Assembly (NCBI GenBank): GCA_951813015.1
Contig: CATOTG010000008.1
Location: 546,742-610,741, forward strand
Length of the DNA stretch: 64,000 bases
Reading direction: 5' to 3'
Source of the DNA: an uncultured Thermoanaerobaculia bacterium
GTDB taxonomy: Bacteria > Acidobacteriota > Thermoanaerobaculia > Multivoradales > Multivoraceae
Positions within the stretch are counted from its first letter, which is position 1. Every line of letters begins with the position of its first letter. Below the pieces are notes generated by a model, which saw nothing but the letters and a program-made list of their open reading frames with translations, was not told the DNA's origin and did no database searches. This document shows positions 1 through 64,000 of this stretch, piece by piece. Both the position numbers and the translations under genes were made by a program.

Positions 1-3000
1 CGTCGAGCCACTTGGCCGCGAAGCCGAGAGTCCACGGTTCCAGGCGAACGGCGCGGAACACTGTCTGTGCCTTTACCGCTCGCCCTGCTGGCTGGGCAAG
101 ATCGACCGTGGCCTCCCGGGCATCGGGCGGCGGCAGGTCCCACGTCGGTATGTCGGCCCCCATGTCCAGTGAGAACAACTTCCGCATGTCGGCCACGAAG
201 ACGACCCTCGCGTAGGGTCGGGCGCTCAGTCGTTCCAGCTCCCGCCGGGCCACATCGACCCAATCGCGTTTCCAGTTCCCGGACACCGTCAACACGACGG
301 TGTCGGCGCCGTCTCGTGTCCGACGTTGCAGACGGCGCCTGAGGTGCTCCTTGAACTCGGTGACTGAATCGGCCTCGGGCAGCTCTCGCGCCGCGATGGG
401 GCCTTGAGCCAGGAAATGGCCAACGTTCCGGATGCCGGCGGCCTCCACGCCGCAGAGCACGATCACCCCATGGCCGTACGGTTCGCCGACGACCTGCCGC
501 TCTTGCCACAGGGTCAATGGGCGGTGTAGCGGCCCCTTGTCGACGTGGTGCCGGCGTATGTCGTGGGGTCCGAGTTTCAAGGGCCTCTGCCCGGCACTCA
601 GGTCCTCGAGCCGGTTCTCGATGTCTCTGGACGTTCCCAGCAGGTTGAGGACGTTCGGATTCCGGAGAGTGTGACTTCCTCCTTCCTCGATTTCGCGGAG
701 AACGCCGAGATCGACCATCTCCCGAAGCAGTGAGCTGAACTCCATGTTTCCGCCGAGCCTGGGGAATCCTCCCTCGTACCAGACGCGGGCGTGCCTCTGG
801 ATCCTGGCGTCCTTCATGCCGTGGCGCAGCAGATTCGGGTTGGTGTGACACTCGAACGCGATGGCGTAGGCGATCGCTTCATACCGGGGATCGAGCTGCA
901 GCGTCCATTCGAAACGCCGGCGAATGTCCTCCTGGAGATCGGGATCCCGGTCGATCGAGTCGAGCAGATCCGAGGTGATTCTCCTCGGCACCGACGCCTT
1001 GTCGGAATCCAGGGACCTGGCGACGATCTCATCGCCGTAGATCTGAATGAGACTGGGGTAGTAGTTCGCTCCGGCAAGCACTCGCTGCGCCAGTCGCTCC
1101 GTCTCGAAGCGGAAGCCACAGGCCTGAAGCGGGCCCTGGAGGAGGTCCAGTGCGTGCCTCTGATTGCCTTCGTCGATGAACGGGCCGATGCGGACCGGAT
1201 TGCCGAGGTGCGCCAGAGGATGATTCGACTGGTTCGTCGTTCGCAGGACGTTGTGCAGGCCGGCGAACACGACCTTGATGGACTGGTCGTGATCCATCAG
1301 GGACTTGAGGCGCGCAGATTCCGCGAAGCTCTCGCGTGAACTGTTCTGGGTATCCCGTTCCAGAAAGTTGTCCGCCTCGTCGAAGAGAAGCAGGAGCCTT
1401 CTGCCGGAATCCCGGTTGAAAGTGCTGTGCAGGGCCTTGATGAAGCGCCGGATGCTCTCGTCGCGCTGGGTCGGCTTCCGCACGGAATCGTCAATGGCCC
1501 TCCGTTCCCTCAGCGCACTCCAGATGGCCGGCCAGATGTCGGCTGTGTCTATCTCCCCGATACCCTGCGCCTTCAGGTCGATCCAGATGGCGAACCGGCC
1601 AGAACCCCTGTAGTTGCGCTCGACGTGCCGGAGAAGGGCGGTCTTTCCCAGCTGCCTGCCGCCATACACGAAGCAGGAGCCCCGGAAGTTCGCTATCGCT
1701 TCGGCTTCCGCGTCCCGGCCGAAGAACATCTCTGGCGGTACGAGGCTGGCCCGCCGAATGAAGGGCTGGTTGTAGGTGTACGGCAGGCTGCAGGCGAAGA
1801 AGGCCGCCAGGCGGGAGCCGCCCTGGGCCGCGAGGAAAGCGAGAAGCGGTTCGTCGAGCGTGAGGAGCGACGTCCTCTTTGCAAGGCAACTTCGGACGAG
1901 TTGCTCCCTGGTCTGCCTTCCCAGCGCATGAAGAGTGACGACGATTGCCGCCTCCTGCCGGCGGGATTGCTCCATGCGCTGGTGGATCGCCTCTGCCTCG
2001 GGAGGATCGAGGAGCAGCATCAACCGATAGGAACCCCTTGCCTCCGAACCGAAGTGTGGCAGCGGGCAGACCTCGCGCCTCTCGATTGGCGCCACCTTGA
2101 GCCTTGCGCCAACGAACCCCGGTACCGGTGAGTCGAACGTGACCTCGGGATCGATGAAACCAAGGCTCCTCATCAGCTCCGTGGTTGCCCGGGCAAGCCG
2201 ATCGGGTTTGCCGACCGGCACATTCCTGAGCGCCACCCACGCCTCAAGCAGCGCGCGTGCCGAGGCGCGCTCGCTCTCGTCCAGATGATCGAATCGCAAG
2301 GGGCCGTGACTCTGGCCGCTGGCCGCTGACCGGATCAGTTCCGTCCAGTTGTCTGCAAGTCCCACCCGCGAGCGGAGATCGTCGTGGTCGATGTCCAGGT
2401 AGTTCTGAAGCGTTGACGGCCTGCTTTGCCGACTCGGGAGCGGGGTGTCCTGCGGCGTGCGATACAGCAGTTCGTTGGCAACGAGGAGATCGCCGTCCTC
2501 CAGGCTCTGTTCGATGGCCTTGCGCAGGGGGGCCTCGTCGTCGGGGAAGGACGCGGCGACCTCTTGGCGCAGCTTGTCCCGCTCCTCCCGAGCGGCGGCT
2601 TCGAGATCACTGCGTACCGCGTCCGACTCGCCGCGAAGGAGGTTGTAGCGGGGCCGTTCGTTCTCGGTCGATTCGAGCTGGATGGCTTCGAGGCGAGCCA
2701 GTAGACTGCTGTTCCTGTTGGCCGAGATCCGGCTCCTGGAAAAGGCCAGGTCGACTTCCTGCCGGATGTCCAGAAGTTCGGCAGCCAGGACGCGTTGGCA
2801 GAGGTGGCGCTCTTCCTCGATGCGATTCCTGAGCGACTGGGTATCGTCCTCTGCTGCGGCGGCTTCGAGCCAATCGATGATGTCAGCGGCGAGAAGGAGG
2901 TCGCCACGTTCGCAGTAGTGCTCGAAGGCGACCGGTAACTCGAGAGGCGTCGATTCGAGCAGGGCGTCGAGGGTGGCCTGCGGAGTAACCGGGTCTTCCT

Positions 3001-5809
3001 CTGACTCATCCGCGGCAAGATCGGGAAACGGCAACAGTGCGGATCGCAGCAGGAAGCCGGTATCGTGCTCCTCCGACTCGCCCTCCCCGCCTGGCGAGTT
3101 CAGAATGGCTGCAGCCCGCCGAACGGCGCCGGCTGCGAGTGAAGATGCCGCCATCAGAAGGGTGTCCCCGCCGCTCTCCAGGGCCATCGCGTCCAGGCGT
3201 TGGAGAAGGTCCGCGGACTTGTGACGCAGGGTCTGGACTAACTTGGCGATGACTTGCTCGTGATGGTCGGTGTCGGGAGTACGCGCCGCTTCCAGGTCGA
3301 GATAGCGTTCCGCGAGGGAAAGCGGCTCTTCCAGATGTCGGCGAAACTGGACCAGGGTCTTCGCACCGATCCTCTGTTGGGATGACAGCAAGGCGGTGGC
3401 GAAGCGGTCGACGATCTTGCGAAGTTCGTCCCTGTCGGCCAGCTGTGCAGCCAGCCGCCGTACGATCGCGGTCTGTCCTCCTGAGCGCATGGCCTGCGTC
3501 AGGCGGCCGAGCTGATTGTCGTCCTGGCAGAGGACGTTCCAGATCCGGTTTGCCGGGATGTAGGTCAGCTTGCGCTGTTGCCCGATCTCCGACCAGCTCT
3601 CGAGGTCCTTGCGAAACGTCGCCACGGAGTCCTCGTGGCTCGCACGGTCGCGGGCGGTCCGGAGGATCGTGTCGGCGTCCAGGTGGGTCTTCTGGAGATC
3701 CCAGAGGCGATGGGCCACCGAAAATGTGAAGGCTCCCAATTCCTCGATGCCCTCATGCTCGAGGCGCCCGAGGTAGGCGGTGGCGCCGGAGTATGGGGCG
3801 ATCACCGCGACGGGCAGGGCGCCGGCGAGGCCGATGAGTGCGTTGACATTCCTTTCCGCGGGATCCCGGCGATCCTGGACGGTCGACTGGGCTTGCGCGA
3901 GCGCGGCCAGAACCGGCTCGACCAGCGGGCTGTCGGGCCGCTGGAGCCGACTGGCGTAGAGCGCGGCCGCCAGAGCCTGCGCCGGCGGCTGGCCGGCGTC
4001 GATTCCGGATTCTTCGGCGAGGCGGCACACCTCGTGGGCAAATGCGAGGCGGGGCGGGTCGTCGGTCAGCGCCTCAGCCATGGCATCGCGAACTCGCTGC
4101 TCCCGCTCGTCCCATTCGCCTCGGTCTGTTGCGTCTTCAGGCAGAGGGCCCTGGCACGTGGGCGACGCGCCGGGTTCGGACTCCTCAACATGGGCGTCGG
4201 GGCGGGGTGCGGCGGTTTCCGCATCTTCCGCCGGGGTCGGCTCGGACGTTGAGGAACCAGTGGCTTCACCGATCGACGAGTCGTCTCGACCCGGTACGGC
4301 CACGTGGAGGTCCGCGACGGAGTCGACCGGCGTCTCTTCCGCGGACGCGGCTTCTCGAGGAGGTGCATTGCCAGTTCGCGAATCTCCCCCAAGCCGTCCG
4401 CGCCGCGGCATGAACGCGGACTTCTCAATCCCGCCTGCCTCATCGGCCTCATCGGGATCGCACTCGGGTGTCCCGCGGTCTTCGCCTTTCCAGAGACCAG
4501 GCGCCGGATCGAGTGCGGCGAGAAGCCTGGCGCTGGCTTCGCGCGAGCTGCGCCGCGCCCGAACGGCCTGAATGCGCAGGTCGTCCCGCTGGTCTGCCCA
4601 GGAGGTGAGCGCTGCACCCTCTTCAGGTTTGGTTTGCCGCAGTCGGCTGAGTTGGCGTTCCAGGTCGCGGTGCGCGTCGTGGATCTCCCGCACCGTCTCC
4701 GCCAACGACGGCAGCGAGTGAGCCAGCCTTTCATGCTCGGACTTCGCCATCCCCGGTTCGATGCCGTGCGGCTCCAGCTCCAGCCAGAGGCGGCGCAGCC
4801 TTCCCACGCTCTCGGTGTCGACCAGGCCGCGACGGGAGTCCCCGACGAGTGCGTCGAGAAACTCGAGAACGAAACGCCGCAGCGTTTTCGCGCCTTCGTA
4901 CTCCAGTTCCTTCTTCCGGGATCGAACGGCACTCCGGAACACGTCCAGCCGCCCTTCAAGGGTCTTCGCAAGGCCGTGCAGGGAGTCCAAGGCCGCGGCA
5001 TCGTCCAGGGCGGCCGGAAGGCGGACGAGAGAGTCGAAGCCGGGCTCCAATGCAGTCTCGTGGGCGCGGGCGAGCCTCCTGGCAAGCTCCAGCTTCTGGT
5101 TGCCGGAAGACTCCGCGTAGAGCGCGGTCGCTCTGGCGAGCACCGCAGGGAGGTCGACCCCGACCTCAGGGTCGGCGAGGTCCGGCTCGTTGTTGCCCGA
5201 CTCGGCCCGGTGGTTCGTCCCCTCGCGCCCGGCATCGCTCCGGGTGACAAGATCCCGGAACTCTCGTCCCAGATCAGGCACCTTCCTCGACACATCCTCG
5301 AGGACGGTTCGATCGTCGAGGAGCGTCGCCTTGGCGAACAGCCAGAGCGTCACCTCGAGGCGTTCGGGATCGCTGAGCGATGACCAGCGCTTGATCCGGG
5401 ACGCCGTCGCTGCGGTGAAGCTGGCCGTCGTGACGTCTTCCGTGGGAGAGCCTTCGCTCGTCGGTTTCGCCAAGTTGCGATCCAGGAACGGTCCCAGGAT
5501 CTTGTGCTCCAGAGACGGCGGCACAGCGCGGATCGGTACCCTCTGCTTCCTCTCGACGGTCCTGAAGACGAGGTGAATGTTGAAGAGTTCGCGCCGGAAG
5601 TCAGGGTTGCCGTAGAAGGCCGCGAGCAGGGGCCAATCGGCGCGCTTCTTGTCGCCGATGTCGCCGACGCGCTGTCGAAAGAAGCCGCATTGCAGCAGCC
5701 TGCTTCTCGTTTGTCGGTTCAGTCCGAGCGGTTTCTCGAGTTCCTTCAACCCATTGAGACACTCGGGAAGCCCGAACCCCAGAGGTCTTCGGCGTTTCTG
5801 CTCCGGCAT
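1..5809 (-). CDS. Giant protein (>1900 aa) with C-terminal STAND/AAA-like ATPase domain; 3' end lies outside the window
   Basis: Manual minus-strand reading from ATG at 5809 (MPEQKRRRPLGFGLPECLNGLKELEKPLG...) stays open to the left edge in the stretches read. C-terminal part reads MFFGRDAEAEAIANFRGSCFVYGGRQLGKTALLRHVE (Walker A) ... RRLLLLFDEADNFLERD (Walker B). The true frame is absent from the ORF track because it has no stop within the window. Confidence 0.75.
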   Translation of the reverse strand, partial: MPEQKRRRPLGFGLPECLNGLKELEKPLGLNRQTRSRLLQCGFFRQRVGDIGDKKRADWPLLAAFYGNPDFRRELFNIHLVFRTVERKQRVPIRAVPPSLEHKILGPFLDRNLAKPTSEGSPTEDVTTASFTAATASRIKRWSSLSDPERLEVTLWLFAKATLLDDRTVLEDVSRKVPDLGREFRDLVTRSDAGREGTNHRAESGNNEPDLADPEVGVDLPAVLARATALYAESSGNQKLELARRLARAHETALEPGFDSLVRLPAALDDAAALDSLHGLAKTLEGRLDVFRSAVRSRKKELEYEGAKTLRRFVLEFLDALVGDSRRGLVDTESVGRLRRLWLELEPHGIEPGMAKSEHERLAHSLPSLAETVREIHDAHRDLERQLSRLRQTKPEEGAALTSWADQRDDLRIQAVRARRSSREASARLLAALDPAPGLWKGEDRGTPECDPDEADEAGGIEKSAFMPRRGRLGGDSRTGNAPPREAASAEETPVDSVADLHVAVPGRDDSSIGEATGSSTSEPTPAEDAETAAPRPDAHVEESEPGASPTCQGPLPEDATDRGEWDEREQRVRDAMAEALTDDPPRLAFAHEVCRLAEESGIDAGQPPAQALAAALYASRLQRPDSPLVEPVLAALAQAQSTVQDRRDPAERNVNALIGLAGALPVAVIAPYSGATAYLGRLEHEGIEELGAFTFSVAHRLWDLQKTHLDADTILRTARDRASHEDSVATFRKDLESWSEIGQQRKLTYIPANRIWNVLCQDDNQLGRLTQAMRSGGQTAIVRRLAAQLADRDELRKIVDRFATALLSSQQRIGAKTLVQFRRHLEEPLSLAERYLDLEAARTPDTDHHEQVIAKLVQTLRHKSADLLQRLDAMALESGGDTLLMAASSLAAGAVRRAAAILNSPGGEGESEEHDTGFLLRSALLPFPDLAADESEEDPVTPQATLDALLESTPLELPVAFEHYCERGDLLLAADIIDWLEAAAAEDDTQSLRNRIEEERHLCQRVLAAELLDIRQEVDLAFSRSRISANRNSSLLARLEAIQLESTENERPRYNLLRGESDAVRSDLEAAAREERDKLRQEVAASFPDDEAPLRKAIEQSLEDGDLLVANELLYRTPQDTPLPSRQSRPSTLQNYLDIDHDDLRSRVGLADNWTELIRSAASGQSHGPLRFDHLDESERASARALLEAWVALRNVPVGKPDRLARATTELMRSLGFIDPEVTFDSPVPGFVGARLKVAPIERREVCPLPHFGSEARGSYRLMLLLDPPEAEAIHQRMEQSRRQEAAIVVTLHALGRQTREQLVRSCLAKRTSLLTLDEPLLAFLAAQGGSRLAAFFACSLPYTYNQPFIRRASLVPPEMFFGRDAEAEAIANFRGSCFVYGGRQLGKTALLRHVERNYRGSGRFAIWIDLKAQGIGEIDTADIWPAIWSALRERRAIDDSVRKPTQRDESIRRFIKALHSTFNRDSGRRLLLLFDEADNFLERDTQNSSRESFAESARLKSLMDHDQSIKVVFAGLHNVLRTTNQSNHPLAHLGNPVRIGPFIDEGNQRHALDLLQGPLQACGFRFETERLAQRVLAGANYYPSLIQIYGDEIVARSLDSDKASVPRRITSDLLDSIDRDPDLQEDIRRRFEWTLQLDPRYEAIAYAIAFECHTNPNLLRHGMKDARIQRHARVWYEGGFPRLGGNMEFSSLLREMVDLGVLREIEEGGSHTLRNPNVLNLLGTSRDIENRLEDLSAGQRPLKLGPHDIRRHHVDKGPLHRPLTLWQERQVVGEPYGHGVIVLCGVEAAGIRNVGHFLAQGPIAARELPEADSVTEFKEHLRRRLQRRTRDGADTVVLTVSGNWKRDWVDVARRELERLSARPYARVVFVADMRKLFSLDMGADIPTWDLPPPDAREATVDLAQPAGRAVKAQTVFRAVRLEPWTLGFAAKWLD

Positions 5810-6048
5810 CCTAAGGGGTACCTCCGTCGGAAACCACTGATTCTACGCCGAATACGCCACCCGACGCCGCCTCGCGCTCAGAACCTCGCGCGGTCAGCCG
5901 CAGCAGTCCGAGTGTCGCCAGGACGTCGCCGCCCGCTGATTTCTCCCGCCGCCTTGCAGTCGCGCCTGGTGAAGCCGGCGCGGTATGCGACCGTGGTCAG
6001 GTTCAGGCGTTGTTTGCCAGATGGCGTGCGGCCTCCTGGCGCGCGGCG

Positions 6049-6615
6049 CTACGGCGCGTAGTACGGGTTCGTGCCGGCGGCGTGGTCCGTCGTGTCGAGC
6101 ACCCGGCGGACGGTCGGCACGGCTTCGAGAATGGCCTGTTCGACGCCCTGCTTCAGGGTGTAGTCGGCCATGCCGCAGCCCTGGCAGCCGCCGCCCATCG
6201 TGATGAACGCCGTCTCGTCCTTGACCTCGAGCAGGGTGACGAAGCCGCCATGGGCGGCGATCTGCGGATTGATCCGGTCGTCGAGGACGCGCTGGACGTC
6301 GGCGGCGACTCCCTCGCCCCAGACCGAGTTCGGGTTGTCGAACTTGAAGCCGCTTTCGGACAGCCGGGTGATGAAGTCGATCGTCGCGCCCTTGATGTCC
6401 GGGGCGGTCTCCGGGTCGATGAAGACCTTGAACGCCTCGGTTTCCAGCACCTCGTCGCCGGGCCGGGTCTCGTCTGTTCCCACCAGGTCCATCTGGTAGC
6501 GGAAGCCGCCGCCGCCGCGGCCGGTGATCGCGATGCGAAGAGCGAGGTCGTCGCGATCCTCGTCCTTCATCGCCTCGGCCACCTTCTTCTGTGCCAGCTC
6601 TGTGATCGTTAGCAT
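6049..6615 (-). CDS. nfuA: NfuA-like Fe-S biogenesis protein (A-type-like N-terminus plus NifU-like CxxC domain)
   Basis: MLTITELAQKKVAEAMKDE...GGFVTLLEVKDETAFITMGGGCQGCGMADYTLKQGVE; NifU-type CxxC. Start chosen at internal ATG 6615. Confidence 0.85.
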   Translation of the reverse strand: MLTITELAQKKVAEAMKDEDRDDLALRIAITGRGGGGFRYQMDLVGTDETRPGDEVLETEAFKVFIDPETAPDIKGATIDFITRLSESGFKFDNPNSVWGEGVAADVQRVLDDRINPQIAAHGGFVTLLEVKDETAFITMGGGCQGCGMADYTLKQGVEQAILEAVPTVRRVLDTTDHAAGTNPYYAP

Positions 6616-6649
6616 GAGCGGCATTCTAGCGCGAAGGAGGACCACCGCC

Positions 6650-7441
6650 ATGAGCTTTGAACACATCCTGCTGGACCACCTGGGCCCGATCACCCGGCTG
6701 ACCCTGAACGTGCCTTCCCGGTTGAACGCGATGACGTCCGCGATGGGCGCGGAAATCCGGGAGGCCGTGCCGCTGATCAATGACCGGGACGAGACCCGGG
6801 TGGTCATCGTCCGCGGCGCCGGTCGGGCGTTCAGCGCCGGCGGCAGCCTGAAGAGCATCCAGGAGGAGGTCAGCGAAGATCCGGATTCGGGCCCCGGCCT
6901 TGGCGGCGGCGCGAACTTCTACCGTCTCTACCTCTCCGTCCGCGATCTTGAGGCGCCGTCGATTGCGGCGATCAACGGCCATGCGATCGGCGCCGGCCTG
7001 TGCTTTGCGCTCGGGTGCGACATGCGGGTGATCAGGACGGGCGCGCGGGTGGGGATGACCTTCGTGCGTCTCGGCATCCACCCCGGCATGGCGGCGACCT
7101 GGACGCTCCCGCGCCTGATCGGTCCCGCACGCGCCGCCGAGCTCCTGTACAGCGGCCGGCTGATCGACGCGGCGACGGCGGTCGACTGGGGCATCGCCAG
7201 TCGCGAGGCGGACGACGACTTCGACCAGGTCGTCGAAGACCTGGCGATGGAGGTCGCGGCCTCGGGCCCGGTGGCGGTGAAGGCGACCAAGCGGACCTTG
7301 CGCGGCGCCTTCGAGCGGTCGATCGACGAGGCCCTCGAACTGGAGAGCGCGGAGCAGGAGGTCACCTTCCGCACCGCCGATGCGCGCGAGGGAGTGCAGG
7401 CACTGACCGAACGCCGGTCGCCCCGTTTCGTGGGCCGGTAA
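6650..7441 (+). CDS. Enoyl-CoA hydratase/isomerase family protein
   Basis: MSFEHILLDHLGPITRLTLNVPSRLNAMTSAM...GAGRAFSAGGSLK...SIAAINGHAIGAGLCFALGCDMRV crotonase signature; RBS-like aaggagg upstream. Confidence 0.9.
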   Translation: MSFEHILLDHLGPITRLTLNVPSRLNAMTSAMGAEIREAVPLINDRDETRVVIVRGAGRAFSAGGSLKSIQEEVSEDPDSGPGLGGGANFYRLYLSVRDLEAPSIAAINGHAIGAGLCFALGCDMRVIRTGARVGMTFVRLGIHPGMAATWTLPRLIGPARAAELLYSGRLIDAATAVDWGIASREADDDFDQVVEDLAMEVAASGPVAVKATKRTLRGAFERSIDEALELESAEQEVTFRTADAREGVQALTERRSPRFVGR

Positions 7442-7450
7442 GCTACGCCG

Positions 7451-8203
7451 ATGCCCACGGCGGCGGCGTTGATCATCGGGAACGAAATCCTCACCGGCAA
7501 GGTCGAGGAGGCGAACCTGACCCTGCTGGCGCGCGAGCTGTTCGGCCTGGGAATCGAGCTGCGCCGAGTGGTCGTCTGCCCCGACGACATCGCGGGTATC
7601 GCCGGTGACATCGAGCGGCTCAGAGACAGCTTCGACTACGTGATCACCTCGGGCGGCGTCGGTCCGACCCACGACGACGTGACCCTGAAGGCGGTGGCTG
7701 CCGCGTTCGAGCGACCCCTGGTGCGCTCTCCGGAACTGGTGACGAAGATTCGCGAGATGGTGGGGGAGCGCTGCTCCGAGGGTCACCTGCGAATGGCCGA
7801 CGTGCCGGAAGGCGCCGACCTGGTCAGCACGCCGGAGGTGCCTTGGCCTTCTGTCGTGATGGACAACGTCTACGTCTTGCCGGGGGTGCCGCGGATCTTC
7901 CGGATGAAGCTGCCCCTGCTGCGGGACCGGTTGGCGGCCGGTCGCCGTTTCCACAGCCGGGCGGTGTACACGATGTGCCGGGAAACGGACATCGCCGAGA
8001 TGCTCGATCTGGTGGTTGCCGCTCACGCCGAGGTGGAGATCGGCAGCTATCCGGTGATGGACGGCGACTATCGGGTCAAACTGACGGTGGACAGCCGCAG
8101 CCGCGGCGCCGCGGACCTGGCGCTCGCGGCGCTGGTCGAGGCGCTCCCCGCCGGTGCGGTGGTGCGAGTGGAAGGCGGGGCGCCGGCAGTCCCCAGCCGT
8201 TGA
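7451..8203 (+). CDS. Competence/damage-inducible CinA-like protein, molybdopterin-binding (MoCF) domain
   Basis: MPTAAALIIGNEILTGKVEEANLTLLARELFGLGIELRRVVVCPDD...VITSGGVGPTHDDVT. Confidence 0.85.
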   Translation: MPTAAALIIGNEILTGKVEEANLTLLARELFGLGIELRRVVVCPDDIAGIAGDIERLRDSFDYVITSGGVGPTHDDVTLKAVAAAFERPLVRSPELVTKIREMVGERCSEGHLRMADVPEGADLVSTPEVPWPSVVMDNVYVLPGVPRIFRMKLPLLRDRLAAGRRFHSRAVYTMCRETDIAEMLDLVVAAHAEVEIGSYPVMDGDYRVKLTVDSRSRGAADLALAALVEALPAGAVVRVEGGAPAVPSR

Positions 8204-8226
8204 CAAGCTCAGAGGAGGAGGAACCG

Positions 8227-11217
8227 ATGATCGAGTGGAATGGCCCTTCGGGGCGAAGAGCGGGCAGTCGGGGCGCGATGTCGGGCGCCCGGTGGCCGTG
8301 GGAGGCGCAGGGCGCTGTTCTGGTCGTGATCGTCTCGCTTGCCGTCCTCCTCTGCGGCGTCGCCGCCGCGTTTGCCCAGCAGCCGGAAGCCGCCGGCGAA
8401 ACGGCGGAGGATGGCGGCGACTGGACCTGGGAGCTGACCGAGGTCCTGCCCCGGGATCCGGCCGTGCTGACCGGAGAACTGGACAACGGTCTTCGGTACT
8501 ACGTGCGCAGCAATGGCCGGCCGGAGAACCGGGCCTTTCTGCGTCTCATCGTGCGTGCGGGCTCCGTGCTCGAGGACGACGACCAGCGCGGTCTGGCGCA
8601 CTTCGTCGAGCACATGGCCTTCAACGGCACGAGGAACTTCGAGAAGACGGAGCTGCTCGACTACCTGCAGGGCATCGGCATGCGGTTCGGGCCCGACGTC
8701 AACGCCTACACGAGCTTCGACGAGACCGTCTACATGCTGGAAGTGCCGACCGACGATCCGGAGATTCTCGACACGGCGCTTCTGGTGCTTGAGGACTGGG
8801 CGTCGGGCGTCAGCCTGGAGGACGAGGAGATCGAGAAGGAACGCGGCGTCGTGGTCGAGGAGTGGAGGAGCGACCGGGGCGCCGCCGCGCGCCTCCGGGA
8901 TGCCGAGATCCCGTACCGCTTCCACGGCTCGCGCTACGCCGAGCGGTTGCCGTTCGGCGATCCGGAGATCCTGCGGGAAGCGCCGCCGGAGCGGCTGCGG
9001 GACTTCTACCGAGACTGGTACCGGCCGGATCTGATGGCGGTGATCGCCGTTGGGGACTTCGACGCGGCGGAGGTCGCGGCGGAGATCCGCGGGCGCTTCG
9101 GCAGGCTCGAGGGGCCGGCCGAGCCGCGCGAGCGGTTCAAAGCCGAGATTCCTCCCCACGACGAGACGCTGGTGTCCGTGTTCAGCGATCCCGAGTTGCC
9201 GCGCTCCTCGGTATCGGTCGCGTACAAGGGCCCGCCGGATGAGTTCGTCACCGTTGCGGACTACCGCGCACGACTGGTCCGCGGCCTCTACAACGGGATG
9301 CTGAACAACCGGCTGGCGGAGCGGGCCGAGGAGGCCGACCCGCCGTTCATCGGCGCGACCAGCGGCAGGGGGACACTGGCCCGCACCCGCAGCCTGTACG
9401 TGCTCTCGGCCGGCGCCCGTGAGGGCGACGCGGTACGGGCGCTCGAGGCCCTGCTCACCGAGTCCGAGCGTGCCCGGCGGCACGGTTTCGAAGAGAGTGA
9501 GCTGGAACGGGCAAGGATCAACACGCTGCGCTCGATCGACCGGGCCTGGGACGAACGGGACAAGACCCATTCGGCGGCGTACACCGGCGAGTACTCGCGG
9601 CACTTCCTGAGCGATGAGCCGTTTCCGGGAATCGCCTACGAACGGGAGCTGGCGCGGCGGTACGTGCCCGACATCGGGTTGGCCGAAGTCAACGCGGCCG
9701 CCGACTCCTGGATCCACGACCACGACCGCGTGATTCTGGCCAGCGGCCCCGAGAAGGAGGGGGTCGACCAGCCGGCCAGGGAGGAGTTGCTCGCCGCCTT
9801 CGACCGGGTCGGGCAGGTTGAGGTCGCGGCCTGGGAGGACGACGTCGGCGAGGGCGCGCTGGTGCCCGTTCGACCGTCGCCGGGCCGGATCGTCGAACGG
9901 TCGACGATCGAGGAACTCGGGGTCACCGAATGGCGGCTCTCGAACGGCGTCCGGGTCGTGCTGCGCCCGAGCGACTTCAGGAACGACGAGATCCTGGTTG
10001 GCTCCTTCAGCCCCGGGGGCGCCTCGCTGGTCTCGGACGAGGACTGGCTGGAGGCCAACGTGGCGACGTCGGTGGTTCAGCTTTCAGGGTTGGGGAACTT
10101 CAGCCTCACCCAGTTGAACAAGGCGCTGACCGGCAAGGTCGCGCGGGTCGGCGCCGTCATCGGCCCCCTCTTCGAGGGCATCAACGGGCGGGGCTCGCCC
10201 AAGGACATGGAGACGCTGTTCGAGTTGATCTACCTGAACGCAACGTCGCCCCGCCGCGACGCGGAGGCGTACGAGTCCTTCCTGACCCGGCAGGGGGCCC
10301 TGTTGCGGAACCAGAGCGCGATGCCGACGTACGCCTGGATCAAGACGCTGCAGGAGGTCGTCAGCCAGGAGCATCCTCGGCGCCGCATCGTCACCGAGGA
10401 AATGCTGTCGGATCTGGACGAGGACCGGATCTACGCCGTCTACGAGGACCGGTTCAGTGACTTCTCCGACTTCATCTTCTTCTTTGCCGGCAGCTTCGAG
10501 CTCGAGGCGATGGAACCGCTGGTCGCTACATGGCTTGGCGGCCTCCCGTCCTCCGGCCGCGAGGAGACGTGGCGCGACGTGGGCGTGCGCACGCCGGAAG
10601 GCCTGATCGAGCGGACGGTCTACAAGGGGCTTGAGGACAAGAGCCAGGTCGCCCTTGTGTACACGGGGCCGTTCGAGCAGAGCCAGTTGAACCGCTATCG
10701 GCTGACCTCGATGGCTTCGCTGCTGCGGGACCGCCTGCGCGAGCGTCTGAGGGAGGAACTCGGCGGGACCTATGGCGTCAATGTCGGCGGCGGCGCCGAG
10801 CGCGTCCCGGTGTCGGAGTTCGCCTTCCAGATCAGCTTCGGTTGCGATCCGGACCGGGTTGAGGAGATGCTCCAGGCCGTCGACGAGGAGATTGCCCGCA
10901 TCCGCGAGGAACCGGCGACGGACGAAGAAGTCGGCCAGGTCAGCGAACAGCAGCGGCGGGGACGGGAGACGGCGAAGGAGACGAACGGCTTCTGGCTGGG
11001 CGTGCTGCAGTCGGTCTACCAGTTCGGGGACGATCCCTTGAGCATCCTGGAGTACGAGGAGTTGTTCGACCGGCTCGACGCGGAGATGATCCAGGGCGCG
11101 GCCCGGGACTACCTCGGCGGCGACAACCTGATCCAGGTTCTGTTGATGCCGGAGGCTTCGGAGGCCGGCGGAGAGGGAGAAACGGACGAGCCGGCCGCGG
11201 CAAGGGAGGCGGCGTGA
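8227..11217 (+). CDS. M16 family metallopeptidase (secreted/periplasmic, two M16 halves)
   Basis: HFVEHMAFNGTRNF (HxxEH) with N-terminal hydrophobic segment; second half LGVTEWRLSNGVRVVLRPSDF. Start chosen at ATG 8227. Confidence 0.9.
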   Translation: MIEWNGPSGRRAGSRGAMSGARWPWEAQGAVLVVIVSLAVLLCGVAAAFAQQPEAAGETAEDGGDWTWELTEVLPRDPAVLTGELDNGLRYYVRSNGRPENRAFLRLIVRAGSVLEDDDQRGLAHFVEHMAFNGTRNFEKTELLDYLQGIGMRFGPDVNAYTSFDETVYMLEVPTDDPEILDTALLVLEDWASGVSLEDEEIEKERGVVVEEWRSDRGAAARLRDAEIPYRFHGSRYAERLPFGDPEILREAPPERLRDFYRDWYRPDLMAVIAVGDFDAAEVAAEIRGRFGRLEGPAEPRERFKAEIPPHDETLVSVFSDPELPRSSVSVAYKGPPDEFVTVADYRARLVRGLYNGMLNNRLAERAEEADPPFIGATSGRGTLARTRSLYVLSAGAREGDAVRALEALLTESERARRHGFEESELERARINTLRSIDRAWDERDKTHSAAYTGEYSRHFLSDEPFPGIAYERELARRYVPDIGLAEVNAAADSWIHDHDRVILASGPEKEGVDQPAREELLAAFDRVGQVEVAAWEDDVGEGALVPVRPSPGRIVERSTIEELGVTEWRLSNGVRVVLRPSDFRNDEILVGSFSPGGASLVSDEDWLEANVATSVVQLSGLGNFSLTQLNKALTGKVARVGAVIGPLFEGINGRGSPKDMETLFELIYLNATSPRRDAEAYESFLTRQGALLRNQSAMPTYAWIKTLQEVVSQEHPRRRIVTEEMLSDLDEDRIYAVYEDRFSDFSDFIFFFAGSFELEAMEPLVATWLGGLPSSGREETWRDVGVRTPEGLIERTVYKGLEDKSQVALVYTGPFEQSQLNRYRLTSMASLLRDRLRERLREELGGTYGVNVGGGAERVPVSEFAFQISFGCDPDRVEEMLQAVDEEIARIREEPATDEEVGQVSEQQRRGRETAKETNGFWLGVLQSVYQFGDDPLSILEYEELFDRLDAEMIQGAARDYLGGDNLIQVLLMPEASEAGGEGETDEPAAAREAA

Positions 11218-12572
11218 ACCGAGCGGCAGTGGAATCGTTCGTTGCCGCGGTCGGGGCGTTGACCTCGGGGCCCGTCAAGGCGGGACGGCGAAGCTGGCGG
11301 GCTCGCCGGCGGTCGGCACTCTGCGGCGTGCTTTTCGCCGGCTGCGCCGCGGCCACCGCAACCTGGGCCTCGGAGTGGCCGAACTGGCGAGGCCCCGACC
11401 GCAACGGCTACAGCGCCCACACCGGTCTGCCGCTCAAGTGGTCCCACGACGGCGAAACGGAGCGGAACATCGTCTGGAAGCTGCCGCTTCCGGATCGCTC
11501 GGGATCGACGCCGATCATTGTCGGCAAGCGCCTCTTCCTCAACGTGGCGGAAGGGGACGACCTCTTCCTGTGGCTGGTCGACGCCGACTCCGGCGAAGTC
11601 GTCTGGCGGCGGAAAGTGGCAGGCGGCAACCGGTTCCAGCGCAAGCACAACATGTCGTCGCCGTCGCCGGTCACGGACGGCGAGCGGGTCTGGGTGCTGA
11701 CCGGCACCGGCGTCCTGCAGGCCTGGGATTTCGAGGGCAACCAGCTCTGGGCGCGCGAACTCGAGCGGGACTACGGCGCCTTCGGGCTGAACCACGGCTA
11801 CGGCTCCTCCGCGCTGCTGTGGCGGAACGTGCTCTTCGTGCCGGTACTGCACGGCATGAAGACGGACGATCCGTCCTACCTGCTGGCAATCGACGCCGAC
11901 TCGGGGGAGACGATCTGGCGGCAGGAGCGGCCCACCAACGCGCGAATGGAGTCGCCGGACGCCTACATCACGCCGGCCCTGGTCGAGAGCGGCGATGGAC
12001 ACGTTCTCGTGTTGAACGGAGGCGACGTCGCTACGGGCCACGACCCCGGCAGCGGCCGCGAGCTCTGGCGGGTGGAGGGCTTCAACCCGAGGGACAGCCC
12101 GATGTACCGGGTCGTCGCGTCGCCGGTGGCTGCGGGCGACCTGGTCTTCGTCCCCACCCGCGTCAGTCCGATGAAGGCGCTGCGACTTGGGGACGGCGGC
12201 GATCCCGAAATCCTGTGGGAGACGGACCGCGGACCGGACGTGCCGACGCCGGCGACCGACGGGGAGACCCTCTACCTGCTCAGAGACAACGGCTTGCTGT
12301 CGCGGCTCGACGCGGCCACCGGGGCGCCGGTCTGGGAGAGCCGGCGGTTGGCCCCGGGCACCTACAGCGCCTCTCTGCTGGTTGCCGACGGCAAGGTCTA
12401 CGCGACGAACGAGGACGGGGTGACCACGGTCGTCCGCGACGGTCCCGAGTTCGAGATCCTGTCCAGGAACGAGGTTGAGGGCTTCACGCTGTCGTCGCTG
12501 GGAGTGGCGCCCGGCAGGCTGTATCTGCGCACCGCGAGCTTCCTCTACTGCATCGCCGAACCGGGCGGCTGA
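11214..12572 (+). CDS. PQQ-like beta-propeller repeat protein
   Basis: EWPNWRGPDRNGYS...LLAIDADSGETIWRQE...SRLDAATGAPVWESRR; overlaps the M16 stop by 4 nt. Confidence 0.85.
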   Translation: MNRAAVESFVAAVGALTSGPVKAGRRSWRARRRSALCGVLFAGCAAATATWASEWPNWRGPDRNGYSAHTGLPLKWSHDGETERNIVWKLPLPDRSGSTPIIVGKRLFLNVAEGDDLFLWLVDADSGEVVWRRKVAGGNRFQRKHNMSSPSPVTDGERVWVLTGTGVLQAWDFEGNQLWARELERDYGAFGLNHGYGSSALLWRNVLFVPVLHGMKTDDPSYLLAIDADSGETIWRQERPTNARMESPDAYITPALVESGDGHVLVLNGGDVATGHDPGSGRELWRVEGFNPRDSPMYRVVASPVAAGDLVFVPTRVSPMKALRLGDGGDPEILWETDRGPDVPTPATDGETLYLLRDNGLLSRLDAATGAPVWESRRLAPGTYSASLLVADGKVYATNEDGVTTVVRDGPEFEILSRNEVEGFTLSSLGVAPGRLYLRTASFLYCIAEPGG

Positions 12573-12660
12573 GGGCGGTTGGCCGCCTTCTAGCAGTCCG
12601 TGGCAGAAGTCGCGCTGCATTCGAGCGGCCATGCATCCCGCCCGGCATCGTGCTATTCGT

Positions 12661-12718
12661 GCGCCCGATGACGGGCGCACGGACTGGTTCGCGGGTGGCG
12701 CGGAGCGCGCCACCCGGG
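12661..12718 (+). repeat. REP-like element copy A (two adjacent hairpins)
   Basis: gcgcccgatgacgggcgcacggactggttcgcgggtggcgcggagcgcgccacccggg; stems gcgcccg/cgggcgc and gggtggcgcg/cgcgccaccc. Confidence 0.75.
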
Positions 12719-12902
12719 CAAGCTCCTCTGTCGCCCTTGTTCCCGGGATTGAGGGCGGCCCCGATATGCTCCCCGGTCGCGCCTTGCCGGGCGGGCGCCT
12801 GGCCACTCTCGGTGCGACACGGACTTCTGCCGCGGACTGCTAGGATCGCGCGCTCCCGGTTTGCCGGTGCTGGCGTTTTCGCGGTTCGAGAGGAATCCCC
12901 GC

Positions 12903-13892
12903 ATGAAGATCCGTTCCCTCGCTTCACTCCCTGTGCTCGTCTTCCTCCTCGCCTGCGGCGGTGGCGGCGACGCTGGCGACGCAGCTTCCGGCGGTCCGCA
13001 GTTCCTGAGCATGGGAACCGCGCCGGTCGGCGGCGCTTTCCCGGTCGTCGGCGGGGCGATCGCCGAGGTCCTGAACGAGAACCGCGGCGAGAACGAATGG
13101 CGCGTGCAGCCCCGCGGCACGAAGGGCTCGCAGGAGAACATCCGCCGGCTGGTGCGGGGCGAACTGCAGCTCGCGCTCTCCAATTCGGCGATCAGCTACT
13201 TCGCGGTTCTCGGCGAGTCCGGTTGGGAGCAGAGCTACGACATCCGCGCCGTGGCCACCCTGGCGCCGAACATCGCGACCTTCGTGACGAAGACGGATTC
13301 GGGCGTGACGAGCATGGGCGATCTGGCGGGCCGTCGAGCGATGGTCGGCGTCGCCGGCGCGGGCTTCGAGATGTTCGTCGAGCCCTTGCTGGCCGCCCAC
13401 GGCGTGACCTACGACGACTTCACCCAGGTGTACGGCACCCAGAGCGGCGCGGTCGACATGCTGGGTGACGGGGCGATCGACGCCGCGTTCCTGGGTGGCG
13501 CCGTGCCCACCGGCGCGGTAACCCAGGCGTGCAGCACCTACGACATCCGCTTCGTGCCGTTCGATGAGGAGACGCGGCAGCAACTGGCCGCCGACTATCC
13601 CTTCTTCCAGCTCGCGACGATTCCGGCCGACGCCTATTCCGACCTGAGCGAGGACTATCCGGGGCTCAACGTGGGCTCGATGCACCTGATTGCCTCGGCC
13701 GACGCGGACGAGGAGCTGGTCTACAGGATCACGAAGACGCTTTGGGACAACCGCCAGTCGGTGGCCGACAAGCATCCCGCCGGGCGCGCGATCAACGAGG
13801 CGAACGTGGCGCGCTACACCGGCACCCCCTTCCATCCGGGCGCGGAACGCTTCTACCGCGAGATCGGCGTCTGGCCCGAAGCCGCCGGTTGA
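12903..13892 (+). CDS. TAXI family TRAP transporter solute-binding subunit (lipoprotein)
   Basis: MKIRSLASLPVLVFLLACGGGG lipobox; FLSMGTAPVGGAFPVVGGAIAEVLN...GTKGSQENIRRLVRGELQLALSNSA. Confidence 0.9.
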   Translation: MKIRSLASLPVLVFLLACGGGGDAGDAASGGPQFLSMGTAPVGGAFPVVGGAIAEVLNENRGENEWRVQPRGTKGSQENIRRLVRGELQLALSNSAISYFAVLGESGWEQSYDIRAVATLAPNIATFVTKTDSGVTSMGDLAGRRAMVGVAGAGFEMFVEPLLAAHGVTYDDFTQVYGTQSGAVDMLGDGAIDAAFLGGAVPTGAVTQACSTYDIRFVPFDEETRQQLAADYPFFQLATIPADAYSDLSEDYPGLNVGSMHLIASADADEELVYRITKTLWDNRQSVADKHPAGRAINEANVARYTGTPFHPGAERFYREIGVWPEAAG

Positions 13893-16138
13893 GCGCGCCA
13901 GACCAGCCGTCCACGCCAGTCGCCGTGCCTTCCGGGAACGCGGGCGTCTCGCCCGCATCCGCCGGCGCCGAGGAATCCAGCTCAGGTCCGGCGGGCCTTG
14001 AACGGTTTCGCCGCTTCCTGATCGCGGCGCTCGGCGTCGGTCTGTGCTTCTTCGTCCTGTTCGAGGTCAACTACGGCGTCCTGCTGCCGCAGTCGTCGCT
14101 GGCGGTGTTCGTCGGCGGCGGGTTGCTGCTCTGTTTCCTCGCCTTTCCGGTTCACGGGAGGCTTGCCTCGAACCGGTGGCTGCGCGGTCTGGACCTGGTG
14201 CTGGGCCTGGCGGCGGCGGGGGCCTGCGCCTACGTCGTCGTGCAGACGGAGCCCGCCTTCGAGCATCTCTGGGCGGGAGGCCGGTCGCTCGGCAACCGGG
14301 CCGGAATCGAGACCGGCGGCGACATCGTGCTCGGGCTGATCGGCCTGGTGCTCGTCCTCGAGGCGGCCCGCCGCAGCATCGGCTGGATCGTTCCCGCGCT
14401 GGCCCTGGTCTTCGTCGCGCACACGCTCTACTGCTACTACAGCCTGCGCAACGGCTGGCCGATCCTGCCGGACTGGCTCTTCCCGCATGCCGGCCAGAAC
14501 CCGCGCGACGTGGTCGGCACGACCTTCCTGCAGAGCCTGGGCGTGTTCGGGCCCGCGGCTTCCGTCATGTTCCGCTACGTCTTCCTCTTCGTCGTCTTCG
14601 GCGCCTTCCTCGAGATGTCGGGGGCGACCCGGTTCGTCATGCGCTTCGCCGAACGGGTGTTCGGGTCCAGGCCCGGCGGCCCGGCGAAGGTGGCGGTTCT
14701 GAGCAGCGGCCTTCTGGGCTCCCTGTCGGGCAGCGCGGTCGCCAACGCGGTGACGACCGGGGCTTTCACGATTCCCATGATGCGCAGCAACGGCTTCAAG
14801 CGGCACGTCGCGGCGGCGGTCGAGGCCGCGGCGGCTTCGGGCGGTGCGCTGGTGCCGCCGGTCATGGGCGCCGGCGCCTACATGATGCTCGAGATCGTGG
14901 AGCCCCAGGTCACCTTCCTGCAGATCGTCCAGGCCGCTCTGCTCCCCGCGGTCCTCTTCTACCTGTCGATCTTCCTGATCGTCCACTTCTACTCGAGACG
15001 CATCGGAACGCCGAAGCGGGACGGGGAGCCGCCGCCGGTCCTCCGTTTCGATGCGGTCGTCTTCATTTCCGCGCTCGGCACCCTGATCCTGCTGCTTCTG
15101 CTGCGTTTCTCGCCGTTCCGCGCGGTGACGGGCTCGCTGATCGTGATCCTGATCCTGGCGGTTTTTCGCGAGGAGTTCGAGTTGCCGCGCAGGCTGCGCC
15201 AGCTGACGCTCGGCTGTTTCGGCGCGGTGGCGATCCTCCATCAACTCGTGTGGGCGGACACGCCGGCCGACCCGTCGTTCCGGCAGGTCTTCGAGTCCTG
15301 GCTTTCCTCGGGGATCGTGGCGATGCTCGGGCTGATGGTCTTCGGCCTGATTCACCGCGCGTGGCGCCCGCACATCCTCGGCGCGCTGACCAAGGCGGCT
15401 CGCAACGGGATTCCGCTGGTCGCCGCGAGCGCCTGCGTCGGCACGATCATCGGAATTGTCCAGCAGACCGGGATCGCCGTGGACTTCAGCGCCGCGATCA
15501 AGTCGGTCGTGGCGACCAACCTGTTCCTGGCCCTGCTCGGGATCATGGTCACGTCGCTGGTTCTCGGCATGGGCGTGCCGTCCGTCGTCTGCTACCTGCT
15601 GATGGCGACGCTGATGGGTTCCCTGCTGTCGGAACTCGGCGTGATTCCGCTCGCCGCGCACCTGTTCATCTTCTACTTCGGGATGATGTCCATGGTCACG
15701 CCGCCGGTCGCGCTGGCCGCCTACGCGGCGTCCAGCCTGGCTCAGGCGCCGGTCATGCGCACGGCGCTGGCGGCGTTCCGCTTCGCCCTGGTCGGCTTCA
15801 CGCTGCCGTACATGTTCGTCTACCGGCCGGCGCTGCTGCTGATGGACGAGGACGGCGGGAGCCTCTTCGCGGCAGGGGCCGCCGGCCTGCCGCCGCTGTT
15901 GCTCGCCCTGGGCGCGGCGGTAGTCGGGATCCTGGCTCTGGCCGCCGGGGTCAGCGGCTACCTGCGCGCCGAGTTGAGCAGGCCCCTGCGGGTCCTGATG
16001 CTGGTTTCGGCGGCCCTGCTGCTCGTCCCGGACCTGGGCGGGCCGGCGATGGGGATCGCGGTGAACGGCGTGGGAGCGGTCCTGTTCGGCACGCTCGCGG
16101 TCCTGAACCGGCCGTCCGCTACGGTCGCTCCAGCGTGA
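13889..16138 (+). CDS. TRAP transporter fused permease (DctQ/DctM-like) subunit
   Basis: Polytopic protein; VAVLSSGLLGSLSGSAVANAVTTGAFTIPMMRSNGFKRHVAAAVEAAAASGGALVPPVMGAGAYMM. TTG start overlapping the upstream stop (TTGA). Confidence 0.9.
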   Translation: MSAPDQPSTPVAVPSGNAGVSPASAGAEESSSGPAGLERFRRFLIAALGVGLCFFVLFEVNYGVLLPQSSLAVFVGGGLLLCFLAFPVHGRLASNRWLRGLDLVLGLAAAGACAYVVVQTEPAFEHLWAGGRSLGNRAGIETGGDIVLGLIGLVLVLEAARRSIGWIVPALALVFVAHTLYCYYSLRNGWPILPDWLFPHAGQNPRDVVGTTFLQSLGVFGPAASVMFRYVFLFVVFGAFLEMSGATRFVMRFAERVFGSRPGGPAKVAVLSSGLLGSLSGSAVANAVTTGAFTIPMMRSNGFKRHVAAAVEAAAASGGALVPPVMGAGAYMMLEIVEPQVTFLQIVQAALLPAVLFYLSIFLIVHFYSRRIGTPKRDGEPPPVLRFDAVVFISALGTLILLLLLRFSPFRAVTGSLIVILILAVFREEFELPRRLRQLTLGCFGAVAILHQLVWADTPADPSFRQVFESWLSSGIVAMLGLMVFGLIHRAWRPHILGALTKAARNGIPLVAASACVGTIIGIVQQTGIAVDFSAAIKSVVATNLFLALLGIMVTSLVLGMGVPSVVCYLLMATLMGSLLSELGVIPLAAHLFIFYFGMMSMVTPPVALAAYAASSLAQAPVMRTALAAFRFALVGFTLPYMFVYRPALLLMDEDGGSLFAAGAAGLPPLLLALGAAVVGILALAAGVSGYLRAELSRPLRVLMLVSAALLLVPDLGGPAMGIAVNGVGAVLFGTLAVLNRPSATVAPA

Positions 16139-17465
16139 AGCGGTTCGCCTTGAGTTCATAGCGGGGCAGGGAACCGGTCGCCGCGATGCGTACCGGTATC
16201 CGGAGGCTGAGGCGCCTCTGGAAGAGATCCTGTAGCCGGAGACGGAGAACTCCGGCCGCGCGGCCGGGCTCCGGCTCGACCTCCAGTTCGACTTCGACCA
16301 TCTGCCGGCGTTCGCGTACCGTCGCGCGGTACTCGGCGACTCCGCCGACTTCCCGGATCATCGCGTCGATCGAGCTCGGGTAGACGTTCACGCCGCGGAC
16401 GATGAACATGTCGTCGGCGCGGGCGCGAACACCGCCATCGAGGTAGACGGTCGGCCGGCCGCAGGGACAGCCGGCGGTGCACAGGCGTCCGACGTCGCCG
16501 GTGCGGTAGCGGACGACCGGGCTGCCGATCCGGCCCAGGTTGGTCAGCACGAGTTCGCCGAGGGTCGGGTCGGTCTCGCTTGCGCCTGGGCCGAGCGGTT
16601 GGAGCGGCTCTCCGGTCGTCCGGTCGAGCCACTCGACGATGAACTCCTCCTCGAAGATGTGGAGATGCTCGCCGACGCCGCAGGGGTGGCCCCAGGCGCC
16701 GACCTCCGTCGCGCCGGCGTGGTCGAAGACCCGAGCTCCGAACCCCTCCGCGAGCTGGCGCTTGACGGCCGGTACGCCGGCGCCCGGCTCGCCGCCGTGA
16801 ATCGTCCGCTCGATCGAGCTGACGGCGAGATCGACGCCCAGCTGGCGCGCGACCTCGAGCAGGCGCAGGCCATAGGTCGGCGTCGCCACCAGAACCGTGG
16901 CGCCTTCCTCGCGGATCACGTTGAGGCGCTGCTCGGTGCTCAGGTGACCGCCGGGCATGGCCAGACAGCCGAGTTGCTGCGCTGCCTCGAACGCGGTCCA
17001 GAAGCCCACGAAGGGGCCGAAGCCGAAGGCGACGAAGACTCGGTCGTCGGGACCGACGCCGGCGCCCCTGTAGGTTTCAAGCCAGCAATCGAGGAACCAC
17101 TGCCAGCTGGCCGGGGTGTCGAACCAGCGCAGCGGCTTGCCGGTCGTTCCCGACGTGCGGTGAACGCGCACGTAGCGGTCGAAGGGGAAGGTCAGGTTGC
17201 TGCCCCGGGGCGGGTTCGCGTCCTGGTCGGCGGCGAGCTCGGCCTTGGTCGTGAAGGGAAGGTTCTCCAGGTCGTCCAGGGTCGGCGGGGAGTCGAAGCC
17301 GGCGGCTTGCCACTTTGCCCGGTAGAACGGGTTGTGAAACTGGACCTGCTCCGCCATGCGGCCGAAGCGGTCCGCCTGTCGCGCCCGCAGTCGCTGGCGC
17401 CGGCGCGCCAGGCGGTCTCTCACCGCCGGTCTCTCACTGCCGGTCTCTCGCTGCCGCTCTCTCAC
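16119..17465 (-). CDS. Phenylacetate-CoA ligase-like AMP-binding enzyme
   Basis: VHRTSGTTGKPLRWFDT, VVRYRTGDVGRLCTAGCPCGRPTVYLDGGVRARADDMFIVRGVNVYPS. The N-terminus falls in a 14-bp tandem repeat, so the start is uncertain. Confidence 0.85.
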   Translation of the reverse strand: MRERQRETGSERPAVRDRLARRRQRLRARQADRFGRMAEQVQFHNPFYRAKWQAAGFDSPPTLDDLENLPFTTKAELAADQDANPPRGSNLTFPFDRYVRVHRTSGTTGKPLRWFDTPASWQWFLDCWLETYRGAGVGPDDRVFVAFGFGPFVGFWTAFEAAQQLGCLAMPGGHLSTEQRLNVIREEGATVLVATPTYGLRLLEVARQLGVDLAVSSIERTIHGGEPGAGVPAVKRQLAEGFGARVFDHAGATEVGAWGHPCGVGEHLHIFEEEFIVEWLDRTTGEPLQPLGPGASETDPTLGELVLTNLGRIGSPVVRYRTGDVGRLCTAGCPCGRPTVYLDGGVRARADDMFIVRGVNVYPSSIDAMIREVGGVAEYRATVRERRQMVEVELEVEPEPGRAAGVLRLRLQDLFQRRLSLRIPVRIAATGSLPRYELKANRFTLERP

Positions 17466-17497
17466 TGCCGGTCTCTCGCTGCCGGTCTCTCGCTGCC
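17414..17497. repeat. 14-bp tandem repeat, 6 units (ggtctctc[ag]c[ct]gcc)
   Basis: Contiguous units from 17414; a further degenerate pair near 17542-17575. Confidence 0.9.
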
Positions 17498-17571
17498 GCT
17501 CACTGCTGCGTCTCGATCGTGGCGAACGGAGCGTTCACGTTCACCTCTCACTGCCGGTCTCTCGCTGCGGC

Positions 17572-18396
17572 TCACTGCGGCTGTTGCCCGGTCACGACGC
17601 GCGACGCCTCGGGGCCAAGGGCCGGCGAAGCGGGAAGGTCGACTTCGTCCCGGAAACTGACCTCGATCCGATATCCCTCCACGTCCTCGCCGAACTGCGA
17701 CAGGAGGAACGTGCGAACGAAATCGGCCGTCCTGCGCCGCCCGAGTTCGCGCACCAGGGCGATGTTCTCGCCCGCGCGAGACGCCAACTGGTCCGTGATG
17801 CGGCGCCGGAGCCGCTCCAGGACCGCCTCCTCGTCGCGCAGGAGCGAATCCGCCTGGACCCGGTACTCGATCGCCGAAGTGTCCACGGCCGGCCGGTTTG
17901 CACGCACGCCTGGCGCCAGCACATGGACCGTCGTTCCGTCCAGGGTCAGCGACCACTCGTCCTCGAGGTCCAGGTAGTAGGTGTAGCGGACCGGAACCCG
18001 TGCCTCGACCATCACGTCAGGCAGCCTGAGCCGCCCCCACAGCAGGCTTGTCGAGTCCGTGCGCTGGAGCACCTCGATCTGGTCGAGAGAGGCGAATTGC
18101 AGGAAGGCGCTGCCCGAGACTTCGGTGGCGTAACTCAGAAAGGAGGTGTGGACGGTGCCCGTGTGGAACGCCTTCGCGATCCGCTCGACGGCAAGGGCGG
18201 CGTCGCGCGCGAGCTCGCGGCCGCTCTCCATTACCTCCCTGGGCAGCATGGTCGCTCGGATGACGAAGAAACTGATCACGATCGCCACGACCAACCCGAG
18301 GATCAGCGTGACGAACGCGAGCGGCCACAGAATCTGGCTGCGTGTGCGACCGGCGCCCGGTTTCCGCCGGCGTGGCTCGTCGTTCGCCTGATTCAT
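17572..18396 (-). CDS. Membrane-anchored hypothetical protein (DUF4230-like)
   Basis: N-terminal TM LWPLAFVTLILGLVVAIVISFFVI, then a soluble domain; the family suggestion is weak. Confidence 0.6.
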   Translation of the reverse strand: MNQANDEPRRRKPGAGRTRSQILWPLAFVTLILGLVVAIVISFFVIRATMLPREVMESGRELARDAALAVERIAKAFHTGTVHTSFLSYATEVSGSAFLQFASLDQIEVLQRTDSTSLLWGRLRLPDVMVEARVPVRYTYYLDLEDEWSLTLDGTTVHVLAPGVRANRPAVDTSAIEYRVQADSLLRDEEAVLERLRRRITDQLASRAGENIALVRELGRRRTADFVRTFLLSQFGEDVEGYRIEVSFRDEVDLPASPALGPEASRVVTGQQPQ

Positions 18397-18482
18397 GGGA
18401 CCAGTCTATGTCCGACCTGCTAGCCTCGCGCCCGTTTTCCCCACAGGAATCGACAGGCACTCAGGACATTGGAGACCGGACC

Positions 18483-19523
18483 ATGGAGTTAGGACTGCTC
18501 GCGGGCGCCTTCGGCAGCCAGATGAACATCCCGATCGACCGGATTCGCCGGGCGGAGAGCGCCGGCTTCACCTCGGTATGGACGGCCGAGGCCTACGGAT
18601 CCGACGCGGTCTCGACGGCGGCGTGGGTTCTCGCCCAGACCTCGAAGATCAAGGTCGGCACGGCGATCATGCAGATGCCGGCGCGCAGTCCCGCGATGAC
18701 CGCGATGACCGCGATGACCCTGAACCAGCTCTCCGGAGGCCGTTTCCTGGTCGGTCTGGGCCCGTCCGGTCCCCAGGTGATCGAGGGCTGGCACGGCGTC
18801 GCGTACGGCCGGCCGCTGACCCGCACGAAGGAGTACGTCGAGATCATGCGCAAGGTCTTCGCGCGGGACGCGCCGGTCACCCACGACGGCTACCACTATC
18901 AGTTGCCCTATCGCGGCGACGACGCGACAGGTCTCGGCAAGCCGCTCAGGTGCATCCTGGCGGCGGACACGTCGATCCCGATCTACACGGCGTCGATCAG
19001 CCCGAACGGGCTCGCATGCAGCGCCGAGGTTGCGGACGGGGTGTTCCCGATCTGGATGAACCCGGAGCGATTCGACCTGCTCGAGGGCGCCCTCGACCGC
19101 GGCTTCGCTGCGGCCGGCAACGGCAAGGGACTGGACGACTTCCGGGTCATGCCGTTCGTCACCGTCGTGATGGGCGACGATGTGGAGCAGTGCCGCACTC
19201 CGGTCAAGAGGAGCATGGCCCTCTACATCGGCGGGATGGGCGCGCGCGACAAGAACTTCTACAACGACTACGCCAAGCGCCTCGGCTACCCTGACGAGGC
19301 GAAGGCCATCCAGGACAACTTCCTCGGCGGCAAGAAGAGCGAGGCGATCGGCGCCGTTCCGGACGCCCTGGTCGACGACGTCGCCCTGGTCGGTCCGAAG
19401 GAGCGGATCGTGGACCGTCTCGCGGCCTGGAGGGAAGCCGGGGCCAAGGGCCAGGTCGCTTCCATGCTGCTCGGCTGCCAGCAGCCGGAGGCGCTCGACG
19501 CAATCGCGGAGGCGGTGCTGTAG
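18483..19523 (+). CDS. LLM class F420-dependent oxidoreductase
   Basis: MELGLLAGAFGSQMNIPIDRIRRAESAGFTSVWTAEAYGSDAVSTAAWVLAQTSKIKVGTAIMQMPARSPAMTAM. Confidence 0.9.
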   Translation: MELGLLAGAFGSQMNIPIDRIRRAESAGFTSVWTAEAYGSDAVSTAAWVLAQTSKIKVGTAIMQMPARSPAMTAMTAMTLNQLSGGRFLVGLGPSGPQVIEGWHGVAYGRPLTRTKEYVEIMRKVFARDAPVTHDGYHYQLPYRGDDATGLGKPLRCILAADTSIPIYTASISPNGLACSAEVADGVFPIWMNPERFDLLEGALDRGFAAAGNGKGLDDFRVMPFVTVVMGDDVEQCRTPVKRSMALYIGGMGARDKNFYNDYAKRLGYPDEAKAIQDNFLGGKKSEAIGAVPDALVDDVALVGPKERIVDRLAAWREAGAKGQVASMLLGCQQPEALDAIAEAVL

Positions 19524-19740
19524 GGTCTCCGCCTGGTGCCGGCTTCCAGCTGCCGGTCCGCCGTCAGGAATCCGAGCCTCACTTCCTGGGCCTGAACGAG
19601 CAACCTTCCACGACGTCGAAGTAGCGGGCGGAGAGTAAGGCGGCGATCCGGAACCGGTCTGGCTGGTCGGCCAGATGGGCGAACCCGGTTTGTGGCCGAA
19701 TCTCCGGAGCCGGTGCTCCGCGCCGGATGCCGGCCAGAAC

Positions 19741-19799
19741 CCGGGTGGCGCGGTTCCGCGCCACCCGTGAACCAGTCCGTGCGCCCGTCAGCGGGCGCA
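19741..19799 (-). repeat. REP-like element copy B
   Basis: Reverse complement gcgcccgctgacgggcgcacggactggttcacgggtggcgcggaaccgcgccacccgg matches copy A, with both hairpins kept. Confidence 0.75.
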
Positions 19800-19813
19800 T
19801 GGATGGCAGGCTG

Positions 19814-22435
19814 CTAGGCGCCGTCGGCGCCCAGTCCCGGGCGGACGAGCCGCAAGGGGCCGGTGCGCTCGTACCGGTGCGCGGGCGTGTTCAGCACGGC
19901 GGCCAGTTCCGCCGCCTGGAAGGAAGCTTCGACGCGTTCCGGTGGCGGGGCGCCGTAGGCGGTCGTCCGTTGCTTCGGCACGCGGCCCAGCTTGCGGATC
20001 AGCGCCTCCATCGCGGACGGCGGCAGTTCCTGGCCGTGCTCGGCGCCGGCGGCGCGGGTGATGCTCTCGTTCATCAGCGTGCCGCCCAGGTCGTTCACCC
20101 CGGCCTGGAGGCAGGCCGCGACGCCTTCCGGCCCCATCTTGACCCAGGAGGCCTGGACGTTCTCGAACCAGGGGTGAAGCGCCAGCCGGGCGACGGCGTG
20201 CATGAGCACCGCCTCGCGGAAGGTCGGCCCCTTGCGGGCGCGGCCCTTGAGGTAGAGCGGCGCCTCCATGTGGACGAAGGGAAGGGGCACGAACTCGGTG
20301 AAGCCGCGGGTGCGCTTCTGCAGGTCGCGCAGGCGGAGCAGGTGGCGGGCCCAGTTACGCGGGCCGTCGACGTGGCCGTACATGATCGTCGCCGTCGTGC
20401 GGTAGCCGACCCCGTGGGCGGTCTCCATCACCTCGAGCCACTGGTCCGTGTTCAGCTTGTCGGGGCAGATGATCGCGCGAATCTCGTCGTCGAGGATTTC
20501 GGCAGCTGTGCCGGGCAGGGTGCCCAGGCCCGCCTCCTTGAGGAGCATCAGGTAGTCGCCAAGCGGCATGTCGAGGGTCGCGGCGCCCTGCCAGACCTCG
20601 AGCGGCGAGAAGGCGTGGACGTGGATTTCGGGCGCCGCCTCCTTCACCGCGCGGCAGATTCCGAGATACGTCTCGCCCGTGTAGTCCGGGTGGATGCCGC
20701 CCTGCATGCAGACTTCCGTCGCGCCGCGCTGCCAGGCCTCGACCGTGCGGCGCATGACCTCCTCGAGTTCCAGGTCGTACGGCTTGCCGCGCAGGTTCTC
20801 GCTCAGCTTGCCCTTCGAGAAGGCGCAGAACTGGCACTTGAAGTAGCAGACGTTCGTGTAGTTGATGTTCCTGTTGACGACGTAGGTCACCGTGTCGCCG
20901 TTGACCTCGCGACGGACCTGATCGGCGGCGGAACAGACGGCGGTGAAGTCGGCGCCGCGGGCGCGGAAGAGGGTGGCGATCTGATCCTCGGTCAGCTCCC
21001 CGCCCGAGCGGACCCGGTCGAGGGCCGCCTGAACGGGTGCGGAGAGGCGGTCGGCCAGCCCCTGGTGCAGATCGCGACCCGGGTCATGGACTCCGACTCC
21101 GGCGCGCACGCCCAGGGGTTCGCGGTCGTTCTCGCGCGTCGGAGCGATGGGGCTGTTGCCGTTCCCGTTTCGGGCGACCGGCGCCGTGACCGCGTCCAGG
21201 ACGTCGCGCGGCGGCGGCGTCTGTTCTCCCGGGGACCACTCGTCCGTGCGCGGCAGCCCGGTGGAGTCGATGCGCTGCAGCACCGCGGCACGGACGCCGC
21301 CCATGCGGCGGACGGCGCGACTCTGTCCGCGGCCGTCGTCGAGCCAGATCTCGCCGCGTCTGGCCCACTCCGGATAGACCGTCAGACGCTCGACCAGGGT
21401 CTTGCCGGCGGCGGCGGTCTCTTCGGCGAGACGTTCGAGGTGGGGCCACGGCGCTTCGGGGTTGACGAAGTCCGGAGTGACCGGCGAGACGCCGCCCCAG
21501 TCGTCGATGCCGGCTGCTACGAGTTGCGGCAGAACGCCCGGGCTCAGATTCGGCGGCGCCTGAATGTGCATCCCGGGTCCGAGCAAGAGGCGCGCCGCGG
21601 CGATCGTCCACAGCAGGTCCTCGAGGGTCGGCTCGGGCGCGTCCTTCATCCGGGTCCCGGGCTTGGCGCGGAAGTTCTGGACGATGACTTCCTGGATGTG
21701 ACCGTACTCTTCGTGCAGGCCGCGCATCGCGAGCAGGGCGTCGATCCGTTCCTCGCGCGTCTCGCCGATGCCGATCAGAATGCCGGAGGTGAAGGGCACC
21801 CGTGCCTCGCCGGCCAGCCGGAGCGTCTCCATCCTTCGCGAGGGCACCTTGTCGGGGCAGCCGTAGTGCGCCTGGCCCTTCTCGTGCAGCCGCATGGACA
21901 CGCTCTCCAGCATGATGCCCATCGACGGCGATACGGGGCGCAGACGCTCGATGTCCCCGGCGGTCATCAGGCCCGGGTTCAGGTGGGGCAGGAGCCCGGT
22001 CTCGGTAAACACCCGTTCCGCGGCCTCGCGGAGGTAGGAGAGGGTCGACTCGTGGCCGAGTTCCGCCAGGCCCTCGCGGGCCGCCTTGTAGCGCAGCTCG
22101 GGCTTGTCCCCGAGGGTGAAGAGAGCCTCCTTGCAACCGGCCGCCGCGGCGAGGCGTGCCTGGCTCAGCACGCTGTCGAGCGGCATGTACGCCGCCTCGC
22201 CCTTCCTGGGCGGCTGTGCGAAAACGCAGTAGTGGCAGATGTCCCGGCACAGGTGGGTGAGCGGCAGGAACACCTTGCGCGAGTAGGAGATCAGGTCGCC
22301 GTGGCCCCGGTCGCGCAGCTCGCCGGCCATTTCGACCAGCTGGTCGAGGCCGGCGCCCGGCTCGATGCGGGCAAGCGCGTGCGCTTCGTCAGGGGTCGGG
22401 CGACGGTCCAGGAACGCGCTGAGCGGAGGTGACAT
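19814..22435 (-). CDS. fbiC: Fused FO synthase (CofG-CofH, FbiC-like), two radical SAM domains
   Basis: CRDICHYCVF (N-terminal CofG half) and CYFKCQFCAF (C-terminal CofH half); 873 aa. Confidence 0.95.
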   Translation of the reverse strand: MSPPLSAFLDRRPTPDEAHALARIEPGAGLDQLVEMAGELRDRGHGDLISYSRKVFLPLTHLCRDICHYCVFAQPPRKGEAAYMPLDSVLSQARLAAAAGCKEALFTLGDKPELRYKAAREGLAELGHESTLSYLREAAERVFTETGLLPHLNPGLMTAGDIERLRPVSPSMGIMLESVSMRLHEKGQAHYGCPDKVPSRRMETLRLAGEARVPFTSGILIGIGETREERIDALLAMRGLHEEYGHIQEVIVQNFRAKPGTRMKDAPEPTLEDLLWTIAAARLLLGPGMHIQAPPNLSPGVLPQLVAAGIDDWGGVSPVTPDFVNPEAPWPHLERLAEETAAAGKTLVERLTVYPEWARRGEIWLDDGRGQSRAVRRMGGVRAAVLQRIDSTGLPRTDEWSPGEQTPPPRDVLDAVTAPVARNGNGNSPIAPTRENDREPLGVRAGVGVHDPGRDLHQGLADRLSAPVQAALDRVRSGGELTEDQIATLFRARGADFTAVCSAADQVRREVNGDTVTYVVNRNINYTNVCYFKCQFCAFSKGKLSENLRGKPYDLELEEVMRRTVEAWQRGATEVCMQGGIHPDYTGETYLGICRAVKEAAPEIHVHAFSPLEVWQGAATLDMPLGDYLMLLKEAGLGTLPGTAAEILDDEIRAIICPDKLNTDQWLEVMETAHGVGYRTTATIMYGHVDGPRNWARHLLRLRDLQKRTRGFTEFVPLPFVHMEAPLYLKGRARKGPTFREAVLMHAVARLALHPWFENVQASWVKMGPEGVAACLQAGVNDLGGTLMNESITRAAGAEHGQELPPSAMEALIRKLGRVPKQRTTAYGAPPPERVEASFQAAELAAVLNTPAHRYERTGPLRLVRPGLGADGA

Positions 22436-22528
22436 GGCGATGACGGCGGCGGGCGCCGAGCCGATCGGTGCCCGGCGACAATTTCGATCGGACTGGGATG
22501 CGACAGGCTCGAAGAGTGCCGAACGGTA

Positions 22529-23239
22529 TCAGTCCCGGTTGCGCGGGATCTCCAGCCGGTCCGGCGCCCCGAGTCCACGCAGGAAGCGGCCTGTTCGGCC
22601 CGAACGGTCGAGCCGCAGCAGTTCGGCCAGATCGTCCGGATGGTCCACGTCGAGTCCGAGATTCGCGAGGACCACGCTGGAGTGAGCGGCTCTCGCCCTT
22701 TCCGCCTCCCGCAGATGGGCGTGGAAGCTGCCGTCGCCGAAGCGGAACGGGATGCATCCGGGCGGCGAACAGACCAGGGCGTTGGTCCCGGAACGGAAGC
22801 GGTCGGGCGCCACGGTCACCGCCGCTCCCGGCGCCTGTCCGCCCATCTGGCGTCTTTGATCCTCGAAGTGCCGGGCGCAGAGTTCCTGCAGGTCCGCCGC
22901 GGTCACCAGGGGCAGGTCGATCGGCAAGACGAGCATCGTCGCCTCGCCGCGGCGCCCGAGTTCCCCGGCGGCCGTGCCCAGCGCCCGGTTCAGGCCTCGC
23001 CGGGGCTCGGACAGAACCTCGCATCCGGCTGCCCTGAGGTAGCTCGCCGCCACGTCGTCCGCGGTCACGGCAAGCGTGCCCGTGACGTGGGGGGCGCCCG
23101 CTATCGCCTCGAGCACGTCGTCGAGCATCGAGCGGGCCAGGGCCTCCCGCTCTCCGGCGCTCAGGATGGGAGACAGCCTCCGCTTGGCCTCGGACCAGGC
23201 CTTGACCGGCAGGACCGTCCACAGGCCCTCCGTCGTCAC
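22529..23239 (-). CDS. cofC: 2-phospho-L-lactate (or PEP) guanylyltransferase CofC/FbiD
   Basis: VTTEGLWTVLPVKAWSEAKRRLSPILSAGEREALARSMLDDVLEAI; GTG start overlapping the cofD stop. Confidence 0.9.
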   Translation of the reverse strand: MTTEGLWTVLPVKAWSEAKRRLSPILSAGEREALARSMLDDVLEAIAGAPHVTGTLAVTADDVAASYLRAAGCEVLSEPRRGLNRALGTAAGELGRRGEATMLVLPIDLPLVTAADLQELCARHFEDQRRQMGGQAPGAAVTVAPDRFRSGTNALVCSPPGCIPFRFGDGSFHAHLREAERARAAHSSVVLANLGLDVDHPDDLAELLRLDRSGRTGRFLRGLGAPDRLEIPRNRD

Positions 23240-24318
23240 GTGGACGGTTCCGGCGGCGCGGCTTCCACGATGTCGTCGGGCGGGAGGGCGAGCCCGCGGG
23301 CGAAGTCCATCGTCTCCCTGGCGAGGCGTTCGCGGTCGGCCAGCGTCTCCATCACCGTGCCGGTCACCAGGGTGGGGAGGCCGAGATTCTCGATTGCCGC
23401 CGCCTGCCCGGCATCGACGCGATCGATGACGAAGCCGTCGAGCAGATCCCGTTTCCGGTAGTGCCTGGCGACCCCGATTGCCGTGACCGGCATCCCGAGT
23501 TCCGCCATCATCTTGCCCGCGGGGCCCTTGATCGCCGCGCCGCCGACGATGGGTGAGACCGCGACGACGGGAACTCTTGTGCGGCGCAGGGCCCGCTCGA
23601 CGCCCGGCGCCGCGAGCACGGGATCGACGCTGACGAAGGGGTTCGAGGGGCAGATGACGATCGCCGCCGTCGCGTCGTCCTCGAGGGCGGCGAGGAAGTC
23701 CGGCGCCGGGCGGGCGGCATCGACGCCCGCAAAGCGGAAGCCCGTCACCGCCGGGGCGCAGCGGTCGCGGACGAAGTAGTGCTGGAAGCTCAGTTCGCCG
23801 TCCGGCGTGCCGACGACGGTGCGCACCGGATCGTCGCTCATCGGCAGCACCCTCGCTTCGACGCCGAGCGCCCGGCACAGCGCGTCCGTCACCCCGGTCA
23901 GGCTTTCGCCGGCGCGGAGTCTGCGGGTCCGCTCCACGTGGGTCGCCAGATCCCGGTCGCCGAGCCGAAACCAGGTCTCGCCGCCGAGCCTGGCAAGCGC
24001 CTCAAGGAAGGACCACGTTTCGTGCGCCTGACCCCAGCCGGTAACGCGGTTGGAGACGCCGGCCAGGGTGTACATCACCGTGTCGAGGTCGGGGCAGACG
24101 CGGAGACCGAGATGATCGAAGTCGTCCGCCGTGTTGCAGACGATCGTCAGGTCCTCCGGCGGCAGAACCCGCGACAGTCCGAGTGCGAGCTTGGCGCCGC
24201 CAACGCCGCCGGACAGCGCGAGGCAGCGGCCCGTGCCGAGGCCCGCCGGAACAGATTCCGGTTGCGAGTCGGCACTGCGCGTCCGGGCGCCCTCCGACGG
24301 CGACGGGCCGGTGCTCAC
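23236..24318 (-). CDS. cofD: LPPG:FO 2-phospho-L-lactate transferase CofD
   Basis: CLALSGGVGGAKLALGLSRVLPPEDLTIVCNTADDFDHLGLRVCPDLDTVMYTLAG. Confidence 0.95.
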   Translation of the reverse strand: MSTGPSPSEGARTRSADSQPESVPAGLGTGRCLALSGGVGGAKLALGLSRVLPPEDLTIVCNTADDFDHLGLRVCPDLDTVMYTLAGVSNRVTGWGQAHETWSFLEALARLGGETWFRLGDRDLATHVERTRRLRAGESLTGVTDALCRALGVEARVLPMSDDPVRTVVGTPDGELSFQHYFVRDRCAPAVTGFRFAGVDAARPAPDFLAALEDDATAAIVICPSNPFVSVDPVLAAPGVERALRRTRVPVVAVSPIVGGAAIKGPAGKMMAELGMPVTAIGVARHYRKRDLLDGFVIDRVDAGQAAAIENLGLPTLVTGTVMETLADRERLARETMDFARGLALPPDDIVEAAPPEPST

Positions 24319-25076
24319 CGGAACAGATCCTGGTTGCGAGGCCGCAGGAGCGCGCGCGCGTCCTGAGCCGGCCCGAGCTTCTTCAGGCCGCGGACGCGCA
24401 CCACGGGTGCGCCTTCGTCGCCCTCGCCCTGGACGATTTGGGCGGCGCTTGCGATCTGGTCGGCGATCCCGGTTTCCGATACCTGGAGTTCACGGCCGAA
24501 CCGGTCGCGGTCCCCGCGCAGGTCCCACAGGGCCGTCATGCCGGCGACGCCGATTGCCAGCCCGACGGTGCCGAGACGCCAGGCCCGTCCGACGCTGTCG
24601 TTGATCATCACGCCGATGTCCTCGACCCCGAAACGCGCCGCGAGCGCTTCACGCAGGGCCGCCGCCGAGGCGTCCGGATCCTCCGGCAGGAGCAGGGCGC
24701 AGCCGTGGTCGTCGCCGGGACGCAGGTTCGACTGATCGATCCCCGCGTTCGCCAGCACCAGGCCGAGCCGATGCTCGACGATGATGACCCCCGGCACGGT
24801 GCGGAGCACTGCGGTGGATTCGCGGAGCACGAGTTCGATCAGCCGCGGATCCTTGTCGCACTCCGCCGCCAGCCGCACGGCTTCCGCACGGGGTTCGACC
24901 GTCGCGAGTTCGACGATTCGGCCTTCGGCCTTGGAGACGATCTTCTGGGCGACGACGAGTACATCGCCGGCGCGCAGCTTCAAGCGCGCCCGGTGCATCG
25001 CTTCCGTGATCAGGAAGGCCAGGTCGTCGCCGGGTCGGACTTCGGGAAGGCCGGGTACGGACTGGATGCTCAACAT
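24315..25076 (-). CDS. cofE: F420-0:gamma-glutamyl ligase CofE
   Basis: GDVLVVAQKIVSKAEGRIVELATVEPRAEA...MINDSVGRAWRLGTVGLAIGVAG; 253 aa, so no FbiB-type C-terminal domain. Confidence 0.95.
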   Translation of the reverse strand: MLSIQSVPGLPEVRPGDDLAFLITEAMHRARLKLRAGDVLVVAQKIVSKAEGRIVELATVEPRAEAVRLAAECDKDPRLIELVLRESTAVLRTVPGVIIVEHRLGLVLANAGIDQSNLRPGDDHGCALLLPEDPDASAAALREALAARFGVEDIGVMINDSVGRAWRLGTVGLAIGVAGMTALWDLRGDRDRFGRELQVSETGIADQIASAAQIVQGEGDEGAPVVRVRGLKKLGPAQDARALLRPRNQDLFR

Positions 25077-25117
25077 GATGCAGACGACGACGCGGCGGCC
25101 GGTGAACGCGGAGGAAC

Positions 25118-25236
25118 GGATCGGAAGTTCGGAGGCCGAAGGGTACCCGTCGCCTCGGGTACTGCTCCCCCGCGGCCCACCACGTCTGCACCTCAGGATC
25201 GGAAGTTCAAAGGCCGAAGGCTACCCGTCGCCTCGG
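25118..25236. repeat. Direct repeat, 41 bp x2, period 78 bp
   Basis: ggatcggaagttc[ga][ga]aggccgaagg[gc]tacccgtcgcctcgg at 25118-25158 and 25196-25236. Confidence 0.85.
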
Positions 25237-25285
25237 CACGGGTGCGGCGAGTGCGGCAAGCGAGGCAGTCGTCAGCCGACCGTCT

Positions 25286-25990
25286 TCAGGGAGTGCGGGT
25301 CGCCTGGCCGGTAATCCGGATCCCCGCGCCGGCGATGCCGTACTTGCGGTTCAACTGGATCAGGACGGAGGTCAGCGCCTCGGCGGCGGCGGCGTTGTCG
25401 AGCGGCCCGGCGTGCCAGCCGCGCATCCCCAGCGCCTCGATCAGTTCGATGACTTCGGCGCGCGCCGCCGGGTCGTCGCCGGTCACCAGGACGTCGCAAT
25501 CCACCGCGTCGTCCTCGCGCAGATGGGCGGCGCCGACGTTCTGGAAGGCGGAGACGACGCGCACGTCCGGGCCGACGGCCTGCTGGGCGATCACCGCGGC
25601 GCAGCCCTCGTCGGGAAGCTGCACCCGGGCGACCTTCGGCGGGACGAGCGGCACCGTGCAGTCGACCAGGATCTTGCCCTGGAGCGCGTCGCGCACGGCC
25701 TCCAGCGTGGCACGCTGGAAGGCGTAAGGCACGGTCAGCACGACGAGGTCGCCTTCCTCGGCGGCGCTCAGGTTGTCCGTGCCGCGGACCGAGGGGGCCA
25801 GGCCCTGCGCGCGAAGCTGCTCGTTCACGTCCTCGGCCGAGCCGGCGCCCTTTTCCCGCGAGCGCGAGCCGATGACGATCGAGTAGCCGGCCGCGGCCCA
25901 GCGCCGGGCGAGGCCGCCGCCAAGGTCGCCGGTGGCGCCGAGCATGGCGAGAGTGGGCAGTGGCGGACTGGCGGAGTCGTTCTCGGACAT
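25286..25990 (-). CDS. fno: NADPH-dependent F420 reductase (Fno/NpdG)
   Basis: LAMLGATGDLGGGLARRWAAAGYSIVIGSRSREKG; last gene of the F420 cluster. Confidence 0.9.
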   Translation of the reverse strand: MSENDSASPPLPTLAMLGATGDLGGGLARRWAAAGYSIVIGSRSREKGAGSAEDVNEQLRAQGLAPSVRGTDNLSAAEEGDLVVLTVPYAFQRATLEAVRDALQGKILVDCTVPLVPPKVARVQLPDEGCAAVIAQQAVGPDVRVVSAFQNVGAAHLREDDAVDCDVLVTGDDPAARAEVIELIEALGMRGWHAGPLDNAAAAEALTSVLIQLNRKYGIAGAGIRITGQATRTP

Positions 25991-26097
25991 CGGCGGCTTC
26001 CAGTGGAGTGAGTTGAAGTCGGGGCCTCACAGGCGAAGGCCCCACGGATGTGAGGGCGGGGATCGTATACCGCCCGATTCGGCTCAGCCTGCCTCTG

Positions 26098-26495
26098 CTT
26101 GCGCCGCCGGTGGGGCGTTACCTCGTTGACCGTGCAGCCTTCGGCGCCCGGCGGGGGCGTGCGGCTGCTGCTTGCGCCGCCGGTGGAGCGTTACCGCGTT
26201 GACCGTGCGGCCTTCGGCGCCCGGCGGGGGCGTGCGGCTGCTACTTGCGCCGCCGGTGGAGCGTTACCGCGTCGACCGTGCGGCCTTCTGCGTCCGGCGG
26301 GGGCGTGCGGCTGCTGCTTGCGCCGCCGGTGGAGCGTTACCGCGTCGACCGTGCGGCGTTCTGCGCCCGGCGGGGGCGTGCGGCTGCTGCTTGCGCCGCC
26401 GGTGGAGCGTTACCGCGTCGACCGTGCGGCCTTCTGCGTCCGGCGGGGGCGTGCGGCTGCTACTTGCGCCGCCGGTGGAGCGTTACCGCGTCGAC
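26098..26495. repeat. 73-bp tandem repeat, 5 full units plus partial
   Basis: Unit cttgcgccgccggtggagcgttaccgcgt[ct]gaccgtgcggcctt... starts at 26098, 26171, 26244, 26317, 26390 and 26463; the last partial unit is the 3' end of terC. Confidence 0.95.
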
Positions 26496-27258
26496 CTCCT
26501 GCTTTCGCTCCCACCAGTTCTGGTACAGGTCGAGCGCGAACATCAGCAGCAGGATGAAGATGACGATCCACTGCGGGATGTACGGGGTGGGGGCGCCGTT
26601 CACGGTCAGGTGCGCGCTGTGGCCCGCTTCGAGGATCAGCACGAAGCCGATCAGCAGGAGGACGAACAGGCCGAGGATCTCGAACTCGGGGTTGGAGCTG
26701 AGGAACCGCGAGATCGGACCGGCGAAGACCAGCATCAGCGCGACCGAGATGAGCACCGAGCCGACCATGACGGCGAAGATGTCCGTCATGCCGACGACGG
26801 TCAGGATCGAGTCGACGGAGAAGATCAGGTTCATGCCGACGATCAGGGTGACCACCTCGGCGAAGCGGCTTGCCTTCGCGACCCTCGTGCTCGACCGCCT
26901 TCAGCTTGATGCGCAGCTCCTTGATGCCCTTCCAGATCAGGAACAGGCCGCCGATCACGAGCACGAGCGACTTGCCGTCGACGCTGCCGGCCATCCCGAC
27001 GCCGAGGAACGCCCCGTCGAAGGTCCAGAGTTCGGTCGTCGCGGCCCCGAGCACCAGGCTCAGGATCAGCAGCAGCACGATGCGGAGCGCCATCGCCAGC
27101 ACCAGGCCGAGCTGGATCGCCTGCTTGCGCCGAGCGTCGGGCAGCTTGTTGGCGATGATCGTGATGATGATCAGGTTGTCGGCGCCGAGCGCAATCTGAA
27201 TCAGCGTGACCGAGAAAAGCGCCGCCCAGAAGGACGGCTGGCCAAGGAGTTCGATCAT
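26460..27258 (-). pseudogene. TerC family integral membrane protein, reading frame split by a frameshift near 26875
   Basis: MIELLGQPSFWAALFSVTLIQIALGADNLIIITIIANKLP...IKLKAVEHEGREGKPLR, then another frame: AEVVTLIVGMNLIFSVDSILTVVGMTDIFAVMVGSVLISVALMLVFAGPI...; both halves are TerC. Confidence 0.85.
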
Positions 27259-27438
27259 CGGCGCGCCCCGTGATTCGCGCGCCGGATGCGGTTACACTGC
27301 GCGCCCGTCCTCTTGCAGGCCTTGACCCTTGAACTCCCGCGCCAGGCGGTTCGGGCGCCCCCCGGGTTGCACGGCGAGTCCGTCCTCTTCCAACCCTTGA
27401 CCATCAGCAGCCGACCCTCCAGGAGACTGTTCTACGCC

Positions 27439-28050
27439 ATGAAGCTACACGAAGCCGCCACCGCCCCCAACTGCCGCCGCGTCCGCATCTTCCTCGCCGA
27501 GAAGGGCATTGAGGTTCCCATCGTACCGGTCGACCTGGGCAATGCCGAAAACCGCCAGGAGCCCTTCCGCCAGAAGAACCCGTTGGGCCGCGTTCCCGTG
27601 CTCGAGCTCGACGACGGCACGTTCATCGCCGAGTCGGTCGCCATCTGCCGCTACTTCGAGCAGCTGCAGCCGGAACCCGTTCTGATGGGCGGCAGCGACC
27701 CCGAAGAGGCGGCCCGCATCGAGATGTGGCAGCGGCGCATGGAGATGGAAATCGCCCTGCCGATCATGCAGGTCTTCCGCAACACCCACCCGTACTTCGC
27801 CAAGCTCATCGAGCAGTACCCGGACTACGGAGAAGGTCAGCGCAGCCACGCGACGAAGCGCCTGGCCTGGCTCGACCGGGAACTTGCGGACCGTGAGTTC
27901 GTCGCCGGCGACGAGTACTCGATCGCCGACATCACCGCCCAGATCGGGATCGACTTCGGCCGGGTGACCAGGTTCAAGGTCACCGAGGAGACGCCGAACC
28001 TGCTGCGTTGGCACCAGGCCGTGTCGGCGCGGCCGAGCGCGAAGGCGTAG
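27439..28050 (+). CDS. Glutathione S-transferase family protein
   Basis: MKLHEAATAPNCRRVRIFLAEKGIEVPIVPVDL...NPLGRVPVLELDDGTFIAESVAICRYFE. Confidence 0.9.
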   Translation: MKLHEAATAPNCRRVRIFLAEKGIEVPIVPVDLGNAENRQEPFRQKNPLGRVPVLELDDGTFIAESVAICRYFEQLQPEPVLMGGSDPEEAARIEMWQRRMEMEIALPIMQVFRNTHPYFAKLIEQYPDYGEGQRSHATKRLAWLDRELADREFVAGDEYSIADITAQIGIDFGRVTRFKVTEETPNLLRWHQAVSARPSAKA

Positions 28051-28277
28051 GACCGGCCGTTCGCTGCCGAGCCGGTTGACGGTGGTTGGGCCGGGCTTCA
28101 GGCTGACCTCGTGACAACTCCTGAGGAGTGCGGGGAGCGGCCCGGAAATCGCCGACGAAGTCCGGTTGTTCAGGCGCGAGCCTCGGCGCACGCCGACGGG
28201 TTTCACATCGGTCCTGAACCTTGTTCCATGACCTGCTGCGATCCTTGCCGAGCGTTGTTCTCGCCTGGAGCGGACTC

Positions 28278-29540
28278 TCAGGCCTCGTGCCACCCGACCG
28301 CCTGCCGGTTCAACTCATCGCGGAACTGAGGCGCCGCGATCGCGATCAAGCGCCGGGCCCGCTCGACGATGTCCAGCCCGCGGACTTCGGCGACACCGTA
28401 CTCGGTAACGAATGTGTCGGCGTCGGTCCGCAGCGCGGTAGCCGCGTGCTCGGCCGGCAGCGCCGGGACGATCCGGGAGAAGCGGCCTCCGCCGGCGGTT
28501 GCCTCGAAGGCGACGATCGAGCGTCCGCCGGCCGACATCCGGGCGCCGCGCATGAAGTCGACGGCGCCGCCCGTGCCGCTGATCTGACGGCCCCGCACGA
28601 TCTCCGAGTTGACCTGGCCGAAGAGGTCCACTTCGACCGCGGAGTTCAGCGCGACGAAGTTGTCCAGCTTCGCGATGACCCGCACATCATGGGTGTAGTC
28701 GACGGTGCGCAGGTCGATCAGATCGCAGCGGCTCGCCCAGTCGTAGAGGGCGGGTGAGCCGAGGACCATGGCCGCGACCAGACGCCCCCTGTCGATCGTC
28801 TTGCAGGCGCCGGTGACAGCGCCTGCTTCCACGAGATCCATCACGCCATCGGACAGGAGGCCGGAGTGAAAGCCGAGGTCGCGGTGATCGTGCAGCGCCG
28901 CCAGCACCGCGCCCGGGATCGCTCCGACACCGGTTTCGATGCAGTCGCCATCGCGGACGAGGCCGGCAACCAGGACGCCGATGCGCTCAGCCACCGGACC
29001 GGGCCGGCTGGCAAGCGTGGGCGGCTCGACCTCTGTTTGCACGACGTACTCGAACCGGTCGGCAGGGACGGTCGGCGCGCCCGGCAGCCGGGGCAGCGCG
29101 CGGTTCCATTCGGCGACGAAGGGGACCTCGCGACGTTCGAGCAGGGCCGGCAGGAAGCCGGCGCCGATGCCGAGGGAACAGTTCCCGTTCCCGTCCGGCG
29201 GCGTGAACTGCGCGATCGCCAGATCGAAGGGCGACGCGACGAGATCGTCCCAGACGTGCCGGTACTGCATCGGCACGAAACGGACAAAGCCGGCCTCGAA
29301 GCCGGCGCGCATCTCGGGCGTGACGAAGAAGCTCCGCACCGTCGAGCCAGCCCAGGGTGCGAGCGTCGGCGAGGCGATGCCGGGGATGCGGGTGACCGTG
29401 AACTCCACGCCGGCGGTCGCCTCCGGCTGAGCGTGCAGCGCGGCGGCAATGCCGCGAGGTTCGTTGCAGCCGCCCAGAACGGCCACCTTCATGCCGGGGC
29501 GGAGCAGCGCGCCGACCTGTTCGGGAGCGAGTTTCTCCAT
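28278..29540 (-). CDS. Acetyl-CoA hydrolase/transferase family protein
   Basis: MEKLAPEQVGALLRPGMKVAVLGGCNEPRGIAAAL...GVGAIPGAVLAAL...GTGGAVDFMRGARMSAGGRSIVAFEATA. Confidence 0.85.
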   Translation of the reverse strand: MEKLAPEQVGALLRPGMKVAVLGGCNEPRGIAAALHAQPEATAGVEFTVTRIPGIASPTLAPWAGSTVRSFFVTPEMRAGFEAGFVRFVPMQYRHVWDDLVASPFDLAIAQFTPPDGNGNCSLGIGAGFLPALLERREVPFVAEWNRALPRLPGAPTVPADRFEYVVQTEVEPPTLASRPGPVAERIGVLVAGLVRDGDCIETGVGAIPGAVLAALHDHRDLGFHSGLLSDGVMDLVEAGAVTGACKTIDRGRLVAAMVLGSPALYDWASRCDLIDLRTVDYTHDVRVIAKLDNFVALNSAVEVDLFGQVNSEIVRGRQISGTGGAVDFMRGARMSAGGRSIVAFEATAGGGRFSRIVPALPAEHAATALRTDADTFVTEYGVAEVRGLDIVERARRLIAIAAPQFRDELNRQAVGWHEA

Positions 29541-29703
29541 CGCGGCCCGTAGCGTAGCCGGAACGACGGGCGCCCTCGGAGGCTGGGCCTCGCGGCCGAG
29601 TAGGGCCGGCACGAACTCCGCGCCCTAAGCCCAGTGAACACCGGCCGGTGTTGTCCGGCGGCGTGAACCGGGCGATCGCCAGGTCGAGTGGCTGCGGCTT
29701 CAT
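29541..29703 (-). pseudogene. Truncated, frameshifted remnant of an acetyl-CoA hydrolase/transferase paralogue
   Basis: LDLAIARFTPPDNTGRCSLGLG/(frameshift)/AEFVPALLGREAQPPRAP resembles internal FDLAIAQFTPPDGNGNCSLGIGAGFLPALLERREVP of the adjacent intact gene. Confidence 0.75.
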
Positions 29704-32700
29704 TCACGCCGGGAAGAGCTCCAAGACCTGGCCCACTTCAGAAACCTGAGCGTCCAAACGCTCAGGGCTCGATTCGCTTTGCGCCGACGACTCACGCGTC
29801 GATCGACGGGATCCGGCGATTCGATCGGAAATGCGCCCGCTTCGGCCTCCTGTTCGCTCCTCGACGTTTCAGCAACGGCGACGGCTTCGTCGGTTGCTCC
29901 CGCGGGGAGAATCTCCTCGCGCAGCCGAATCGGCGTCATCGTGTGCGTCTCAACGATCACAAGGAATGTCGTCTCCGCGGGCATGGGCTGGGCCACCGCC
30001 CTGTAGTCACGGAAAGCGAGAAGCGGTAGCCGTGCAAGGCGTCTGCCGTCCTCCAGGTTTGCGGGATAGCTTCGGGTGTCCCCCGGGTCGAAACCAGCGC
30101 GAACGCCCGACACTCTTCGAGGCAGCAGCACCACAAGCGCCTCCTGGTTCTCCGCCGCCGTGATGAAGTCCTCGCGCGTCAGTTCGATTGGCTTGGCGCC
30201 CCATCTGCCGATATCACCCCGGACCGCTTCGAGCCGCCACCAGATACGCGGCGGTCGAACGACGACTATCGCCGCGCCCGAGTTCGTCGCAACCGGGAGA
30301 TCGACTTGCTTGTCGTCCGGCGCTGGCGTGCTTGTCCTTGAGTTGAAGACCCAATCCGGGCCGGTCGTGCAGGCTGCGGAGGCTCTAAGCCGAACGACCA
30401 CCGGGCGGTGGCCCCGCTCGCCCGGTACAAGAAGAGTGCCCTCCGTGTAGGGCTCGCCGGCGACCTCGATCTCTCGAAGCCCCCGCAACAGGCGGAACCG
30501 GCCGCTGTCGCGCAGGCCCCATTCGTCGTACACCCGAAGGACGAACGAGCCCTCGCGGTCACCCAGCACCTCCCACAGCTCCGTCGTGCGCGGATCGAAC
30601 GTCTCGCCCTGCCAGCCGTTGCCATCCGCCATGCCGACCCAGGCCGCTCGAACCTCAGGGGCCAGATTCAAACCCGGTGTCTCGCCGAAGAGTCCACCGT
30701 CCCTGGCGTCATCGAAGACCCGGTCACCGCCCAGCGTGAAGCCGGGACCGACGGAAGGGAGCGGGCACTCCTCGAAGCCTTGCTGTTCATCGGCCGGCCC
30801 GTGAGCGTCAAAGTGGAAGTAGTGCGCCAGGAAGCCGTCGCCACAGGGATCAGGCGCGACCGGTACGTGTCCCGTTCGCCGCCAGCCTTCGGGCGCCACG
30901 ACGAGATAGTGACCTCGCCCCGTCGCTCGGACGCGACGCCCCGGCCCCTCCCAGTTGACGGGCAACTTGAAGATGAGCGGCGTTCCGGAGAAGAGCTCGA
31001 TGCTGTGCGCCCGGGCGTCGGCGGTCAAGACGTGTAATCTGCCGGCGCAGGACGGTATCTCCCAGTCCTTTTCAAACCGCTCCAGAGGATCGTCGTCGAA
31101 GAGAACCTCGTCCACCTCCACGTCCTCAGGCGCCGACAACGCCAGAGTCCAGGGCGGTTCGTCCAAGGTCTGCCGGCAGATGAGTTCCGGGGCCCGGACA
31201 ACCGGGGGCAGTGGGTCAACGGTCGGGCCGGTTCCCAGGAGCTCCTCCATCATCAGTCCGAGTTCGCTCTCCGACGCGGCCGGAGGCCACAGGGCCGAGC
31301 GGGCGAGTTCCCCCTTTTTTCGGAGCAACTCGTCGAGTAGGTGGTCGAACGATCGTTCGGGCTCCGTCGGGTGAATCGCCATCGGCAGATGCACGGTCAC
31401 GTCCCGGGTCTGCCCGATTCGGTAGATCCGGTCGTTGCACTGCTCTTCGACGGCGGGGTTCCACCACCGGGTGAGGTGAATGACATGGGTTGCCGCCGTG
31501 AGAGTGAGGCCGAAGCCCGCGGCTCGGGGCGAGAGGATGAAGACGTCGAACTCGCGGCTGTCGGGCGCATGCTTCTGGAAGCGGCGGATCTGTTCGTGCC
31601 GCCGGGGCACGGGAGTCGAACCGTTGATGATCGGGACTTCGCCAAGGGCGTAGCGGGAGCGCAGCCACTGGGCGACAAACGCCTGCATGTCGAGGTCATC
31701 GATAAACAGCAGCACCCGTTCGCCCTTTTCGTGGAGGTCGTCGAGTAGCGCACTGAGCCTGGCCAGCCGGGCGGAGGCTTCGATGTAGGCGTCTGTTGTG
31801 CCACCTGCGGTCTTTGGGTCGTCGGGGTGCAGAGAGACCGCGCGCAGCCGGTGAATCGTCCTGAAGGCCGCGCCTCTCTCGCCGGTCCGGAGCAGATTCC
31901 CGGCCTCGTTGTAGGCCGTTGCCTGCCGCGGCGGCATCGTTTCGCGGTAACGAGTGTGGGACTTCCTCGGCAGGCCGGCTAGCACGCTTTCCTTCAGACG
32001 CCTCATCGCGAGCGGTGGCGCCTCGCCGTCCCCGGCGATGGGCTGCGGTTCGAAGAGTCGGCCGTGGAGCTCGTCCAGGCTTTCCTTCGAGGGTTCGCCG
32101 TAGCGCGCTTCGAAGTCGCGCAGCGAACCCAGACGGCCGGGGGCGAGGACTTCCATCACCGCCCACACGTCCGTCGTCCGGTTCTCGATCGGCGTTCCGG
32201 TCAGCCCGATACGGAAGTCCGCCTGGACCGAGCGCGCCGCCCGGGCGCGGGCCGTTGCCGGGTTCTTCACCATCTGGATCTCGTCGAACACGACGGTCGA
32301 GAAGTAGAGCTGACGAAAGCTCTCCTGGTAGTTCGTCAGGGTCTGATAGGTCGTAAGCAACCACTGCAGGTGGCCGCGGTCTCTCTCGACCGCTGTGCGG
32401 ACGGGCTTGAAGTGAAGTCGGCTGCGACCGTCCCCCGTATCTGCGCCGTGGAGGCCGGGTTTTCGGTACAGATTGAGGAAGGAGCCGTAGATTCGATGGG
32501 CCGCGAACAATCCGGTGGCCCCGAGGTGCTGAACGACCTCGGTCTCCCAGTTGCGAAGCAGCCCGGTGGGCGCCACGACGAGGATCGGCGCCCGGCAACC
32601 CAGGTCCGCCGATCCTTCGCCGGCCGAATCGGCTTCGTCCTGCAGCCAAGCGAGGAATGCCAACGTCTCCAGCGTCTTGCCGAGTCCCTGATCGTCCGCG

Positions 32701-34112
32701 TTCAGCACGCCTGGTTGGCCCGTTGCCCAGGACGCGACGAGCCACTCGAAGCAGGCGATCTGGTGCGGGTACGGCTTGGTCTCGACCCGCGCCGGCCAGG
32801 GAGTCTCTTCCACGAGTTTTCTTCGCGGTTCGAGTAGCGGCAGAGCGTCGGCATCGTCGAGTTCGTTTCTGCGGGCGGGCGGCGGTCCCGAACGAGGTTG
32901 GTCGATGTCGCCGGGAGACTCGAGTTCGGGCGCCCGCTGCGTATCGCCCTGTCCCGCAGTCTCTTCGGGCCGGGGGTCGTCCGAACCATCGAGTAGGTCC
33001 TTCGCATGCGGTCGCTCCCAGACTCCCGCTTCCACGGCGCACCTGGCGTAGTGAGCGGTCTCGATGAACACTCGCGACGTCCGGTCCTCGATCGCCTCAC
33101 CGAGGTCGATCGCGTCGGCATCCGGGTTCTCCCGCTCCACCCTTTCGGCCAGCCGCTCCGCGATCGCTGCGCCCGGATTCGCAGCGAAACCCCGTCGATC
33201 TTTGGGCGGCGCCTGCTGCTTCTCACGGACAACCTCGAGGGCGGCGAGCAGGTCCTCGTCCACGAGGACGTAGGTATTGGCGCCGAGCAGGTAGCTCCGC
33301 TTGGCCGTCGAGAAGGCGGAGAAGCCGGTGCGCGGGTCGCCCTGAAAACGTCTCAGCATGTCCTTCGGCAGAACGCTCTCCGGATCGTCTATCTCCCTGG
33401 CGTCTTCGGTTGCTCCTTCCCTTGCCTCTGCGCTTAGCGGAATGGGATCGAACTCGACGCCGTCGACGCCCTGTCGAATGTCGAGGGTCAAGGCCCCGAC
33501 AGTGAAGATCCGGATACCCCGGAGGAAGGGCGTCATCTCGACTGAGCTATCGGTTGCCGGGTCGTCGAACAGGCGGCGGAACCGGGCCAACTCGCTCCAG
33601 TGGCCGGAGATGTCGGTCGAAGCGGCATCGAAGTTGTCAGCGAGTTCGACTGCGGAGAAAAGGGGATCGGGGATCAGGAAGTCGCCGTGTTCGCTGTTGA
33701 GGAAGGCGCCGAGCCGGCGTGTCGTGACCGGCAGCCCGCCTCGCTGCCACTCGGTCCGGAGCGCGAAATTCGCGCTGCCGATCACGCCCCTGACGTCAAG
33801 CTTGAGCGAGAAGGGTGGGCGCTCGGGGAGGTTCAGGGCGCTTGCCTGCGTGGGGGTGAGAGCGGCGACTGCGGCGTGCGAGGCGGAAATCTCTCTATCC
33901 CGGACCGCAACCGCGCCGGGATGCTCGTCTCCGAATCTGCGAAGCGCAGCCAGCGCGGAACAACGCGCGAGATCGCCGCCGACCCAGGCGTCGACCGACA
34001 AGCCGGAATCGGTCGGCTGTCGCCGGCCGGGTTGGCGCTGTGATCGGGTCCGGGAGCGGATGGCTCGGAAGAGCACGCGGTGGGGCTGCACCTCGTGTTC
34101 GATGGCCGTCAT
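29700..34112 (-). CDS. zorD: ZorD-like SNF2 helicase with extra ~440-aa C-terminal domain shared with the sigma protein
   Basis: NADDQGLGKTLETLAFLAWL (motif I), FSTVVFDEIQMVKNP (motif II), GFGLTLTAATHVIHLTRWWNPAVEEQCNDRIYRIGQTRDV (motifs V-VI); directly downstream of the zorC-like gene with ATGA overlap. Confidence 0.85.
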   Translation of the reverse strand: MTAIEHEVQPHRVLFRAIRSRTRSQRQPGRRQPTDSGLSVDAWVGGDLARCSALAALRRFGDEHPGAVAVRDREISASHAAVAALTPTQASALNLPERPPFSLKLDVRGVIGSANFALRTEWQRGGLPVTTRRLGAFLNSEHGDFLIPDPLFSAVELADNFDAASTDISGHWSELARFRRLFDDPATDSSVEMTPFLRGIRIFTVGALTLDIRQGVDGVEFDPIPLSAEAREGATEDAREIDDPESVLPKDMLRRFQGDPRTGFSAFSTAKRSYLLGANTYVLVDEDLLAALEVVREKQQAPPKDRRGFAANPGAAIAERLAERVERENPDADAIDLGEAIEDRTSRVFIETAHYARCAVEAGVWERPHAKDLLDGSDDPRPEETAGQGDTQRAPELESPGDIDQPRSGPPPARRNELDDADALPLLEPRRKLVEETPWPARVETKPYPHQIACFEWLVASWATGQPGVLNADDQGLGKTLETLAFLAWLQDEADSAGEGSADLGCRAPILVVAPTGLLRNWETEVVQHLGATGLFAAHRIYGSFLNLYRKPGLHGADTGDGRSRLHFKPVRTAVERDRGHLQWLLTTYQTLTNYQESFRQLYFSTVVFDEIQMVKNPATARARAARSVQADFRIGLTGTPIENRTTDVWAVMEVLAPGRLGSLRDFEARYGEPSKESLDELHGRLFEPQPIAGDGEAPPLAMRRLKESVLAGLPRKSHTRYRETMPPRQATAYNEAGNLLRTGERGAAFRTIHRLRAVSLHPDDPKTAGGTTDAYIEASARLARLSALLDDLHEKGERVLLFIDDLDMQAFVAQWLRSRYALGEVPIINGSTPVPRRHEQIRRFQKHAPDSREFDVFILSPRAAGFGLTLTAATHVIHLTRWWNPAVEEQCNDRIYRIGQTRDVTVHLPMAIHPTEPERSFDHLLDELLRKKGELARSALWPPAASESELGLMMEELLGTGPTVDPLPPVVRAPELICRQTLDEPPWTLALSAPEDVEVDEVLFDDDPLERFEKDWEIPSCAGRLHVLTADARAHSIELFSGTPLIFKLPVNWEGPGRRVRATGRGHYLVVAPEGWRRTGHVPVAPDPCGDGFLAHYFHFDAHGPADEQQGFEECPLPSVGPGFTLGGDRVFDDARDGGLFGETPGLNLAPEVRAAWVGMADGNGWQGETFDPRTTELWEVLGDREGSFVLRVYDEWGLRDSGRFRLLRGLREIEVAGEPYTEGTLLVPGERGHRPVVVRLRASAACTTGPDWVFNSRTSTPAPDDKQVDLPVATNSGAAIVVVRPPRIWWRLEAVRGDIGRWGAKPIELTREDFITAAENQEALVVLLPRRVSGVRAGFDPGDTRSYPANLEDGRRLARLPLLAFRDYRAVAQPMPAETTFLVIVETHTMTPIRLREEILPAGATDEAVAVAETSRSEQEAEAGAFPIESPDPVDRRVSRRRKANRALSVWTLRFLKWARSWSSSRRE

Positions 34113-35554
34113 CCGTCAAGCGCCGCGCGAACTCGCTGTTCCCAGGCCGAGTGGTGGACGAAGGCGCTGGCGCGGCCGGTCCGCCCGTGGTCACGAACAT
34201 TGTCGCAATCGTAGGTGTCCTCGTATAGCGAGACACTCCGGCGGTCGCCGCGACCATAAATGTGAGTCTTGAAGCTGTGCGAACCCTCGACGACAACGCG
34301 ATCGCGGTCGATCCTCATTACCAGAAGACACTTGTCCCTGTCCCCGGAGTTCCGGGATTCGTTTCTGCCGTAGGCGAGCGGCACGTCCTGGTTCTCTCTG
34401 AGCCTTCTCGCCACCTCCTCACCGCGAGGACTCAACGCGAACCACGCCTCGTGGATGCGGCTCGCTCGGTACAACTCCGTCCAGAGACCTCTGCGATCCG
34501 CCCACATGTGGGACGTGACGGCCTTGGAGATGATCTCGAAGAAGACCTCGATCGTCTCGCCGGCCAGCCAACGCATCATGACTGCTCGGGCATCGGGTTT
34601 GGAGCGGGACCAGGCGCCGGTGCGAATGATCCTGGGATCGCCGAATCCGCGAATCAGCGCGGTCTCCAGCCTCTTGCGGAGTTCCGGGCCGGGTTCGGAG
34701 CGTTCCCAGGGAGCGAGCAGGGCATTGATCCCGAGTTCGGCCCCTGCTTCCATCGGGCGAGCATTGGACGGCGCGATCCAGTAAAGCAGGCGAGAGCTTT
34801 CTTCCTGGTGGCGTCGGAGTTGCGTTGCCCCATGCTGGCGAACGAACCGTTCGTGCACCTGCGCCATCAATCCCTCGCCGTGGGGCGCTTCGATGCCGAT
34901 GTCCTTGATGAACTCGAAGGGACTCGAATGGACGGCCATCCGGGCGGCGAGGTTCTCGACTGCGGACCTGGGCTTCAGGATGCCGAGATCCACTGCCCTT
35001 TGAATCGGCAGCGACGTGTGCCGAACACAGGCATCGAGTCGGCGAGCCAGTTGTTGCGTGAGCGAGGAGTGTCTATTGAAGGTCGACAGGTAGAGCCGCC
35101 ACATCGTGCGCAGGAAGCGAGGCTTGGCCTGCTCGTCGACCTGTGCGAGCAGGAACGGAACGAGCGGTCGGTACTCGGGCTGCTGGTGCAGGGCATCGCT
35201 TGAGCGGCTGGGTGTGAGGTTCCACCGGCCAGAGCGACCCCGCTGCCGGCTCTGGCCAGGCTGGAGCAGCGCCCGGGCAGCCCTCTGCAGATCGGCCCAA
35301 GTGTAGTCGCGCCAGTCGTCCGACCGTCGTCGCCGGTCGAGCTCGCGGACCAGTTGTTCACGGTCTTCCTCCCTCACGTCGGGATCGATGTCGGGATACG
35401 CCTGGTCGACTTTCCGGGCCGCGCGCCGGAGGGCGACCGGCTCGCCAATCCGCCGTGCCGGCTGCCGCCCGCTCCGGTTCTGTCCCGGGCGATCCGGCTC
35501 GAGCAGGGAAGAGAGCCGACTCTCGCTCTCCAGGTCGAAGCGGTTGCCTCTCAT
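34109..35554 (-). CDS. zorC: ZorC-like protein (EH-signature type)
   Basis: C-terminal DKCLLVMRIDRDRVVVEGSHSFKTHIYG...EDTYDCDNVRDHGRTGRASAFVHHSAWEQRVRAAL; position between zorB-like and zorD-like genes. Confidence 0.75.
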   Translation of the reverse strand: MRGNRFDLESESRLSSLLEPDRPGQNRSGRQPARRIGEPVALRRAARKVDQAYPDIDPDVREEDREQLVRELDRRRRSDDWRDYTWADLQRAARALLQPGQSRQRGRSGRWNLTPSRSSDALHQQPEYRPLVPFLLAQVDEQAKPRFLRTMWRLYLSTFNRHSSLTQQLARRLDACVRHTSLPIQRAVDLGILKPRSAVENLAARMAVHSSPFEFIKDIGIEAPHGEGLMAQVHERFVRQHGATQLRRHQEESSRLLYWIAPSNARPMEAGAELGINALLAPWERSEPGPELRKRLETALIRGFGDPRIIRTGAWSRSKPDARAVMMRWLAGETIEVFFEIISKAVTSHMWADRRGLWTELYRASRIHEAWFALSPRGEEVARRLRENQDVPLAYGRNESRNSGDRDKCLLVMRIDRDRVVVEGSHSFKTHIYGRGDRRSVSLYEDTYDCDNVRDHGRTGRASAFVHHSAWEQRVRAALDG

Positions 35555-35567
35555 CGCCGAGGCGCCG

Positions 35568-36407
35568 TCAACGATCTGCCACGGGCGGCAGACCTTTCCG
35601 CTGCGCCGTGAGGCGCGCTCGGATCCGCTCGATCTGAGCCAGATTCTGCGGCGTCTGAAGGATGAAACGGATGTCCACCCTGCGGTTCGCGGCCCTTCCG
35701 GTGTCCGTCGGTCGGTCGTCGATCGGCCGCATCGAACCGTAGCCGGCGAATGACAGCACAGGCTCGCCTCGGATGTTCCTGTAGTCCATCAGTTCGGGGC
35801 GATAGCCGTTAGTCATCGCCCGCAGGGTCTCCGCCCCGCGCCGCGCCGAGAGGTCCAGATTGTCCTTCATGCTCTCGCGCTCCTGGAGGGCCAGCAGGAG
35901 TGGCAGATCGTCGGTGTGGCCTTCGATCTGAATCGTCTCGATCGCGGCAAGCACGTCCTCGCAGTCCTGCGGCATCGCCGCGGCTGGGCCGATCGTGTAG
36001 CAGGGCAGGGTGTCGAGCAGTGCATCGCCGAGGGCGCGGGCCACTCGTTCGGGCATGCTGCCCTTGGGGATTCTCCACTGCCCGGGCCGAAAGAGCTCGT
36101 CGCTGCGGAAGCGGATGATGCCGTCCGCGGCGACAACGCTGATACGAAGGCCGGGGAGGTTCGCTCGAAGCCGCTCCGCGATGAACTCCAGGATCTGGAG
36201 CCGCGTTGCGGCTGCGCTCTCAAGGTAGGCCGCCAGCGGTTCCGGCTCGGCATCCGGTTCTTCCTCGTCGGGTCGGAACTCCGAAGCGAAGAAAGCCAGC
36301 AGGATGAGGAGGACGAACAGGAAGGAGACAGTGAGATCCGTGACCGTGACGAACGCGGAATCCTGCCGCTCCTCGCCTCGCCGTCGAGCCCGCGACCCGA
36401 TCGCCAT
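35568..36407 (-). CDS. zorB: ZorB-like MotB/OmpA-domain stator protein
   Basis: N-terminal TM with Asp: AFVTVTDLTVSFLFVLLILLAFFASEF; OmpA-like IQIEGHTDDLPLL...NLDLSARRGAETLRAM...GRAANRRVDIRFIL. Confidence 0.9.
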   Translation of the reverse strand: MAIGSRARRRGEERQDSAFVTVTDLTVSFLFVLLILLAFFASEFRPDEEEPDAEPEPLAAYLESAAATRLQILEFIAERLRANLPGLRISVVAADGIIRFRSDELFRPGQWRIPKGSMPERVARALGDALLDTLPCYTIGPAAAMPQDCEDVLAAIETIQIEGHTDDLPLLLALQERESMKDNLDLSARRGAETLRAMTNGYRPELMDYRNIRGEPVLSFAGYGSMRPIDDRPTDTGRAANRRVDIRFILQTPQNLAQIERIRARLTAQRKGLPPVADR

Positions 36408-36413
36408 TCGCTC

Positions 36414-38693
36414 TCAGTACCTTCCGTTTCGCGGTGTGAAGGGCTCCGCTTGCTCGATGACCTCTTGCAGCTTTCCGAGCGACCGGGCGAACTCCTGGTT
36501 CAACTCCTCCTCGAAGCGGCGGAACTCAGCCAAACTGGCTCTCGCGTCCGCTTCGAGCTTCTTCCACGCTTCGCCCAGACGATGGTCGAGACCGCCGAAC
36601 CGCTCGACCAGATCTTGGAACTTCCGGGTCACCTGTTCAAGTGATCTCCGGGTTTCCTCCGCGGCGGCCTGAGAGTTCCGGACCGCGTCTGCCGTCGATC
36701 TCAACGTGGCAACAGTCTGCTGGGTGATCAGGCGAACGCCCGACTCCATTGCTTCCGCCGTGGTCGAGACCTTCTGTTCCATGGAACGGTTCGCCTCGAC
36801 CAGATCCGACACCGCGCCGCGAACAGGGAGGGCGGCCTGCGTCAGTTCCGTACTCGCGGAGCTCAGTCCGGCCGTCGCCCGGGTGATCGTGCGTGTGCCG
36901 CTATCGAGGGATTCGGCATAGCGGTCGACGGTTCCGACGGACGACGTGATCCGGGTCTGCAACTCGCCGATCGCGGCGGCAAGGTCCTTCAACTGGTCGA
37001 GCAGGTCGCTGCCAATGGCGGAAGAGGCCTCGCCTACGCGGTCGCGAACATCGCCGGCCATCCCTTTCATCGCCTGGGAAACCGCTTCCGCGGATGCTCC
37101 CAGGCCCTCGACAGCACGTAGGCTTGCTTCCTCGATCGTCCGGCTCCCCGCGGCGAACGCCGACTTCGACGCCTCGTCAGCTCGGGTCGCCAGCTTGTCC
37201 ACCGCCGCGGTCATTGCCGTGGCTGCGTGGTCGATGCCGTCCGCGCCGGCCTGAGTGCTCTTGCGGATCTCTTGAAGAGCATCCTCCATCGTGGCGCGCA
37301 TTCCCTGCGCGCCGTCCTGCAGGTTCTCGCTTGCCGCGTGCGTTGAACCGGCCACTGCCGCGGCCATCGCCGTGGCTGCTTTGTCGATGCCATCCGCACC
37401 GGCCTGGGTGCTCTTGCGAATCTCCTGGAGCGCTTCTTCCATCGTCGCGCGCATCCCTTGCGCGCCGTCCTGCAGGTTCTCCCTTGCAGCTTCCGTCGAA
37501 TCGGCCATGGCAGTTCTGAGGGAGAGGATTTCGCCGGCGAGCGCGCCGACTGCATGGTCCATCTGTCCGCCCATGGATACGGCCGAGTCGTCCAGCCGGG
37601 AGGCGACGTCGTTCAAGGTCTGGCCCACCCTGTCCATCGTCTCGCTGATGGCGCGAGCCGAGTCCTGGACACCGCCGCTCATCGTTTTCGACACGCCTGC
37701 GACCAGTGAATCGAGGCCTTTCCCTGCGCCTTCCTCGAACTTGGCCAGCGCAGGCCCCATCGCTTCCCGAATTGAGTCCCGCATCGCCTGGGGGATTTCC
37801 TCCCGCAAGGGCCGCGCCACCTGGGCGACGAGTTCCGTGCTAAAGGTCTGGAGGTGCGTCCCCTGCTCCTCGAGTACCTCGAGTACCTTCTCAAGCAGAA
37901 AGCTGTCGGCGCTCCGGTACTCGAATCCCCGCTCGATGTCGGCGCACAGGCCGTGCAGCGCTTCGTCGATCTTCCCCTCGCGCGTCCGGAACCAAAGTCC
38001 GAAAACGATGGAGCAGAAGAGGCCGGTGAGGGACATGATGAACTTTGCGCCGGCGACCTGGAGCAGGTTCCGGAGCCCTTCGCTCACGGTGTCCACCCCT
38101 GTTTCCTGGAGGATTCCGCGTGTCTGGTCGAGCGCCGCGACCAAGCCAAGGAATGTGAGCAGGAGCCCAACGGAGACGAACAGCGCAGGGAGCTGAGCGA
38201 AGAAACGATGCTCCATGTGGAGCAGTTCGCGGTCGAAGAACTCCCTCGGTCTGACCGTGTTGAACAGGCCCTTCTGGCGATTGACGGTCTCGGCGAACTC
38301 GCGCCAGGCCTCCCCGAGCCGGTGACGTGCCGTTTGCCTCGTGACGCTCTCCCACTTCTTGAAGGACTGGCTGATCTCGATGAACCGGGAGTCGTCGAAA
38401 GCAGTGTGGGTGTCGCCGATCACGGATCTGCTCTCGGCAATGGTCCTGAGCAGGCCTCGGGCGCGCCACGAATAGCTGATCAGCGCTGCAAACAGGCCGG
38501 CCATGAGCGCGAGCGAGACCCACCCGGGAGCTGCCTCGTGACGCAGCAGGCCGGCCAGCTCAAGAATCCAGTCGGCAAAAGCCTCCCCGAGGTTCAGACG
38601 CACGAGAGGTTCAGCTTCGGGCCGGTCGGCCACGCTGGGAGGGGCATCGTGTTCATCGGCGCGGTAGCGAGAGGAAGCGACGCAGGTTAGCAC
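36414..38693 (-). CDS. zorA: ZorA-like MotA/ExbB-type stator protein with long coiled-coil tail
   Basis: [30 protein letters not shown]...[45 protein letters not shown], then a long helical tail. The start is uncertain: GTG 38693, 38633 or 38603 are candidates; the ORF track extends to 38822. Confidence 0.88.
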
Positions 38694-38826
38694 CGCACAA
38701 GGCACTCCGGCGGCGTTGGGCAGGCGCGCCTCCGCGAGACGAGGGGCTGGAGTCCTTGGACAGTTCGGTTCCTGGCGCTCGTGGTGGTCGGATGGCATCA
38801 TCGCATGTAACCTGACCGACACGAGG
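38694..38826. promoter_or_regulatory. Probable divergent promoter region between the zorA-like and sigma-fusion genes
   Basis: Only ~133 bp separates the proposed divergent starts; no convincing -35/-10 pair was identified by eye. Confidence 0.35.
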
Positions 38827-41800
38827 ATGAAGCAATCCGCGGATTCAGAGGGTGCATCCGCATCTCTTGAGGCTCTGCCGGTCGACGAGGAGCCGGTTGC
38901 GGCTGCCTGGGTCGCGGAGAATCCGAGGGCCCTGAGGTCGCTCTACCGGCTTGCGCAAGGAGTCGAGCGGGCGGGCGAGGCTCTGACGAGCGCCCGTCAG
39001 TCGGTGGGCCGCCTGAGTGCGGAGATCGAGGATGACCGTGAAGCGCGCTCGGCGATTGAACGCGAGCTCGGCCGCCTGGGGGAACGTCGTTCGGCATTGA
39101 TCGTCAAGCTGGGGCTTGAAGCCTCCGACCTCGATCGGCTGGTCGCCCTGGTCAAGTCGATCCGCCAACGGTTCCGGTGCGTTGAAGGCGGTATCCACCC
39201 GCTTCAGGTGGCGCCGGAGTGCCACTGCAACGACGAACTCCGGGCGCTGGAGGTGCGCCACTGCGTGTCGCGGGTCGAGTTGCGGGAGATGTTGGCAAAG
39301 GTGGAGCGTGGCGTGGCGGTTCGCGAGCCGGCGAGACATCGATTCATCGTGTCCAACCTGCGGCTGGTCGGCTCGATCGCGAGTAAGCACAGGAACCGGG
39401 GCCTGCAGCTCCCGGACCTGATCCAGGAGGGGAACATCGGCCTGGTGACAGCGGTCGAGAAGTTCGAGTACCACCGCGGCCACAAGTTCTCGACCTACGC
39501 CACGTGGTGGATCCGTCAGGCCGTGACGCGGGCGATCGCCAACCAGTCACGGACGATCCGTGTTCCGGTTCACATGGTCGAGAACATCAACAAGGTGACC
39601 CGCACCTCGCGGTCGCTGGTCCAGGAGCTCGGCCGCGACCCGACGGCCAAGGAGATCGCCGAGCACATGGGTCTTGCCGCCGCCAGGGTGCGCGAGATCA
39701 TGGAGATCGGCCAGGAGCCGGTGTCGCTCGATGCGCTGGCCGGAGCAGAGGACTTGTATCTCGGCGACTTCATCGTGGACAGAAACTCGCCGTCGCCGAT
39801 CGACGAGGTCATCTCGGCTGACCTGCGCGAGAAGGTCGGTAACCTGCTGCGGCCCCTGTCACCGCGTGAGGAGACGGTGCTTCGGATGCGTTTCGGCCTC
39901 GACGAGGGTGAGGAGCACACGCTGGAGGAGGTCGGCAAGCGGTTCCACATCACCCGCGAGCGCATCCGCCAGATTCAGGCCAAGGCACTTCGCAAGCTCA
40001 GGCGCCCGGACCTCGTCCGTGGCCTGTCGCCCCTCCTTGACGGGAGTACCGATCCCTGGACTTTTCCGAAGAGGCGGATTCCACCCGATCCGGAGGCGCC
40101 CCGGGTCGGCGCCGCACTGCCTCACTCCCGCAGGAGACTGGCCCGGCACGGCACGTCAGGCCAGAGGACGGACGACGCCTGCGTGCCGGGTGAGGACGCC
40201 GACCCGGAACGGGGTCTCAACCCGGCGGCTCTGTACCAGGCAGAGGTACGCAGGGAACCGTTGCTCGACCAGGAAGACGAAGTCGAGCTCGGGCGGGCAA
40301 TGGAGGAGGGCAAGTGGTTGATTCTCCAGGCAATCGCCACCCACCCCGATCTGACGACGTGGCTCCTGGCATTGACCGAACTCGCGGATCGCAAGCCCCC
40401 GCAGCCGTTGCAGTCGATCCGCCCGATGACGGGCGGACCGACTGCTTCGCGTGTGGCGCGTTCCGCGCCACCCGGGTTCTCGACGTTGGTGGAGGTCGAC
40501 GACCCGGTTACGCGGCTCGACGGGAACGGCCGCAAGCGCGCGGCCAAGCGGGCCGGCGTGTTGGAGAAGATGAGGGCGCTGGAAGGTGATCTGGAGCGCA
40601 CCCGCAGCAGGATCAAGCGCTTGAGGGAGCGGGTCGAGCGGAAGACGGACGACCTGACGCGAGCCAGGAGACGCGTGGAGCGCCTGGAGAAGGAAGTGGC
40701 GGAGGCGAAAGCCCGGCGCCGGTCGTTCCTGAACGGGACGCCGTCGCCGCCGGAGGCGGGAATGCCGACTCTCCGGTTCGCTGAGTCCGACTGGTCCCGA
40801 CTGCTCGACCTTCTGGAGGGTCTTTCGGCCATGTCTCTGCGCGAAGCCTCGTTCAGAACCGTCTGCAACCGGATCAGGACGAGTGAGCTGCGGCTTGTCG
40901 GACAGGCGGCGGGGACCGGGCCAAACGCGGATCCACCTCCAGTCGCGCCCCGTCCGTACGCTCCGGAGACGCCTCCGCCGGAGGAGCCAGCGGCGCGTCG
41001 TCCGGTAGCCGAGATCGGTGGCCGGAGGGACGGACTCCCGGTCCGATCCGGGGTCGGACCGCTGCCGGAGACAAGGGTTCGCCCTTCTCTGCGGCCGGAG
41101 CTCATCTGCAGGGAGCGTGACGACGGCTGGGGTTTCGCCCTGGCGCTGTCGGCCCCGGACGGCCTGGACGTTCAGGAGGTCCTCTTCGATGACGAGGAAC
41201 TCGATCTGCGAGATGGCGTCTTCGCGATTCCGTCCTGCAGTGGCTCCCTCAAGGTGCGCACGGCTGGCGGCGGAGGGTTCGACGTGCATCTGTTCGAGGG
41301 CAGCAAACCTCTCATCTTCCGGACCGCAGCCGATTGGAGCGGCGTGGGGCGGCGGGTGCGCGGCGTGCGTCCGGGCAGTTTCCTGGTGGTCGCCCCCGAG
41401 GACTGGGATCGGCTGGGCGTCCCGCCGGTGGAGCCGTCGCCTTGTGGAGATGGCTTCCTGGTCCACTACTTCCGAGTCGAGAAGGGCGACAGGACCGACG
41501 GGGACGTGGGGTTCGCGGGATACCCGCTCGACCCGGTCGGCGCGGCGTTCGAGCTCTCCGGCGTACGGGTCTTCGACGACTCCCGGCAGGGCGACCTGTT
41601 TCGCACGATCCCCAACCTCTCCTGCGGTTCGACCGTTCGGGAGGTCCGCGTGGGTTCCGAAGGGGAGTCCGGTTGGCTCGGCGAGACCTTCGACCCGGCC
41701 GAGAAGTCCCTGCCGGACGTTCTGGCCGGTCGCCAGGGCCGCTTCTACATCCGGGCCTACGACGACGACGGCTTGTGCGACAGCGGCCAATTCCGTCTCC

Positions 41801-42606
41801 TTGAGGAACTCCGCGAGATCAGGATCAACGAAGAGAGCTACACCCGCTCCACCGCCCTGCTTCCGGAGGCGACCGGGCATCGGGAGGCCAGCGTGCAATT
41901 GATAGCCGACAGCCGGGGTCGAGGAGGCCGGCGAGTGCCCGAAACGCCAGGTCGAAAGCGAGGCGGTACCGTCTGGAGTCCTCGCCGTACGAGGCCGGAC
42001 CCGGATGGCGAGCGGGCCGTGTACCGGATCCCCACGCCCTCAGGCGTCGTGCGAATCGTTGTTCGCCCTCCGCGAGTGTGGTGGCGGATGCGCGGAGGTA
42101 CCGGCGAACCAGGGGCCTGGCAGGCGGTCCGGTTCGAGTGCAAGCGGCAGGACTTCCAGTGCTTCAGCGAGGAGGGCCGGCGCCTGGAGCTTCGTTTGCC
42201 TCAAGCGGTAGGGAGAGTCCGAGTCGGCTTCGACTCGGTGACCCGAAGGAAGTACCCCGCAACCTTGGTTGAAGAGTGGCGGGTGGTGAGCGTGCCCCTT
42301 CGGGACTTCCGGGACTACGTCGCCGTGGCCCGGCCAGCGGCGAAGGAGCGAGCGCTGCTGGTGAGCTTCGGGAACCATGCGGTCAAGCCGTTGCGCGTCT
42401 GGGATGTGCCGCCGCCGAAGGCCTGGATGCAACCACGGCCCCGGGTCTGGAGACAGGTCGGCTACAGCCCGGACGAACTGGAACAGGCGGGATTGACTCG
42501 CGTCGAAATCCGGCGGTCGAGGATCTCCGTGGATGAGGAGCGGACTGCCGTGGACCAAGACAACGTCGATCGGCTGAGAGGGTGGCTCGATGCCCAGCGC
42601 GCCTGA
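38827..42606 (+). CDS. Rearranged sigma-70 family protein fused to a ~440-aa C-terminal domain shared with ZorD
   Basis: [80 protein letters not shown]...[43 protein letters not shown], followed by a 1.2-like block and the C-terminal domain. Start ATG 38827 (ORF track 38716). Confidence 0.9.
40419..40480 (+). repeat. REP-like element copy C, inside the sigma-fusion ORF
   Basis: ccgcccgatgacgggcggaccgactgcttcgcgtgtggcgcgttccgcgccacccggg; same length and layout as copy A, with a compensatory change in the first stem. Confidence 0.8.
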
Positions 42607-45600
42607 AATCAGAGAGTGGCCCGAGCGGATCCGGCGCCGCTACGAGGCCTATCTCAAGACCTCGTTCTTCTTCCGGGATCCGGCGCTCAGAGCCTCCTTC
42701 CAGCAGGCGCTTCGCGAAGAGGGAACCCTGCTCAAGGGGCCGATTCCTGAACGCTCCCGTGACTTCCGGCGAGGCGTTTCGGCGCGAGTGCTGGCGCGGG
42801 AGTGGTTTCCTGGCCGTAGCATCGGCGTTGAGCCAGCCCTGATCGAACAGCCGCTGTACATGCATCAGGAGCAGGCGATCAGGCTGCTTCACGCCGACGA
42901 CAGGAACGCTGTCGTGGCAACCGGGACGGCTAGCGGCAAGACGGAGAGTTTTCTCTATCCGATCCTCCTGCACCTGTACCGGCAGCACCTTTCCGGCGAG
43001 CTGGACGATGGGGGTGTCCGGGCGCTGATCCTCTATCCGATGAACGCCCTGGCGAATGACCAACGCGAACGGTTGGGCGAGATCTGCCGGGCGCTTGCGG
43101 CCTCGGGATCTGCTTTTCGTCCGACGTTCGGCCAGTACATCGGGCAGACGCCCTACCACGTCCGTGACAAATGGCGTCATGGCAAGACGAGGGAGGAGGG
43201 TCGGCTTCCGGGAGAACTCGTGTTCCGCGAGGAGATGCGGGATTCGCCGCCCCACATCCTGCTGACGAACTACTCCATGCTGGAGTACCTGCTGATCCGG
43301 CCCGACGACAGTCCGCTCTTCGACAAGGGCATGGCGGCCCGCTGGCGCTTCCTCGTGCTCGACGAGGCGCATCAGTATCGCGGGGCCAAGGGGATGGAGA
43401 TGGCCATGCTGATTCGGCGGCTCAAGCAACGCCTGCGCGAGGGCGGGCGAGGCGGCGGCAGACCCTTCCGCTGCATGGCCACGAGCGCCACCCTGTCGAC
43501 GGGCGAGGGAGAGAAAGACCGGGCGGCGGTCGCGAAGTTCGCGGAGACCCTGTTTGGAGAGGCTTTCGGCTCGGGCGACGTGGTCTTCGCGGAACGCGAA
43601 GAGGAGCGTGGTGAAGAAGCAAGTCGGTATCACGCATTCCTCAGGGCGCTCGAGGGCGCTTTCTTGGTCCACCGTGAAGGCCGCGACGTCGTCCGTCTCA
43701 ATCGCGGCGACGACGAGGGGGAGAGCGAGAAGGAGGCGAAGGCCACGCCTCTCGAACTCGCGCTCTGCCGGGAATGCGGCCAGCACTACTACGTCGGCCA
43801 GGTGCTCCGCGGAATACTCCGGGAGGCGGTTCGCGATCCGGGTCGATCCGGGTTCGGAGCCGAGTTCTTCATGCCCTCGGAAGAAGGGAACAGGACACTA
43901 TGCCGGCGCTGCGGCCTGGTCACCAGTCGAGATCTGACCTGCGACTGCGGCGCTGGCATCAAGGTCGTGCGTTGCCGAACCCACAAGGACCACCCGGATC
44001 AGCTCCGCCAGTGTGAGGCTTGCGGCTACCGTCGCGGCGGCGTCGGCGACCCGGTTCAGGAGATCGTCCACGGGTCGGACGGCCCGAACGCGGTCATCGC
44101 GACCGCCCTGCTCGAGTTGCTCCCCGAGAAGCGGCGAAAGGTGCTCGCCTTCGCGGACAGTCGGCAGGAGGCGGCGTTCTTCGCGTGGTACGCCGAAGAC
44201 TCCTACCGTCGGTTGCTCGACCGGAACCTGATCTTCCGGGCGGCGCGGGACGCGGCGGCCGGAGAGGGCCTGAGCATCGAGGATCTGGCGAGCAGACTAC
44301 GGAGAATCGGGGAGCGCGCCGGGCTGTTCGAAGCCTCGGATACAGCGGAGTCCCACCGGCGAAGTGTCCTGACGGCGATCCTCGGTGAGATCGTCACGGA
44401 AGAGCGGCGGATCTCCCTGAGCGGTGTCGGTCTCGTTCGCTGGACCGTCGCGCTTCCCGCGGACTTCTCGGTACCGCCTGAGCTGCTCGCTCCACCCTGG
44501 AACCTCACGGAGGCTGAGGCCTCGATCCTGGTTCAGTACTGCCTCAGCGCGTTTCCGGCCCGCCGTGCTCTCAGGTTGCCTTCGACCGAGGGCGCCCCGG
44601 TATGGAAGGACGTCTCCAAGCTCCCTCAGACAGCCTACGGCCTGGGAAAACCGGGCGGTCGCCTTCACGTTGCTGAGTGGGGAAGCCGGGCTTCCGGGCT
44701 CGTCAAGCACTTCCTTCCCCGGGTTCTCGGCAAGAACGGCAGGGATGCGGCGACGGCCCTGGAACCGAGCACGGCGGCGGCCTATGGGATCTGGAAAGCG
44801 CTGACAGCGGTTTCGACCGGTCTGCTCGTTCGCGGGAAGTTCGATGGCACCTTTCGTCTGGGCTCGGAGTGGCTGCGCCTCCACCCGGTCGGAGACGACC
44901 CGATCTGGCGCTGCGACACCTGCACCACGGTGACCCCGCACTTCGTCCGGGGTGTGTGTCCCCGGATCGGCTGTAGCGGAGGTCTGCATCCGGCGAACCC
45001 GGGGACCTTTGCGGACAATCACTACAGGCTGCTCTACGAAAGCCGCGACCTGCCAGCGCGGCTGCGGGCGGAGGAGCACACAGCCCAGGTCGCCCCGGAA
45101 CAGGCCCGGCGCTTGCAGGAGGAGTTCAAGAAGGGGCGGATTCAGCTCCTCAGCTCCTCCACGACGTTCGAGGTCGGTGTGAGCCTCGGCGACCTTGACG
45201 CCGTCTTTCTCCGCAACGTGCCGCCGGAACCATTCAACTACGTCCAGAGAGTGGGGCGGGCCGGACGCGGGAAGCGGGCCGGCCTCGCGGTGACCTACTG
45301 CCGGCGCAACCCGCACGATCTCCATCACTACGAGGATCCGGAAGCGAGCATGATCCGCGGCGATGTGGATCCGCCGAGACTTCATCTTTCAAACGATCGC
45401 ATCGTCCTGCGCCACATGGCGGCGGCTGTCCTGAGTGGGTTCTTCCGTCGTCACCGGAAGCGGTTCACGAACGTCGCCGCCTTCATCGAAGATTGGAAGG
45501 CTCCGCGGGCTGCGGGGGATTTCACCACTTGGTGCGAAGAGAACTCGACGTCGATTGAGTCCATGCTGATCCGGATCGTCCCTGAGCGGGTGGCCGACGC

Positions 45601-46834
45601 CGTGGGGCTGCGCGACCGGCGGTGGATCGAGCGCATTGCCGGCCCCGATAGCCGGCTTGGGTTCGCCGAAGCCGAGGTCTGCTCGGAGTATCTCGAACTG
45701 GCGGACATCGAATCCGCAGCCGTGAATCAACGCGACTACCCGAAGGCTGAGCGTGTCAAGAAGCGGATGGATACGGTCGCAGGTCGATCGACTCTGGAGT
45801 TTCTTTCCAGGAAGGCAGTGATTCCCAAGTACGGCTTCCCGGTCGACGTCGTCGAGTTGCACTCGTGGCAGGTCGGGCACGATGACGCCCGCGTCGCCCT
45901 CCAGCGGGATCTGTCGCAGGCGATCGCCGAGTACGCGCCGGGCGGGAAGGTCGTGGCGAACAAGCTCGAGTGGGAGTCCTGCGGGATCAGGAAGGTGTCC
46001 GGCAAGGAATGGCCGGTACGGATGTACCGGTACGACGACTCGCGGAGCTTCGAACAGTGGACCGAGGGAAGTTCCGATGCGCCAGCCCAGGTGCGGAAGA
46101 AGTACCTGATTCCCCGGTTTGGTTTCGTCACACCCATGTTCAGGGACCCGAAGCCTCCCCGGCGACGAGCGCACAGGGTGTACAGCACTCGTCCGTTCTT
46201 CCAGGGTTTCGTCGACGCCGACGCCGATACCGCGCAAACTCGTTGTGGGTTGCGTGTCAGTTCGGCCGCCTCGGGAACTCTGGTCATACTCTGCGAAGGT
46301 CGCGGCGGTCGCGGATTCCTCGTCTGCCGGTCCTGCGGCGCCCACTCCGCGAAACGCACGGCCAAACACGAGGCCCCGTCCGGTCGGGAGTGCAGGGGAA
46401 TGCTCGAACAGTTCTCGCTGGGCCACGAGTTGGTCACGGACGTCGTCCGCATGGAGTTCCCGGACCTGCGTGACCAGTGGTCGGCCTACTCGGTCGCCTA
46501 CGCCGTTCTCCTTGGCGCCGCAGACGCGATCGGAATCCCGCAGAACGACCTGAACGTCACCATCGCCGCCGGGAGCGTGCCTGACGCATCGGCGGTCGTG
46601 CTCTACGACAACGTTCCCGGTGGCGCTGGCCTGGTCACTCAACTGGACGACGACGACGTCCTCATGAGGGTGCTTGCCAATGCCCGCCGGCGGGTAGCCG
46701 GCGGCTGCGGCTGCGATGTCAGTTGCTACGGCTGCCTGCGGAGCTATCGCAACCAGTTCGCTCATCCGCATCTCGACCGCAAGCAGGCGCAGAGGGCTCT
46801 CGACCGGCTTGAGATCTCCGTCCACGGGCGCTGA
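42590..46834 (+). CDS. DEAH-box helicase with DUF1998-like C-terminal Cys cluster (DruE/DrmA-type architecture)
   Basis: [93 protein letters not shown]-terminal [27 protein letters not shown]. Start overlaps the sigma-fusion stop. Confidence 0.9.
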
Positions 46835-46849
46835 TAACCTGCCGCGGGC

Positions 46850-47797
46850 ATGACGACGGCGCCTCCGCAACACGACGGCCTCCCGGCGGTCTCCCTCGCT
46901 GCGGTGCCGGGGCGCCGGCGGCTCACGCTCGACCTGGCGGCGGAGATCGAACGCCGTGGTTTCAGCGGCATCTACTGTCCCAGCATGGGCGACGGTCTGG
47001 CGCTTTGCGAGGCGATCGCGTTGCGCACGGAGCGCATCCATTTCGGCACCTCGATCGTGAACATCTACACCCGGCACGTGACCGAGTTCGCGCACACGGC
47101 GGCCTTCATTCACGAGGTGTCTCGGGGCCGCTTCCGGTTCGGCGTCGGCGTCGGCCATGCGCCGGCGCACGTTCGGTTGGGCGTCACCGTCGGCAAGCCG
47201 CTGTCCGATATCCGCTCCTTCGTCGAGGAACTGAAGGCGGCGCCTGGCGCCGGCGAACTGCCGCCGATTGTCCTTGCCACGCTGCGCGACCGGATGATCG
47301 CCACCGCCGCGGAGATCGGCGACGGCATGGTGTTCGCGAATGGCGCCCGCTCCCACATGGCGCATTCCCTGGCGGCAACGGGGGGAAGGGCCGCCGATCC
47401 CGACTTCTTCGTGGGCAACATGATCCCGACGGTCATCTCCGACGATCGTGATCTGGCGGCGGCCCGCAACCGCAAGACCCTGAGCCGCTACGTGCTGCTG
47501 CCGAACTACCGCAACTACTGGAAGGCGGCCGGCTACGTCGAGGAGATGGAGGCGGTGGAGCAGGCCGTCGAACAGGGCGAGATGGACCGCATTCCGGGGT
47601 TGCTGTCGGATCGCTGGCTGGCCGATTGCACGCTGTTCGGCGCCGCGGCGGAGGTGCGCGAGGGGGTCGAGCGCTGGTTCGACGCCGGTATCGGCACGCC
47701 GATCCTGGTGCCGTCGTCGGCGGCCGGCAACCAGATCAAGGCGTTCGAGGAGCTGTTCGCCGCCTTTGCGCAGGCGCCGGGGAGTCGGTCCGGATGA
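46850..47797 (+). CDS. LLM class (F420-dependent) oxidoreductase
   Basis: LTLDLAAEIERRGFSGIYCPSMGDGLALCEAIALRTERIHFGTSIVNIYTRHVTEFAHTAAFIHEVSRGRFRFGVGVGHAP. Confidence 0.88.
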   Translation: MTTAPPQHDGLPAVSLAAVPGRRRLTLDLAAEIERRGFSGIYCPSMGDGLALCEAIALRTERIHFGTSIVNIYTRHVTEFAHTAAFIHEVSRGRFRFGVGVGHAPAHVRLGVTVGKPLSDIRSFVEELKAAPGAGELPPIVLATLRDRMIATAAEIGDGMVFANGARSHMAHSLAATGGRAADPDFFVGNMIPTVISDDRDLAAARNRKTLSRYVLLPNYRNYWKAAGYVEEMEAVEQAVEQGEMDRIPGLLSDRWLADCTLFGAAAEVREGVERWFDAGIGTPILVPSSAAGNQIKAFEELFAAFAQAPGSRSG

Positions 47798-48024
47798 CCA
47801 CGCCAACGGGTCGCAGCTTGCCCCCCGCGACATCGGGCGCTTGCAGGCGCCGGCGTGTCGGTCCGGATGACCACGCCACCGGGTCGCAGCTTGCCGCCCC
47901 GCGACATCGGGCGCTTGCAGGCGCCGGGGAGTCGGTCGGGATGACCACGCCACCGGGTCGCAGCCTGCCGCCCCGCGACATCGGGCGCTTGCAGGCGCCG
48001 AGGAGTCTGCCTGGATGACCACGA
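47771..48024. repeat. 73/74-bp tandem repeat, 3 full units plus partial
   Basis: caggcgccggggagtcggtccggatgaccacgcca... starts at 47771, 47844, 47918 and 47992. Confidence 0.95.
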
Positions 48025-48482
48025 CGATCAGCGAGCGCCTTGAAGCGCTCGGCCTGGAACTCCCCGAACCCGCGGCGCCCGCCGCGAACTACGTGCCCTT
48101 CGTGCGCACGGGGTCGCTCGTCTTCGTTTCCGGTCAGGTGCCGGTGAAGGACGGGCGGTTGGCGTACCGGGGCAAGGTGGGTGTCGACTACTCGCTGGAG
48201 GAGGCGCAGGAGGCCGCCCGTCTGGTCGCGGTGAACATCGTGGCCGTGGTCGCGGCAGCCTGCGGCGGCGACCTGGAGCGGGTGGCGCGCTGCGTCAAGC
48301 TGGGCGGTTTCGTCAACTGCAGCGACGACTTCGACAACCACCCGGCGGTGATCAACGGCGCCTCGGACCTCATGGTGGAGGTCTTCGGCGACAAGGGGAG
48401 GCACGCCCGCTTCGCCGTGGGCGCCAACCAGCTGCCGTTCAACGTGCCGGTAGAGATCGACGCCGTCTTCGAGGTCCGCTAG
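48015..48482 (+). CDS. RidA/YjgF family protein
   Basis: YVPFVRTGSLVFVSGQVPVKDGRLAYRGKVGVDYSLEEAQEAARLVAVNIVAVV...QLPFNVPVEIDAVFEV. Confidence 0.88.
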   Translation: MTTTISERLEALGLELPEPAAPAANYVPFVRTGSLVFVSGQVPVKDGRLAYRGKVGVDYSLEEAQEAARLVAVNIVAVVAAACGGDLERVARCVKLGGFVNCSDDFDNHPAVINGASDLMVEVFGDKGRHARFAVGANQLPFNVPVEIDAVFEVR

Positions 48483-48799
48483 CGCGGGCGGGGAGGCCGC
48501 AGGCCGGCGCGCCGGGCTCAGGGCGTTGGGCGCGCCACTTCGCGGCGACGCCGTGATGCGGACCATAGGGCAGGAGCGCTGGCTTCGTTGTCGCTGCGCG
48601 GTTGTGCTGGGAACCCGGGCAGCCTTCGCGCAGGCCGTCTGCGACCCGACGCCCTACGGCACGGTACCCGCCCCGACAGGGCGGCGAACGGTTGCGGGTC
48701 CCGCCAACAGGCTGAGGAGCCCTGGTCCGGAAGCCGGGGAGCATCTGGCGCCGGCGTCCGGGCGTCCCGCCGGTCCCCACTGGTACGATCCGACTCGTC

Positions 48800-50170
48800 A
48801 TGTCCACCCAGCGAGTCGAGATTCTGGGCGACACGATGCGCCGGCTGGCGCGCCGCGGCGCCCGCCGCAACCTTTCGCGCGTGCTCAGCAAGGTGCGGCC
48901 CGGAGACGTTGCCGCCGCGCTGCGGAAACTGGTGCCCACGGAGCAGTTGTTTGTCGTCCGGCTGGCGCTCGAGGACTACCCGGACTCGGCCGGCGAGGTG
49001 TTGCTGGAGCTGGAGCCCGGCGAACGGCGGCCGCTGCTCGAGGCGCTCTCGCCGTCCGAGATCGCGGGTTTGCTGGCTCCCCTGGCGGTCGACGACAGTG
49101 TCGAGATCGTCGACGGTCTCGAGGACGAGCTGCGCGACTCCGTGCTGGCTCTGCTCGACCGGCCCGACCGCGATGAACTGCAGACCCAGTTCGCCTACGA
49201 GGAGGACACGGCCGGGCGGATCATGAACACGGAGTTCTTCTCCCTGCCGGAGGACACGCCGGTCGGCGAGGCGATCGCCAAGATCCGCGAACACGGCGAG
49301 GTCGAGATGATCTTCTACCTCTACGTCGTCGATCCGGAGGGGTGCCTGGTCGGTGTCCTGTCCCTGCGGCAACTCCTGCTCTCGGTGCCCACCCGCAGCC
49401 TGAGCGAGATCATGAACCGTGGTCTGGTCACCGCGAACACCGATACGGACCAGGAAGATGTGGCGCAGCTCGCTTCGCGTTACGACTTCCTGGCGATTCC
49501 CGTGGTGGACGAGGACCGTCGCCTGCTGGGGCTGGTGACCGTGGACGACGTGATCGACATCGTGCAGGAGGAGGCGGAAGAGGACTTCTACAAGATGGTC
49601 GGGACCTCGGACGACGAGTTGTTGTACCGGGAACGGTCGTGGCGCGTAGCCGGCATCCGGCTGCCCTGGCTGCTGGTCAACCTGATCGGTCTGACCCTGA
49701 CCGGCGTCCTGATGAAGCAGTTCCAGATGAGACTGGACGCGGTCTTCCTGCTCGCCTTCGCGCCGGTGGTCATGGGCATGGGAGGCAACATCGGCAGTCA
49801 GACGATGACGCTGACCGTGCGCGGTCTGGCCACCGGCAGGATCGGCGAGGGCGGCGGCCGGATGCGGCGCTTCCTGATGCAGCAGATCCGGATCGGTCTC
49901 GTCGTGGGCCTGGTCTGCTCGACAGTTGCGGCGGCGGTGTCGGCGTTCCTGGAACAGAACCCCGCCTACAGCGCGGTGGTTGCGAGTTCGCTCTTTCTCG
50001 CCATCATGCTCGCGTCGCTGATCGGCTCCCTGCTGCCGATGGCCTTCGAGCGCATGGGCATCGACCCGGCGGTGGCCAGCGGCCCCATGGTCACGACCTT
50101 CAGCGACATCACGGGCATCCTGGTGTACTTCGGCCTGGCCGCCCTGATGATCGACAGGCTGGTCCGCTGA
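48800..50170 (+). CDS. mgtE: Magnesium transporter MgtE
   Basis: MgtE_N, CBS pair and TM domain: AYEEDTAGRIMNTEFFSLPEDTPVGEAIAKIRE...APVVMGMGGNIGSQTMTLTVRGLATG. Confidence 0.95.
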   Translation: MSTQRVEILGDTMRRLARRGARRNLSRVLSKVRPGDVAAALRKLVPTEQLFVVRLALEDYPDSAGEVLLELEPGERRPLLEALSPSEIAGLLAPLAVDDSVEIVDGLEDELRDSVLALLDRPDRDELQTQFAYEEDTAGRIMNTEFFSLPEDTPVGEAIAKIREHGEVEMIFYLYVVDPEGCLVGVLSLRQLLLSVPTRSLSEIMNRGLVTANTDTDQEDVAQLASRYDFLAIPVVDEDRRLLGLVTVDDVIDIVQEEAEEDFYKMVGTSDDELLYRERSWRVAGIRLPWLLVNLIGLTLTGVLMKQFQMRLDAVFLLAFAPVVMGMGGNIGSQTMTLTVRGLATGRIGEGGGRMRRFLMQQIRIGLVVGLVCSTVAAAVSAFLEQNPAYSAVVASSLFLAIMLASLIGSLLPMAFERMGIDPAVASGPMVTTFSDITGILVYFGLAALMIDRLVR

Positions 50171-50185
50171 CCGGCCGATGGAACG

Positions 50186-50950
50186 ATGAAGCGGCGAAGC
50201 GGCGAGGCACTGCTGCTTCAGACCATCGATCTGCACGAGCGGGATCGGATCGTTGTCTTTCTGAGCCGCGACTGGGGGTTGAAGCGGGGTGCTGCGCGCA
50301 GCGCCCGGGCCCGCTTCAGCCGTTTCGGCGGCGAGCTGCAGCAGCTCGCCAAGGTGCACCTGTCATGGTTCGAGAAGGACGGCCGTGACTTGGTGCGGCT
50401 CGGCGACGCGGAGATGATCAGGAGTCCCGGAGCCCTGCATGCCGACCTCGAGGGGATTCTCGTCTCTTCGTATCTCGCCGAGCACATGCAGGTCTTCGCC
50501 CAGGAGGACGAGCCCGAGAACCACCTCTACCGGCTCCTGGATACGACCGTGCAGGCGCTGCTCGCCGGCTGCGACCGCTCCCTGGCGGCTCGCTACCTGG
50601 AATGCTGGACCCTGCGGCTCTCCGGCGTGTTCCCGGCGCCCCGGCAGTGCCCGTCCTGCGGCAACGCGCTCGGAGACGAGGCGATGCTGGCGGTCGAAGG
50701 GCAAGGCCTGCTGTGTCCTTCGTGCGGCGCGGGGGCCGGCGCGAACCGGCGGATCGGCGAGCCGGCTCTCGCCTTCCTGCGCCGCATCGGCGGCGCCGGT
50801 CTGGCCCGGCTGCAGGAGAACGGAGGCGTCGACAAGTCGACGCTCAAGTCGGTCGAGGCGATTGCGCGCGAGGTCCGGCGGGCCTTCCTGGGCAAGGAAC
50901 TCAAGAGCTACGGCGTGATGCAGCGGACGCTGCGGGATGTCGCGCCGTGA
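50186..50950 (+). CDS. recO: DNA repair protein RecO
   Basis: TIDLHERDRIVVFLSRDWGLKRGAARSARARFSRFGGELQ...CPSCGNALGDEAMLAVEGQGLLCPSC. Confidence 0.9.
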   Translation: MKRRSGEALLLQTIDLHERDRIVVFLSRDWGLKRGAARSARARFSRFGGELQQLAKVHLSWFEKDGRDLVRLGDAEMIRSPGALHADLEGILVSSYLAEHMQVFAQEDEPENHLYRLLDTTVQALLAGCDRSLAARYLECWTLRLSGVFPAPRQCPSCGNALGDEAMLAVEGQGLLCPSCGAGAGANRRIGEPALAFLRRIGGAGLARLQENGGVDKSTLKSVEAIAREVRRAFLGKELKSYGVMQRTLRDVAP

Positions 50951-51100
50951 CGGTGCCGGCAGGGAACGCGGCGTTGGCGCGACGCGGCTGGAAGATGCCG
51001 CTGTTGGCGGGTCGGCGGGCGCCGTGACGGGGCAGGCAGGGAACCCGGCGTTGGCGCGACACGGCTGGAAGATGCCGCTGTTGGCGAGTCGGCGGGCGCC
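50947..51100. repeat. 77-bp tandem duplication (2 units) between recO and mutL
   Basis: gtgacggtgccggcagggaacgcggcgttggcgcgac... at 50947 and 51024; a third partial begins at the mutL GTG (51101). Confidence 0.95.
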
Positions 51101-53020
51101 GTGACGGGGCCGGAACCCAATGCGCCGCCGGCGCGCCGCCCGTTGCAGCGGCTGCCCGACACGCTGATCTCCAAGATCGCGGCGGGCGAGGTGATCGAGC
51201 GACCGTCGTCCGTCGTCAAGGAACTCGTCGAGAATGCGCTCGACGCCGGCGCCTCGCGGCTCGAGGTCGACCTGACGAACGGCGGCAAGGACCTGATCGT
51301 GGTCACGGACGACGGCAGCGGCATCGCGGCCGAAGAAGCGATCCTGGCGGTCGAGCGCCACGCGACGAGCAAGATCGGCTCTTTCGAGGACCTGCTCGAG
51401 GTCGCGACCCTGGGATTCCGGGGCGAGGCGTTGTCTTCGATTGCCGCCGTCTCGAAGTGCGAACTGCTCACGGCGCAAAGCCCCGGCGAGGGCCACAGGC
51501 TCCTGGTCGAGGGCGGGAAGGCAGCGGTCGATGAGCCGGTGAGCCGGCCGCGCGGGACGACGGTGAGGGTGGAGTCGCTGTTCTACAACGTGCCGGCGCG
51601 CAAGCAGTTCCTCAAGCGCACGGCAACCGAACTGCGGCATGCGACGACGGTGGTCCAGGGATACGCCCTGGCGCGTCCGGACGTGACCTTCGTTCTGCGC
51701 CACGCTCCCGACGGGGCGTCTCCCCCGCGAGAGCTTCTGCGCGCCCAGGCGACCGGAATCGACTCGGCCGGCCGGCTGGAACGGATTGCCCAGCTGTTCG
51801 GGCCCGATCTGGCGAGTCACCTGATTCCGCTGCCCGAGGCCAGGAGGCGGCAGGGCGTCGACGGTTTCGTCGGCGACCGCGAGACTTCCAGGGGCAGGCG
51901 GCAGTTCGTTTTCGTCAATGGTCGCCTGTTGCGCGACCGGGCCGTGCTCGCCATCTACTACAAGGCGGTTCGGGACTTGATGAAGGGCGACCCGGCGCCA
52001 GCCCTGTTTCTGTTCCTCGACGTGCCCCCGGAATCGGTCGACGTGAACGTTCACCCGCAGAAGGCGGAGGTCCGCTTTCGCGACGCGGCGATTCTCGGGC
52101 GGGTCGGCAGCGCGCTCCGCAGAGGGCTGGAGGCGGCAAAGGGTGAGGAGCCGGCGCCCCTGCGGGAACCTGGCGGACCGATGGCGCCCCCGGCCTGGAC
52201 CGGCGCCGGGCAGGTCCGTGAGACCCGACGCGCGGCGCCTTGGCTCGGCGCCGGCGCGGCGGGCGAGGCCCGTCGGGAGGAAGGCGCCGCAGCGCCCGAG
52301 GTTCCGAGCTGGGCGGCGGAACTTGCCGCGCGCTACGGCGGTAGCCGGCCGGGGCCGGCAGGCAAGCTGGCTGAGGTCGCCTACCGGCCGCAGCCTTCCT
52401 CCCCGGTCCCCCTGTCGGGGAAGGGCCGGGAGTCGCTCCGGCTGATCGGTCAGTACAAGGGAACGATGATCCTGATCGAGGGACCTGAGTCGTTGCTTGT
52501 CGTGGACCAGCACGTGGCCCACGAGCGCATTCTGTACGAGCGGTTCCGCTTCAGTCTTGCCGAGCAGGAGTCCAGGAGTCAGACGCTGCTCGTGCCCCGC
52601 GTGCTGGAGCTCTCCGCAGCGGAGAACGCGGCGCTGGCCGAGTGTTCCGCGGGCCTCGCGCGGTGCGGCTACTCGGTCAGCAGCCTCTCCGGCGGCAGCG
52701 CCGCGATCACCGCGATCCCCGCGGTGCTGCCGGACGCCGAGGCGGAGAGCCTGGTGCTCCGACTCGCGACTCGTGTCGCCGGCGGCGACGAGCTGCCGAG
52801 CGAGGAGGAGGCGCTGGCCGAGTACCTCCTGACCCAGCTGGCGGCCAGCCGCGCCTGCCGGGCCGCGGTCAAGATGCACCAGGCGCTGTCGGCGGAGAAG
52901 ATGGAGAGCCTGATCGGGGAGCTCTTTGCCTGCGAACACCCGTACACCTGCCCGCACGGAAGACCGGTCGTGCTGGAGTTGACCGACCGGGATCTCGAAC
53001 GGCGGTTCAAGCGCCGGTAG
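51101..53020 (+). CDS. mutL: DNA mismatch repair protein MutL
   Basis: LPDTLISKIAAGEVIERPSSVVKELVENALDAGASRLEVDL...DDGSGIAAEEAILAVERHATSKI...GFRGEALSSIAAVS. Confidence 0.97.
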   Translation: MTGPEPNAPPARRPLQRLPDTLISKIAAGEVIERPSSVVKELVENALDAGASRLEVDLTNGGKDLIVVTDDGSGIAAEEAILAVERHATSKIGSFEDLLEVATLGFRGEALSSIAAVSKCELLTAQSPGEGHRLLVEGGKAAVDEPVSRPRGTTVRVESLFYNVPARKQFLKRTATELRHATTVVQGYALARPDVTFVLRHAPDGASPPRELLRAQATGIDSAGRLERIAQLFGPDLASHLIPLPEARRRQGVDGFVGDRETSRGRRQFVFVNGRLLRDRAVLAIYYKAVRDLMKGDPAPALFLFLDVPPESVDVNVHPQKAEVRFRDAAILGRVGSALRRGLEAAKGEEPAPLREPGGPMAPPAWTGAGQVRETRRAAPWLGAGAAGEARREEGAAAPEVPSWAAELAARYGGSRPGPAGKLAEVAYRPQPSSPVPLSGKGRESLRLIGQYKGTMILIEGPESLLVVDQHVAHERILYERFRFSLAEQESRSQTLLVPRVLELSAAENAALAECSAGLARCGYSVSSLSGGSAAITAIPAVLPDAEAESLVLRLATRVAGGDELPSEEEALAEYLLTQLAASRACRAAVKMHQALSAEKMESLIGELFACEHPYTCPHGRPVVLELTDRDLERRFKRR

Positions 53021-53249
53021 TGTCCGCGGGTTCGCGGTCCGGGACGGCGTCCGCTGGCAGGCGCCCCCGACAGTTGGCCGCTGTGGACCCAGTCCATCTC
53101 CAGTCCGCAGGAGCTGATGCTGACGCTTGGCCTGTGGGGAGACGCGGTCGAGGTCGTGAACCGGCACTTCCCGGTGGCGAACCCCCGAAACAGCCCTGAG
53201 GGGAGGCTCCCCGTGCAGTCCCCGGGGCAAGGTTCGCGGGCGGACGGCA

Positions 53250-54146
53250 TCAGCCGAAGATCGCCCGCAGGATCATCACGGAGAGGGACGCGTTCTCACT
53301 CGAGCGGACGAACTGCCCGCCGCCCGCGACGGCGACCTGCTGCAGAAAGGACGCCGTGCCCGGATAGCTGCGACGAGCGGCGAAGGGAGGATCGACGAAC
53401 ACGGTCGATACGGTGTGCAGGGCGCCGGAGCGGGTGGCGAAGCTCCGGGCATCCGCGATCGCCTGGTCCCGCAGATGGGCGTGGGCCGGGTTGTCCGTGA
53501 TCAGGACGATCGACCGGCGCTCGCTGCCCGATCGCCAACCAGAGGCGGCGGCCGCGCGCAGCGCCTCCGCGAAGTCCTCGTCCGCTGTCGTGTTGCATCT
53601 TGCCGACCCGGCGCGCATCGACCGCGCGAAGGTCGTCAGCCGGGGCACGGATCCGCGGTCGACCGGTTGCAGTGGGGCGAGGCGCAGCGCGGGCGCGCCG
53701 CCGCACCCGTCCTTGAAGTCGATGATGCCGATGGCGGCGTCCTCGGTCAGGTCGAGCAGAAGCTCCGCCAGCCCGGCGATCTCCTCGCGCAGGCTGACAA
53801 TCTCGGCGGTCATGCTGCCGGTCGTGTCGAGGGCGATGACGAGGTCGATGGGCGGCAGCACCTGCACGGTCGATCCGTCTTCCTGGCGGGCCGGTTGGAG
53901 TGCGGGTCTCGCGGAGTCGAGTGCCCGTCTTGCGGAATCGCGTTCCTCTCTTGCGGAGTCGCGTTCCGCCTCGGCCCTGGCGGCTCGAGCGCGCAGGGCG
54001 TCGACCTCGTCGGACCGGGCGTCGCCGGTGTTGGGGAAGTAGGGCAGAAGCACGAACGCGACGATAATGAACGCGCCCAGGGCCGAGGCGAAGAGATCGA
54101 TGGCCGAGACGCTGAAGATGCTGGATTCCCGGCGAATCCGTTTCAC
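53250..54146 (-). CDS. MotB-like N-terminal TM plus von Willebrand factor A domain protein
   Basis: SSIFSVSAIDLFASALGAFIIVAFVLLPYF; MIDAS VIALDTTGSM. Confidence 0.85.
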   Translation of the reverse strand: MKRIRRESSIFSVSAIDLFASALGAFIIVAFVLLPYFPNTGDARSDEVDALRARAARAEAERDSAREERDSARRALDSARPALQPARQEDGSTVQVLPPIDLVIALDTTGSMTAEIVSLREEIAGLAELLLDLTEDAAIGIIDFKDGCGGAPALRLAPLQPVDRGSVPRLTTFARSMRAGSARCNTTADEDFAEALRAAAASGWRSGSERRSIVLITDNPAHAHLRDQAIADARSFATRSGALHTVSTVFVDPPFAARRSYPGTASFLQQVAVAGGGQFVRSSENASLSVMILRAIFG

Positions 54147-54155
54147 GGCGGCGCC

Positions 54156-55826
54156 TCAGTCCGTCGACACGGTCAGGCGGATTGCGGCGCCGACCCCGAT
54201 CTCGTCGCCGTCCGCCAGCCGGACCGGTTCGTCGACGCCGACTTCGTTCCCGTTCACCCAGGTGCCGTTCGTCGAATGGAGGTCCGCGACGAAGAGCGCT
54301 CCGTCTTCCACCGTGAGCCGGAAGTGTGTCCGGGACGCTTCCTGATGATCGATCACCGCATCCGCGCGGGCCGGACTTCGACCGACCACGACACCCTGCG
54401 GCGATCCCAGCAGCTCGGCCCCGACCTTGACGACGACGGCCCGGCCTTCCGTGTCGCGCCCTTCGAGCAGGCAGGAAAGGGGGGCGGGCACGATCGCCGC
54501 GGCGAGCTTTTCGTCGGATGTCCGGCGGGCGGCTTCCGAAGCCTGCAGCTCGCGCCGTCGGCGGCGCGCGAAACGCCACGCCAGGAGCAGCACGGCGAGC
54601 AGCACGAGGATGCCGGCCGCGAGAGCCGCGTACAGGACCCTGCGGCTCCGGTCGAGATCTTCCTCCAGGGCCTCGGCCCGCTCCTGCTGTTCCTCTGCCT
54701 GCTGGCGGGCCTCCGCGGCGCGCTCCTCCGCCTCCGCGGCCCGGGCCTGCGCTTCCCGGGCTCGAGCGTCAGCCTCCGCCGCCTCCTGCTCCCTGGCGGC
54801 CCGGGCGGCCTCCTTCTCAGCGGCTTCGGCCCGCAGCGCCTCGGCCTCCCTGCGCGCCTCGTCCCGCTCCGCCTGGGAGGCGCTCGCCTCGGTCTCGAGC
54901 ACGCGCGCGCGTTCCTCGGCGGCCGCGGCGCGCTCCTCTGCCTCTGCGGCGTCCTCCTCGGCCGCGACGGCGGCCGCCTGTCCCTCCAGGGCCTCCCTGC
55001 GCAGCCGGGCTTCCTGCGCCCGGGCGTCTGCCGTCCGGGCCTCCTGCTCCCGGGCCGCGAGGGCGGCTTCCTTTCCCGCCGCTTCGGCGGCCAGGGATTC
55101 GGCTTCCGCACGGGCCGCGTCGCGCTCGACCCTGGCGCGTCTTCCCAGGGTCTCCAGGACCTCGAGGCGTTCAGCGGCTGTCTCGGCCGCCGCGCGGGCC
55201 TGGTTCGCGTCCTGTTCGGCGGCGGCCACGGCTGCCCGGGCTGCCTGCGCCTCGCGGTCCCGCTGCGCGACGAGCCCGGCTGCCTCGGCGATCTGCTGGC
55301 GCAGGTCGAGGCTGATCTCGCTGGCGGAATCGGGCTGGCCGTCGGAGTCCGGCCGAGCCGCTGGGTCGCCCTGGTCGGTTGCGTCGGGCTGTGCCTCCGG
55401 GTTGGGCTGGGTCGTCGTGTCGGCTTGGACCGCTGGCTCGGCTTGGGCCGCTGGCTCGGCCTGGGGCGTTGTGTCGGCCTGGTCGGCTGTGTTGGCTTGG
55501 TCGGCTGTGTTGGCTTGGGTCGTTGCGTCGGGCCGGGTCGTTGCGTCGGGCCGGGTCGTTGTGTCGGGCCGGGTCGTTGTGTCGGGCTGGGTCGTTGTGT
55601 CGGGCTGGGTCGTTGTGTGGGGCCGGTCGGTTGTATCGGGTTGGGCCGCAATCGGGCTGCCCGCCAGGCACAGGACGAGCACGGCAGGTCCGAGGAGAGG
55701 CAATCGTCCGCGGTCGGCTGTTCCGCCGGTCACCCGCCGGTCGGACATTCCGCCCGTCACCGTGCCCCGTCGGCCGGCCATTCCGCCGGTCACCGTCACC
55801 CGCCGGCCGGCCGTTCCGCCCGTCAC
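54156..55826 (-). CDS. FHA-domain protein with signal/TM segments, TTRPD low-complexity region and Ala/Glu coiled coil
   Basis: C-terminal GVVVGRSPARADAVIDHQEASRTHFRLTVEDGALFVADLHSTNGTWVNGNEVGVDEPVRLADGDEIGVGAAIRLTV; TM LYAALAAGILVLLAVLLLAWRFA. Confidence 0.85.
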   Translation of the reverse strand: MTGGTAGRRVTVTGGMAGRRGTVTGGMSDRRVTGGTADRGRLPLLGPAVLVLCLAGSPIAAQPDTTDRPHTTTQPDTTTQPDTTTRPDTTTRPDATTRPDATTQANTADQANTADQADTTPQAEPAAQAEPAVQADTTTQPNPEAQPDATDQGDPAARPDSDGQPDSASEISLDLRQQIAEAAGLVAQRDREAQAARAAVAAAEQDANQARAAAETAAERLEVLETLGRRARVERDAARAEAESLAAEAAGKEAALAAREQEARTADARAQEARLRREALEGQAAAVAAEEDAAEAEERAAAAEERARVLETEASASQAERDEARREAEALRAEAAEKEAARAAREQEAAEADARAREAQARAAEAEERAAEARQQAEEQQERAEALEEDLDRSRRVLYAALAAGILVLLAVLLLAWRFARRRRRELQASEAARRTSDEKLAAAIVPAPLSCLLEGRDTEGRAVVVKVGAELLGSPQGVVVGRSPARADAVIDHQEASRTHFRLTVEDGALFVADLHSTNGTWVNGNEVGVDEPVRLADGDEIGVGAAIRLTVSTD

Positions 55827-55830
55827 ACGC
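55721..55830. repeat. 27/33-bp imperfect tandem repeat at a PP2C/FHA gene junction
   Basis: Units beginning ttccgcc[cg]gtcac at 55721, 55748, 55781 and 55814. Confidence 0.8.
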
Positions 55831-56980
55831 TTTCTCCCTGTTCCCCGGCGGCCGCCTCGACGATCGCGATCGTCGCATTGTCCTGGGTCGGCTTGCGCCG
55901 ATTCGCCACCGCCTCAAGCAGGGCATCCCGTATCGCCGCCGGACCGTCGGTTCGGTGGTCCGCGATGATGGCGGCGGTCTCCAGATCATCCAACGTGTCC
56001 ATGCCGTCGGTGACGGCCAGAACGAGGTCGCCCGGCATGAGCAGCTCGGGCATCGCCGAGGCGTCAATCCGGGCGATGTCCGATCCCACGAGCGCCGAGC
56101 GGAGTTGATGGGGACTCATGCTGTCCGCGGCCTCCGGGTCGACCTCGCGCAGGGCGGCGATCACCGGTCTCATCGAATGATCCTCATTCAGCTTCTTCAG
56201 CCGTCCGTCGCGATGGAGGAGGAGGGCCGAATCGCCGACACTGATCCACTCGAGTCCGTTGGAGGTCACCGCCGCCGCGACCAGGGTCGTTCCCATGCCC
56301 CGAAGTCCGGGATTCCCGGCTATCGCCTCGCCAAGCGCCCGGTTGGCCCGGTCGAGCGCTGCGCGCAGCCGGTCGGAAGGGCGGCCCTCGACGCCGTAGC
56401 CCTCCATGAACTCGCGCACCGCGAGTCGACTGGCCACATCGCCGGCGGCGTGGCCCCCCATCCCGTCGGCCACGATGACAGCCGGGTGGTGGCCTTCCGG
56501 GTCCAGAGTCACGCCGGCGATGAAGCCGAGATCGTCCTGCTGGGTCTCCCGCGTTCCGAGGAGCTGCCCCCCGGCGTGCCGCAGGGAACCGGCGAGCGCT
56601 TCGGCCTGGACCCCGGTCGATCCAGTGGTCACGGCCGCAGCCTCCGACGATCCGGCGGGTGTGGCCTCAACCCCGGTCGATCCGGCTGTTACGGCCTCGG
56701 TCTCCGACGATCCAGCGGGTACGGCCTCGGCCTCCGACGATCCGGCCGGGACGGGATCGCCGGTCGTCGTGCGGCGTCGGCGGGCCATGCGCCGACCAGC
56801 CAGCGCAGCGGCAGCGAGAAGAACGGCGAGAACCGCGAGGGCGGCGGAAATCAGCAACCCTTTCGGCCCCAGCGGATCGGACGCGCTCCTGATCGCTCTG
56901 CTCGCGCTGGACTGGCAACGCACAATGGCCCGAACGGGAAGCACGGCTTGAGAGGAGAGCCGGTCGCCCCGAGCGAGCAC
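55823..56980 (-). CDS. PP2C-family Ser/Thr phosphatase with N-terminal TM
   Basis: VIVADGMGGHAAGDVASRLAV...GMGTTLVAAAV...ISVGDSALLLHRDG...LAVTDGMDTL...TQDNATIAIVEA. Confidence 0.9.
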   Translation of the reverse strand: MLARGDRLSSQAVLPVRAIVRCQSSASRAIRSASDPLGPKGLLISAALAVLAVLLAAAALAGRRMARRRRTTTGDPVPAGSSEAEAVPAGSSETEAVTAGSTGVEATPAGSSEAAAVTTGSTGVQAEALAGSLRHAGGQLLGTRETQQDDLGFIAGVTLDPEGHHPAVIVADGMGGHAAGDVASRLAVREFMEGYGVEGRPSDRLRAALDRANRALGEAIAGNPGLRGMGTTLVAAAVTSNGLEWISVGDSALLLHRDGRLKKLNEDHSMRPVIAALREVDPEAADSMSPHQLRSALVGSDIARIDASAMPELLMPGDLVLAVTDGMDTLDDLETAAIIADHRTDGPAAIRDALLEAVANRRKPTQDNATIAIVEAAAGEQGESV

Positions 56981-57117
56981 GCCTCGCAGTGGCTCTGGTC
57001 GGGCCGCAGCCCCAGGTCGAACGATTGCTCCCGCCAGAATTGGCCGTTGCGCGGGCGGTCAGCTGGCTCAGCCTTCGTGGATGGTTCCGAGCTCGCGTAC
57101 CGAAAGCGACCGCCTCG

Positions 57118-57195
57118 CTCGAGTCCGGGAAACCGCCCGGTGTCGGAACGGGCGCGCTCGAGTCCGGGAGACCGTCCGGTGTCGGAACGGGCGCG
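57118..57195. repeat. 39-bp direct tandem repeat x2
   Basis: ctcgagtccggga[ag]accg[ct]ccggtgtcggaacgggcgcg at 57118 and 57157. Confidence 0.9.
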
Positions 57196-57284
57196 GCCTC
57201 GTCGACTCGGGCTGCATCGCCGCCACGTCGTAGCGGGCCAGGACCTCGGCGGCCGACCGCCGCGCCGCGGGGACCCTGGAACGA

Positions 57285-57923
57285 TCACTCCTCCGGCCAC
57301 GTGAAGTCGCCGCCGCAGAACGCGACGAAGCGCAACCGCGTTGCTCCGACGGTGATCGTCGCGCCGTGGGCCAGCTCCATCCGCTCTTCAATCGCCGTCT
57401 CGTCCAGGTAGGCGAGATTGGCGCCGCTCCCCGGGACGACGGAGAACACCCGGTGCCGGGGATCGTAGTTGACCCACAGGTGGCCTCTGCGCGAAATGCG
57501 CATGTCGCCGAAGGGCAGCGGAATGCGATTCCCGCTGCCTCGGCCCAGATCGTTGCGGCCAACGCCGACCCGCAGATCCCGACCGGTTCCGGGGCCTTCG
57601 ATCACGACGAGCCAGCCCGCGACCGGCCCGGAGTCCGTCGCGCCGCGCGTGGTCGGGATGGCGCCGGCGAGCTTCGTGGGCTCGTCGTCCGACCGTCTCG
57701 CAGGAACTGTCGCTGTCGTTCCCGGGCGCCGCACCACGGTTGGGGCGTCCAGTCCGGCGCCGACCCCGGTCCCCGACTCCTCGGCCCGGCCGCGGTTCGC
57801 GCGGTTCGCCATCGTGTCGGCGTCGGGTCGCTCGCCCTCGCGTTGCCCGGCAGAGTCGCCGCGCGGCATGACCAGCGTCGTCTCCTCGACGATCCGGCCA
57901 TCCGGAGTTCGGTATACAGGCAT
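57285..57923 (-). CDS. FHA-domain protein
   Basis: MPVYRTPDGRIVEETTLVMPRG...GWLVVIEGPGTGRDLRVGVGRNDLGRGSGNRIPLPFGDMRISRRGHLWVNYD. Confidence 0.8.
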   Translation of the reverse strand: MPVYRTPDGRIVEETTLVMPRGDSAGQREGERPDADTMANRANRGRAEESGTGVGAGLDAPTVVRRPGTTATVPARRSDDEPTKLAGAIPTTRGATDSGPVAGWLVVIEGPGTGRDLRVGVGRNDLGRGSGNRIPLPFGDMRISRRGHLWVNYDPRHRVFSVVPGSGANLAYLDETAIEERMELAHGATITVGATRLRFVAFCGGDFTWPEE

Positions 57924-57934
57924 CGTCGCGTCCT

Positions 57935-58795
57935 CTACCTGTCGTACAGTCGGTTGATCAGATTGTCGAGGCAGTACTGGCCGGCCCGGTTGAGGGCACC
58001 CTCTTCGCGGGCCTGCGTGATGCTCTGGACCAGGACGAGAGCTGCCGACTGTATCAACGCCAGCATCGTCGTGTAGAAGGCGACGCCCAGGTTCCGGGTG
58101 AGTTCCCCGAGCAGGGCCGGATCCTGGAAGTTGTCCGATGCGCCCGCCGCGTTCAGGGCGGCCGCGATCCCGACCACGGTGCCCACGAAGCCGATCGTCG
58201 GGATGACCCACACCAGGTAGCGGAGCAGGCTGTACCTTGCGTCGACCTCGTGCTGCATCAGGTCGAGCGAGGAGTTCAGCAGGGAATTCGCGCGGTCGGT
58301 CGACTTCGAACTCTGGAACTGCAGGACGCAGCGGGTGACGAGCCGCTGGAGAAAGAACTCCTCCTGTCCCCGCACCCGCGCCCGCACGGCGCCCAGGTCC
58401 TTGAGCCTGAGCATGGTCGCTTCGTCTTCGGGCAGCAGGCGCTTGTCGAGCTGGGCCCACTCGAGCCGGGTACGTCGATAGCGGACGGCGACCTCGCCCA
58501 GCGCGCCGAAGAAGATGAGCCACATCAGGTTCTGGATCGTGAAGGGGTAGGTGAAGACCGGCGAGTTGCGGTCCAGAAGGAAGGCCGCGGCGCGCCCCTC
58601 GGTGAACAGCAGGCTCAGGCCGCCGACGAAGCCGCACGCCGCGACCAGGGCCGCGCCCCAGGCGGCGAGGCGCGAACCGAGTTCCCCGGGCCCGCTCACG
58701 GCGACATCGGGAAGGGGCCCGTGCCCGTCGCTGTTCCCGGAGAGCGGTGGTCGCGATTGGCCGGTGCCGTTTGGATGCAGCGCGACCTTCGACAC
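57935..58795 (-). CDS. MotA/TolQ/ExbB-like proton channel protein
   Basis: YLVWVIPTIGFVGTVVGIAAALNAAG...GELTRNLGVAFYTTMLALIQSAALVLVQSI. Confidence 0.88.
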   Translation of the reverse strand: MSKVALHPNGTGQSRPPLSGNSDGHGPLPDVAVSGPGELGSRLAAWGAALVAACGFVGGLSLLFTEGRAAAFLLDRNSPVFTYPFTIQNLMWLIFFGALGEVAVRYRRTRLEWAQLDKRLLPEDEATMLRLKDLGAVRARVRGQEEFFLQRLVTRCVLQFQSSKSTDRANSLLNSSLDLMQHEVDARYSLLRYLVWVIPTIGFVGTVVGIAAALNAAGASDNFQDPALLGELTRNLGVAFYTTMLALIQSAALVLVQSITQAREEGALNRAGQYCLDNLINRLYDR

Positions 58796-58838
58796 GGGCT
58801 GCGAGCCCGCCCGAAAGCGCCGAGCGGCGCCAACGGCA

Positions 58839-59270
58839 TCAGTCTCCGACGACCTCGCCGGTCAGCGGGTTGCGCCGCACCCGCCCATGTGGAAGGTCGT
58901 CCTCCGGCGGCGCGGATGGTGACGCGGATGGCGTCGCGGGCGCCGGGAAGGTCGCGTTCCGGGTGCTTCCCCGGCCTCCGGCGCCGGCGCCGTCTCCCGG
59001 GCGTGCCGGGATCCGGCTCAACAGTTCCGCCGCCGTGAGCTCGGCCCTGCCGAACCGCAGACGATCGGAAGGGAGCACGGTGCGTTGGCCGATGCGCTCC
59101 CAGGCCCCGTCCGCATCGACCCAGGTCCCGTTGGCGCTCGAACGGTCCGCCAGGTGGAGGATTCCGCGATCCGCAACGATGAACTCGGCGTGCAGTCGTG
59201 AGACGCTCTCGTCCTGCAGCCGGATATCCGCCTTCCGGCTTCGTCCGATCGTCAGTAGCCGGTGTGTCAC
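58839..59270 (-). CDS. FHA-domain protein
   Basis: THRLLTIGRSRKADIRLQDESVSRLHAEFIVADRGILHLADRSSANGTWVD. Start uncertain (GTG 59270 or further upstream). Confidence 0.8.
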   Translation of the reverse strand: MTHRLLTIGRSRKADIRLQDESVSRLHAEFIVADRGILHLADRSSANGTWVDADGAWERIGQRTVLPSDRLRFGRAELTAAELLSRIPARPGDGAGAGGRGSTRNATFPAPATPSASPSAPPEDDLPHGRVRRNPLTGEVVGD

Positions 59271-59393
59271 CGTTCTGGAACCCGTATCTCCGGCGCCGGC
59301 GCGGGAACCGCGGCCGCCCGGCACATTGTCTCAGATCGAACCGTTTCTCCGGTGAACGGAGCGTCGCGGCGAAGTCCGGCCGGCGCCATGCAC

Positions 59394-60974
59394 TCATCCG
59401 AGTTCCGCCACGCGCCAGCGTCCCGAGCCGGCCGCAATCTCGTCGCCGGCGCGAAGCTGCCTTGCCCGGTAGGGTGCCAGCCGCTCCCCGTTGACGAACG
59501 TGCCGTTCGTCGAGTTGAGGTCTTCCAGCCAGGTCCGCCGGCGGCCCATGCTGATGCGGAAGTGGCGCCGGGAAAGGCCTTCCAGGGCGAGCGGATGATC
59601 GACCAGATCCGGCAGTCGGCCGAAGCTGTGGCCGTGGGCTGCGCGCCGGAGTTGAGCCGCGTCAAGGCTCAGGTGCGGCGTGCCGCGGTGACCGGTCAGC
59701 CGAACGGAACCGCTCGGAACCCGGCCGTGGGCGCCATGGCCCGGCAACCCTGCGGATCGGGAGGCTGCAACCCCGTCGCCCGGCACAGCGGCGCTGCCCG
59801 GGCGCCTGGCGTGGCCGGCGCCTGCGTTGGCGTCGAGGCCGGCGTGGAACGAGTCCGAGTGCGGGCCGTTTGCGCTGGCCGCCCGCGGAGCGACGTGCTC
59901 CGAATCGTCGAAGGCGCGCCCGCCAGCGCCGGGCCTCGATCCGGCAGCGGCTCCTCCCCGACGTCGCCGGTTGGCGGTGCTTTCGCAGTCGTCGCCGGTT
60001 CCAGCCCGACCCGCAGTGGTTGCGCGGCCCCGGCGGCGGCGGGAACGCCAATAGAAGAGCAGGCCGCCAGCGACCGCAACCGGGGCAAGCAGCCCGATAA
60101 GCCAGAGATGACGGCTCGAAGCGCTTGGCGCGGCCGCGCGTGCCGTGCGCGGCGGTTGGCCTGCGGAGCCGCAGGTGCCGGCCGACTCGTACTCCACGCC
60201 CAGCCCATCGAGCGCCCGCGCCAGCTCCGAGGCGTCGAGAGCGAAGAAGATGCCCTGCGCCGCCGTGGCGCCGATTACGTTGCCCGAGGCGTCCCGGACT
60301 TCACTCAGGCCGCCCGCCGTGTTCACGCCGAGGACGCTGCCGCACGAGTCGAGCAGCGGGCCGCCGCTGCTGCCCGGACTGATCGCCGCCGTGTGCTGAA
60401 GAACCCGCGCCAGGCCGGCGCCAGGCCCTTGACCGGCACCGCCCGCCGATGACTGCGTGAGCGGCGCGCCCCATTGCGCGTCGAAAGGCGGCTTGCTCAG
60501 AATCCCGTCCGTCAACGTGCTCTGCACAACGTTGCCCGAGGCCCGGTCCGCCGAACCGGGGTAGCCCACGGCATAGACGTCCACGCCCCGCGCCGGCTCG
60601 GTCAAAACGAGCGCCAGACCGGATCGCCCGCGGTCGGGACCAGCCTTCAGCACGGCCAGATCGAGCCCCTCGTCGACCCAGCGAACAATGACCGGCAGCC
60701 AGCCCTGTTCGTCCGCCAGAACGATCGAGATCACCGACCCTGGCGGCAGGTCCCCGTCGGCGACCACGTGGTGGTTCGTCACCACATGCCGCTGGTCCAC
60801 GAAGAAGCCGGAACCCGTAGCCAGAATCTCGCCGCCAGCCGACTGCGCGACGACGCGCACGACCGCCCCATCGTAGCTGGCGGTGTCCGGGGCCGCTGCG
60901 GTCAGCGAGAAGGGAAGCGCAGCCAAGGCGGACCAGAGCAGAAGCCGGCTGAGTCGTTCTCGGCGTGAGCTCAT
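59394..60974 (-). CDS. Secreted trypsin-like serine protease - TM - cytoplasmic FHA fusion
   Basis: Signal peptide MSSRRERLSRLLLWSALAALPFSLTAAA; TGSGFFVDQRHVVTNHHVVAD, DLAVLKAG, AISPGSSGGPLLD; TM LWLIGLLAPVAVAGGLLFYW; FHA LEGLSRRHFRISMGRRRTWLEDLNSTNGTFVNGERL. Confidence 0.88.
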   Translation of the reverse strand: MSSRRERLSRLLLWSALAALPFSLTAAAPDTASYDGAVVRVVAQSAGGEILATGSGFFVDQRHVVTNHHVVADGDLPPGSVISIVLADEQGWLPVIVRWVDEGLDLAVLKAGPDRGRSGLALVLTEPARGVDVYAVGYPGSADRASGNVVQSTLTDGILSKPPFDAQWGAPLTQSSAGGAGQGPGAGLARVLQHTAAISPGSSGGPLLDSCGSVLGVNTAGGLSEVRDASGNVIGATAAQGIFFALDASELARALDGLGVEYESAGTCGSAGQPPRTARAAAPSASSRHLWLIGLLAPVAVAGGLLFYWRSRRRRGRATTAGRAGTGDDCESTANRRRRGGAAAGSRPGAGGRAFDDSEHVAPRAASANGPHSDSFHAGLDANAGAGHARRPGSAAVPGDGVAASRSAGLPGHGAHGRVPSGSVRLTGHRGTPHLSLDAAQLRRAAHGHSFGRLPDLVDHPLALEGLSRRHFRISMGRRRTWLEDLNSTNGTFVNGERLAPYRARQLRAGDEIAAGSGRWRVAELG

Positions 60975-61252
60975 CGTGAAAAACGCCCTGGAGAGCAGGC
61001 GGAAGACTGTCATCCAGTGGAAGTCGCGCAGGCCAATGGTCGCCGCGTCGCCGTCGTGCCGCAGTTCAGGACGTGTCGACGTTATGGCGACCTTCAACAC
61101 CCTCGCCGCTGCCCGCGACATTGAGAGCGCCGGCATGGACGGGCGGCAGGCCGCCGCCGTGGCGCGATGATAGGCGCTGCATGTTCGGGCGCGGCAGCCA
61201 CGAAGGTGGCCAACGAACCGGAACCCACCTCAAACCCCAGACCACCTCAGTG

Positions 61253-63499
61253 TCAAAGTCCCTGACAGGCCCTGAGACCTACCGCAAGGCCCACTACCAG
61301 TAGACCGGCCAGCACGGTCACGGCCGCAGGCCAACTTGACCTACGCGGCCTACACACCTTGAGCAGGCCGTGACTATTCGTCCAGTGGAGGACTTCGCTG
61401 GTTCGGGTGGAGATGGTGACGCTGTCGCTGTACTCGTTGTCGTCGTCGTTGTAGAACCAAGTGACCGGCCCAAGCTCACTATCCCTATCCCGGTTGGTCC
61501 GGTTGGGGGGCCCCTGAAGGCGGAGCACGTCGTCTGAGTCGGAACCCCGAGTGAAGTGTTCCGCATCCGTCTCGCTGCTTTCTGGCGGAAGTCGCGCTTT
61601 GAGTTGGCCGCTGCGGTTCGTCCAGTGGAGGACTTCGCTGGTTCGGCCGGAGATCGTGACGCTGTCGTCTTCGCCGTAGAGCCAAGTCTCAAATCCTGGC
61701 TGGATTCCCGGATGCTCGAGTTTGATCCGGGTCGGTGTGCCTTGAAGGCGGATTACGTCGTCCGCGTGTGAACCGTAGGTGAAGTAGTCCGCGTCCGTCC
61801 CGTTGCTCCCCGGCAGCAGCCGCACTTTGAGTTGACCGTTGGGGTTGTTCCAGGCAAGGACCTTTTGGCTTCGGGACGATACTTGAACGGTGCCCAGGCC
61901 GTAGTGCCAGATATCTGGAAAGTTCTTTCCATGCCTGTAAAGACAGATGGGTGTGCCTTGAAGGCGGATTAGGTCGTCCGCATGGGAACCGCGGGTGAAG
62001 TAGTCCGCGCCCGTCCCGTTGTTTCCTGGCAGTAGCCGCACTTTGAGTTGGCCGGTTTCATTCTGCCAGTCGAGGACTTCCTGGGTTCGGGTGGAGATGG
62101 TGATGCAGTCCGGTGGGGTGTGGTAGGACTCCTCTCTCTCGCCGTATAACCAAATCTCCTCTCCTCGCCGTAAGTCCCTGCCGAGAGTGATGGGTGTGCC
62201 TTGGAGGCGGATCACGTCGTCCTCATGGGAACCGCGGGTGAAGTGGTCCCCGTCCGTCCCGTTGTTTCCTGGCGGCAGCCGCACTTTGAGTTGGCCGCTG
62301 AGATTCTGCCAGCCAAGGACTTCGTGAGTTCGGGGGGAGACGTAGACGCAGTCGCACCCGGCGTAGCCCCACAGGTCTATTCCTGGCTCCAGGTGGCTGA
62401 GTGAGATGGGTGTGCCCTGAAGACGGATCACTTCAGTCGCCTGGGAACCGCGGGTGAAATAGGAGCTCCCGCCACGGTCGCTGCGGGAGGTAGTCCCAGC
62501 CCCTGTGCGTGCCGACTGCCCCGGGGTCTCGGGCGGGGGCGTCTTCGGAACGCTGTCGGCCGCCGCTGTCTCGGCCGCCGGTGGGCCGGTCGCCGAGCTC
62601 AGGCTCCTGCGCCAGGTCCCGACGTCCTGGGGGCGGTGCTCGGGCCTCACGGCGAGTCCATTGTCGATGGCCGTTAGCCAGTCACCGTCGGCTTCGCCCA
62701 TGCGCTCAGCCAGCGGTTGGCAGTCGTCGTTCAGCATGCGATCCGGCGCGCTCGGCACGGCGTCTCCCGTCAGCACCCGATAGGAGACGGCGGCCAGAGC
62801 GTAGATGTCGGCGGGCGGACCCTGGGACGCCCCGGTGGAGTACTGCTCGATTGGCGCGTAGCCGGCCGTCAGCACTTGGGTGTGCGTCCGGTCGCCGTGC
62901 TGCACCCGGGCGGCGCCGAAGTCGATCAGCACGGGTTCGCCGTCTTCGGCGCGGACGACGATGTTTGCCGGCTTGATGTCGCGGTGCAGGTAGCCGTGGC
63001 CGTGCACGTGGGCCAGGCCGTCCGTCAGCGCCTCCAGCCAAGGGCGCCACTCGCCGGGCGGCAGCGTGCTTCTCCGGTCGAGGAGGGCCTTCAGCGATTC
63101 GCCTTCGACGTACTCCATGACGATGTACGCGGTGCCGTTCGCTTCCAAGTAGCGGTGCGCCCGGACGACGTTTGGGTGTCGTAGCCGGTGAATGGCCCGC
63201 GCCTCGTCCAGGAAGCGCTCGAGACCCCAGGCGAAGGTCTCTTGGTTCGTTGTTGCCGTGGCGGCAACCCTCTCGCCGCCCACACGGGTCGCGAGCTGGG
63301 CGGGGAAGTACTCCTTGAGAGCGACCGGCCCGTCCAGTTGATGGTCGAACGCCAGGTACGTGATGCCGAAGCCGCCCGCTCCGAGCACGCGAACGATCTC
63401 GTACTCGGCTATGCGGCGGCCGGGCGGAAGCGCAGCGGAAGGGGCCTCGGGCGACGTGCTGGACAACGCGGCGGACTGTAGCAGCGCAACGGCGGCCAT
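61253..63499 (-). CDS. Ser/Thr protein kinase with five tandem sensor-like repeats and C-terminal TM
   Basis: VLGAGGFGITYLAFD...VALKEYFP...LHRDIKPANIVV...LIDFGAAR; five copies of FTRGSHADDVIRLQGTP...W.YG...VTIS.RT.EVL.W.N..GQLKVRL; C-terminal AAVTVLAGLLVVGLAVGLRA. Confidence 0.93.
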   Translation of the reverse strand: MAAVALLQSAALSSTSPEAPSAALPPGRRIAEYEIVRVLGAGGFGITYLAFDHQLDGPVALKEYFPAQLATRVGGERVAATATTNQETFAWGLERFLDEARAIHRLRHPNVVRAHRYLEANGTAYIVMEYVEGESLKALLDRRSTLPPGEWRPWLEALTDGLAHVHGHGYLHRDIKPANIVVRAEDGEPVLIDFGAARVQHGDRTHTQVLTAGYAPIEQYSTGASQGPPADIYALAAVSYRVLTGDAVPSAPDRMLNDDCQPLAERMGEADGDWLTAIDNGLAVRPEHRPQDVGTWRRSLSSATGPPAAETAAADSVPKTPPPETPGQSARTGAGTTSRSDRGGSSYFTRGSQATEVIRLQGTPISLSHLEPGIDLWGYAGCDCVYVSPRTHEVLGWQNLSGQLKVRLPPGNNGTDGDHFTRGSHEDDVIRLQGTPITLGRDLRRGEEIWLYGEREESYHTPPDCITISTRTQEVLDWQNETGQLKVRLLPGNNGTGADYFTRGSHADDLIRLQGTPICLYRHGKNFPDIWHYGLGTVQVSSRSQKVLAWNNPNGQLKVRLLPGSNGTDADYFTYGSHADDVIRLQGTPTRIKLEHPGIQPGFETWLYGEDDSVTISGRTSEVLHWTNRSGQLKARLPPESSETDAEHFTRGSDSDDVLRLQGPPNRTNRDRDSELGPVTWFYNDDDNEYSDSVTISTRTSEVLHWTNSHGLLKVCRPRRSSWPAAVTVLAGLLVVGLAVGLRACQGL

Positions 63500-63559
63500 T
63501 TGGAAGGCGCTCGCTCAACCCCGGCTCCCGCAGCGTGCGGGCTCCCTTCGCGTGTGCGA

Positions 63560-63920
63560 GCGGCGTCGGGTTCTCTCTCCAGTTGCTTCACCTTCGCCTC
63601 CAGCCGCTTCACCTTCGGTGCCAGAGGTTGGCCTCGGTGGGCTTGCGGCCACGCTTCTTCGGCCTCAGAGCCGAGAGCGCGCCGGTTCGCCGTGCCTTGC
63701 GCCAGTTGGCGAAGTAAGCCGTACAGCCCCTCTCTCGCCGAAGGAGACGACCCACCTCGCCGCGGTCCGTGCACCGGTCCGCCTCCTCCAGAATCAGAAG
63801 CCGGTACTCCGCCGTGAACTGCCGTTCGTCGGCTTCGCCGCCGCTTCCGGGTCGGGAACCGCTCCCGGGGCCGGGACCGCCGAGCCACCGCCAGCCTCTG
63901 CTCTCGTCTTGACATCAATC
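63560..63920 (-). pseudogene. Decayed transposase remnant (IS3 OrfA-like)
   Basis: RQFTAEYRLLILEEADRCTDRGEVGRLLRRE...YFANWRKARRTGALSALRPKKRGRKPTEANLWHRR* then a shifted frame LAPKVKRLEAKVKQLEREPDAART. Confidence 0.65.
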
Positions 63921-64000
63921 TCCCGCCAACGTGTGCCGTCCGCTATCGCGATCCAACGGGATCACCGCTGTGTCACGTACGCTGGCAGAGAGGGCGACCG

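Follow-up and report, generated by a model that had tools for sequence, protein, structure and literature searches.

A tandem array at the junction of two genes

How does a gene junction come to carry several copies of its own stop and start signals? This question is raised by an array between the genes for a luciferase-like monooxygenase (LLM, PF00296; positions 46850–47797, plus strand) and RidA (PF14588/PF01042; 48015–48482, plus strand) in a 64,000-nucleotide stretch of DNA, hereafter the window, which corresponds to positions 546742–610741 of contig C8 in a 4.32-Mb draft genome of 14 contigs. The closest named relatives of the source genome are Thermoanaerobaculia/Holophagales MAGs (Acidobacteriota), and many such MAGs originate from sponges.

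The array (47770–48023, plus strand) has the form R-S-R-S-R-S-R, in which R denotes a repeat and S the segment between its copies; it consists of three units (73, 74 and 74 bp) and a partial copy of 33 bp at its end, and Tandem Repeats Finder (TRF) reported a period of 74, 3.4 copies and 93% matches. The first R copy (47770–47802, plus strand) is recognisable over 33 bp and holds the LLM stop codon (TGA, 47795–47797) within an ATGA, the first S copy (47803–47842, plus strand) is 40 bp long, compared with 41 bp in units 2 and 3, and the last R copy (47991–48023, plus strand) holds the RidA start (ATG at 48015) within another ATGA. One ATGA is found per unit, at 47794, 47867, 47941 and 48015. 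The first-pass annotation was thus correct that ggATGACcac occurs in every unit, with the first TGA serving as the LLM stop and the last ATG as the RidA start. Its description of an array running exactly from stop to start was slightly too strong: the array is real, as confirmed by TRF and by direct reading, and takes in the last 28 bp of LLM, stop codon included, and the first 9 bp of RidA. A 74-codon relay open reading frame that begins at the first ATGA and ends at the last is predicted from the sequence (47794–48018, plus strand), and stop/start coupling between LLM and RidA could persist through it.

We compared this junction among 21 genomes of the genus. Where it was readable, the array was carried only by the draft genome and by OX638294.1, an independent single-contig assembly (G001, listed also as G022), in which its total length is equal, and the remaining readable junctions were short and without units. 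In both carriers, the LLM frame extends beyond the stop used in congeners to the TGA within R. The array is approximately 3.2 units longer than the corresponding junction of the congener G002, and in the relatives whose junction is empty, divergence is too great for an empty site to be defined base by base. Tandem repeats are easily misassembled, and our genome is a 14-contig draft; however, the LLM-RidA array and two further arrays of the window, described below, recur in OX638294.1, and an assembly artefact is therefore extremely improbable.

Further repeats in the window and their resemblance to MIRUs

The first-pass annotation had counted at least seven gene-junction repeats in the window, which is roughly right. 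Besides the LLM-RidA array, three are clear: an array between recO and mutL (50942–51113, plus strand; 77-bp unit, 2.2 copies), an array adjoining a terC-like gene (26095–26496, plus strand; five 73-bp units and 37 bp), and a single R(41)-S(37)-R with a minus-strand gene on either side (25118–25236, plus-strand coordinates). The recO-mutL array has a GTGA in each unit and is approximately 2.1 units longer than its counterpart in G002; its residual repeat is approximately 18 bp, so that an R-S-R origin is less clear. Three weaker loci, all in plus-strand coordinates, were found at 24246–24340, over the overlap of a cofD-like gene and cofE (offset 72, 23-bp repeat), at 27290–27402 (offset 75, R of 38 bp, S of 37 bp) and at 17473–17578, an ambiguous candidate mixed with a 14-bp simple repeat (offset 72, repeat of 34 bp). 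The window also contains, at 37199–37507 within a minus-strand gene, a 153-bp tandem duplication with a length divisible by 3 and two copies that are 85% alike.

Units of 73–77 bp at ATGA or GTGA resemble MIRUs (PMC12548453), which are likewise units of 70–80 bp that lie at stop/start overlaps and preserve the signals of the junction at either side. We therefore considered a MIRU-like dispersed repeat family that inserts at such overlaps. This is hardly credible, since the units are unrelated between loci and the 254-bp LLM-RidA array has no second place anywhere in its own 4.32-Mb draft genome. Unlike MIRUs, the loci have no sequence in common and consist of unrelated fragments inserted with target duplication, and their placement at a stop/start overlap, as at LLM-RidA and recO-mutL, is not general. 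Because each locus has its own R and S, we rejected a dispersed element of this kind.

A genome-wide class of R-S-R loci

We compared 2.05 Mb (47%) of the 4.32-Mb genome with itself at fixed offsets and, after removal of true CRISPR arrays, leucine-rich-repeat genes and one dispersed family, identified 86 scattered and mutually unrelated R-S-R loci (hereafter, scars), 60 of them single and 26 multi-unit. Extrapolation to 4.32 Mb gives approximately 180 loci. Offsets of 70–78 bp far exceeded every other offset, and on contigs C8 and C1 we found 96 repeats at offsets of 70–80 bp, compared with none in codon-shuffled sequence, so repeats of the LLM-RidA type do not arise by chance. R has a modal length of 37 bp and is nearly constant (mostly 36–38 bp), S is unique and variable in length (mostly 34–41 bp), and both differ at every locus. 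The proposal of a genome-wide process is thus borne out by the number of loci and by the sharp peak of unit lengths; the process itself is not junction duplication, because a segment from elsewhere has been inserted together with a target duplication of approximately 37 bp.

Two other repeat types were observed in these data. A six-copy tandem array at C8:351221–351633 (locus L019) belongs to a dispersed intergenic family with units of approximately 60–70 bp and the core CCCGGGTGGCGCG, and is not of the R-S-R form; this family has many copies genome-wide, with a related single copy near window positions 12658–12718. Inside predicted genes at C8:307266, C8:69944, C8:93085 and C1:52220, we observed tandem repeats of 66 bp that are related between these loci and contain the palindrome CGTTCCCGCGGGAACG.

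We then examined placement relative to gene boundaries, as defined by a simple in-house gene caller. Loci within coding sequences amounted to 21%, compared with 72.5% under random placement, whereas loci spanning gene boundaries amounted to 42%, compared with 15.5%. Among in-gene insertions, 18 of 20 had offsets divisible by 3, so that the frame was kept. Non-coding loci were distributed over co-directional, convergent and divergent gaps (45, 13 and 10 loci in 196, 68 and 97 kb, respectively) roughly according to the share of sequence. The enrichment anticipated at stop-start junctions is accordingly present at gene boundaries, but convergent and divergent gaps are also used. It can be attributed to selection against damage, aided by the duplication itself. 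Where R lies over a stop/start overlap, as at LLM-RidA and probably also at recO-mutL, the left copy keeps the end of the upstream gene and the right copy the start of the downstream gene; a target duplication of approximately 37 bp across such a junction copies both signals, and the neighbouring genes therefore survive without any need for a coupling function.

These distributions bear on the idea that ordinary tandem duplication of approximately 73 bp of junction DNA was kept for translational coupling through repeated stop and start codons. The repeated ATGA and the predicted 74-codon relay frame at LLM-RidA, and the GTGA in each recO-mutL unit, would fit such a process, and at least one locus (C8:434759) is indeed a plain duplication of a segment that is single in relatives. 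However, the 60 single loci duplicate R alone, around a unique S, and at co-directional junctions unit lengths of 2 mod 3 are not clearly favoured, nor was a frame preference found that would point to selection for chained stop/start relays; we accordingly did not retain relay selection. Together with the use of convergent and divergent gaps and the evidence on S presented below, this makes junction duplication very unlikely as a general explanation.

An empty site and the sources of the inserts

One scar could be compared with its empty site. In G001, positions 566832–566941 read R(38)-S(34)-R, whereas the draft genome has a single R without S at C8:563289–563328, and the flanks are 99.5% identical. 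The 34-bp insert (G001:566870–566903) is identical to positions 585725–585758 of contig C6 in the draft genome, a segment that is glmM-like by translation. The allele of this source site in G001 itself has three mismatches to the insert, which may have been captured from the DNA of a related strain or may derive from an older event.

We searched for further sources in the 47% of the genome covered. A second place for S was found for 13 of 60 inserts (at least 28 bp, at least 90% identity), compared with none for shuffled inserts and 0–3 for R and flanks as controls. In 16 aligned cases, the match between insert and source extends over approximately 30–38 bp and the source flanks are unlike the target, and in most single scars the match starts or stops close to the borders of R. 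Two such segments lie in the window: 4558–4594 (minus strand) is the source of the insert in the scar at C8:481873–481980 (94.6% over 37 bp), and 63402–63437 (plus strand) is a source-like segment whose copy is part of the unit in the C6:270491 array (97% over 36 bp). Since S is absent from the empty site and has a distant source, simple tandem duplication of junctions was rejected for most loci.

Several searches gave negative results. No shared homology was found at the insert joins, and no obvious PAM-like motif was found in the flanks of 10 sources, a small sample. For most of the very recent inserts, no source was identified: four had no distinct source in their own genome at up to three mismatches, and viral contigs contained no exact match to three recent inserts that lacked a self match. 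For the S of the LLM-RidA array, no source was found in the sequence searched. A candidate self source at C14:5912 for the insert at C3:7202 was rejected, as it proved to be a second copy of that R-S-R.

Changes in unit number

Between the draft genome and G001, the number of units differs with S unchanged at two loci of the window. The terC-side array has five units and 37 bp in the former and two units and 37 bp in the latter, and the locus at 25118 is R-S-R in the former and R-S-R-S-R in the latter, with an identical S. Outside two true CRISPR arrays, no locus combined copies of one R with more than one kind of insert. We examined whether scars grow into new CRISPR arrays and rejected this, as no additional R accompanied by a different insert was found. 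The multi-unit arrays, some of which retain residual repeats of only 0–22 bp, are best read as scars that have been amplified, presumably through recombination between R copies.

Resident CRISPR-Cas systems and a motif at the scar borders

The genome encodes two CRISPR-Cas systems, of type III-B (cmr3, cmr6/cmr1, csx1, cas1, cas2) and type I-G (csb2, cas3g, cas4, cas1, cas2), and both adaptation modules are intact. In the type I-G locus (L036, C7:12360–14381), cas4 and cas1 overlap but are encoded as two genes, whereas the NCBIfam model describes a Cas4/Cas1 fusion. The native arrays have 37-bp repeats with spacers of 36–40 bp (CRISPR1) and 35–37 bp (CRISPR2) and a period of 71–77 bp. The scars thus share with the organism's own type I-G and III-B arrays a repeat of 37 bp, an insert of 35–40 bp and the period; unlike these arrays, they have no common repeat sequence, no leader and no adjacent cas genes, and their multi-unit forms hold one and the same insert.

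The borders of R provide a further link. In 7 of 47 loci, one border of R has AGCA immediately outside it, compared with 0.32 expected, although this motif is missing from the R borders of the LLM-RidA array. The leader-repeat boundary of the type I-G array (CRISPR2) is AGCA|GTGTCGCC, and scar borders prefer AGCA|G. The similarity between scar borders and the leader-repeat boundary corresponded to z = 6.3 for CRISPR2 and 2.2 for type III-B, and the preference is limited to approximately positions –4 to +3, with a weaker signal at +6. The border motif therefore points to the type I-G rather than the type III-B system as the probable source of the activity. Among true CRISPR spacers, no full-length self match was found; self-derived spacers would appear to be purged from working arrays and tolerated elsewhere.

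We also compared genomes with and without cas1, which is absent from G002 and G003. At offsets of 68–79 bp, G001, which carries cas1, contained 13 R-S-R loci in 400 kb, whereas none was found in 400 kb of G002, the one cas1-less genome compared at length. Separately, distant Cas1-like proteins of at least 300 residues with two weak PF01867 pieces were observed in G022/G001 (C1:1728894–1729475), G014 (C4 and C27), G020 (C15) and G012 (C125); these are possibly solo Cas1 relatives.

Ectopic spacer integration as the most probable explanation

From the observed geometry and recurrence of the loci, the clean empty site, the self-derived inserts, the border motif, the resident cas genes, the absence of scars from one cas1-less congener and the changes in unit number, we infer that Cas1-Cas2 is the agent. 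It is highly likely that the scars reflect a genome-wide process in which Cas1-Cas2 integrates spacers ectopically and units are in some cases amplified afterwards. The adaptation complex (Cas1-Cas2 with Cas4, most likely of type I-G) would capture a DNA fragment of approximately 36 bp, which would enter non-CRISPR chromosomal DNA by two staggered attacks approximately 37 bp apart, and gap filling would then duplicate the target to yield R-S-R. At LLM-RidA, the target would have spanned the junction, so that each R would carry the ATGA of the LLM stop and the RidA start; the left R would have kept the end of LLM and the right R the start of RidA. Recombination between R copies or slippage would later have raised the number of units to three with S unchanged. 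The LLM-RidA array thus probably began as R-S-R, and we regard it as a good candidate for an amplified ectopic spacer insertion, with less certainty than for the genome-wide pattern on which this reading rests.

Another agent might make R-S-R loci, such as repair of staggered breaks (overhangs of approximately 37 nt) with capture of filler DNA, replication that switches template to a remote site and then returns, or an integrase not yet known. The inserts copied from distant sites and the four very recent inserts without a known source would fit such agents, and the link to Cas1 is a computational one. However, the repeat is near-constant at approximately 37 bp around a variable insert, as in CRISPR arrays, the joins lack shared homology, the borders bear the motif of the resident CRISPR leader-repeat boundary, and no scars were found in the cas1-less congener. 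We accordingly consider another agent rather unlikely.

Relationship to known systems and implications

Non-canonical (off-target) spacer integration by Cas1-Cas2 was reported by Nivala et al. (2018, doi 10.1038/s41564-017-0097-z). Such events reportedly resemble the scars, in that spacer-sized DNA is placed at leader-repeat-like sites outside CRISPR arrays with a preference for G at the attacked position. In vitro, the off-target sites of Streptococcus thermophilus Cas1-Cas2 mimic the leader-repeat junction with a preference for G (Kim et al. 2019, PMC6895254), and this mimicry concerns the same stretch as the preference at scar borders. The known events reportedly involved overexpressed or purified Cas1-Cas2, whereas the scars number approximately 180, by extrapolation, in a wild genome; the scars further differ in that many inserts are self-derived and some have been amplified into tandem arrays where two genes meet. 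In the literature, we found no account of off-target integration accumulating naturally to such an extent.

Casposons also combine integration by a Cas1-family enzyme with target-site duplication. Their target duplications are short, approximately 14 bp, and they contain genes and terminal inverted repeats, whereas the scar inserts are 34–41 bp long and without genes.

Because spacers that target the host itself do harm, survival acts as a filter on those in CRISPR arrays. Scars at ectopic sites are not subject to this filter and could therefore directly reveal which DNA is sampled by the capture machinery and the frequency of its misses. The scars also offer a concrete origin for junction-spanning tandem repeats, which are usually left unexplained. 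If the reading of ectopic integration is true, the length of the scar repeat would be expected to track the length of the native repeat and the presence of cas1 across genomes, and an immune 'recorder' would act as a natural genome-wide mutagen. We consider it likely that, in nature, the CRISPR adaptation complex of this organism is an insertional mutagen of this kind, one that has left approximately 180 insertions with 37-bp target duplications, lengthened proteins in frame by approximately 24–26 residues, seeded tandem repeats at gene junctions, and kept a record of capture, largely of self DNA, that immunity has not filtered.
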